Assembly (NCBI GenBank): GCA_019510485.1
Contig: JAEKKI010000100.1
Coordinates: 1 to 37,564, forward strand
DNA: 37,564 nucleotides
Source of the DNA: Catenulisporales bacterium
GTDB lineage: Bacteria > Actinomycetota > Actinomycetes > Streptomycetales > Catenulisporaceae
Direction of reading: 5' to 3'
Shown: positions 1-37,564 of the stretch, piece after piece
How positions within the stretch are numbered: position 1 is the stretch's first letter
Layout of the letters: each line of letters begins with the position of its first letter
Position numbers and translations under genes: made by a program
The notes under the pieces: generated by a model
Databases searched by the model: none
Seen by the model: only the letters and a program-made list of their open reading frames with translations
What the model was told of the DNA's origin: nothing

Positions 1-98
1 GTCATGGCGCCGGCGATGCCGACGGTCGGCACCATGACCAGCGCGAAGCGCTTCCACCTGGTGCCGCCCAACACCTGGGCGCCCATTGCGTCCTTCAT
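1..98 (-). CDS. DUF6230-type membrane/secreted protein, N-terminus only
   Basis: The gene reads leftward and leaves the window after 32 codons. It starts at the ATG at 98-96, preceded by a strong Shine-Dalgarno GGAGGAG at 105-111. The visible protein starts MKDAMGAQVLGGTRWKRF and continues into a hydrophobic stretch ALVMVPTVGIAGAM. The GGTRWKRFAxVMVP pattern followed by a membrane-spanning or signal segment is what I remember from the actinobacterial DUF6230 family, often loosely annotated as cholesterol esterase and usually followed by a DUF6114 gene. The function is unknown. The body of the protein is outside the window, so the family call rests on the N-terminus alone. Confidence 0.65.
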   Translation of the reverse strand, partial: MKDAMGAQVLGGTRWKRFALVMVPTVGIAGAM

Positions 99-311
99 GC
101 GTTACTCCTCCACGAGCGGTGGGACGGGTCCAGCGCGCGCCGGACCGCGGCATGCGGCCGAAGCGAGGTGCCGAGACCGTCCTTCGGCAACGGCAGCGAC
201 GAACACCTCTGCCGACCCGGTGGGGACCTGCCGCCGCGATTCAAGGATCGTCGGATGAACAGACCGAGCGATGTGATCCTGTTCTACTCCCGGCTTGCGC
301 ACAAGGGGTTC

Positions 312-327
312 GTTACCGACCGGTAAC
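312..327. promoter_or_regulatory. Inverted repeat GTTACCG-N2-CGGTAAC, candidate operator
   Basis: Two perfect 7-bp arms, GTTACCG (312-318) and CGGTAAC (321-327), are separated by 2 bp. They lie about 215 bp upstream of the DUF6230-type start. Size and symmetry fit a TetR-type operator, but which regulator binds it is unknown. Confidence 0.45.
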
Positions 328-484
328 ACGATCGGGGGACAGTGTTCCCCCCATCGAGGGTCATCAGGGGCCGATCGATGGGAACTGATGCTCGGTCGGA
401 CACGCTGGGTGGCGTAAGGATACGGACATAATCGCCTATTCCGCCGAGCGTGAGCCCGCTGTCATCGGAGGACTGATAACGCTT

Positions 485-507
485 TTGCCAGGTGTGACAC
501 TTGGCAA
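485..507. promoter_or_regulatory. 23-bp near-perfect palindrome, candidate operator
   Basis: The outer arms TTGCCA (485-490) and TGGCAA (502-507) and inner arms GTGT (492-495) and ACAC (497-500) are symmetrical about base 496; only positions 491 and 501 break the symmetry. There is no loop, so it suits a protein-binding site better than an RNA hairpin. It lies between the thioredoxin terminator and the DUF6230-type gene. Confidence 0.45.
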
Positions 508-525
508 AGAAAAGGCAAAGAAACA

Positions 526-557
526 CCCCCACGCCCTGGTGATCAGGGCTGTGGGGG
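526..557 (-). terminator. Intrinsic terminator of the thioredoxin-TPR gene
   Basis: CCCCCAC-GCCCTG pairs with CAGGGC-T-GTGGGGG around a 5-nt loop, with a single bulged T. Read on the minus strand, the stem is followed by a T-rich stretch (bases 525 down to about 505). It lies 46 nt past the stop of the leftward thioredoxin gene. Confidence 0.8.
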
Positions 558-602
558 CGAGTCGCGGACCGGCTCCGACCTGTTCGGCCGCCGGCCGATG
601 GA

Positions 603-1619
603 TCAGAACAGCACGCGTGTCAGCGCCTGCCTGCCGATGGCGGTGCGGGGGTCCTCCGGTCCGAGCAGGTCGAAGAAGTCCAGCAGCTTGACCCGCGCGG
701 CGTCCCGGTCGGCGCCGGCGCTGCGGGCCACGAAGCCCACCAGCCGGTCGATCGCCGGCTCCACGCTGCCCATCGCCAGATCGAGCTCGGCGGCGGCGAT
801 CTGGGCCTTCACGTCGTCCGGCTTGGCCTCGGCCTCGGCCCGCACCTGCGCCGGGTCCAGGTCGCGCGTGTTCAGCATCAGCTCGACCTGTGCCAGCGCC
901 AGCTTGGCCTCGGTGTCCGCCGGGTTGGAGTTCAGGACGTTGCGAAAGGCCTGCGCGGCGCCTTCGAGGTCGTTCTCCTCCAGCGCGTTGTAGGCGGCGG
1001 CCAGCGCCGGGTCCATCGGCGGCTCGGGCACCTCGGCCGGCGCCTCGCCGCCGGCGGCGGTGCCGGTGACGCCGTTCTCGGCGGCCAGCCGCAGCAGCTC
1101 GTCCAGGTACCTGCGGACCTGCGCCTCCGGGACCGCGCCCGGGAACAGCGGCACCAGCCGGCCGCCGACCACGGCCACCACCATCGGGATGGACTGGACG
1201 CCGAACTCCTGGGCCAGCATGGGGTTGGCGTCCACGTCGAGCTTGGCCAGCACGAAGCGGCCGCCGTACTCGACGGTCAGCCGCTCCAGGACCGGCGAGA
1301 GCTGCTTGCACGGCCCGCACCACTCGGCCCAGAAGTCGATGACGACCGGGACGGTCAGGGAGCGTTCGATGACGTCGGCGTCGAAGGTGGCGTCGGTGGT
1401 GTCGAAGACCAGGGGCGAGTCGATGGTGCCGGTGCCGGCCGCCCCGTCCTGGGACGCCGAGCCGGAGCCGCCGCCAGGCTGTGATGCGGGTCCGGAACCG
1501 GAGGCGGGCTGCGGCTTGGCGGCGAGGGCCCCGAGGTCCACCACGCCCCGCAGGGCGGAGGCGGGGAGCCCCGCGCCCCCGCCGGGAGCCGACCCGGGGA
1601 ACTGCGGTCGCTGTCTCAT
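603..1619 (-). CDS. Thioredoxin-TPR protein (YbbN/CnoX-like)
   Basis: 338 residues from the ATG at 1619, preceded by GGGGAGGA. Residues 1-66 are a Gly/Ala/Pro/Ser-rich low-complexity tail. A thioredoxin fold follows at about 70-175, with active-site WCGPC (C101, C104) in a DFWAEWCGPCK context and a cis-proline segment SIPMVV (P145). The C-terminal half (about 200-338) is helical and TPR-like. Thioredoxin plus TPR is the YbbN/CnoX plan, in which the protein acts as a redox-linked holdase chaperone passing clients to chaperonins; many relatives lost the cysteines, but here both are present. There is no signal peptide, so it is cytoplasmic. It diverges from the TetR gene across a 221-bp gap. Confidence 0.88.
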   Translation of the reverse strand: MRQRPQFPGSAPGGGAGLPASALRGVVDLGALAAKPQPASGSGPASQPGGGSGSASQDGAAGTGTIDSPLVFDTTDATFDADVIERSLTVPVVIDFWAEWCGPCKQLSPVLERLTVEYGGRFVLAKLDVDANPMLAQEFGVQSIPMVVAVVGGRLVPLFPGAVPEAQVRRYLDELLRLAAENGVTGTAAGGEAPAEVPEPPMDPALAAAYNALEENDLEGAAQAFRNVLNSNPADTEAKLALAQVELMLNTRDLDPAQVRAEAEAKPDDVKAQIAAAELDLAMGSVEPAIDRLVGFVARSAGADRDAARVKLLDFFDLLGPEDPRTAIGRQALTRVLF

Positions 1620-1737
1620 AGCGCCATCCTCCCCTTTCCGGCCGACCTCGCGCCAACCGCCCTCCGGGTCCCCACCCGGAGCCGTCGGCGCTCTTGCGTG
1701 TCCCGCTCGTGGAAGCAAGGCTGACGCAGTTCGTTAA

Positions 1738-1757
1738 GATACGCGTCGAAGCGTATC
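1738..1757. promoter_or_regulatory. Inverted repeat GATACGC-N6-GCGTATC, candidate TetR operator
   Basis: Perfect 7-bp arms at 1738-1744 and 1751-1757 with a 6-bp spacer, in the gap between the divergent thioredoxin and TetR genes. A TAAGAT hexamer (1735-1740), a possible rightward -10, overlaps the left arm. This is the position expected for TetR autorepression, possibly with control of the thioredoxin gene as well. Confidence 0.6.
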
Positions 1758-1840
1758 GCAAATGCGCCGGGTGCGGGAGGATTCGGCGCGTGACGTTCGC
1801 GTGAATCCTCGCAACCGACCAGAAGGAGGCGGCAGCCGAC

Positions 1841-2488
1841 GTGTCCGGGTCCGGGGAGATAGAACAGGACAAGAGCACGGAGAAGCCCGGGGCGGCCCGC
1901 ACCCGTGGCCGACCCCGCAGCGTGGAAGCGGACACCGCGATCCTGTCCGCCACCCGCGCCCTGCTGGCCGAGCGCGGCTGGGCCGACCTGACCATCGCCG
2001 AGGTCGCCGCGCGCGCCGGCGTCGCCAAGACCACGCTGTACCGCCGCTGGCCGGGCAAGGCCGACCTGGTGGTGGACGCGATGGCGGAGCTGTTCTCGCA
2101 CCTGGAGGTCGTCGACCGCGGCTCGATGCTCCAGGACGCGCTGGCCACGGTCGGGCAGTACGTGAAGCTGCTCCAGCTCCCGGAGACCCAGGCCGCCCTG
2201 CTCGCCCTGGCCGCCGAGGCCGACCGGGACGCCTCCCTGCGGGAGAAGGTGCGCGGCCAGGTGATGGACCCGCAGCGCCGGCTCGTCTACGAGGCCTGGG
2301 AACGGGCCTGCGCCCGCGGCGAGGTCGAGGGCGAGACGGACGTCGACCTGATCTTCGACATGATCTGCGGCACCCTGGTCCACCGGATCCTGATCAAGGG
2401 CGAGCCGGTGGACGAGGGGTATCTGACGCGCCTGGTGTCGGTGCTGCTGTCCGGGCTGGCGCAGCTGCGGCTCAACGGCGGCCTCTGA
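1841..2488 (+). CDS. TetR/AcrR-family transcriptional regulator
   Basis: 215 residues from GTG 1841; AAGGAGG at 1822-1828 is a strong though rather distant ribosome site. Residues 1-24 are a charged tail. The TetR HTH follows at about 28-72, with the typical pattern LLAERGWADLTIAEVAARAG then VAKTTLYRRWPGKADLV. The C-terminal ligand-binding domain (about 80-215) resembles the TetR_C group seen in actinobacterial repressors of unknown ligand. The gene is divergent from thioredoxin-TPR and tail-to-tail with icmA, 8 nt apart. A perfect inverted repeat at 1738-1757 suggests autoregulation. The ligand is not inferable. Confidence 0.9.
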   Translation: MSGSGEIEQDKSTEKPGAARTRGRPRSVEADTAILSATRALLAERGWADLTIAEVAARAGVAKTTLYRRWPGKADLVVDAMAELFSHLEVVDRGSMLQDALATVGQYVKLLQLPETQAALLALAAEADRDASLREKVRGQVMDPQRRLVYEAWERACARGEVEGETDVDLIFDMICGTLVHRILIKGEPVDEGYLTRLVSVLLSGLAQLRLNGGL

Positions 2489-2496
2489 GCCAGAAG

Positions 2497-4188
2497 TCAG
2501 ATCCGCGCCGGCTCCCGATACACGCCCCACTCCCCGCGCAGCGCGTCGCAGATCTCGCCGAGCGTGGCCTCGGCCCGGGCCGCGTCCAGCATCGCCGGCA
2601 CCATGTTCGCGCCCGAGCGCGCCGCGTCCAGCATCGCCGCCAGCGCCGCCTCGACCGCCGCCGAGTCGCGTGCGGCCTTGCGCTCGGCCAGCACCCGTAC
2701 CTGCTCGCGCTCGACTTCGTGCGAGACCCGCAGGATCTCCAGCGGCTCCTCGATCGTGTCCATGTGCGCGTTCACGCCGACGATGCGCTTGTCGCCCTTC
2801 TCGACGGCGCGCTGGTAGGCGAAGGAGCTCTCGGCGATCTCGGAGGTGAACCAGCCGTCCTCTATACCGCGCAGCAGACCGGCGGTCATCGGGCCGATCG
2901 GGTGCGCCGCGCCGTTGGGAGCCAGGTCCAAGATCCGCTGGAAGATCGCCTCGGCCTCGGCCTCGATGCGGTCGGTGAGGGCCTCGACGTACCAGGAGCC
3001 GCCGAGCGGGTCGGCGACGTTGGCCACGCCGGTCTCCTCCATGATCACCTGCTGGGTGCGCAGCGCGATCTCCGCCGACTTCGCCGACGGCAGCGCCAGC
3101 ACCTCGTCCAGGGCGTTGGTGTGCAGCGAGTTGGTGCCGCCGAGCACGCCGGCCAGCGCCTCGATCGCGGTGCGCACCACGTTGTTGTCCGGCTGCTGCG
3201 CCGTCAGCGATACACCCGCGGTCTGGGTGTGGAAGCGCAGCCATTGCGCCTTCTCGGTCTTGGCGCCGTACACCTCGCGCATCCAGCGCGCCCAGATCCG
3301 CCGGGCCGCGCGGAACTTCGCGATCTCCTCGAAGAACTCCACGTGCGCGTCGAAGAAGAACGACAGCCCGGGGGCGAATACGTCGACGTCCATCCCGCGC
3401 GACAGGCCCAGCTCGACGTAGCCGAAGCCGTCGGCCAGCGTGAACGCCAGCTCCTGCGCGGCCGTGGACCCGGCCTCGCGGATGTGGTAGCCGGACACCG
3501 ACAGCGGCTTGTACGCCGGGACCTTCTCGGCGCAGAACTCCATCAGGTCGCCGATCAGGCGCAGGTGCGGCTCGGGGTCGAACAGCCACTCCTTCTGCGC
3601 GATGTACTCCTTGAAGATGTCGGTCTGGAGCGTGCCGTTCAGCCGGCTGAGATCCACACCCTGACGTTCGGCGGCGACCAGGTACATGCAGAAGATCGGC
3701 ACGGCCGGGCCGCTGATCGTCATGGAAGTGGTGACGTCGCCCAGCGGGATGCCGTCGAACAGGATCTCCATGTCGGCCGCGGAGTCGATGGCCACGCCGC
3801 AGTGCCCGACCTCGCCGAGGGCGCGCGGGGAGTCCGAGTCGTGTCCCATCAGCGTCGGCATGTCGAAGGCCACCGACAGCCCGCCGCCGCCGGCGTCCAG
3901 GATCATCCGGTAGCGCTCGTTGGTCTGCTGGGCGTTGCCGAAGCCGGCGAACTGCCGGATCGTCCAGGGCTTGCCGCGGTATCCGGTGGGGTGGATCCCG
4001 CGGGTGTACGGGTACTCCCCCGGCCACCCGATCCGCTCGAAGCCGGGGACGTCGGCGCCCTCGGGCGGGCCGTAGGCCGGCTCGACTTCGTCGCCGGAGA
4101 TGGTGGTGAAGTCGGCGTCCCGCTTGCGTGCGGCGTCGTAGCGCGCCTGCCAGCGAGCGCGGCCCGCGGAGATCTGCTCGGAGTCCAT
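2497..4188 (-). CDS. icmA: Isobutyryl-CoA mutase large (substrate-binding) subunit
   Basis: 563 residues. This is the acyl-CoA mutase TIM-barrel subunit without the C-terminal B12 domain, so it needs a separate small subunit (IcmB), which is not in the window. The reaction is reversible rearrangement of isobutyryl-CoA and n-butyryl-CoA with adenosylcobalamin, in valine catabolism and polyketide precursor supply. Two residues separate it from methylmalonyl-CoA mutase. In the WTIRQFAGF motif the residue is Phe80 where methylmalonyl-CoA mutase has Tyr89, and in KEYIAQKEW it is Gln198 where that enzyme has Arg207. Phe/Gln is the known isobutyryl-CoA mutase pair, and the numbering matches the characterised enzyme. 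No good Shine-Dalgarno precedes the ATG; instead TAAAAT lies 6 nt upstream, suggesting a leaderless mRNA. The MarR gene upstream is the likely regulator. Confidence 0.9.
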
Positions 4189-4200
4189 ACCCCGATTTTA
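4189..4200 (-). promoter_or_regulatory. Leaderless-type -10 element of icmA
   Basis: On the minus strand, TAAAAT (4200-4195) is followed by CGGGGT and then the ATG. The 6-nt gap places the transcription start at or next to the A of ATG, so the mRNA would be leaderless. The GGGG is too close to the ATG for a normal ribosome site. Confidence 0.6.
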
Positions 4201-4218
4201 CTAGGACGTCCTACTAAA
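4197..4218. promoter_or_regulatory. 22-bp palindrome over the icmA promoter, candidate MarR operator
   Basis: The centre TAGGACGTCCTA is perfect and is flanked by TTTAC and CTAAA, giving 20 of 22 symmetrical positions. It overlaps the icmA -10 and ends 9 bp before the ATG. A bound dimer would block RNA polymerase. The MarR gene lying 57 bp upstream is the obvious candidate; binding is inferred. Confidence 0.6.
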
Positions 4219-4275
4219 TGCGAGGCTACTGGCCGGAGCTGGGCTTTCGGCTGTCGGCGCCCTACGCCCTGCGGC

Positions 4276-4782
4276 CTACGGCTCGAAGTCGCCCGCGGCC
4301 ACCCGCAGGTCGCGCAGCACGGTGAACAGCGTCCGATGCTGTTCCGCCGACAGCGCGCCCATGCCGAACTCGTCGGCCATCAGGTCCCGCGTCGCCTTCT
4401 CCACGATGTCCCGGCCCTTGGGGGTGATCTCGGCCAGGGTGCCGCGGCCGTCGTCCGGGTTGGGGCGGCGCGCCACCAGTCCGGACTTCTCCAGCCGGTC
4501 GATGATGTTGGTGACCGAGGTCGGATGCACCTGCAGCCGCTGCCCGATCTTCGACAGCGGCAGCGCCCCGGCCCGGCTGAAGGTGAGCAGCACGAGCGCC
4601 TCGTAGCGCGCGAAGGTGAGCTCGTACGGCTTCACGATCGCGTCCACCCGCGCCAGCAGCAGCTGTTGCGCGCGCATCACGGAGGTGATGGCGAGCATCG
4701 AGGTGGACTCGCCCCAGCGGCTCGTCCACGATTGGAAGGCACGCTCGATCGGGTCGAAGTCCAGACTGCGGTCCTTGGGCAC
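4276..4782 (-). CDS. MarR-family transcriptional regulator, likely controls icmA
   Basis: 168 residues from GTG 4782. MarR winged helix: N-terminal dimerisation helix about 25-55, recognition region LSKIGQRLQVHPTSVTNIID at about 76-95, then DRLEKSGLVARRPNPDDGRG forming the DRxxR-type wing at about 95-114, and a C-terminal dimer helix. It is transcribed toward icmA, ending 87 nt before the icmA start, with a strong palindrome at 4197-4218 between them. I recall a MarR gene beside icmA in Streptomyces as well. The inferred role is sensing an acyl-CoA or related metabolite to control the mutase. The start is preceded by TAACGT-N6-GTG, so it may itself be leaderless. Confidence 0.88.
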   Translation of the reverse strand: MPKDRSLDFDPIERAFQSWTSRWGESTSMLAITSVMRAQQLLLARVDAIVKPYELTFARYEALVLLTFSRAGALPLSKIGQRLQVHPTSVTNIIDRLEKSGLVARRPNPDDGRGTLAEITPKGRDIVEKATRDLMADEFGMGALSAEQHRTLFTVLRDLRVAAGDFEP

Positions 4783-4794
4783 GCGGTTACGTTA
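4783..4794 (-). promoter_or_regulatory. Leaderless-type -10 of the icmA-linked marR
   Basis: Minus strand TAACGT (4794-4789), six bases AACCGC, then GTG at 4782. There is no Shine-Dalgarno. It lies in the 122-bp gap divergent from the M16 peptidase. Confidence 0.5.
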
Positions 4795-4904
4795 GTCGGT
4801 CCGGCCGGTGAAGTACCGCCGGGCCCGCGGACCGGACTCGACACGGACCCGAGCCCGCGCGCCTGAGTGGACGAACGGCGACCCGATCGCGTTGACTGGC
4901 AGGC

Positions 4905-6281
4905 GTGACAGAGGTCAAGAGCGAACCGGGCACCGACGCGGCCGACGCGGCCGCAGCATCCTTTCCCTGGCCGATCCACGAAGCAGTGCTCGACAACGGA
5001 CTGCGCGTCGTGGTCAGCCCCGATCCGACAACGCCGATCGCGGCCGTGAACCTCTGGTACGACGTCGGCTCCCGGCACGAGCCGGCCGGCAAGCACGGCT
5101 TCGCCCACCTGTTCGAGCACCTGATGTTCGAGGGTTCGGCGCACGTGGCCAAGGGCGAGCACTTCGAGTGGGTGACGGCGGCCGGCGGCGCGGGCATCAA
5201 CGCCACCACCAACCCCGACCGCACGAACTACTTCCAGGTCATGCCCACGGCCCAGCTGGAGCTGGCGCTGTGGCTGGAGGCCGACCGCATGGGCTCGCTG
5301 GCCCTGACCCAGGAGACGCTGGACAACCAGCGCGAGGTCGTGAAGAACGAGCGGCGCCAGCGTTACGACAACCCGCCGTACGGCCGCTGGGTCGAGTACG
5401 CGTTCGAACTCGCCTTCCCCGAGGGCCACCCGTACCACCACACCACCATCGGCTCGATGGAGGAGCTGCAGGACGCGGCCCTGGAGGACTTCCAGGACTT
5501 CAACGCCGTCTACTACTCGCCGAACAACGCGGTGCTGACCGTGGCCGGCGACGTCGATCCGGACGAAGTGGTGCGCCTGGCCGAGAAGTACTTCGGCGGC
5601 ATCCGGCCGCACGGCGCGATCCCGCCGGCCCCGGACGGCACGCTGCCGCAGCTGAAGATCGGCGAGACCAGGCGCCGCGTGGAGCCGGACGAGACGGTGC
5701 CGCGCCCGATGACGTTCTTCATGTTCCGCGCCCCCGACACCCGGGACGACAGCTTCGCCGCGGTCGAAGTCCTGGCCGCGGTCCTGGGCCGGGGCCGCGG
5801 CTCGCGCCTGTACCGCAAGCTGGTCACCGAGAAGAACCTGGCGCAGCGCGAGGAGGCCTACACCTCGGTCTGGGGGTTCGCCTACGGCGCCTCGGCCTTC
5901 ATCGGCCTGTTCAGCCCGCGCGACGGCGTCGAGGCCGCCGAGGTGGAGCGCGAGTTCGTGGCGGTGCTCGACGGCCTGGCCGACGCCTCGGCCCCGGTGT
6001 CCGAGGCCGAACTCGACCGGGCCAAGGCCCTGCTGACCAGCGACTGGCTGCGCGCCGTCGGCGAGCTCGGCGGGCGCGCCGACACGCTCGGCCAGTACGC
6101 CACCCTGGAGCGCGACCCGAAGGCGGTGCGCGAGTACCTGCCGCGCCTGGAGGCGGTCACCGCCGAGGACGTCCAGCGCGCCGCCGCCCTGATCCTGCCC
6201 GAGGACAACCGCGTCGTGGTCGAGTACGTGACGCCGGGGACGGCGACCGAAGACGACGCCGCCGAGGAGGCCGCAGCATGA
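4905..6281 (+). CDS. M16 zinc metallopeptidase, catalytic subunit
   Basis: 458 residues, GTG start. It has the inverted zinc motif HXXEH as H68-L-F-E71-H72 in GFAHLFEHLMFEG, and a likely third ligand E149 in REVVKNERRQ, about 77 residues later, as in M16B (processing-peptidase/pitrilysin-type) enzymes. Two M16 half-domains fill the chain, the second from about residue 205. No signal peptide is seen, so it is probably cytoplasmic; the substrate is unknown. It is translationally coupled by ATGA to the next gene, a non-catalytic M16 homologue, and the pair probably forms a heterodimer around a closed chamber. The ribosome site is weak (GGCAGG close to the GTG). Confidence 0.9.
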   Translation: MTEVKSEPGTDAADAAAASFPWPIHEAVLDNGLRVVVSPDPTTPIAAVNLWYDVGSRHEPAGKHGFAHLFEHLMFEGSAHVAKGEHFEWVTAAGGAGINATTNPDRTNYFQVMPTAQLELALWLEADRMGSLALTQETLDNQREVVKNERRQRYDNPPYGRWVEYAFELAFPEGHPYHHTTIGSMEELQDAALEDFQDFNAVYYSPNNAVLTVAGDVDPDEVVRLAEKYFGGIRPHGAIPPAPDGTLPQLKIGETRRRVEPDETVPRPMTFFMFRAPDTRDDSFAAVEVLAAVLGRGRGSRLYRKLVTEKNLAQREEAYTSVWGFAYGASAFIGLFSPRDGVEAAEVEREFVAVLDGLADASAPVSEAELDRAKALLTSDWLRAVGELGGRADTLGQYATLERDPKAVREYLPRLEAVTAEDVQRAAALILPEDNRVVVEYVTPGTATEDDAAEEAAA

Positions 6282-7636
6282 CCAACACCCTGATCGCCGA
6301 GCGCCCCGCCGGCGGCCCGCCGCGCCCGTACGTCTTCCCCGCGGTGGACCGTACCCGGCTGCCCGGGGGCGAGGTCGTCGCCGCGCACCTGCCCGGTCAG
6401 CGCATGGCCTACGCCGGGGTGCTGCTGGAGGCCGGCGTGGTCCGCGAGCCGGCCGGGCGGGAGGGCGTCGGCAAGATCACCAGCGATCTGCTGCGCGAGG
6501 GCACCGAGCGCAAGAGCGGCGACGACTTCGCCCTGGCGCTGGAGTCCCTGGGCGCCTCCTGGTCCGCCTCGGTCGACACCGACGTGCTGCGGGTCGGCGT
6601 GCAGGCCCCGGTGGACCGCATCACCGCCGCGCTGGAGCTGGTGGCCGAGGCGCTGCGCCGGCCCCGGCTGGCCGACGCCGACTTCGAACGCGTCCGCGGC
6701 GACCGCGTCGCCAAGCTGACGACCGCCTGGGCGATGCCCGGCACCCGCGCCTCCGAGGCCCTGATGCGCGGCCTGTACCTGCCGGAGAGCCGGCACAGCA
6801 AGCAGGACACCGGGTCGGTGGCCTCCGTCAGCGCTCTGACACTCGACGACGTGCGGGCGTTCCACGCCGAGCACCTGTCGGTCGGCGGGACCCTGCTGCT
6901 GGCCGGGGATCTGTCGGAGCTGGACATCGCGGCGCTGGGCCGGATCCTGCTCGCCGACAGCGCGCCGGAGCCCAAGCCGGCGGCGCCGGCCGCGGCCCGG
7001 GAGCTGACCGAGCGCGAGATCGTGGTGGTGGACCGGCCGGGCAGCGTGCAGTCGGTGGTGGCGATCGCGCATCACGGGCCGCGTCGCGACACCGAGGACT
7101 TCACCGCGATCGAGGCCATGGGGACGATTCTCGGCGGGACCTTCAACTCGCGGCTGAACCACCAGCTGCGCGAGGTGAAGGGGTACACCTACGGCGCGCG
7201 CGGCGGGTTCGAGCTGGAGCGGGACAGCGGGATATTCTCCGCGTCCACCTCCGTGCACACGGAGGTCACGGCGGAGGCCACGGTCGACGCGCTGGCCGAG
7301 ATCGAGCGCATCAAGCGCGAGGGCGTCACGGAGGATGAGCTGGCGTCCACGAAGGCCTACCGGACCGGCTCGCTGCCGATCGCGCTGCAGACGCCCGGTG
7401 CCGTGGGCGGCGCGCTGGCGCAGATCGTCGAGTTCGGCCTGCCGGACGACTACTTCACGCGCAAGTACGCCGAGTACACGAAGCTGTCGAAGGACGACGT
7501 CGACGCCGCGGCGGCCCGGCGGCTGTTCCCGGAGCACGCGGTGGTGGTGATCGAGGGCGACGCCGAGAAGATCCTGCCCGGATTGAGCGACGCCGGGATC
7601 GGCACGGTGCGGGTGGATGCGGAAGGGGAAGCCTGA
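6278..7636 (+). CDS. M16 peptidase-like partner subunit, no zinc motif
   Basis: 452 residues. The ATG at 6278 overlaps the previous stop (ATGA), so the two are co-translated. It has the same fold as its neighbour, but the HXXEH helix is replaced by GREGVGKITSDLLREG, with no His/Glu ligands. It keeps the C-terminal substrate-binding half, visible as the RLNHQLREVKGYTYGARGG segment (about 290-310) that carries the Arg/Tyr pair of M16 domain 2. In bacterial M16B pairs and mitochondrial processing peptidase one subunit holds zinc and the other binds substrate; this is inferred to be the non-catalytic one. A strong terminator follows at 7707-7740. Confidence 0.88.
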   Translation: MTNTLIAERPAGGPPRPYVFPAVDRTRLPGGEVVAAHLPGQRMAYAGVLLEAGVVREPAGREGVGKITSDLLREGTERKSGDDFALALESLGASWSASVDTDVLRVGVQAPVDRITAALELVAEALRRPRLADADFERVRGDRVAKLTTAWAMPGTRASEALMRGLYLPESRHSKQDTGSVASVSALTLDDVRAFHAEHLSVGGTLLLAGDLSELDIAALGRILLADSAPEPKPAAPAAARELTEREIVVVDRPGSVQSVVAIAHHGPRRDTEDFTAIEAMGTILGGTFNSRLNHQLREVKGYTYGARGGFELERDSGIFSASTSVHTEVTAEATVDALAEIERIKREGVTEDELASTKAYRTGSLPIALQTPGAVGGALAQIVEFGLPDDYFTRKYAEYTKLSKDDVDAAAARRLFPEHAVVVIEGDAEKILPGLSDAGIGTVRVDAEGEA

Positions 7637-7706
7637 GGGGCGTCCGCCGGGCCCGCGATATGAAGGCCGCTTATAGAGTCTGATCAAAACCCTGATAATC
7701 CTCCTC

Positions 7707-7740
7707 GCCCGCCGGTCATTCGACCGGCGGGCTGCTTTGT
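7707..7740 (+). terminator. Intrinsic terminator of the M16 operon
   Basis: A perfect 11-bp stem, GCCCGCCGGTC with GACCGGCGGGC, and ATTC tetraloop, followed by TGCTTTGT. It lies 70 nt past the M16 partner stop. Confidence 0.88.
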
Positions 7741-7838
7741 GCCGCCGATCCGCGCCGGACTCCCTTACCGACCCTCTCCCAGCCCTTTCCGGCAACCCTC
7801 GCCTTCGCGCACGGCTAAAGATTTAACGCCTAAGCGCG

Positions 7839-7867
7839 TTGACGTCTTCCCCAAAGCCCCTTACTTT
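7839..7867 (+). promoter_or_regulatory. Sigma70-type promoter of the secreted protein gene
   Basis: TTGACG (7839-7844), 17-bp spacer, TACTTT (7862-7867). This is the best vegetative promoter in the window and gives a leader of roughly 65 nt before GTG 7939. The rest of the 7637-7938 gap holds only the M16 terminator and no gene. Confidence 0.65.
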
Positions 7868-7938
7868 CCCCGTCGGTACGTGTCCTGATACCCCACCTCC
7901 AAAAATGGACCGTGAACCGGTTCGGAGAGGAAAACCAC

Positions 7939-9867
7939 GTGCATCGGGTCCCATTGAGAGCGGCCGCGGGATTGGGAACAGCGGCGATCACGCTGTTCGC
8001 CACGGCGGCCACCGGAGTGGCGGCGACGTCGTCGACCTCCGGCTCATCCTCGTCGTCGGGCACCGCGAACCCTTACGCGCCGACGTACGGTCACCCCTAC
8101 CGGCACGGCGCTGTCCCCAACCTCGCGCAGTACCAGAAGCAGAAGGCGTGGGACGCCACGCATCCGGCTGCCGCGGCGGTCGGGGCGGCCACCGGTCCGG
8201 AGACGCTGTCCTACGGCGGCGGCATCGACGGCACCGGCGTCACCTCCGGTGCCAAGTCCCAGGTCTATCTCGTCTTCTATGGCAGCCAATGGGGGACGCA
8301 GACCACCGATTCGAACGGCAACGCCAAGTTCTCGACCGACACCGCCGGAGCCGCCGGCGTCGCCCAGCAGATGTTCAAGGGCATCGGCACCAACAACGAG
8401 CTGTGGTCGGCGGACCTCACGCAGTGGTGTGACGGGGCCGGAGTGAGCACCGGTGCCACGTCCTGCCCGGCCAGCCTGCCGGCCAGCCAGTTCGTGCCCT
8501 ACCAGAGCGGCGGCGTGCTCGCCGGCGTCTGGTACGACAACTCCGTGGCCTCGCCGTCGACCGCGAGCGGGCACCAGCTGGGGCAGGAGGCCCTGAACGC
8601 GGCGCACCACTTCGGCAACACCACCGCCGCGGCCAACCGGCACGCGTACTACGTCATCCTGTCCCCGAAGGGCACGAACCCCGACAGCTACCAGGGCCAG
8701 TACTGCGCGTGGCACGACTACAACGGCGACAGCACGCTCACCGGCGGCGCGATCAGCTCCGACGTGGGCGACTTCGCCTTCTCCAACCAGCCGTACAACA
8801 TCGACTCCGGCTCCGGCTGCGGCGTGGGCTTCGTGAACTCCCCCGGGACCACCGACGGCTACACCATCACGCTGGGCCACGAGTGGCACGAGACGCTGTC
8901 CGACCAGAACCCGGCCGGCGGCTGGACCAACCACACCGGCTCGTCGTTCGACGGCCAGGAGAACTCCGATGAGTGCGCGTGGCTGTCCCCCGGCTCGTCC
9001 GGCGGCGCCGCGAACGTCTCCTTCGGCTCCTTCGGCACCTACGCCCAGCAGGCCTCCTGGTCGAACGACACCAACTCCTGCGCGATCTCGCACCCGATCG
9101 TGCAGCACGGCGGCGGCGCCGAGACGGTCACGGTGACGAACCCGGGGAGCAAGAGCTCGACCGTCGGCACCGCGATCGGCACTGTGCAGATCTCGGCGAC
9201 CGACTCGGCGGGCAAGTCGCTGACCTACTCGGCCACCGGGCTCCCGGCCGGCCTGTCGATCAGCTCCTCCGGCGCCATCACCGGCACCCCGACCACCGCC
9301 GGCACCTATAACGTCACGGTGACGGCCTCCTCGGGTACCGCCTCCGGCAGCACCTCCTTCTCCTGGACCGTGAACCCGGTCGGCACCGGCTGCACCGCGG
9401 CCCAGCTGTTCGGCAACCCGGGCTTCGAGACCGGAAGCGCCACGCCGTGGACGCTGACCGCGGGAGTGCTGAACAGCTCGTCCTCCGAGCCGGCCCACTC
9501 CGGCAGCTGGGACGCGTGGATGGACGGCTATGGCACGACCCACACCGATTCCGTTTCGCAGAAGGTGACCATCCCGTCCACCTGCAAGTCGGCGACGCTC
9601 GGCTTCTGGCTGCACATCGACTCCGCGGAGACCACGACCACCACGGCCTTCGACAAGGTCACCGTGCAGGTCCTGAACTCCTCCGGCACCGTGGTCGCCA
9701 CGTTGGCGACGTACTCCAACCTCAACAAGGCGAGCGGCTACGCGTCGCACTCCTTCAGCCTGACCCCGTACATCGGCCAGAGCATCACCTTGAAGTTCAC
9801 CGGCACCGAGGACTCCTCGTTGCAGACCTCGTTCGTCCTGGACGACACGAGTGTGAGCGTGAGCTGA
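7939..9867 (+). CDS. Large secreted protein with Ig-like domain, peptidase-like
   Basis: 642 residues from GTG 7939, preferred over an upstream in-frame GTG at 7912 because GGAGAGG lies 8 nt before it. Residues 1-29 are a Sec signal peptide (Arg near the N-terminus, hydrophobic core, cut near GVAA). A Ser/Gly linker follows. Residues about 85-390 are an unrecognised globular domain with several Cys and the motif [10 protein letters not shown] (H314, E315, H317, E318), then a Cys/Trp-rich segment. This looks like a metallopeptidase-type active site but is not a standard HEXXH. Residues about 397-478 are a putative Ig (He_PIG) domain with [14 protein letters not shown] and GTPTTAGTY. Residues about 490-642 are a jelly-roll-like, possibly carbohydrate-binding domain ending [11 protein letters not shown]. 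The substrate is unknown. Confidence 0.75.
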
Positions 9868-9883
9868 CGCGGTAGCGCGACCG

Positions 9884-9916
9884 GCTGCGTGCCCCGGCTA
9901 ACCCAGGGCACGCAGC
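9884..9916. terminator. Hairpin shared by two convergent genes
   Basis: Perfect 11-bp arms, GCTGCGTGCCC (9884-9894) and GGGCACGCAGC (9906-9916), around an 11-nt loop. It begins 16 nt past the stop of the secreted protein gene and contains the stop codon of the leftward LLM gene. There is no T-tract. It could be a bidirectional terminator. Confidence 0.5.
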
Positions 9917-10770
9917 TCCGGCAGCCGCCCGGCGACCTGTTCCAGGTCGGCGAGCGGCTGATCCGGGGCGAAGAACAGCACGATCTCGGTGAAACCGGCC
10001 TCGCACCAGGGCGCCACGTCGTCCACCACCCGACGTGGATCCGGTCGCAGCTGCACCGAGCGCCGGATCTCCTTCGGGTCCCGCCCGACCTCGGCACACC
10101 AGCGATCCAGCACACCGGACAGCCGCGAGGCCTCGGCCACTCCGGAATGGTTGACGGTGTTCCAGACGTCGGCCTGCTCGGCCACCAGCCTCAGCATCCG
10201 CTTCTCGCCGGTGCCGCCGAGCCAGACCGGCGGGTGCGGAGCCTGGAGGGGTTTCGGCGCGTGCACCGCTTTGTCGAGGGTGTAGTGCTCGCCGGCGAAG
10301 TCTGTGAAGCGCGCCGGGGACCACAGGGCTTTGACGACCGCGAGCGCCTCGCCGAGTTTCTCAATACGCTGCCGTGCGCCGCCGAGCTCCAGATCCAGCA
10401 TCCGGTGCTCGTACTCGGCCCAGCCGGCGCCGATGCCGAACTCCAGACGGCCGCCGGACAGATGGTCGACGGTGGTGGCGATCTTCGCCAGCACCGCCGG
10501 GTGGCGCAGCGTGTTCGCGGTGACCATGCAGCCCAGGCGCGCGGTGCGGGTCTCCGAAGCCATGGCGGCGAGCAGCGTCCAGCCGTCGTACACGTCGATC
10601 GCCGGATCCGGTTCGGCCACCGTGGCGGCGTTGCCGACCCCGGCCAGGTGGTCGTAGACCCACAGGTGGTCGAACCCTGATTCGTCGGCCAGCCGCCAGA
10701 AGCCGCGCAGCGCGGCGATCGTCGTGCCCTGCGGTACCAGCTTCGCGCCGAACCGTATCGGATGCGTCAT
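9898..10770 (-). CDS. LLM-class F420-dependent oxidoreductase
   Basis: 290 residues from ATG 10770 (MTHPIRFGAK). Luciferase-like monooxygenase TIM barrel. Typical segments are LADESGFDHLWVYDHL near the N-terminus, then TARLGCMVTANTLRHPAVLAK, and GGRLEFGIGAGWAEYEH (about residue 130), which is the family signature near the flavin/F420 site; PPVWLGGTGEKRMLRLVAE (about 195-213) follows. In actinomycetes most of this subgroup use coenzyme F420; the substrate is unknown. The gene lies 40 nt downstream of ilvD on the same strand, with no clear ribosome site or promoter of its own, so co-transcription is likely, although no functional link to valine/isoleucine synthesis is evident. Confidence 0.85.
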   Translation of the reverse strand: MTHPIRFGAKLVPQGTTIAALRGFWRLADESGFDHLWVYDHLAGVGNAATVAEPDPAIDVYDGWTLLAAMASETRTARLGCMVTANTLRHPAVLAKIATTVDHLSGGRLEFGIGAGWAEYEHRMLDLELGGARQRIEKLGEALAVVKALWSPARFTDFAGEHYTLDKAVHAPKPLQAPHPPVWLGGTGEKRMLRLVAEQADVWNTVNHSGVAEASRLSGVLDRWCAEVGRDPKEIRRSVQLRPDPRRVVDDVAPWCEAGFTEIVLFFAPDQPLADLEQVAGRLPELRALG

Positions 10771-10810
10771 CGTGGTGGGGAGCAGGCCTGCGCCGCCGGA
10801 GCCCGGCGCC

Positions 10811-12655
10811 CTACTTGCCGATCTGGCCCAGATCGCGCACGCCGCCGGTGGCGGCGCTGGACGCCAGCGCGGCGTAGGCGCGCAGGGCGACGGACACCTG
10901 GCGGTCGCGCTCGCGCGGCCGGTATCCGCCGAGCTTGGCAAGGAGCCCGGCCCGGCGCCGCTCCAGCACCTCGGGCTCGACGTCCAGGTGCAGGCTGCGG
11001 GAGGCGATGTCGACCTGGACGATGTCGCCGTCCTCGACCAGGGCGATCACTCCGCCGGCCGCCGCCTCCGGGGAGACGTGGCCGATGGACAGCCCCGAGG
11101 TGCCGCCGGAGAAGCGGCCGTCGGTGACCAGCGCGCACTTGGCGCCCAGGCCCGTGCCCTTCAGGAACGCCGTCGGGTACAGCATCTCCTGCATGCCGGG
11201 GCCGCCCTTGGGGCCCTCGTAGCGGATGACCACGACGTCGCCGGCGACGATCCGCTTGGCCAGGATCGCCTCCACGGCGTCGTCCTGCGATTCGAAGACC
11301 TTGGCGGGACCGGAGAACCGCCAGATCTTCTCGTCCACGCCGGCGGTCTTCACGATCGCGCCGTCGGCGGCCATGTTGCCCCACAGCACGGCCAGGCCGC
11401 CGTCCTTGGTGTAGGCGTGCTCCAGGTCGCGGATGCAGCCGGCCTCGGCATCAGTGTCCAGACTCGCCCACCGGTTCGCGGTGGAGAACGGCTCGGTGGT
11501 GCGCACGCCGCCGGGCGCGGCGTGGAACAGCTCCACGGCCGCCTCGGACGCCTTGCCGCCGCGCACGTCCCACTCGTCGAGCCAGGTCTGCAGGGTCGGG
11601 GCGTGCACCGAATGAACATCCTGATCCAGCAGCCCGCCGCGGTTCAGCTCGCCGAGGATCGCCGGGATGCCGCCGGCGCGGTGCACGTCCTCCATGTGGA
11701 ACTGGCTGCTGGGCGCGACCTTGGAGATGCACGGCACGCGCCGGGAGACCTGGTCGATGTCCTTCAGGCCGAAGCCGACCCCGGCCTCCTGCGCGGCGGC
11801 CAGCAGGTGCAGCACGGTGTTGGTGGAGCCGCCCATGGCCACGTCCAGGGCCATCGCGTTGCCGAACGCCGCCGGGGTGGCGATGGCGCGCGGCAGGACC
11901 GACTCGTCGTCGCCCTCGTAGTAGCGCTTGGCGAGCTCCACGACCGTGGCGCCGGCCCGCTCGAACAGCTGCCGCCGCGCGGCGTGGGTGGCCAGCACCG
12001 AGCCGTTGCCGGGCAGGCCCAGCCCGAGGGCCTCCACCAGGCAGTTCATCGAGTTGGCGGTGAACATGCCGGAACAGGAGCCGCAGGTGGGGCAGGCGGA
12101 GCGCTCGATGCTGCCGAGCTGCTCCTCGGTGACCGCGTCGTTGGCGGAGGCGATCATCGCGTCGATCAGGTCGATCTTGGAATGCACCACGCCCTCGATG
12201 GCGGTGGTCTTCCCGGCCTCCATCGGCCCGCCGGAGACGAACACGGTCGGGACGTTCAGCCGCAGCGCGGCCATCAGCATGCCCGGCGTGATCTTGTCGC
12301 AGTTGGAGATGCACACCAGCGCGTCGGCGCAGTGCGCGTTCACCATGTACTCCACGGCGTCGGCGATCAGCTCCCGGCTGGGCAGCGAGTAGAGCATGCC
12401 GGCGTGGCCCATCGCGATGCCGTCGTCCACCGCGATGGTGTTGAACTCCTTGGCCACGCCGCCGGCTTCCTTGACGGATTCCGCGACGATCTCGCCGACG
12501 TTGCGCAGGTGCACGTGGCCGGGCACGAATTGGGTGAAGGAGTTGGCCACCGCGACGATCGGCTTGCCGAAGTCGTCGTCCCCCATCCCGGTGGCCCGCC
12601 AGAGCGCGCGGGCCCCCGCCATGTTGCGTCCGTGCGTGCTGGTCCGCGACCGCAT
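10811..12655 (-). CDS. ilvD: Dihydroxy-acid dehydratase
   Basis: 614 residues, full length for the family. It converts 2,3-dihydroxy-isovalerate and 2,3-dihydroxy-3-methylvalerate to the 2-keto acids in valine, leucine and isoleucine synthesis, using an iron-sulfur cluster and Mg2+. Visible hallmarks are [10 protein letters not shown] (C119), [19 protein letters not shown] (C188, C191, C194), [11 protein letters not shown], and near the C-terminus [23 protein letters not shown]. The start [18 protein letters not shown] matches the usual N-terminus. The ATG lacks a good Shine-Dalgarno. It is divergent from the membrane protein at 12737 and followed by an LLM oxidoreductase. No attenuator-like leader is visible in the short upstream gap. 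Confidence 0.95.
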
Positions 12656-12724
12656 GGACTCTACCGTTCCAAGCGCGTCCGGGAAGTGGACGGTGGGGGC
12701 TATGGGGTCCGCGGCGGCCGTGCG

Positions 12725-12736
12725 TACTATCGGCGC
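12725..12736 (+). promoter_or_regulatory. Leaderless-type -10 before the membrane protein gene
   Basis: TACTAT (12725-12730), six bases CGGCGC, then GTG at 12737. There is no Shine-Dalgarno. It lies in the 81-bp gap divergent from ilvD. Confidence 0.55.
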
Positions 12737-13543
12737 GTGGGGAAATCCGGGCGGGAGCCGAGCGCGCTGGACCTGGTGGCATGGGGGCCGAAACCGCGGC
12801 GCGGCGGCCGGATCTGGCTGTGGGTCTTCCTGGTGTTCGCCACACTCGTCGGGCTCACGACCGCGATCGTCACGGTGGTCGCCTCGGTGACGCTGGTGAC
12901 GGCGCAAACCGATCAGGACAGCTACGACCGGGCGCCGTTCTGCGCGATCGGGGCCGCGAACACGCACGACTGCGTACTGCGCACGACCGCGACCGTCACC
13001 TTCGTCGACGCGACGAAGAACACCGGCAAGCACGCGCACGGCTACACGACCGACGTCGGCCTCGACCCGGACGTCGGTGATTGGCAAGCGGTCACGGTCA
13101 GCAAGTCGCGCGACCTGACGGCACAGATCTCGACCGACGACCGCTGGCCGGTCCTGGTGTGGCGCGACGAGATCACCCGCTACACGGTTCTCGGCGCGAC
13201 CCGCGACACAGATGAGAACCCGCATCACATCGTCGCCTGCCACCTGGCGACCGTGGCGATCTGCCTGGTGCTCGCGTCGCTGTTCGGACGTCCGGTACTG
13301 CGGCGTATGGCGGCGGCCGGGATCGCGGTCAACCGGACCCGGAACCGGATTCCGGACTGGACGCTGGCCGGTATCGCGGCGGCGACGATCTTCGCCGCGA
13401 TTCTGCGGCTGTCGTGGGCGGTGTCGGCGCTCGGGCTCTCGGGGATCGCGGTGCTGATCGGGTCGGCCGCGGTGTGGCCGTTCGTGCCGTGGGTGCGACA
13501 CCCCGAACCGGGCACGCGGCTCGCGCGGGGCCGGCGGCGTTAG
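12737..13543 (+). CDS. Four-helix membrane protein of unknown function
   Basis: 268 residues from GTG 12737, chosen because TACTAT sits 6 nt upstream and the coding character begins there. TM1 is about 26-55. A 105-residue domain follows, probably outside the membrane, with two cysteines (C69, C79) that could form a disulfide. TM2 is about 164-184, and TM3-TM4 about 208-250. The C-terminus is short and Arg-rich. This is the layout of small actinobacterial DUF3592-like membrane proteins (TM, extracellular domain, TM), but I cannot name the family securely. It is divergent from ilvD and convergent with the MarR gene at 13604. Confidence 0.75.
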
Positions 13544-13603
13544 CGCTCGGCTCCGGACCGGGTCAGGGCGGACTCGGCGCCGGACCTCGATCACCCGCCG
13601 GGC

Positions 13604-14083
13604 TCAGCTCCGTCCGGGCTCCAAACCGCGCTCTATAGCGCTCAACGCCTCCCCCAGCGCCAGCAGCTGCTCCCGGCCCATCGGCGAGACGAACGTCTCC
13701 CGCACATCCCTGACATGCGTGGGCACCGCCGCCAGCAGCTTCTCCCAGCCCGCGTCGGTCAGCACCGCGAAATAGCCGCGCCCGTCGGTCTCGCACGGCT
13801 CCCGCCGCACCAGGCCTTCCTTCTCCATGCGGCTGATCTGGTGCGACAGGCGGCTCTTCGACAGCAGCGCGCCCTCGGCCAGCTCGGTCATCCGCAGCCG
13901 CCGCAGCGGCGCCTCGGACAACCGGGCCAGGACCTCGTAGTCGATCAGCGTGATCCCGTGGCCGCGGCTGAGGCTGGCGTTGAGCCGGTCCGGCAGCAGG
14001 CGCATCACCGAGATGTAACGACGCCACACCGCCTGCTCGTCGTCGTCGAGCCAGGGTGGTTCCCGGGTGGCGTCGTCACTCAT
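13604..14083 (-). CDS. MarR-family transcriptional regulator
   Basis: 159 residues from ATG 14083. N-terminal WLDDDEQAVWRRYISVMRLLP helix, winged helix at about 55-110 with RMTELAEGALLSKSRLSHQI as the recognition region, and MEKEGLVRREPCETDGRGYF as the wing. The C-terminal helix closes the dimer. This subgroup (W..D.E..AWR start) is common in actinomycetes and usually autoregulates or controls a neighbouring transporter or enzyme; no target is obvious here. TAAACT lies 6 nt before the ATG with no ribosome site. The gene is downstream of the DUF2127 gene on the same strand, 56 nt apart, but seems to have its own promoter. Confidence 0.9.
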   Translation of the reverse strand: MSDDATREPPWLDDDEQAVWRRYISVMRLLPDRLNASLSRGHGITLIDYEVLARLSEAPLRRLRMTELAEGALLSKSRLSHQISRMEKEGLVRREPCETDGRGYFAVLTDAGWEKLLAAVPTHVRDVRETFVSPMGREQLLALGEALSAIERGLEPGRS

Positions 14084-14095
14084 GACCCGAGTTTA
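14084..14095 (-). promoter_or_regulatory. Leaderless-type -10 of the second marR
   Basis: Minus strand TAAACT (14095-14090), CGGGTC, then ATG at 14083. There is no Shine-Dalgarno. Confidence 0.55.
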
Positions 14096-14139
14096 ACGGC
14101 AGTGGTTGAAGCCAAAACGTTCTCGGCCGGACCGACCTG

Positions 14140-15021
14140 CTACGCGACGCCGGCGACGCCGCCGATCGCCTCCCCCGGGGCCGTGCGCGCATCCGGGACC
14201 GGAACGCCGTCATCGGCACCGGTGCTGTCACCACCAGCGCCGACGCACGCCGCGATCTCCACGGTCAGCAGCGCGTCGGCGTGCCGCTGGGCCTCGAACG
14301 CCTCGGCACCGCCGCGGATGCCGAACAGCCGCTTGGACAGCAGCAGGTAGACGACGGCCCCCACGTTGATCACGAACGTGCACGCCGCCAGCACGTAGGA
14401 CTTGTGCTCGTGGACCTTGTTCAGGCCGTCCCAGACCTCCAGCGGCAGGAAGATCGACGTGCCGACCGCGGTCAGGTACTCGCCCCAGCGCTTCATCAGC
14501 CACAGCCCGACGCCCTCGACCGTCTCCAGCAGCGCGTAGCCGCCGAGCAGCAGCGCCACGATGTGGACGGACTTCGGGCTGTAGTCGAAGGCCTTGCGGA
14601 CCCGCTCGACCACGCCGGCGTGCTCCACGTCCCAGCCGAAGTGGTTGGCGAACGGCTTGAAGGCGCTCAGGTCCGACTCGAAGAGCTGCTTCACCGCGTT
14701 CTGGTTGCTGCCGAACTTCCACACGGCCCAGGCGATCAGCGCGATCACCACGCCGCGGATCACGCGCTCGACCGCCAGGATCCGCAGGATGAACAGGTCG
14801 CGCAGCGCCTTGCCGCGCGGGACGATCGGCGCCTCGTCCGCCGGCCCGCTGCCCTTCGGTTCGCCGATGACGAAGTCGCCGCAGCGCAGGCAGCGCCACG
14901 CCGGTCCGTGAACCGTGTCCACTCTCAGTCGTGCGGCCAGTTCCGGTTCGATGCCGGGTCCGACCGGTGCGTAGGTGTCGTGCCCCCGCCGCGCGCAGTG
15001 GCGCCTGTTCCAATCACGCAT
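14140..15021 (-). CDS. DUF2127 membrane protein
   Basis: 293 residues from ATG 15021. The N-terminus (1-75) is soluble, with a C-x2-C pair (WRCLRCGDFV) that may bind metal. From about residue 78 it matches DUF2127: FILRILAVERVIRGVVIALIA forms TM1, then a loop, ALLLGGYALLETVEGVGLWL (TM2), RWGEYLTAVGTSIFLPLEVW (TM3) and SYVLAACTFVINVGAVVYLL (TM4). DUF2127 proteins are small integral membrane proteins without known function. The C-terminal 45 residues are polar and probably cytoplasmic. A TACGCT-N7-ATG arrangement suggests near-leaderless transcription. It is divergent from the DUF3817 gene. Confidence 0.85.
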   Translation of the reverse strand: MRDWNRRHCARRGHDTYAPVGPGIEPELAARLRVDTVHGPAWRCLRCGDFVIGEPKGSGPADEAPIVPRGKALRDLFILRILAVERVIRGVVIALIAWAVWKFGSNQNAVKQLFESDLSAFKPFANHFGWDVEHAGVVERVRKAFDYSPKSVHIVALLLGGYALLETVEGVGLWLMKRWGEYLTAVGTSIFLPLEVWDGLNKVHEHKSYVLAACTFVINVGAVVYLLLSKRLFGIRGGAEAFEAQRHADALLTVEIAACVGAGGDSTGADDGVPVPDARTAPGEAIGGVAGVA

Positions 15022-15034
15022 GGTGAACAGCGTA
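15022..15034 (-). promoter_or_regulatory. Leaderless-type -10 of the DUF2127 gene
   Basis: Minus strand TACGCT (15034-15029), seven bases GTTCACC, then ATG at 15021. There is no Shine-Dalgarno. Confidence 0.45.
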
Positions 15035-15081
15035 GGGGGGAGCGCCGACGCGGTATAGCTGGTCCGGTATTCTCCCTGCAT

Positions 15082-15100
15082 TGCCGACGTGTTGTCGGCA
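15082..15100. promoter_or_regulatory. Inverted repeat TGCCGAC-N5-GTCGGCA
   Basis: Perfect 7-bp arms at 15082-15088 and 15094-15100, downstream of a TATTCT hexamer (15068-15073) that could be the rightward -10. It would lie in the 5' leader of the DUF3817 gene, as an operator or an mRNA hairpin. Confidence 0.4.
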
Positions 15101-15130
15101 TTCGTACCGCTGAACGACGAGGGACCGCCT

Positions 15131-15439
15131 GTGACCACCGCCGAAGTCGCCACCGCAGTCGACGCCAAGCTCGCGCGCTTCCGCGTGGTGTCGCTGGCCG
15201 AGGGCGTGTCGTTCCTGCTCCTGCTGTGCGTGGGGATGCCCCTTAAGTACGGCGCCCACATGCCGGCCGCGACGATGGTCTTCGGCTCGATCCACGGGCT
15301 GCTATTCCTGGCCTACCTGGCTCTGGCCTACGACCAGAAGCAGGCTCAGAGCTGGGACGGCAAGCGGTTCGCCACGGTGCTGATCGCGTCGGTGCTGCCG
15401 ACCGGGCCGTTCTGGCTGCACAAGTCGCTGAAGAAGTAG
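15131..15439 (+). CDS. DUF3817 small membrane protein
   Basis: 102 residues from GTG 15131, with GAGGGA upstream. The segment FRVVSLAEGVSFLLLL followed by VGMPLKYG is the family hallmark. Three membrane helices are visible: about 18-40, ATMVFGSIHGLLFLAYLALA (about 50-70), and FATVLIASVLPTGPFWL (about 80-97), ending in a basic tail. DUF3817 proteins are widespread actinobacterial integral membrane proteins of unknown function. It is convergent with meaB; a degenerate tandem repeat fills the gap. Confidence 0.88.
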   Translation: MTTAEVATAVDAKLARFRVVSLAEGVSFLLLLCVGMPLKYGAHMPAATMVFGSIHGLLFLAYLALAYDQKQAQSWDGKRFATVLIASVLPTGPFWLHKSLKK

Positions 15440-15454
15440 GGCTTCTGCCAGCGT

Positions 15455-15508
15455 TCGGTCGCTTCGGTCGCCTCAGCCGCCTTAGCCGCCTCGGTCGCCT
15501 CAGTCGCT
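15455..15508. repeat. Six degenerate 9-bp tandem repeats at the 3' end of meaB
   Basis: Units of form TCRGYCGCY: tcggtcgct, tcggtcgcc, tcagccgcc, ttagccgcc, tcggtcgcc, tcagtcgct. The last unit contains the meaB stop codon. Read in the meaB direction, the array looks like repeated copies of the gene's terminal GGCGACTGA. Confidence 0.8.
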
Positions 15509-16522
15509 GACCCCGGCCACCAGCTCGTCAGCGGCCGTATACGGGTCGAGCTCGCGCCCCACCACCCGCTCGGCCAGCGCCGACAGCCGCCGGTCGCCGT
15601 GCAGGTCGCCGATCCGGGCCCGCAGCGCGGCCAGCGCGATGGCCTCGATCTCCTCGGCGGCCCGGCGCCGGCGGCGCTCCGCGAGCTTGCCGTGACTCTC
15701 CAGCCAGGCGTGGTGCTTGTCCAGCGCCGCCATGAAGTCGTCGATGCCCTGGCCGGTGGCCGCGACCGTCTTCACGATCGGCGGCCGCCAGTCGCCGGGC
15801 TCGCGCGACTCGCCGAGCGCCAGCATGTGGCCGAGTTCGCGCACGGTGGCGTCGGCGCCGTCCCGGTCGGCCTTGTTGACCACGAACACGTCGCCGATCT
15901 CCAGGATGCCGGCCTTGGCGGCCTGGATGCCGTCGCCCATTCCGGGGGCGAGCAGCACCACCGACGTGTCGGCGGTGGCGGCGACCTCCACCTCGGACTG
16001 GCCGACGCCGACCGTCTCGATCAGGACCACGTCGCAGCCGGCCGCGTCCAGCACCCGCACGGCCTGCGGGGTGGTGGCGGACAGGCCGCCGAGGTGGCCG
16101 CGCGAGGCCATGGAGCGGATGTAGACGTCGCGGTCGGTGGCGTGCTCCTGCATCCGGACGCGGTCGCCGAGCAGCGCGCCGCCGGAGAACGGCGAAGAGG
16201 GGTCGACGGCCAGGACGCCGACCCGCTTGCCCTGTTTGCGCAGCGCCGTGACCAGCGCCGAGGTCGACGTGGACTTGCCGACGCCGGGCGAGCCGGTGAG
16301 CCCCACGACGTACGCGGTGCCCGCGTACGGGGTCAGGGCCGCCATCACCGCGCGCAGCAGCGGCGAGCCGTCCTCCACGTGGGAGATCAGCCGGGCCACC
16401 GCGCGCGGGTCGCCTTTGCGGGCGCGCTCGACGAGGTCGGTCACCTCGGTCTTGTCGGTCTTGTCGGTCTTGTCGGTCTTGCCGGTCTTGTCGATCGTCT
16501 CGGCCTTCTCGGTGCTGGACAC
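15500..16522 (-). CDS. meaB: MeaB/ArgK-type GTPase chaperone of a B12 acyl-CoA mutase
   Basis: 340 residues from GTG 16522. G3E GTPase: P-loop GSPGVGKST (77-85), switch segment ETVGVGQSE (169-177), NKAD base-recognition motif (216-219), and a C-terminal dimerisation arm rich in Arg (RRRRRAAEEIEAIALAALRA). MeaB-type proteins gate adenosylcobalamin loading and protect methylmalonyl-, ethylmalonyl- or isobutyryl-CoA mutases from inactivation. In this window the only mutase subunit is IcmA, 11 kb away. It lies 26 nt downstream of the thiolase gene on the same strand, probably one operon. Residues 11-25 are a KTD/KTG tandem repeat not typical of the family and probably disordered. The 3' end runs into a second tandem repeat. 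Confidence 0.92.
   Translation of the reverse strand: MSSTEKAETIDKTGKTDKTDKTDKTEVTDLVERARKGDPRAVARLISHVEDGSPLLRAVMAALTPYAGTAYVVGLTGSPGVGKSTSTSALVTALRKQGKRVGVLAVDPSSPFSGGALLGDRVRMQEHATDRDVYIRSMASRGHLGGLSATTPQAVRVLDAAGCDVVLIETVGVGQSEVEVAATADTSVVLLAPGMGDGIQAAKAGILEIGDVFVVNKADRDGADATVRELGHMLALGESREPGDWRPPIVKTVAATGQGIDDFMAALDKHHAWLESHGKLAERRRRRAAEEIEAIALAALRARIGDLHGDRRLSALAERVVGRELDPYTAADELVAGVSD
16448..16495 (-). repeat. 9-bp tandem repeat coding (DKT)n in the MeaB N-terminus
   Basis: About five copies of a 9-bp unit (cttgtcggt on the plus strand, starting at 16451, 16460, 16469, 16478 and 16487; the fourth and fifth differ by one base each). They encode D-K-T or G-K-T triplets at residues 11-25. 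Copy number could vary in frame. Confidence 0.85.
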
Positions 16523-16548
16523 GGCGGGTGATCCTACTTCCCGGCGCC

Positions 16549-17745
16549 TCAGCCGCGCTCGGGCACGGTGATGATCAGGGCGTCGCCCTGACCGCCGCCG
16601 CCGCACAGCGCCGCCGCACCCGTGCCGCCGCCCCGGCGCTGGAGCTCCAGGGCCAGGGTGAGCACCAGGCGCGCGCCGGACATGCCGATCGGGTGGCCCA
16701 GCGCGATGGCGCCGCCGTTGACGTTGACGATGTCCTCGCCGACGCCCAGGTCCCGCATGGACTGCACGCCGACCGCGGCGAACGCCTCGTTGATCTCGAT
16801 GAGGTCCAGGTCGGCGACGGTCAGGCCCTGCTTGGCCAGGGCGTGCCGGATGGCGTTCGAGGGCTGCGACTGCAGGGAGGTGTCGGGACCCGCGACGTTG
16901 CCGTGCGCGCCGATCTCGGCGAGCCACTCCAGGCCCAGCTCCTCGGCCTTGGCCTTCGACATGACGACCACGGCCGCGGCGCCGTCGGAGATCTGCGAGG
17001 AGGTGCCGGCGGTGATGGTGCCGTCCTTGGTGAAGGCCGGACGCAGCGCGGCCAGGCCCTCCACGGTGGTGTCGGGGCGGATGCCCTCGTCGGCGGTGAC
17101 CACGATCGGGTCGCCCTTGCGCTGCGGGATCCGGACCGGGGTGATCTCGGCCTCGAACACGCCGTTCTTCCGCGCGGCGGCCGCGCGCTGGTGCGAGCGG
17201 GCGGCGAACTCGTCCTGCGGCGCGCGCTCGATGCCCAGCCGGGCGTTGTGCTTCTCGGTGGACTGACCCATGGGGATCTTCTCCCACGGGTCGGTGAGGC
17301 CGTCGTGGGCCATGGCGTCGAGCATCTCGACGGCGCCGTACTTGAAGCCCTCGCGCGACTTGGGCAGCAGGTGCGGGGCGTTGGTCATCGACTCCTGACC
17401 GCCGGCCACGACGATGTCGAACTCACCGGCCCGGATCAGCTGGTCGGCCAGCGCGATCGCGTCCAGGCCGGACAGGCAGACCTTGTTGACGGTGATCGCC
17501 GGCGTGGTCAGCGGGATGCCGGCGGCATAGGCGGCCTGCCGCGCCGGGATCTGCCCGGCACCGGCGGTCAGCACCTGGCCCATGATGACGTACTGCACCT
17601 GCTCGGGGCCGACCCCGGCACGCTCCAGCGCGGCCTTGATCGCGACCCCGCCGAGCTCGGCGCCGGAGAAGTTCTTGAGGGAGCCCAGGAGCCGCCCCAT
17701 GGGGGTGCGCGCGCCTGCGACTATGACCGACTTGGTAGCGCTCAT
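16549..17745 (-). CDS. Acetyl-CoA C-acetyltransferase (thiolase)
   Basis: 398 residues from ATG 17745, with GGAGAG 6-7 nt upstream. Thiolase fold with nucleophile C90 in [33 protein letters not shown], catalytic His in [17 protein letters not shown], and second Cys in [12 protein letters not shown]. The motifs suit a biosynthetic acetoacetyl-CoA thiolase, reversible condensation of two acetyl-CoA. With the 3-hydroxyacyl-CoA dehydrogenase at 36087 and a Ccr it would supply butyryl-CoA and ethylmalonyl-CoA; it may also serve degradation. It is followed by meaB after 26 nt and divergent from the epimerase gene, a pairing I recall from Streptomyces. Confidence 0.93.
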
Positions 17746-17849
17746 GACGATGCTCTCCAGTGTCTGCCGAGGTGAGGGGAACGTAACAACCACTGCTGCC
17801 CGACAGCCTAGTCACCGGTAATTTACGCGTCAGTAGCTCAGGGTGTCAC

Positions 17850-17887
17850 CTTCGACACAACCACTAGGCTTCGACACAACCACTAGG
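17850..17887. repeat. Perfect 19-bp tandem duplication upstream of mce
   Basis: The unit cttcgacacaaccactagg occurs twice head-to-tail (17850-17868 and 17869-17887) in the 174-bp gap between thiolase and epimerase. The second copy ends 32 bp before the mce ATG. It may duplicate a regulator site or part of the promoter. Confidence 0.9.
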
Positions 17888-17919
17888 CACTGAAGCGCCG
17901 TCGCTAGGAGGATGTCGGT

Positions 17920-18372
17920 ATGCCATCTCCCCTCACTCGCATCGACCACATCGGCATCGCGTGCCACGACCTCGACGAGACGGTCGAGTTCTACCGCGCG
18001 ACCTACGGTTTCGAGGTGTTCCACACGGAGGTCAACGAGGAACAGGGCGTCCGCGAGGCGATGCTGAAGATCAACGACACCGGCGACGGCGGGGCTAGCT
18101 ATCTGCAGCTGCTGGAGCCCATCCGCGAGGACTCGGCCATCGCGAAGTGGATGGCGAAGAACGGGGAGGGGGTGCACCATGTCGCGTTCGGGACGGCGGA
18201 TGTGGTGGGGGTGACGGCGGACATCGTCGGGAAGGGTGTGCGGTCGCTGTATGAGGTGCCGCGGCGCGGGAGTATGGGGTCGACGATCAACTTCTTGCAT
18301 CCTAAGGATGCCCATGGGGTGTTGGTGGAGTTGGTGCAGGCGACTGACAGCGACGGGCACGCCGAGCACTGA
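17920..18372 (+). CDS. mce: Methylmalonyl-CoA epimerase
   Basis: 150 residues from ATG 17920, with AGGAGGA about 8 nt upstream. Vicinal-oxygen-chelate fold with two beta-alpha-beta modules. Metal ligands of the family are visible as H10 (RIDHIGIA), Q63 (SYLQLLEP), H87 (GVHHVAF) and E137 (GVLVELVQ). It interconverts (2R)- and (2S)-methylmalonyl-CoA, linking propionyl-CoA carboxylation to methylmalonyl-CoA mutase and supplying polyketide extender units. It is divergent from thiolase-meaB. In Streptomyces it lies, as I recall, next to scy; here 6.5 kb separates them. Confidence 0.94.
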   Translation: MPSPLTRIDHIGIACHDLDETVEFYRATYGFEVFHTEVNEEQGVREAMLKINDTGDGGASYLQLLEPIREDSAIAKWMAKNGEGVHHVAFGTADVVGVTADIVGKGVRSLYEVPRRGSMGSTINFLHPKDAHGVLVELVQATDSDGHAEH

Positions 18373-18400
18373 TTCACTCGGTTGGCTTCACCCGGGCGGC

Positions 18401-19111
18401 TCAACGCCCACCCATTCGCCCATGCTCCCGCAGCGGCCCCATGCTCCATCCGCGCTCGGCGCAGTGGTCGAGCAGCAGCGGAACGGCGCCGAGGGTGGCG
18501 CGCCACGAGCCCGGCTTGGCGGTGCAGTCGGTGTCGTGCAGCAGGACGGTGCCGCCGCCGTGCAGGTCCTTCGTGACCTGCTTCAGGACGGATGTGGGGG
18601 TCGCGCGGGCCGTCCAGTCCTCGCCCCAAGACGTCCATAGGGTGGGGCGGAGGTTCAGGCGGCGGGCCGAGAGGTGGGCTGCGGTGGTCATGACGCCATA
18701 GGGCGGCCGGAACAGCCGCGGCTGCGTGCCGGTGAGGTCGGCCAGCAAGTCGCGGGCGCGGGCTAGGTCCTGGTGGCTGGCACGCGGCCCGCGGAGCAGC
18801 AGGCTGCGATGGTGCCAGCCGTGGACGGCGATCTCGTGCCCGGCGGCGTGGATTTCCTGGACCAGGCCGGGCGCGCGCGAAGCCATGGAACCGAGGAGGA
18901 AGAAGGTCGCATGGACGCCGCGGGCGGCCAGCAGGTTCAAGAAGCGCGGGGTCGAGTTCGGGTCCGGCCCGTCGTCGAAGGTGAGGGCGACGTGGTCCGG
19001 GGCGCCGCGGGCGGACAGGCCTGGCAGGAGGCGGTTGCGGGCCGGGCCGAAGGTGGTCGTGGCGGGGAACGGATGGGTGGCGACAGCCGCGACGTCAGCG
19101 AAGCGAAGCAT
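18401..19111 (-). CDS. Polysaccharide deacetylase (NodB domain)
   Basis: 236 residues; the ATG at 19111 overlaps the stop of the upstream glycosyltransferase (TGATG), so the two are translationally coupled. NodB motifs: TFDDGPD (D46, D47; motif 1), HEIAVHGWHHRS (H97, H101 as metal ligands; motif 2), RPPYG (about 135; motif 3), and LLHDTD near the C-terminus (motif 5). Family members remove N- or O-acetyl groups from chitin-like or peptidoglycan/teichoic glycans with a divalent metal. There is no convincing signal peptide, only a short hydrophobic N-terminus, so an intracellular lipid-linked or membrane-proximal substrate is possible. With the glycosyltransferase it suggests a small cell-envelope glycan or glycolipid pathway. 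Confidence 0.88.
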   Translation of the reverse strand: MLRFADVAAVATHPFPATTTFGPARNRLLPGLSARGAPDHVALTFDDGPDPNSTPRFLNLLAARGVHATFFLLGSMASRAPGLVQEIHAAGHEIAVHGWHHRSLLLRGPRASHQDLARARDLLADLTGTQPRLFRPPYGVMTTAAHLSARRLNLRPTLWTSWGEDWTARATPTSVLKQVTKDLHGGGTVLLHDTDCTAKPGSWRATLGAVPLLLDHCAERGWSMGPLREHGRMGGR

Positions 19112-20265
19112 CAGACTGCCACCTCCGGGACCGAGCCCAAAGCGGCGATCGAGTTCCCGACCCAGCCAAACTCGCGTAACAGCCCCACGATCAGCTCGTC
19201 CGGCTCCGCGCCGTCGCCGATCATCGCCAATCCGGCCTTCCGCTGACGGCGTCCGAGCAGGCCGGAGGTGAGCTCCAGCAGTGCGCCGGGCAAGTCGTCG
19301 GGGGTGCGGATCCAGAGTGCGAGATCGGTCTCGTCCAGCACTGCGGCGTTGGTCCGGCCATGGCCGACCAGGCTCCGGTACGTCGCCACCGGCAAGCCCG
19401 TCGCGAACGCTTCGAGCGTGCTGGACGCCCCGGCGTTCTGCACCATCACGTCGCACGCCGCCATCAGCGACGCCATGTCCCCGACCCAGCCGAACACGTA
19501 CGGCATCCCCGCCGCGCGCAGCCGCGCCCGCAGCACCTCGTTACGCCCGCACACCACCACCGGCGTCACCACGCCCGAGGCCGCCAGTTCGAAAGCCGTC
19601 GAGGCGATATCGCCGACGCCCCACGAGCCACCGACCAGCAACGCCAGCGGCTTGTCGGCCCCGGCCAACCCGAACTTCGCCCGCGCCGCGGCACGCCCAG
19701 AACGCGAACGGTCCCCGAACCGCCCCGACACCAACGGCCGCGCCACCGCCACCCGCCCGGAGCCGGCACCGGACCCCACCCCATGCCCCTCGGCCTGCCC
19801 GGCCGTGACGGCATGCGGCGCGAGGTACAAATCAACCCCCCGCGCGATCCACAACGGATGCACGGAAAAGTCCGTGAAAGCCACCACCACTGGCACCCCC
19901 AGCCGCCCCGAAGCCCGCAACCGCCCCAGCACCTGCGCCGCCAGCGGATACGTCGCCACCGCCGCGACCGCGTCGGCCGGTATCGCTTCCAGCACCGCCT
20001 GCTCCGCCGCCTTCAACAACCGCCGCTGCACCAACCCCGGCCGCGCCGCCCGCTCCGTCCGCGAGTAGATGCACTGATACAGCCGCGGCGCGTGCGTGAT
20101 GATGCGCCGATAGGACTCGCACACCGTCCGCCCCGCCGGCATCAGCGTCAGGAAGTCGTGCCGGTCGACCGCGAACCCGCGCCCGACGAGCCGGGCGGCC
20201 AGGGCGGCCGCGGCGCTGTCGTGACCGGCACCGACCGAGGCGGAGAAGATGACCACGCGGGACAT
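19111..20265 (-). CDS. MGDG-synthase-like glycosyltransferase (GT28)
   Basis: 384 residues from ATG 20265 with GAAGGA upstream. N-terminal Rossmann half with FSASVGAGHDSAAAALA, the glycine-rich GxGH signature of monogalactosyldiacylglycerol synthase and MurG-like enzymes. The C-terminal half has LLVGGSWGVGDI, VVCGRN and MQNAG-type donor binding (VMVQNAGASSTLEAFATGLP, about 300-320). Expected activity is transfer of a sugar from a nucleotide donor to a lipid acceptor at the inner membrane face. Its stop overlaps the deacetylase start, implying successive steps on one envelope molecule. It is divergent from the histidine kinase gene; an inverted repeat lies 28 bp upstream of the start. Confidence 0.88.
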   Translation of the reverse strand: MSRVVIFSASVGAGHDSAAAALAARLVGRGFAVDRHDFLTLMPAGRTVCESYRRIITHAPRLYQCIYSRTERAARPGLVQRRLLKAAEQAVLEAIPADAVAAVATYPLAAQVLGRLRASGRLGVPVVVAFTDFSVHPLWIARGVDLYLAPHAVTAGQAEGHGVGSGAGSGRVAVARPLVSGRFGDRSRSGRAAARAKFGLAGADKPLALLVGGSWGVGDIASTAFELAASGVVTPVVVCGRNEVLRARLRAAGMPYVFGWVGDMASLMAACDVMVQNAGASSTLEAFATGLPVATYRSLVGHGRTNAAVLDETDLALWIRTPDDLPGALLELTSGLLGRRQRKAGLAMIGDGAEPDELIVGLLREFGWVGNSIAALGSVPEVAV

Positions 20266-20292
20266 GCGAGTCCTTCCAAGGAGCATCAAGGG

Positions 20293-20311
20293 GAATCGCG
20301 GGAAGCGATTC
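20293..20311. promoter_or_regulatory. Inverted repeat GAATCGC-N5-GCGATTC
   Basis: Perfect 7-bp arms at 20293-20299 and 20305-20311, 28 bp upstream of the glycosyltransferase start in the gap divergent from the two-component genes. Candidate site for the adjacent response regulator or another regulator. Confidence 0.45.
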
Positions 20312-20412
20312 GGACTCATCCCATGCTCGGCACGCGGCGCCCGAAGATCAGTAGTGCGGCCTGGCGAAGTGAGGGTGGGGCCAGCACCACCCCCGCGGTG
20401 AGGCCCGCCGCA

Positions 20413-20442
20413 TGGACCGCGCCCGACCAGCGCCAATACCGT
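20413..20442 (+). promoter_or_regulatory. Promoter of the histidine kinase gene, leaderless-type
   Basis: TGGACC (20413-20418), 18-bp spacer, TACCGT (20437-20442), then GAGGGC and GTG at 20449. The 6-nt gap fits a leaderless transcript, although GAGGG could also act as a ribosome site on a longer mRNA. Confidence 0.45.
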
Positions 20443-20448
20443 GAGGGC

Positions 20449-21726
20449 GTGCCGACGACGAGACGAGAACTCCGCCGCGCCAGATCGGCCGACGCCGGCT
20501 GGGACGCCATGTTCCTGACCAGCGGGCTGCCGCTGTGGGTGATCACGATGGCGGCGCTGTTGGTGTGGAGCCAGTCGCTCCACACCATCCAGCACGCCGG
20601 CGCCGGCGCCGGCACCGTGGTCCGCCTCATGCTGTCCGTGATAGTCGTGATCGCCGGGCTGCTGCTACTCGCCCCGGTCCTGACCGGCTGGCAGCGCCGG
20701 CGCTTCCAGGGGTTCCGCGGCATCGAGATCCGGGAGATCCAGACGCCGCGCCTGTATCGACGGGGCCAGTTCCGGCTAGTTCTCCGCTCGGAGGCGTTGT
20801 GGCGCCAAGTGCTCTACCACCTGATCGCCGGCCCGCTGATCGGCATGGCGCTGGCCCTGCTGGCACTCATGGCCGCGATCACGGTATTCGTGGCGGTCAA
20901 GCTGCCGGCGCACGCGCTGGGCATGGGCCAGTACCACCGCGTCTACGGCGAGAAGTTCTGGGGCCAGGTCGCCTATCTCCTGCTCTCCGGAACGGCCGTC
21001 GTGTTCATGCCGCGCCTGATCCGAGCGCTGGCCCGCGCCGACGACTTCGCCGCCCGCCGCCTCCTCGGCCCGAGCGAGACCCTCGTCCTCGCCCGCCGCG
21101 TCCAGACCCTGGCCGACAGCCGCGCCGCCGCGGTCGAAGCCGCCGACGGCGAACGCCGCCGCATCGAGCGCGACCTCCACGACGGCGCCCAGCAGCGCCT
21201 GATGTCCCTGGCCCTGCACCTCGGCATCGCCCGCAAAACCCTGACGGACGTCCCGCCCGAAGCCATGTCCGTCATCGTCGACGCCCACGAACAGGTCAAG
21301 GAAGCGATGGCCGAGATCCGGAACCTCGTACGCGGCCTGCACCCGGCGGTCCTGGACGACCGCGGCCTGGACGCGGCGCTGTCCGGCGTGGCCGCGCGCT
21401 CGGCGGTTCCGGTACGGCTCACCGTCGGAACGACCGGTGCTCTTAGCGCGTCGGTGGAGACGGTCGCGTACTTCGTCGTCTCCGAGGCCCTCGCCAATGT
21501 GGTCAAGCACTCGCGCGCCTCGCAGGCCTCCGTAGAGGTGACGCGCCAAGAAGACAGGCTCCTGATCCGCGTAGCCGACGACGGTATAGGCGGCGCGGAC
21601 ACCCGCAGCGGCACCGGCCTGACCGGCCTGGCCCACCGCGTCGCGTCCGTCGACGGCCGGCTCCGGCTAACATCGCCAAGCGGCGGCCCGACCGTGCTGA
21701 CCGCCGAGCTGCCCTGTGGGGTTTGA
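20449..21726 (+). CDS. Sensor histidine kinase, NarL/DesK-type
   Basis: 425 residues from GTG 20449. Four membrane helices (about 22-42, 57-79, 120-150, 171-190) with little extracytoplasmic sequence, so it probably senses within the membrane or envelope. The HisKA_3 dimerisation domain has RRRIERDLHDGAQQRLM with phospho-acceptor H244. The HATPase domain has an N-box (VVSEALANVVKHSRA) and G-box VADDGIGGAD followed by TGLTGLAHRVASVDGRL. It is followed after 22 nt by its response regulator, so they form one unit. It is divergent from the glycosyltransferase-deacetylase pair, which makes these plausible targets; this is inference. Confidence 0.92.
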   Translation: MPTTRRELRRARSADAGWDAMFLTSGLPLWVITMAALLVWSQSLHTIQHAGAGAGTVVRLMLSVIVVIAGLLLLAPVLTGWQRRRFQGFRGIEIREIQTPRLYRRGQFRLVLRSEALWRQVLYHLIAGPLIGMALALLALMAAITVFVAVKLPAHALGMGQYHRVYGEKFWGQVAYLLLSGTAVVFMPRLIRALARADDFAARRLLGPSETLVLARRVQTLADSRAAAVEAADGERRRIERDLHDGAQQRLMSLALHLGIARKTLTDVPPEAMSVIVDAHEQVKEAMAEIRNLVRGLHPAVLDDRGLDAALSGVAARSAVPVRLTVGTTGALSASVETVAYFVVSEALANVVKHSRASQASVEVTRQEDRLLIRVADDGIGGADTRSGTGLTGLAHRVASVDGRLRLTSPSGGPTVLTAELPCGV

Positions 21727-21748
21727 GAAACGAAGCGGAGGTGGCACC

Positions 21749-22390
21749 GTGCGCGTCGTCATCGCGGACGACTCCGTCCTGATCCGCGCCGGAGTGGTCC
21801 GCGTCCTGGAGATCGCCGGCCACGAAGTGGTCGCCGAGACCGGAGACGGCACCGCGCTACTGGCCGCCGTCGCCGAACACCGGCCGGACGCGGTCATCGT
21901 CGACGTCCGCATGCCCCCGACCTTCAAAGACGAAGGCATCGCCGCCGCCGTCGAGATCCGCGACCGCTGGCCCGGCACCGCCGTCCTGGTCCTCTCCCAG
22001 TTCGTCGAAGAGCGCTACGCCACCGATCTACTGGCCCGCGACACCTCCCGGATCGGCTACCTCCTCAAGGACCGCGTCGCCGACCTCGACTCCTTCATCG
22101 AGGCCCTGGAACGCGTCGCGGCCGGCGGCACCGCGCTGGACCCCGAGGTCGTGGCCCAACTCCTGGTCCGCCGGCCCGCCGACCCGCTGGACCGGCTCAC
22201 CCCGCGCGAGCGCGACGTGCTGGAGCTGATGGCCGAGGGCCGCGCGAACACCGCGATCGCCGAGCGCTTGAGAGTCAGCGAGAGCGCGGTCGGCAAGCAC
22301 ATCAACAACATCTTCATGAAGCTGGACCTGCAACCTGACGACCAAGGGCACCGGCGCGTGTTGGCCGTATTGCGATACCTGGCGGCATAG
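21749..22390 (+). CDS. LuxR/NarL-family response regulator
   Basis: 213 residues from GTG 21749, preceded by GGAGG with a 7-nt gap. Receiver domain 1-120: acidic pair D8/D9 (VVIADDSV), phospho-acceptor D52 (VIVDVRMPP), Thr/Ser position in VLVLSQF, and Lys in GYLLKDR. The GerE-type HTH lies at about 148-205 with LTPRERDVLELMAEG and RLRVSESAVGKHINNIFMKL. It is the partner of the kinase directly upstream. A conserved HTH with standard receiver residues indicates a phosphorylation-dependent DNA-binding regulator; target genes are not shown by the sequence. Confidence 0.93.
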   Translation: MRVVIADDSVLIRAGVVRVLEIAGHEVVAETGDGTALLAAVAEHRPDAVIVDVRMPPTFKDEGIAAAVEIRDRWPGTAVLVLSQFVEERYATDLLARDTSRIGYLLKDRVADLDSFIEALERVAAGGTALDPEVVAQLLVRRPADPLDRLTPRERDVLELMAEGRANTAIAERLRVSESAVGKHINNIFMKLDLQPDDQGHRRVLAVLRYLAA

Positions 22391-22406
22391 ACACCGGCTC
22401 CGGCGC

Positions 22407-22418
22407 TACCCTCCGCGC
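22407..22418 (+). promoter_or_regulatory. Leaderless-type -10 of the acetyltransferase gene
   Basis: TACCCT (22407-22412), CCGCGC, then ATG at 22419. There is no Shine-Dalgarno. It lies 16 bp past the response regulator stop, so it could be an independent promoter. Confidence 0.5.
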
Positions 22419-23150
22419 ATGGATCTCCAAACCATCGCGGCGACAGGATGGGGCTTCGTAGAACGCGGTCATATAGGCGGCTGGGAGATGCGTGCCGCAG
22501 GCGACCACACCTCACGAGCCAACTGCGCACTCCCCCTTAAGGACTCGGGAATGCCGCTCCCGGAGACGCTGAAGTCCGTCCGGGAATGGTTCTCGGAGCG
22601 GGGTTTGCGCGGCCGGGTCCAGACCATCGACGGCAGTCGGTTGGATCAGGCGATCGCCGGACTCGGCTATACGGAAACAGTCGGACCAGCACTCCGTCAG
22701 TCCGCTCCGCTGCTACCCGCTCTGAAGATACTGCGCGACTCCGCAGACCCGCGGCGCACAGCGGAAATCACCAAGGAACTCCCCGAGGACTACTTCACCG
22801 TCTACCGGCGCGGACTCGGCATCCCCGAGTTCCAAGCCATCCTGACGACCGGCGACGCGGAGATCGCCTTCGCGGTTGTCCGGGGAGACAACGCAGAGGC
22901 GCTCAGCGTTGGCCGGGTAACCATCGACACCGCGACCCGCCACGCCGGCATCGCCGCGCTGGCCACGGCCGAACACGCCCGGCGGCAGGGCCTTGCGCGG
23001 ATCGTCTTGCGAGAACTCTTAGCGTTCTCCGCGGAACGAGGTGCGGAGAGCACTTACCTGGAAGTAGACGAACAGAACGCCCCCGCACTCGCCCTCTACG
23101 AATCCCTCGGCTACACCACGGCGCACCGCTACCACTGCCGTCTTTTATAA
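22419..23150 (+). CDS. GNAT-family N-acetyltransferase with two TTA codons
   Basis: 243 residues. The N-terminal half (1-115) is a degenerate GNAT-like module. The C-terminal half (about 120-243) has the acetyl-CoA binding loop RRQGLARIVLRELLAF (about 190-205) and the typical end VDEQNAPALALYESLGY. This tandem layout resembles MSMEG-type and RimI-like actinobacterial acetyltransferases; the acceptor is unknown. Two leucines, codon 201 (23019-23021) and the last codon 243 (23145-23147), are TTA, very rare in such DNA and read in Streptomyces by the developmentally controlled bldA tRNA. Overall GC looks lower than in the neighbours. The TACCCT-N6-ATG start context suggests a leaderless mRNA. 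Confidence 0.85.
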   Translation: MDLQTIAATGWGFVERGHIGGWEMRAAGDHTSRANCALPLKDSGMPLPETLKSVREWFSERGLRGRVQTIDGSRLDQAIAGLGYTETVGPALRQSAPLLPALKILRDSADPRRTAEITKELPEDYFTVYRRGLGIPEFQAILTTGDAEIAFAVVRGDNAEALSVGRVTIDTATRHAGIAALATAEHARRQGLARIVLRELLAFSAERGAESTYLEVDEQNAPALALYESLGYTTAHRYHCRLL

Positions 23151-23345
23151 AGCCCCGTCAAGGTGCCGCACGCCGATAAGCGACCGTCCCGATCTGTGAC
23201 AAGCACCACCTAGCCACGACGCGACGGCCGCGCCATAGTTACCAATGAGTAGCTCCCGCTCCCTCACTCCCAGGGCCGGCAGCCGTACCGCCCTCACGGA
23301 CGGCAAGCCGAGGCCCGCGACACCGCCGACCTCTGGAGGCCGACG

Positions 23346-24612
23346 ATGCAGCACGAGACAGCAGAGATCCTGGCGGCGATCCAGGCCGGGGACACCCCGG
23401 CCGCGGACTTCGCGCACCTGAAGCTTCCCGACTCCTACCGCGCGGTGACCGGCCGTCCCCGAGCTCGGACCGGGCGAGGCGATCGTCGCGGTGATGGCCA
23501 GCGCCATCAACTACAACTCGGTGTGGACCTCGATCTTCGAGCCGGTCAGCACCTTCAGCTTCCTCAAGCGCTACGGCCGGGTCTCCGAGCTGACCCGCCG
23601 GCACGACCTGCCGTACCACGTGATCGGCTCGGACCTGTCCGGCGTGGTGCTGCGCACCGGCCCCGGCGTCAACAAGTGGAAGCCCGGCGACGAGGTGGTC
23701 GCGCACTGCCTGAGCGTCGAGCTGGAGGACGCCGAGGGCCACGACGACACCATGCTGGACCCGCAGCAGCGGATCTGGGGCTTCGAGACCAACTTCGGCG
23801 GCCTGGCGCATCTGGCCCTGGTGAAGGCCAACCAGCTGATGCCCAAGCCAGGGCACCTGACCTGGGAGGAGGCCGCCTCCCCCGGCCTGGTCAACTCCAC
23901 CGCCTACCGCCAGCTGGTCTCCAAGAACGGCGCGGCGATGAAGCAGGGCGACGTGGTCCTGATCTGGGGCGCCTCCGGCGGCCTGGGCAGCTACGCGACG
24001 CAGATGGCGCTCAACGGCGGCGCGATCCCGGTCTGCGTCGTGTCTTCCGCCGACAAGGCCGGGCTCTGCCGCGCCATGGGCGCCGAGCTCATCATCGACC
24101 GCGCGGCCGAGGGCTACCGGTTCTGGAAGGACGAGAATGAACAAGACCCGAAGGAATGGCAAAGGTTCGGCTCCCGGATCAGGGAACTGACCGGCGGCGA
24201 GGACCCGGACATCGTCTTCGAGCACCCCGGCCGGGAGACCTTCGGCGCCAGCGTGTACGTCGCCAAGCGCGGCGGCCTGATCGTCACCTGCGCGTCCACC
24301 TCCGGCTTCATCCACAGCTACGACAACCGCTACCTGTGGATGAACCTCAAGCGCATCATCGGCTCGCACTTCGCCAACTACCGCGAGGCGTGGGAGGCCA
24401 ACCGCCTCATCGACAAGGGGATGATCCACCCGACTCTGTCGAAGACGTACCCGCTGGCCGAGACCGGGCAGGCGGCCTACGACGTCCATCGGAACCTCCA
24501 CCAGGGGAAGGTAGGCGTACTGTGTCTAGCACCGGAGGAAGGCCTGGGGGTGCGCGACGCGACCAAGCGCGAGCGACTACTGCCGGCCGTCAACCGGTTC
24601 CGGAACGTCTGA
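23346..24612 (+). pseudogene. ccr: Crotonyl-CoA carboxylase/reductase, internal deletion and frameshift
   Basis: The start is intact: GGAGG at 23335-23339, then ATG 23346 and 35 good codons ending DSYRAVT (23450). Homologues then have about 29 residues (VHKDE...DEVP) before VPELGPGEA. Here only 4 nt (23451-23454) lie between, and VPELGPGEAIVAVMAS resumes in the +1 frame at 23455, running intact to TGA 24612. The original frame ends at 24140. About 83 nt are therefore missing, giving a frameshift. Ccr carboxylates and reduces crotonyl-CoA to ethylmalonyl-CoA with NADPH. All later active-site groups remain: the Asn of AINYN, Phe-Glu of GFETNF, the NADPH loop WGASGGLGSYA, and the His of GSHFANY. 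A product from GTG 23491 would lack the N-terminal GroES-like region. No meaA is adjacent. It is either a fresh pseudogene or a sequence error. Confidence 0.85.
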
Positions 24613-24659
24613 TCGAGGTCGGCCGTACCGGGCGCCGAAAAGTACCGAAGAGCACCCGA

Positions 24660-24681
24660 ACGCACCCCACCGAGGGTGCGT
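24660..24681 (+). terminator. Hairpin downstream of ccr
   Basis: An 8-bp perfect stem, ACGCACCC with GGGTGCGT, and 6-nt loop, 47 nt past the ccr stop. No T-tract follows. The remaining gap up to scy (24613-24863) has no gene. Confidence 0.45.
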
Positions 24682-24826
24682 GCGGCGGCACTCACAGCGA
24701 CGGGAGTCACCATCAGCACCGTGCGCCACAAGGCACTGATTCGCCCCGCCGACTCCCCGCTTGAGCAGCCGGCGACGTCCGGCCTGGTACGATCCGATCC
24801 CGTTACTCATTCCCCGGCCCGACTAG

Positions 24827-24864
24827 GTGTCATCCGGCCGGAAATCTGACACGATTCACTGTCA
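24827..24864. promoter_or_regulatory. Cluster of TGTCA/TGACA half-sites before scy
   Basis: GTGTCA (24827-24832) faces TGACAC (24847-24852), and a third half-site TGTCA (24860-24864) overlaps the scy start codon. TCCGGCCGGA lies between the first pair. There is no clear ribosome site before the scy ATG. Candidate regulator site. Confidence 0.35.
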
Positions 24865-27800
24865 TGGGACCAGGGCGCCTCGACGAACGCAGCACGGATC
24901 GCTACGGCGATCGTGCCGGCGACCGCGGATCCCATGCCAGACGCGGCGGACCCGGCGAACGCGGGGTGCCACCGAACGGCTACCCCCCGCGTTCGCGCTC
25001 GTCGTCTCCCGGCGATTACGACTACTGGGAGGACGAGCGCGACGCCGGCTATGACCGGCATGACGTCGAGGCGACCTTCTCCGAGATGGAGAAGGAGCTC
25101 GAAAAGCTCCGCTCGGCCCGGGACGAGGCCGTCACCGACACCGAGGACCTGCGCTACCAGATCGAGGTCCTGCGCTCGAAGCTGCACGAGCAGCGCCGCA
25201 TCGCCGCGCAGCCGCGCTTCGACAACATCTCCGGGCAGGTGGAGCAGATGCTCCGCAACGCCCAGATCCAGGCCGACCAGGTCCGCGCCGCCGCCGAGCG
25301 GGAGCTGCGCGAGTCCCGGGCCAAGACGGCCCGGCTGCTGGAGGAGGCCGCGCACCGCTCCGCGGAGCTGGAAGCCGAGTGGCACACCGAGGTCGGCAAC
25401 CGCCGGCAGTCGCTGGACCGGGAGCTGACCGAGAAGCGGCAGCAGGCCGAGGCCCAGGTCAACGAGATGGCCGCGTGGGCGGAGAAGGTCCGCGCGGACA
25501 CCGAGGCGCACCGCGGCCGGATCATCGAGGCGGCCCGGGCCGAGGTCGAGGCCGGCCGCGACCGGATAGCGATGGAGACCGCGCAGGCCATCGAGCACGT
25601 CCGCATGGAGACCGAGAACATGCGGACCGCGGCGCGCGCCGAGGCCGAGAAGACCCGCGAGGCCGCGAACCTGGAGGCCGACCGGGTGCTGGCGGCCGCC
25701 GGCGGCCAGGCGCAGCAGGCGCAGGAGCACGCCGCGCAGATCCGGGCCACCGCCAAGGCCGAGGCCGAGAACGCGCTGAACGCCGCGCGCGCCGAGGCCT
25801 CCCGGATGCTGATGGAGGCCGGCGCCCAGGCCGAGCGGACCCGCGCCGAGAGCAGCGCCGAGGCGATGCGGGTGCGCGGCGAGGCGGACGCGGCCGCGCA
25901 GCAGGCGCGGGCCGAGGCCGCGAACGACGCCGCGCGGGTGCGCACCGAGGCCCGGATGGAGGCCGACCAGCTCACCGGCAACGCCGCACGGACCCTGGCC
26001 GATGCCGAGGAGCAGGCCGCCGCGCGCCTGGAGGCGGCCGCCCGCACCGTCGAGGATCTCATCGCCAAGGGCCGCGCCGACGCCGACGCCACCCGGCGGG
26101 CCGCCGAGGAGGACGTGGCGCCGCTGCGCGGGCAGATCGAGGCCCTGCACGCGCAGGCCGACGAACTGCACGCGGCGGCGCAGCTGGCACACGAGGACGC
26201 GCACACCGCGGCCGAGCAGTTGCGCGCCGACACCGAGGCCGGCGTCGAGGCGCTGCGCACCGCCGCGCGCGAGGAGATCGGGCGGATGCGCGATAAGGCG
26301 CAGGCCCGGATCGACGAGCTCCAGGAGCGGACCGAGGCCGAGACGGCACAGATCCGCGCGGACGCGGACGCGTACTCGCAGAACACCCGCGGCGAGGCCG
26401 ACACCTACGCCACCGCGACCCGGACCGAGGCCGACAGCTACTCCGCGACCACCCGCGCCGAGGCCGAGAAGCTGCGCGCCGACAGCGACGACTACGCGCG
26501 CACGGTACGGCAGGAAACTGATTCCTACGCCGCGCACACCCGCGCCGAGGTCGACGCCGAGACCGGCAAGGTGCGCGCGGACGCCGACAGCTACTCCCAG
26601 CAGATGCGGCAGTCGGCCGACCAGTACTCGGCCCAGGTCCGCGGGGACGCGGAGAACTTCGCGCACTCGGCGCGCGCCGAGGCCGAGGCGTACGCGGCGA
26701 AGACGAAGGCGGATGCCGAGCGCGCCGGGGAGCTAACGCGCGCGGACGCCGACGCCTACGCGGGCAAGGTCAAGGCCGACGCCGACACGTTCGCGGCCAG
26801 GACCTCCGCCGAGGCCGAGCGCGCCGGCGAGGCCGTCCGCGCCGACGCCGACCGGTACGCGGACGCCACCCGCGCGGACGCCGAGGGCTACGCGGCGAGC
26901 ATGAAGGCCGAAGCCGAGCGCGCGAGCCAGGCCACCCGGACCGCGGCGGACGATTACGCGAACGCCAGCCGGGCCGAAGCGGAGTCGTACGCGGCGAAGA
27001 CGAAGGAAGACGCCGACCGCGCCGGCCAGCTCACCCGCGCCGAGGCCGACTCCTACGCCGCCCAGACCAAGCAGGCGGCCGAGCAGGCCGCGGCCCAGAC
27101 CGTCGAGGCCGCCGAGCGCGAGGCCCGGCGGATCGGCGAGGAGGCCGAGCGCTACGCCGCCGGGGTCCGGGCCGAGGTGGCCGGGATCGTCGACGAGGCG
27201 CAGAGCGCCGCCGACCGGCAGATCGCCGAGGCCGAGCGGATCCGCAGCGAGGCCGAGACCGCCGCGGCGATGCTGGGTGTGGAAGCCGCCGAGGAGTCGG
27301 CGACGGTCCGCTCCGAGGCCCGCCGGGACGCCTCGGCGATGCGCGCCGAGGCCGAGGCGGCGCTGGCCGAGGCGCGGACCAAGAGCGAGACGATGGTCAC
27401 CGCGGCCAAGTCCGAGTCCGAGCGCATCCACCACGAGGCGGCGGAGGCCGCCGAGGCCGCGCGGCTGGACGCCGACCGGATCCGGGCCGAGGCGCGCGAG
27501 GAGGTCGGCCGCAAGCTGGAGACCGCCGGCCGGGACGCGGACAAGCTGATCGCGGTGGCGCGGCAGGAGGCTGCGAAGCTGCGCGCCGGTTCCGAGGCCG
27601 AGGCGGACCGGCTGCTGGCCTCGGCCCGCGAGGAGGCGCAGCGGGTCACCACCGCGGCGCAGGAGGACGCCGAGCGGGCCACCTCCGCGGCGCGTGCGGA
27701 CGTGGAACGGATACGGCGTACCGCCGACGGCGTGCTGGAAGCGGCCGACGAGAAGGCGCGCCAGACCCGCGAACAGGCCAGCACCGAGGCCGAGGAAGCC

Positions 27801-28040
27801 GTCACCGTCGCGCGCAAGCAGGCTGCTGAGACCGTCGCCGAGGCCCGGGAGCTGGCCGAGCAGCTGGTGGCCAAGGCCACCGAGGAGACCGAGCGGCTGC
27901 GGGCCGAGGCCAAGCGCGAGGTCGAGGAGATCGAGGTGCGCAAACAGGAGATCAAGGCCGAGATGGCGCGCGTGCACGGGGTGCTGGACGCCCTGGCGAC
28001 CTCGGTATCAGTCCCGGTCGGACCGCCGTCCGGGGATTGA
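24864..28040 (+). CDS. scy: Scy-like polar-growth coiled-coil scaffold
   Basis: 1058 residues from ATG 24864. Residues 1-65 are a polar, disordered tail. From about 67 the protein is nearly all alpha-helical coiled coil, very rich in Ala, Glu, Arg and Gln. The segment around 75-115 (LEKLRSARDEAV, YQIEVLRSKLHEQRR) and QVEQMLRNAQIQADQVRAAA match the conserved start of Streptomyces Scy. Scy organises the hyphal-tip polarisome with DivIVA and FilP and helps set tip number and septation. It is shorter than S. coelicolor Scy (about 1300 residues as I recall). Residues 498-746 are a regular 11-residue repeat, listed separately. The coiled coil ends near 1040 (EIEVRKQEIKAEMARVHGVL). filP follows on the same strand, as in Streptomyces. 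Confidence 0.9.
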   Translation: MGPGRLDERSTDRYGDRAGDRGSHARRGGPGERGVPPNGYPPRSRSSSPGDYDYWEDERDAGYDRHDVEATFSEMEKELEKLRSARDEAVTDTEDLRYQIEVLRSKLHEQRRIAAQPRFDNISGQVEQMLRNAQIQADQVRAAAERELRESRAKTARLLEEAAHRSAELEAEWHTEVGNRRQSLDRELTEKRQQAEAQVNEMAAWAEKVRADTEAHRGRIIEAARAEVEAGRDRIAMETAQAIEHVRMETENMRTAARAEAEKTREAANLEADRVLAAAGGQAQQAQEHAAQIRATAKAEAENALNAARAEASRMLMEAGAQAERTRAESSAEAMRVRGEADAAAQQARAEAANDAARVRTEARMEADQLTGNAARTLADAEEQAAARLEAAARTVEDLIAKGRADADATRRAAEEDVAPLRGQIEALHAQADELHAAAQLAHEDAHTAAEQLRADTEAGVEALRTAAREEIGRMRDKAQARIDELQERTEAETAQIRADADAYSQNTRGEADTYATATRTEADSYSATTRAEAEKLRADSDDYARTVRQETDSYAAHTRAEVDAETGKVRADADSYSQQMRQSADQYSAQVRGDAENFAHSARAEAEAYAAKTKADAERAGELTRADADAYAGKVKADADTFAARTSAEAERAGEAVRADADRYADATRADAEGYAASMKAEAERASQATRTAADDYANASRAEAESYAAKTKEDADRAGQLTRAEADSYAAQTKQAAEQAAAQTVEAAEREARRIGEEAERYAAGVRAEVAGIVDEAQSAADRQIAEAERIRSEAETAAAMLGVEAAEESATVRSEARRDASAMRAEAEAALAEARTKSETMVTAAKSESERIHHEAAEAAEAARLDADRIRAEAREEVGRKLETAGRDADKLIAVARQEAAKLRAGSEAEADRLLASAREEAQRVTTAAQEDAERATSAARADVERIRRTADGVLEAADEKARQTREQASTEAEEAVTVARKQAAETVAEARELAEQLVAKATEETERLRAEAKREVEEIEVRKQEIKAEMARVHGVLDALATSVSVPVGPPSGD
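26355..27101 (+). repeat. 22 hendecad (11-residue) repeats inside Scy
   Basis: Residues 498-746 divide into 22 units of 11 residues plus one 7-residue unit (RAEAEKL). The consensus is R-A-x-A-[DE]-x-[YA]-A-x-x-[TV], for example RADADAYAGKV, KADADTFAART, SAEAERAGEAV, RADADRYADAT, with Tyr/Phe often at position 7. Each unit is 33 nt. Hendecads give an almost straight or right-handed coil rather than the left-handed heptad coil. Confidence 0.85.
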
Positions 28041-28166
28041 CGGAGGTCTGATCTTGAGCCACCCGCTAGGGCGGAGTCCGCTGGGGCCGGTCTCACGAAT
28101 CGGCCACAGCCGGTCGAACCGCGGCCGGATTCGTGCCAGGATTCCCCTACACCACCTTGTCCCCGT

Positions 28167-28199
28167 CCCACCCGCGGTCCGGTCCTGCGGACCGGTGGG
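28167..28199 (+). terminator. Terminator hairpin after scy
   Basis: CCCAC and CGGTCCG arms pair with CGGACCG and GTGGG around a GTCCTG loop, with a 3-nt bulge on the left side. A second GC-rich hairpin (GGGCCCC...GGGGCCC, 28197-28222) follows. The 28041-28302 gap holds only these and the filP promoter. Confidence 0.6.
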
Positions 28200-28223
28200 C
28201 CCCGGGGCGGGGCAGGGGCCCAT

Positions 28224-28252
28224 TAACCTTCACCGCCACCACTTGTAGATTG
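28224..28252 (+). promoter_or_regulatory. Sigma70-type promoter of filP
   Basis: TTAACC (28224-28229), 17-bp spacer, TAGATT (28247-28252), about 50 bp before ATG 28303. It lies after the scy hairpins, so filP can be transcribed separately. Confidence 0.55.
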
Positions 28253-28302
28253 TTCACTCACCCCCCGGCCCGTTCGGGCCAGTGAATCGCGACAGGGATC
28301 TC

Positions 28303-29256
28303 ATGAGCGACATGCATTCGCCGCACGGCTTCGAGCAAGTGCGCCGCGGGTACGACCCGGTCCAGGTCAACGACCGAATCACCAAGCTGATCGCCGAGCG
28401 GGACGCCGCGCACTCGCGCTCGGCCTCGCTGGAGAAGCGCATCGAGGAGCTCCACCTGGAGAACCAGACGGTGCAGGCGCAGCTCGCCGACAGCGAGCCC
28501 AGCTACGCGGGTCTGGGTGCGCGGGTGGAGAAGATCCTGCGCCTGGCTGAGGAGGAGGCCAAGGACCTGCGCGAGGAGGCCCGCCGGGCCGCCGACGCGC
28601 ACCGCGAGCTGGCCGACCAGGCCGCGATGAAGGTCCGCACCGACGCCGAGCAGTACGCCAAGGACCGCAAGGCCAAGGCGGACGAAGAGGCGCTGCGCAT
28701 CGTCGACAAGGCCAAGGACGACGCCAACCAGGTCCGCGCCACCGCCGCCAAGGACGCGGCGACCAAGCGCGAAGAGGCCGAGGCGCTGTTCGAGGAGACC
28801 CGGGCCAAGGCCGCGGCCGCCGCCACGGACTTCGAGACCAAGCTGGCCAAGCGCCGCGAGCAGTCCGAGCGCGACCTGGCCGCCCGCCAGGCCAAGGCCG
28901 AGAAGCGGCTCGCCGAGATCGAGAACCGGGCCGAGCAGCTCCGCCTGGAGGCGGAGAAGATGCGCACCGACGCCGAGCGCCGGGCCCGCTCCACGATCGA
29001 GACCGCGCAGCGCCAGGCCGACGACATCATCGCCGACGCCCGCAGCAAGACCGACCGCATCCGCAGCGAGGCCGAGCGCGAGCTGGCCGCGCTGACCCAC
29101 CGCCGCGACAGCATCAACGCGCAGCTGCACAACGTGCGCGAGATGCTGGCCACGCTGACCGGCGGCGCGGTCAACGTGAACGCGCTGGCGGCGCTGGACC
29201 AGGCCGAGGACGAGCTGGAGAAGGACGACGAGGCCTCGATTCCGGCGCAGCGCTGA
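28303..29256 (+). CDS. filP: FilP intermediate-filament-like cytoskeletal protein
   Basis: 317 residues from ATG 28303, chosen over an in-frame ATG at 28282 because AGGG lies 5 nt upstream and homologues start MSD. Residues 8-25 (HGFEQVRRGYDPVQVNDR) are the DivIVA-like N-terminal motif. Coiled coil occupies about 30-285, with long stretches nearly identical to remembered Streptomyces FilP: PSYAGLGARVEKILRLAEEE, KRREQSERDLAARQAKAEKR, and RRDSINAQLHNVREMLATLTG (about 265-285). The C-terminus is short, acidic and variable. FilP self-assembles into filaments and, recruited by DivIVA near hyphal tips, gives cells stiffness. It sits directly downstream of scy with its own promoter and terminator. 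Confidence 0.95.
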   Translation: MSDMHSPHGFEQVRRGYDPVQVNDRITKLIAERDAAHSRSASLEKRIEELHLENQTVQAQLADSEPSYAGLGARVEKILRLAEEEAKDLREEARRAADAHRELADQAAMKVRTDAEQYAKDRKAKADEEALRIVDKAKDDANQVRATAAKDAATKREEAEALFEETRAKAAAAATDFETKLAKRREQSERDLAARQAKAEKRLAEIENRAEQLRLEAEKMRTDAERRARSTIETAQRQADDIIADARSKTDRIRSEAERELAALTHRRDSINAQLHNVREMLATLTGGAVNVNALAALDQAEDELEKDDEASIPAQR

Positions 29257-29267
29257 GGCCTGACGCC

Positions 29268-29291
29268 GGCGCTGGCGCTGGCGCTGGCGCT
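29268..29291. repeat. (GGCGCT)4 microsatellite
   Basis: Four perfect copies of a hexanucleotide starting 12 nt after the filP stop, in non-coding DNA just before its terminator. Confidence 0.85.
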
Positions 29292-29315
29292 GAAGCGGAT
29301 TTGATGTCGCGAATT

Positions 29316-29346
29316 CGCCCCCGGACCCGTGGCGGTTCCGGGGGCG
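29316..29346 (+). terminator. Intrinsic terminator of filP
   Basis: A perfect 10-bp stem, CGCCCCCGGA with TCCGGGGGCG, around an 11-nt loop, then TTCGTGTGT. It lies about 60 nt after the filP stop. Confidence 0.75.
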
Positions 29347-29435
29347 TTCGTGTGTCCGCCACCGGCCGTCGGCGATCGCTTCGTCGTGACGGCCGGACGC
29401 CGAAGCGCCATCGGCCTCGGAACAGCCGCCTCAAC

Positions 29436-29447
29436 TACACTCGGCCC
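29436..29447 (+). promoter_or_regulatory. Leaderless-type -10 of the AI-2E transporter gene
   Basis: TACACT (29436-29441), CGGCCC, then ATG at 29448. There is no Shine-Dalgarno. Confidence 0.55.
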
Positions 29448-30626
29448 ATGACCGCCGACCAGGTGCCCGCCGATTCCGTCCGCCATGAGCAGGCGGCCAA
29501 ACCGGTGCTGACCCGGACGCCGCCGTTCGCGATCGGGCTGGTGGGCGGGTTCGGGGTGCTGGCCGCGTACTATCTGGGCCGGACGCTGACCAATGTGATC
29601 GACATCATCGTCATGATCACCATGGCGCTGGTGCTGGCGGCCGGGCTGAATCCGTTCGTGGAGATGCTCAGCGCGCGCGGCTTCCGGCGGCGGTGGGCGG
29701 TGGCGATGGTGGCGCTGGCGGCGCTGGTGCTGTTCGCCGGGTTCATCATCGTGATCGCCAAGCCGCTGACCCAGCAGACTTCGTCGCTGGTGCACAACGG
29801 CGTCCCGGACGGCCTGCGCAAGCTGCAGGAGAACTCCACGATCCAGCGGCTGGACAAGAAGTACCACCTCATCCAGAAGATCCAGGACTGGTTCACCACC
29901 GCGGACACCACCAAGACACTGGCCGGCGGGGCGTTCGGCTTCGGCAAGGCGGTGCTCACCAGTGTCTTCAAGGCGTTCACGATCCTGATGCTGACGGTGT
30001 ACTTCCTCGGGTCCCTGCCGAACATGATCTCCGGCGGGCTGCGGCTGGTGCCGCGCTCGCGGCGGGAGCGGGCCGCGGACCTGACCGACCGGGTGCTGAA
30101 CCGGGTCGGCGGTTACGTGTCCGGGGCGCTGGTGGTGTCCATGTGCGCGACGGTGGCCAGCTGGATCGCCATGGCGATCATGGGGATCAAGTTCGCGCTG
30201 CCGCTGGCGCTGCTGGTCGGTCTCACCGACCTGATCCCGATGATCGGGGCCACTTTCGGGGCGTTCGTGGCGTGCACGGTGATCCTGCTGCTGGACTCGC
30301 CGTTCAAGGCGGTCGCGGCGCTGATCTTCTTCGTGCTGTACCAGCAGCTGGAGAACTACCTGATCTATCCGCGCGTGATGAGCCGGACCGTCGACCTGCC
30401 GCCGGCCGTAGCGGTGATCGCGGCGCTGGCCGGCTACGCGCTGTTGGGCGTGAGCGGGGCGCTGCTGTTCATCCCGCTGACGGCCGGGCTGCTGGTGCTC
30501 GTCCGGCAGATCGTGCTGCCGGCGCAGGACCGGGATCCGGACGCGCCGGATCCGCTCGTCGTGCCGGGGCCGGCTGTCACGCCGGAGCCGGAAGGCGATA
30601 CTCCCGTCCAGCTCGATCCCGCATGA
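29448..30626 (+). CDS. AI-2E family transporter
   Basis: 392 residues from ATG 29448, supported by the -10 six bases upstream. About eight membrane helices in the AI-2E order: two N-terminal helices (about 25-70), one near 82-105, a large polar loop (about 106-170) with KLQENSTIQRLDKKYH, then helices through the conserved block LPLALLVGLTDLIPMIGATFGAFVA (read in part), LYQQLENYLIYPRVMSRTVD (family signature), and AGYALLGVSGALLFIPLTAG. The acidic/Pro-rich C-terminus is cytoplasmic. The family exports small molecules, ions or peptides; the substrate cannot be told here. The last 50 bp overlap the convergent DUF2087 gene. Confidence 0.9.
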   Translation: MTADQVPADSVRHEQAAKPVLTRTPPFAIGLVGGFGVLAAYYLGRTLTNVIDIIVMITMALVLAAGLNPFVEMLSARGFRRRWAVAMVALAALVLFAGFIIVIAKPLTQQTSSLVHNGVPDGLRKLQENSTIQRLDKKYHLIQKIQDWFTTADTTKTLAGGAFGFGKAVLTSVFKAFTILMLTVYFLGSLPNMISGGLRLVPRSRRERAADLTDRVLNRVGGYVSGALVVSMCATVASWIAMAIMGIKFALPLALLVGLTDLIPMIGATFGAFVACTVILLLDSPFKAVAALIFFVLYQQLENYLIYPRVMSRTVDLPPAVAVIAALAGYALLGVSGALLFIPLTAGLLVLVRQIVLPAQDRDPDAPDPLVVPGPAVTPEPEGDTPVQLDPA

Positions 30627-30921
30627 GGTGCTTGCTCTCGACCAGATAGCGGCGCAGCGCCACGTAGTCGTCGAAGACGCCCATCAGCGCCGCGTTGACC
30701 TCTTGCTCGGAGTAGGCCCGGCCGGGCTCGAAGGCGCGCGTGGCGATGTGCCTCAGGACCCGGTCGCGCAGGTCCTGGCTCCGGCCGCGCAGCGAGGGCA
30801 TCTGGACCAGGCGGCCGTGGCTGTAGAGCTGGATGATCTGCGGGTCGGTGCTCCCGGAACCGCGGTCGGCGCTCTGGCGCGGACCGGAGGATCGCGGCTG
30901 GGTTTCCTTTGCGGTATCCAT
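30577..30921 (-). CDS. DUF2087 small protein
   Basis: 114 residues from ATG 30921 with AGGA 7 nt upstream. The first 25 residues are polar and disordered. From about 28 it matches DUF2087: LVQMPSLRGRSQDLRDRVLRHIA, then RAYSEQEVNAALMGVFDDYV and LRRYLVESKHLMRDRAGREYR. These small domains look like a winged-helix nucleic-acid-binding fold and often sit at the end of regulators, but no function is established. It overlaps the 3' end of the AI-2E gene tail-to-tail by 50 bp and lies downstream of the hydrolase gene on the same strand (57 nt), so the two may be co-transcribed. Confidence 0.85.
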   Translation of the reverse strand: MDTAKETQPRSSGPRQSADRGSGSTDPQIIQLYSHGRLVQMPSLRGRSQDLRDRVLRHIATRAFEPGRAYSEQEVNAALMGVFDDYVALRRYLVESKHLMRDRAGREYRLPAPA

Positions 30922-30978
30922 GCTTCGATCCTGACCGGGCCGCCGCGCCCGGCCAACCGAATATCGGCTCCAGCGCGG

Positions 30979-31719
30979 CTACTCCGTGACCATCTCGTAC
31001 TCGCCGTCCCACGTCGTGGGCAGCGGATACGAGGCCGGATTCACCCGCTTGACGATCTCGTTGTGCACGCGCTGCACGTACTTCTCCCCGACCCACAGAT
31101 GCTTGGCGCCGTCCACGCCGATCACCTCGGCCTGCGGGATCCGCGCGAAACGCTCGCCCGCCTCGGCCGGCCGCAGGTAGTCGTCGAACTCCGGCACCAG
31201 CACCACGACCGGCTTACCCGTAGCGGCCCAGCGGTCCAGATCCTCGGGGCGCGAGTAGCGCAGCGGCGGGGACAGCAGGATCAGGCCGTCGATCGACGGA
31301 TCGTCGCCGTGCATCAAGGCCAGATCGGTGCCGAACGACCAGCCGACGAGCCAGCGGTTCGGCAGGTCTTCGAACTCGGCGAACTCGATCGCCGACTGCA
31401 CGTCGAACCGCTCCCCCACCGCGTTGTCGAACCCGCCCTCGCTCTGCCCGGCCGGGGACGCCGTGCCGCGGGTGTTGAAGCGCAGCACCGCGAGGTCCGC
31501 CAGCGCCGGGAGCCGCCACGCCGCCTTGCGGTAGACGTGGCTGTCCATGAAGCCGCCGTGGGTGGGCAGCGGATGCAGGGTGACCAGGGTTCCGGCCGGG
31601 GCCCGGCCGCCCGGCGGCAGCGCCAGCTCGCCGACCAGGCGCAGGCCGTCGGCGGTGGTCAGGGTCACCGGCCGGCGCTCGGCCGGCAGGATCATGGAGG
31701 CGCGGATCTCGGTGCTCAT
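30979..31719 (-). CDS. Alpha/beta hydrolase
   Basis: 246 residues from ATG 31719; GGAG lies close upstream, and TACCGT ends 8 nt before the ATG. Nucleophile elbow GWSFG with S128, probable acid D179/D180 (VPEFDDYLRP), and His H207 (DGAKHLWVGE). The oxyanion region is LVTLHPLPTHGGFMDSHVYR. The HP-P-HGG pattern and FNTRGTASPAG place it in the dienelactone-hydrolase/YbaK-like alpha/beta hydrolase group without a signal peptide. The substrate is unknown. It is divergent from the ABC transporter and followed by the DUF2087 gene. Confidence 0.88.
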   Translation of the reverse strand: MSTEIRASMILPAERRPVTLTTADGLRLVGELALPPGGRAPAGTLVTLHPLPTHGGFMDSHVYRKAAWRLPALADLAVLRFNTRGTASPAGQSEGGFDNAVGERFDVQSAIEFAEFEDLPNRWLVGWSFGTDLALMHGDDPSIDGLILLSPPLRYSRPEDLDRWAATGKPVVVLVPEFDDYLRPAEAGERFARIPQAEVIGVDGAKHLWVGEKYVQRVHNEIVKRVNPASYPLPTTWDGEYEMVTE

Positions 31720-31799
31720 CGAGCTCCACGGTACCCGGGGGCCCGAGTACCGGCAGAGCCGGGACCGGTGAGGTGAACCACTTTCTGACGGCTATTCAG

Positions 31800-31811
31800 T
31801 AAGCTGCTGAG
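31800..31811 (+). promoter_or_regulatory. Leaderless-type -10 upstream of the ABC operon
   Basis: TAAGCT (31800-31805), GCTGAG, then an ATG at 31812 that opens a 17-codon frame. It probably drives the ABC transporter operon. Confidence 0.45.
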
Positions 31812-31865
31812 ATGGAACCAGGAAGCCGGCTCCGTCTCCCGCTGTCGACATGGGGGTTGCCTTGA
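31812..31865 (+). CDS. Possible 17-residue leader peptide of the ABC operon
   Basis: ATG 31812 to TGA 31863-31865 encodes MEPGSRLRLPLSTWGLP. The ATG lies 6 nt after TAAGCT, so it could be the first codon of a leaderless transcript. Its stop shares bases with a TTG that is the likely ABC ATPase start (TTGA), giving possible translational coupling. Codon use lacks the usual third-position GC bias, so it may be chance. No regulatory peptide family is recognised. Confidence 0.3.
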   Translation: MEPGSRLRLPLSTWGLP

Positions 31866-32854
31866 TCGAAGTGCAGGACCTGTCCAAACGCTATGGGGAC
31901 ACGACCGCCGTCGATCACCTGACGTTCGCGGTCCAGCCCGGGCGCATCACCGGATTCCTGGGGCCCAACGGCGCCGGCAAGTCCACCACGATGCGCCTGA
32001 TCCTGGGCCTGGACCGGCCGAACTCGGGGACGGCGACCATCGACGGTGTGCCGTACGCGCGGTTGCGGGAGCCGCTGCGCAAGGTCGGGGCGCTGCTGGA
32101 GGCACGCGCCGTCCACACCGGCCGCTCGGCCTACCACCACCTGCGGTGCCTGGCCCAGAGCCAGGGGCTGCCGCGTACGCGGGTGGACGAGGTGCTGCGG
32201 CTGGTGGGGCTGACCGAGGTGGCGCGCAAGCGGGCCGGCGGCTTCTCCCTGGGCATGGGGCAGCGGCTGGGGATCGCCGCGGCGCTGCTCGGCGACCCGC
32301 ACGTGCTGATCCTGGACGAGCCGGTCAACGGGCTGGACCCGGAGGGCGTGCTGTGGATCAGGAACCTGATGAAGGCGCTGGCCGGCGCGGGCAAGACCAT
32401 CCTCGTCTCCAGCCACCTGATGAGCGAGATGGCTCAGACCGCTGACCATCTGGTGGTGATCGGGCGCGGGAAACTGATCGCGGACGAGTCGGTGGAGGAC
32501 TTCATCGCGCGGTCCTCGGAACGGTCGGTGCTGGTGCGAACGCCGCAGCCGGCGCAGCTGATCAAGGAGCTGGAGCGGGTCGATGCGGACGTCACCACCG
32601 CGGACGACGGGGCGCTGATCGTGCGCGGCATGGCGGCGGCGGAGATCGGTGAGAAGGCATCGGCGGCACGGGTGGTGCTGCATGAGCTGACGCCACAGCG
32701 TGCTTCCTTGGAGGAGGCTTTCATGGAGCTGACCCGGGAATCGGTCCAGTATCACGCGGACAGCGGGTTGTCGCCGGAGCAGCCGCCGATCGTGGGATCC
32801 GGGGCACTCGCCGCTCCCGCCGTTCCCGCGGCCGAGAGCGAGGTGGCCGAATGA
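31862..32854 (+). CDS. ABC transporter ATP-binding protein
   Basis: 330 residues from TTG 31862, preferred because GGGGG lies 5 nt upstream and homologues begin MIEV; ATG 31850 is the alternative (4 more residues, no ribosome site). Walker A GPNGAGKST (34-42), signature FSLGMGQRLG (about 128-137), Walker B VLILDEP (148-154) and H-loop SSHLMSEM (about 181-188). It has a CcmA/NodI/BcrA-type single ABC domain with a C-terminal regulatory domain and a Pro/Ala-rich tail. It is coupled by ATGA to the permease, forming a two-gene ABC-2 exporter. BcrA-like exporters often handle antibiotics or lipids; the substrate is unknown. Confidence 0.92.
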   Translation: MIEVQDLSKRYGDTTAVDHLTFAVQPGRITGFLGPNGAGKSTTMRLILGLDRPNSGTATIDGVPYARLREPLRKVGALLEARAVHTGRSAYHHLRCLAQSQGLPRTRVDEVLRLVGLTEVARKRAGGFSLGMGQRLGIAAALLGDPHVLILDEPVNGLDPEGVLWIRNLMKALAGAGKTILVSSHLMSEMAQTADHLVVIGRGKLIADESVEDFIARSSERSVLVRTPQPAQLIKELERVDADVTTADDGALIVRGMAAAEIGEKASAARVVLHELTPQRASLEEAFMELTRESVQYHADSGLSPEQPPIVGSGALAAPAVPAAESEVAE

Positions 32855-33726
32855 CCACCGCCGCGACCACGCCTCCCACTCCCCCGGCCGCTCCGGCCCC
32901 CGCGACACCTGCCGAATCCCCGAACACCGGGCCCTCCGGCTTCGCCGCGTTCCCGCGCGTGGTGGCGATGGAGTGGACGAAGTTCCGCACGGTCCGTTCC
33001 ACGGTCTACTCGTTCCTCGCGCTCGTGATCGTGACGCTGGGGCTCGCGGCGCTGATCACCTGGCTGAGCGTCAGCAGTTGGGACACGCTCGATGCCGACC
33101 GGCGAGCCGCCTATCATCGCGACGCCACCGGCACCATCCTCAGCAGCGGAATCGGCCTGGGTCAGGTAGCCATCTGCGTCCTGGGCATCATGGTGATCGC
33201 CTCGGAGTACTCCACCGGCATGATCCGCGCGTCGTTGCTCGCCGTCCCGAAGCGAACGCCGATGCTCGCGGCCAAAGGGCTGGTCTTCGCCGCCGTCACG
33301 TTCGTCATCGGCGAGATCGTCTCCTTCGGCGCCTTCGCGATCGGTGCCCCGATCCTGCGCAGCAAGGTCCGGGTGAGCCTCGGCGACCACGGAGTTCTCC
33401 GAGCCCTGATCGGCGTGGGTTTGTATCTGATGATGCTGGGACTGTTCGCTCTGGCCGTCGGTGCGATCATCCGGCACACGGCCGGCGCGATCATCGCGGT
33501 CATCGTGTTCGTGGTGGTGCTGGCCCCGCTGGCGCAGCTACTGCCGGGCTCACTGGGCAAGCACGTGCACGCCTACCTCCCGACGGAGGCCGGGCAGCTG
33601 GTCGGGCAGTCGGCGCAGGGCCCGAAGGACCTGCTGTCGCCTTGGCAGGGATACGGGGTCTTCTGCTTGTGGACGGCGGTCTTGCTGCTCGCCGCGGGGT
33701 GGCTGTTGAAGCGGCGGGACGCCTAG
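32851..33726 (+). CDS. ABC-2 type transporter permease
   Basis: 291 residues; the ATG overlaps the ATPase stop (ATGA). The N-terminal 30 residues are Pro/Ala/Thr-rich and disordered. The coupling segment VVAMEWTKFRTVRSTVYSFL leads into TM1 (about 50-72); further helices lie near 102-120, 140-165, 185-207, 212-230 and 265-285, six in all as in ABC-2 permeases. It contains IASEYSTGMIRASLLAVPKR, the EYxxGTIR-like motif of this class, which contacts the ATPase. It works with the preceding ATPase as a homodimeric exporter. It ends 4 bp from the stop of the convergent exchanger gene, with no visible terminator. Confidence 0.9.
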   Translation: MTTAATTPPTPPAAPAPATPAESPNTGPSGFAAFPRVVAMEWTKFRTVRSTVYSFLALVIVTLGLAALITWLSVSSWDTLDADRRAAYHRDATGTILSSGIGLGQVAICVLGIMVIASEYSTGMIRASLLAVPKRTPMLAAKGLVFAAVTFVIGEIVSFGAFAIGAPILRSKVRVSLGDHGVLRALIGVGLYLMMLGLFALAVGAIIRHTAGAIIAVIVFVVVLAPLAQLLPGSLGKHVHAYLPTEAGQLVGQSAQGPKDLLSPWQGYGVFCLWTAVLLLAAGWLLKRRDA

Positions 33727-33730
33727 CCGC

Positions 33731-34837
33731 CTATCCCCACCAGAAAGCCGTCGCCACCAGCACGTACAGCCCGATCATCGCAGCACCCTCCAACCAGTCC
33801 GACTCACCGTCGGAGATCAGGTACAGCACCGCGAGCGTCGAGATGCCCACCGTGCTGACCAGCATCGGGGCGAACACGAGGGTGAAGGACGGCCCGCCGA
33901 TGACCGGGGAGATCAGCACCAGGACCGGGGCCAGGACGAGCGCGATCTGCAAGGGGCTGTTGAGGATCACCGACAGCGCGTGGTCGGCCTGGTTCTGCCA
34001 GGCCAGTTTCACGCCGACGGCGTTCTCGACCGCGTTGCCCGCGATGGCGACGATCACCAGGCCGGAGAAGGCCTCCGAGATGTGCAGGGAGTTCATCGCG
34101 GGCGTCAGCGCGTCCACGAACAGGTCGGAGACGTACGCGGCGGCGACGCCGGTGGCGGCCAGCATACCGACCGCCAGCCACAGCGGCCAGCGGTTGCCCT
34201 CGTCCATCTCCTGCTTCGCCTCGGCGGCCTCCTCCGCCGCCGTCGGCTCCAGGTCGCGGCGCAGGCTGGCGGGGATCGACAGGGCGAAGACCACCAGCAG
34301 GACCACAGCCGTCACCCGGGACAGCGCGGTCTCGTGGCCGGACGCCGGGGAGTGGACGTAGGAGGCCAGGCTCGGGATCAGCATCGAGGCCACCGACAGG
34401 ATCATCAGGCCCATGATCAGCCGGGCCCGCTGCGAGGAGAACCGGAGCACGCCGTTGCGGGCGCTGCCCACCGTGAACGACAGGCCCAGGACCAGCAGCA
34501 GGTTGGCCAGGATCGAGCCGATGATCGCCGAGGTGACCACCGTGGTCAGCCCGGCGCGCAGGGCGAAGATCGAGATGAACAGCTCCGGCAGGTTGCCCAG
34601 CGCGCTTTGCAGGACGCCGACCGCGCCCGCGCCGAGCCGGTCCGAGAGGTGGTCGACGGCCCGGCCGACGAGCGCCGCCAGCACCGCGACCGCCGCCGCC
34701 GAGACCACGAACGGCACGATCGAGCCGCTCCGCACGACCATGGCGCCGATCGTGGCGGCCACGGCCACGCCGATCAGGATCTGGTCCGAGCGGGAGAAGA
34801 CCCTTGAGGTTGTCGGGGTTCCCGGGAGAGCCGTCAT
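33731..34837 (-). CDS. Ca2+/H+ antiporter (CaCA superfamily)
   Basis: 368 residues. The ATG at 34837 overlaps the stop of the methyltransferase (ATGA), so it is co-translated. There are ten to eleven membrane helices in two inverted halves. Each half has the CaCA alpha-repeat: GVLQSALGNLPELFISIFAL (G81-N82-L83-P84-E85) in the first and AIAGNAVENAVGVKLA (about 265) in the second, with the acidic residues that carry Ca2+. The halves are joined by an acidic cytoplasmic loop (EPTAAEEAAEAKQEMDEG). The order and motifs fit CAX/ChaA-type Ca2+/H+ exchangers rather than Na+/Ca2+ exchangers. A TATAGT inside the upstream gene, 8 nt before the ATG, could add a separate promoter. Confidence 0.9.
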   Translation of the reverse strand: MTALPGTPTTSRVFSRSDQILIGVAVAATIGAMVVRSGSIVPFVVSAAAVAVLAALVGRAVDHLSDRLGAGAVGVLQSALGNLPELFISIFALRAGLTTVVTSAIIGSILANLLLVLGLSFTVGSARNGVLRFSSQRARLIMGLMILSVASMLIPSLASYVHSPASGHETALSRVTAVVLLVVFALSIPASLRRDLEPTAAEEAAEAKQEMDEGNRWPLWLAVGMLAATGVAAAYVSDLFVDALTPAMNSLHISEAFSGLVIVAIAGNAVENAVGVKLAWQNQADHALSVILNSPLQIALVLAPVLVLISPVIGGPSFTLVFAPMLVSTVGISTLAVLYLISDGESDWLEGAAMIGLYVLVATAFWWG

Positions 34838-35658
34838 GACTGGCGACTATAAGGCATGTCAGCCCGGGTATATCTGGCGAGGCCCAGTTGTGCGATCAGA
34901 GGCGGTTTCCTCGCCTCGATGAGGAACCGCCGCGAGTAGGCCACGAACGGCCCGTCGCTCTGTATTTGCTCGTGCAGCCGCTGGAGATCGTCCCGGTATT
35001 TCTCCACGGTGAAGTCCGGGACGAACCAGATCACCTTGCGCAGGAAGTACACCATCGCGCCGACGTCGAAGAACTCCATCCGCAGCTCGGCCTCGCGCAG
35101 GTCCACCACCTCCAGGCCGTGCTTCTCAGCCTCCTGACGCGCCAGCGCCGGCTCGCGCAGGCTGCGGCCGGTCGGCTTCGGGCCGAGGAAGTACTCGTAG
35201 ACCTCGTGGCCGCTGTCCGGGCCGATGTGCTGGGCGAAGTACGTGCCGCCGGGCGCCAGCACCCGCGCGATCTCCCGCCAGTGCGCCAGCACCGGATGCC
35301 GGCTGGTCACCAGGTCGAAGGCGCCGTCGGCGAAGGGCAGCGGCGGCTCGTCCTCGTCGGCCACGACGATCACGCCCTTGTTCCGCAGCGTGCGCTGCGC
35401 CACCGCGATGTTCGGCGGCCAGCCCTCGGTGGCCACCGTGGCCCCGGACGGCCGCTGCCCGACGCCGGCCAGCACCTCGCCGCCGCCGGTCTGGATGTCC
35501 AGGTGCAGGTGCGCGCGGCCGATGCGCTCGCCGAGCTGCCGCTGGTATCCCCAGGGCGGGCGCTCCTCGGTGGCGCGGCCGTCGAGCCAGGAGAAGTCCC
35601 AGCCGCTGACGTCGACCGCGGCGGCCTCCGCGATCAGTTCCTCGAATGTGCGGTCCAT
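34834..35658 (-). CDS. Class I SAM-dependent methyltransferase
   Basis: 274 residues from ATG 35658. The Rossmann core starts at about residue 52, with LDIQTGGGEVLAGVGQRPSG as motif I, followed by ATEGWPPNIAVAQRTL (motif II), LPFADGAFDLVTSRHPVLAH (motif IV-V) and REIARVLAPGGTYFAQHIG (motif VI). This arrangement resembles actinobacterial methyltransferases of the Methyltransf_11 family, including rRNA G-N1 methyltransferase relatives; the acceptor is unknown. Its stop overlaps the start of the Ca2+/H+ exchanger, a conserved-looking pair whose functional link is unclear. No good ribosome site is seen upstream. Confidence 0.88.
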   Translation of the reverse strand: MDRTFEELIAEAAAVDVSGWDFSWLDGRATEERPPWGYQRQLGERIGRAHLHLDIQTGGGEVLAGVGQRPSGATVATEGWPPNIAVAQRTLRNKGVIVVADEDEPPLPFADGAFDLVTSRHPVLAHWREIARVLAPGGTYFAQHIGPDSGHEVYEYFLGPKPTGRSLREPALARQEAEKHGLEVVDLREAELRMEFFDVGAMVYFLRKVIWFVPDFTVEKYRDDLQRLHEQIQSDGPFVAYSRRFLIEARKPPLIAQLGLARYTRADMPYSRQS

Positions 35659-35728
35659 GGCAGAAGATGATCGCGGGTCGGCGGTGCTGATCGCCACAGC
35701 TATTCGGATATTGATTCGCCGGACGGCG

Positions 35729-36052
35729 CTATCTGACGCGCCGCCGCCCGCGCGCGTTCCAACACGGCGTGTGCCAGTGCCGCCTGTCGTGGACGCCCTG
35801 GCCGTAGTCGTCCTTCGGCCAGGCCACCACATGCGGCACCCCGCCGCGGATCTCCTGATCGCAGCCGGGGCAGCGGTACACCTTCTGCGCCGCTTGGCCC
35901 GGGATCGCGCGCACGGCCCATTCGCGGCCGTCCGGACCGTTCTCGATCCGGTCGTAGCCCAGGACCCGGGAGGCCATGCGCGCCATCGCTCCGTCACCGT
36001 CCTCGCCGGGTACGGCGTCGGGGCGGCGGGGCGGGCGGCGGCGCGGGCTCAT
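35729..36052 (-). CDS. Small Cys/His-rich protein, possible zinc binder
   Basis: 107 residues from ATG 36052. A basic N-terminus (RRRPPRRP) is followed by a compact domain: GYDRIENGPDGREWAVR, then C61-x2-C64 (RCPGCDQ), H74, H88, H92, H94 and C97 (RHWHTPCW), and a basic tail. The Cys/His spacing suggests one zinc site. Homologues in Streptomyces are often labelled ATP/GTP-binding protein, without visible basis: there is no P-loop here. The basic ends suggest nucleic-acid contact, which is inference. It lies between the 3-hydroxyacyl-CoA dehydrogenase and the methyltransferase on the same strand, with its own leaderless-type promoter. Confidence 0.82.
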   Translation of the reverse strand: MSPRRRPPRRPDAVPGEDGDGAMARMASRVLGYDRIENGPDGREWAVRAIPGQAAQKVYRCPGCDQEIRGGVPHVVAWPKDDYGQGVHDRRHWHTPCWNARGRRRVR

Positions 36053-36064
36053 GGCACCAGGGTA
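36053..36064 (-). promoter_or_regulatory. Leaderless-type -10 of the small Cys/His protein gene
   Basis: Minus strand TACCCT (36064-36059), GGTGCC, then ATG at 36052. There is no Shine-Dalgarno. Confidence 0.55.
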
Positions 36065-36086
36065 ATCAAGCTCAACGTGATCGGGC

Positions 36087-37564
36087 TCAGCCAGTCCGGT
36101 AGTCGCGGAACCCGCGTCCGGCCTTGCGTCCCAGATAACCCGCGGTCACCAGGTGTTCCAGCAGCGGCGCCGGCGCGAACCCCGGCTCGCGGAACTCCTG
36201 GTAGAGCACCCGTTGGATCGCCAGCGACACGTCCAGGCCGACCACGTCAAGCAGTTCGAACGGCCCCATCGGGTAGCCGCAGCCGCGCTTCATCGCGGTG
36301 TCGATGTCATCAGCGGTGGCGTAGTGCGCCTCGAGCATCCGGACTGCGTCGTTCAGATAGGGGAACAGCAGCGCGTTCACGATGAACCCGGCGCGGTCGC
36401 CGCAGTCCACTGTGACCTTGCCCAGTTCGCGGCAGACCGCGTGCACCGTGGCCACCACGTCGTCGGCGGTCTTGACCGTCCGCACCACCTCGACCAGCTT
36501 CATCACCGGCGCCGGGTTGAAGAAGTGCACGCCGACCACGTCGGCCGGGCGCTGCGTGGCCATCGCGCACTCGATCACCGGCAGCGAGGAGGTGGTGGTG
36601 GCCAGCACGGCGCCGGGCTTGCACAGCTCGTCGAAGTTCGCGAACAGCGCGCGCTTGACCTCGGCGTCCTCCACGACTGCCTCGACCACCAGGTCGCAGT
36701 CGGCCAGCTCCGCCAGGTCCGTGGTGCTTCGCAGCCGCGCGAGCGCGGCGTCCCGCTCGTCCTCGGCGAGCTTGCCGCGCTGCACCGCCTTCTCCAGCGA
36801 ACGGGTGATCGCCGCACGGGCCGCGTCGGCCTTGGCCGTCGCGCGCGCCACCAGCACCGTCTCGTAGCCGGCCTTGGCGCAGACCTCTGCGATGCCGGCG
36901 GCCATGGTGCCCGAGCCGACGACGCCGATCCGGGACACCGGCCGGACCTGCGCGCCGTGCCGGGGCGTCCCGGCGCCGTCGGGCGGGAGGGCGTCCGGGA
37001 CGACGGCCGGCGAGGCAGGGCTCTCATAGGTGTAGAAGCCGCGCCCGGTCTTGCGGCCGAGCAGGCCCGCGGTCGCCATCTGCTTCAGGATCGGCGCCGG
37101 GGCGTGCAGCCGGTCGCGCGACTGCCGGTACATGGTGTCGAGGATCTCGTAGGCGGTGTCCACGCCGATCAGGTCCAGCAGCGCCAGCGGCCCCATCGGC
37201 AGGCCGCAGCCCAGGCGCATGGCGGTGTCGATGTCCTCGCCGGTGGCGTACTTCTGCTCGTACATCGACACGGCGTGGTTCAGGTAGCCGAACAGCAGCG
37301 CGTTGGCGATGAAGCCGGCCCGGTCGCCGCAGGTGACGTCGTCCTTGCCGAGCCGGCGCACCAGCGCCTCGACGTCGGCGACCACCTCGGGGTCGGTCAC
37401 CACGGTGCGCACCACCTCGGCCAGCTTCATGACCGTGGCCGGGTTGAAGAAGTGCACGCCGACCACGCGCGCCGGCCGCGCGGTCGCCACCGAGATCTCG
37501 GTGACCGACAGCGCCGAGGTGTTGGTGGCCAGGACGGTCTCCGGCGGGCAGATGGCGTCCAGGC
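36087..37564 (-). CDS. hbdA: Two-module 3-hydroxyacyl-CoA (3-hydroxybutyryl-CoA) dehydrogenase, partial
   Basis: 492 residues are visible; the N-terminus lies beyond the right edge, and the reading frame stays open to base 37564. It carries the end of a first 3HCDH module (TNTSALSVTEI, VVGVHFFNPATVMKL with catalytic His, DRAGFIANALLFGYLN) and then a complete second module. The second has a Rossmann loop RIGVVGSGTMAAGIAEVCA, TTSSLPVIECA, VVGVHFFNPAPVMKLVEVV, DRAGFIVNALLFPYLND and the C-terminal KRGCGYPMGPFELLDVVGLD. Both keep Ser-His-Asn catalytic residues, so both may be active. A tandem dehydrogenase of about 590 residues is known in Streptomyces. It oxidises or forms 3-hydroxyacyl-CoA with NAD(P), here fitting acetoacetyl-CoA to 3-hydroxybutyryl-CoA. 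Confidence 0.9.
   Translation of the reverse strand, partial: LDAICPPETVLATNTSALSVTEISVATARPARVVGVHFFNPATVMKLAEVVRTVVTDPEVVADVEALVRRLGKDDVTCGDRAGFIANALLFGYLNHAVSMYEQKYATGEDIDTAMRLGCGLPMGPLALLDLIGVDTAYEILDTMYRQSRDRLHAPAPILKQMATAGLLGRKTGRGFYTYESPASPAVVPDALPPDGAGTPRHGAQVRPVSRIGVVGSGTMAAGIAEVCAKAGYETVLVARATAKADAARAAITRSLEKAVQRGKLAEDERDAALARLRSTTDLAELADCDLVVEAVVEDAEVKRALFANFDELCKPGAVLATTTSSLPVIECAMATQRPADVVGVHFFNPAPVMKLVEVVRTVKTADDVVATVHAVCRELGKVTVDCGDRAGFIVNALLFPYLNDAVRMLEAHYATADDIDTAMKRGCGYPMGPFELLDVVGLDVSLAIQRVLYQEFREPGFAPAPLLEHLVTAGYLGRKAGRGFRDYRTG

Follow-up and report, generated by a model that had tools for sequence, protein, structure and literature searches.

Crotonyl-CoA carboxylase/reductase (Ccr) is understood to convert crotonyl-CoA to ethylmalonyl-CoA in the assimilation of acetyl-CoA, and the family (TIGR01751) includes several solved relatives (3hzz, 3krt, 6owe, and 6na3). 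According to the legend of a review figure, His, Asn, Phe, and Glu accommodate CO2 (PMC10176493). Streptomyces lividans, as described in a passage on this organism, lacks isocitrate lyase, and the ethylmalonyl-CoA pathway is thought to substitute (PMC3017869). A second described situation is that of spurious pseudogenes: according to Cooley and Wright 2024, assembly errors account for many of the genes with broken frames in public bacterial genomes, and their avoidance needs high coverage (PMC11017572).

Here, we analyzed a window of 37,564 nucleotides, i.e., contig C118 of the draft genome (G000) of a Catenulisporales bacterium. Its ccr belongs to the sequence family of known Ccr over 373 residues, likewise has its catalytic residues, and lies in a gene neighbourhood common to four genus relatives. 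It differs in that the assembled sequence lacks 83 nt near the 5' end and has a broken frame (Table 1). Based on sequence comparison, the break very probably arose as an artefact, either in the assembly or through chimeric library molecules. With its excess of frame-broken genes, its incompleteness, and the inclusion of core genes, the draft resembles the cases treated by Cooley and Wright 2024, whose abstract concerns frameshifts and internal stops generally, whereas the lesions in G000 are blocks of 34-140 nt (PMC11017572).

Table 1 Features of the window and block lesions elsewhere in the same draft genome
Feature	Position	Strand	State or size (nt)	Support
ccr (crotonyl-CoA carboxylase/reductase)	23346-24612	+	broken as assembled	
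5' ccr piece, 35 codons, TGGAGG ribosome site upstream	23346..23450	+		alignment with nine genus relatives
Junction in ccr	23450..23451	+	83 nt missing	MAFFT, blastn, tblastn
3' ccr piece, +1 frame to normal stop	23451..24612	+		ccr identity, TIGR01751
GTG, proposed restart codon	23491..23493	+		start of no homologue examined
MM_CoA_mutase-family protein	2524..4104	-	open	PF01642, 687.8 bits
meaB (mutase-associated GTPase, of related function)	15500..16447	-	open	TIGR00750, 347.7 bits
Acetyl-CoA C-acyltransferase	16552..17793	-	open	TIGR01930, 450.4 bits
Methylmalonyl-CoA epimerase	17920..18369	+	open	TIGR03081, 143.1 bits
D-Ala-D-Ala ligase	L148 (C274:58901-78900), ~1278 or ~17932 (pair shared with recG)		-34	4/4 relatives
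recG	L148 (C274:58901-78900), ~1278 or ~17932 (pair shared with ligase)		-116	4/4 relatives
DMF-like gene	C274		-140	4/4 relatives; named by eye, no family match
ROK kinase			-44	5/5 relatives
Ser/Thr kinase			-110	4/4 relatives
Further gene	C274 ~63,010	-	-127	versus both G004 and G006
acs (acetyl-CoA synthetase)	L154 (C88) ~4066		+34	5/5 relatives without it

The broken state of ccr in the assembled sequence is confirmed. As the preliminary description held, the gene begins normally, with ATG 23346 behind TGGAGG and 35 regular codons ending at 23450 (84% identity to residues 1-37 of the G004 protein piece), and then suffers an internal loss of about 83 nt with a frameshift. In a MAFFT alignment with 12 relatives, nine from the genus and three more distant, the window ccr has a single 83-column gap, at which 12 of the 12 carry 83 bases. 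The net difference by tblastn was -83 against G004 as well as against G006, and blastn alignments with four relatives were all interrupted at the junction. About 29 codons had been thought to be replaced by four nucleotides; the loss stands, but the replacement does not, as GGCC at 23451-23454 is the beginning of the right flank (...GTGGCG... in the relatives) and there is no replacement insert. From 23451 the gene continues in the +1 frame to a stop codon at 24610-24612, and the claim that this remainder carries no other lesion is borne out by 93-94% identity of the 373 residues from GTG 23491 to the copies of nine genus relatives. The 3' piece scored 557.6 bits with TIGR01751, exceeding the curated cut-off of 378.55, while model positions 1-43 found no match in it; a full-length open ccr frame including the N-terminal part is absent from the sequence as assembled. 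The later catalytic residues are intact, as had been claimed: the equivalents of Asn81, Phe170, Glu171, and His365, which we take to be the CO2-pocket residues in K. setae numbering, all occur in the 3' piece at a constant offset of 72.

The lesion is confined to the draft among the genomes compared, being absent from nine genus relatives, all of them other species. It is the sole window event in a codon-usage frame-switch scan. A two-reference test against G004 and G006 (33 ORF tests over the window region, each gene counted once per reference) likewise gave G000 a single split place in the window, at ccr, with no sign of gene decay elsewhere in the window. A repeat search of positions 23300-23600 found no direct repeats as a cause of deletion.

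The suggestions that translation might restart at GTG 23491, or that homologues might naturally start there, found no support. A natural start at this codon was rejected because none of the homologues examined begins there. At least 55 open residues precede its position at 29 of 29 loci (L009-L037) and at 79 of 80 named loci, the one exception (L051) being cut by a contig end; these two sets overlap, as they stem in part from the same genomes (e.g., L016/L038, L017/L039). Among the ten solved family chains listed, the match starts at chain residue 55 to 95. The frame from 23346 passes GTG 23491 and runs to 24137, so that there is no stop to which a restart could be coupled. The sole ribosome-site-like bases before the GTG are GAGG, 11 nt upstream, a spacing larger than usual, and the 3' product has no counterpart to positions 1-27 of the GroES-like ADH_N model. 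One might still propose that ccr is truly shortened yet used, by +1 slippage at CCC-C or by restart at GTG 23491 or ATG 23494. Sequences in which CCC is followed by C are of the +1-slippery type, such a candidate lies at 23457-23460 just 3' of the junction, and the 3' part is undamaged. However, a slipped product would still miss the block and a restart product the rest of the N-terminus too, while all the loci above that are not cut by a contig end are open through this part, at least 54 residues precede the matched start in the ten solved chains listed, and the GTG is served by a distant GAGG at best. We regard this reading as extremely improbable.

The draft comprises 5,532,790 bases in 326 contigs and is 77.22% complete and 0.57% contaminated. 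A ccr match at E <= 1e-60 was present in 58 of 60 genomes searched, G000 included; the open frame has 387 residues in G000 and at least 434 for the top match in each of the remaining 57 genomes. The genome search for a second ccr that had been recommended gave no full-length copy in this draft, which is just 77% complete, and the other 15 matches in G000 (E <= 0.001) were partial with at most 39% identity. A second ccr as a backup was rejected on these grounds. Relocation of the block within the draft was also rejected: with the G004 protein piece as query, the missing 83-nt block was not found elsewhere in G000, where this piece matched the two ccr flanks and otherwise yielded just three weak hits (E 0.085 to 0.98). 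Plasmid copies of ccr are represented by 49 records.

The reported absence of meaA is correct for the window and incorrect for the genome, as an open meaA is encoded at 9656-11071 of the adjoining contig C227. The window ends in 139 bases (37426-37564) that are identical to the first 139 of C227 (L131), which identifies C227 as the next contig and places meaA about 22 kb from ccr, compared with about 37 kb in G004. The meaA on C227 is collinear with the G004 copy and matches the mutase model over the same segment as does the gene adjoining ccr in G014 and G016. An open HpcH/HpaI-family (malyl-CoA-lyase-type) gene is located on contig C212 of the draft. Isocitrate lyase gave no match in G000 in a search of ten genomes, six of which were genus relatives; three of these six had partial matches that spanned about 90-110 of 526 positions and exceeded the family cut-off (37.5-56.1 bits), and the other three had none. 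Since a match is missing in G000 and matches in the relatives are partial or lacking, loss of ccr should be costly.

Besides ccr, seven further block lesions, several of them in core genes, occur in the same draft (Table 1). In the ligase, recG, acs, and ROK genes, the two halves hit consecutive portions of a single family model for each gene. D-Ala-D-Ala ligase is normally essential for cell-wall synthesis; it had a single match at E <= 1e-60 in G000 and one per genome in nine relatives, and with its 34 missing nucleotides a gene that cannot be lost is among those affected. The acs lesion, an exact 34-nt tandem duplication that breaks the frame, is the least telling, because a second acs-like copy is present in five of the six genus relatives searched. 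Over C274:1-78,900, 105 ORF tests against G004 and G006 gave four split places in G000 (-34, -116, -127, and -140), whereas tests run from the side of G004 and of G006 yielded one listing apiece, namely the broken DMF-like ORF of G000 in reverse; C274 was chosen because three lesions were already known there, so that four versus none is a description and not an unbiased rate. In the window region, split places numbered one in G000 (ccr, -83) and two in G006 (+2 and +1 nt), with none in G004, and the frame breaks of relatives whose size was determined were of +1 and +2 nt only, the former in a kinase of G006. In the first protein comparison, a coverage filter had hidden ccr, recG, and the DMF-like gene. 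Two listings of that comparison were lost under stricter identity and overlap filters, namely a 139-residue ORF in the C274 region whose second piece is 50% identical and a 373-residue ORF seemingly split in G004, with a second piece of 56% identity in a gene that aligns in two frames.

Recurrence of lesions in the draft above the level of its relatives is also apparent from the frame-switch scan, a Viterbi scan on the codon-usage signal that was trained on 15 window genes with ccr left out and that reports same-strand frame switches without a nearby stop and start. The 25 stretches of G000, which came from contigs with matches in earlier searches and were no random draw, gave 11 events in 398,458 bases (window included) at the loose setting, versus six in 695,238 bases of the relatives (G004, 3/279,702; G006, G007, and G009 together, 2/118,124; G001, 0/140,000; G002, 1/100,000; G003, 0/57,412). 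With the window excluded, the strict setting gave seven events in 360,894 bases of G000 versus one in the 695,238 bases of the relatives (one-sided binomial P 0.003), three of the seven lying on the single contig C274; the contrast was weaker at the loose setting (10 versus 6 events, P 0.019). ccr itself passes the loose setting and fails the strict one because its 5' piece has 35 codons only. Four of the 11 loose events (L131, L136, and two in L155) and one of the seven strict events (L136) have no assigned lesion. At L136 (C220), near a contig end, the stretch 9248-9938 recurs in a different frame of the same strand and is possibly another misjoin.

The preliminary description had made no choice between a very recent deletion and an assembly or consensus error. 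The evidence favours the error, and the deletion is the less supported of the two. The ligase is normally essential and has one strong match, which makes its clean out-of-frame loss very unlikely in a growing cell; as like lesions occur at several places in the draft, a technical cause is the simplest explanation, ccr included. We infer that such a cause is common to the block lesions, the ccr lesion being part of that set. The break would then have arisen in assembly, or from chimeric library molecules used by the assembler, and not by mutation of the organism, whose cells probably carry an intact ccr, like the relatives examined, and make the enzyme. Chimeric library molecules, local low-coverage assembly errors, and wrongly joined ends are possible routes. 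The undamaged rest of ccr and the fragmented (326 contigs), incomplete (77%) state of the draft support an artefact. Drop-out through G+C content or hairpins found no support in the missing blocks of five genes, which show nothing exceptional in G+C or folding, with the most GC-rich (ROK) at the 90th percentile. The 398 kb of G000 examined contain no N runs, and the 139-base contig overlap suggests a de Bruijn assembler, which normally requires reads spanning a junction; together these two observations count against an artefact.

The same requirement for spanning reads speaks for a real, very recent 83-nt deletion that made ccr a pseudogene in the lineage or in a fraction of the population sampled and left the ethylmalonyl-CoA pathway without its carboxylase, as do the single clean lesion in a gene of otherwise high identity and the lack of a second full-length ccr in the G000 draft. 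However, like lesions affect a normally essential ligase with a single match as well as recG and acs, meaA and the HpcH/HpaI-family gene are present and open in G000, and loss of ccr in a genome without an isocitrate lyase match should be costly, so that we consider a real deletion unlikely. It is less likely still that a Catenulispora lineage has just lost ccr together with several other genes by block deletions, with meaA and other pathway genes kept and no isocitrate lyase shown, although, if true, this would represent an actinomycete observed while its acetyl-CoA assimilation is being lost. Under the favoured explanation of a technical error, the broken ccr probably has no biological meaning and its value is one of caution on drafts. 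Annotation of G000 would record Ccr, D-Ala-D-Ala ligase, RecG, and one acetyl-CoA synthetase as non-functional, and inferences on metabolism from the draft as assembled would be erroneous. Even without reads, faulty drafts of this kind can be flagged by a frame-switch scan in which relatives serve as the control.

Other differences between the window and its relatives lie outside ccr. On the 5' side of meaB, positions 16436-16507 form an array of the nine-base unit GTCGGTCTT, at which G000 has about 60 bases that are absent from four relatives. In the region 12657-13604, G006 has two ORFs and G004 one for which the window offers no match. Positions 24864-28040 encode a 1058-residue ORF, whose only match, of apolipoprotein type, is below the cut-off; this ORF has internal repeats and varies in length among relatives.
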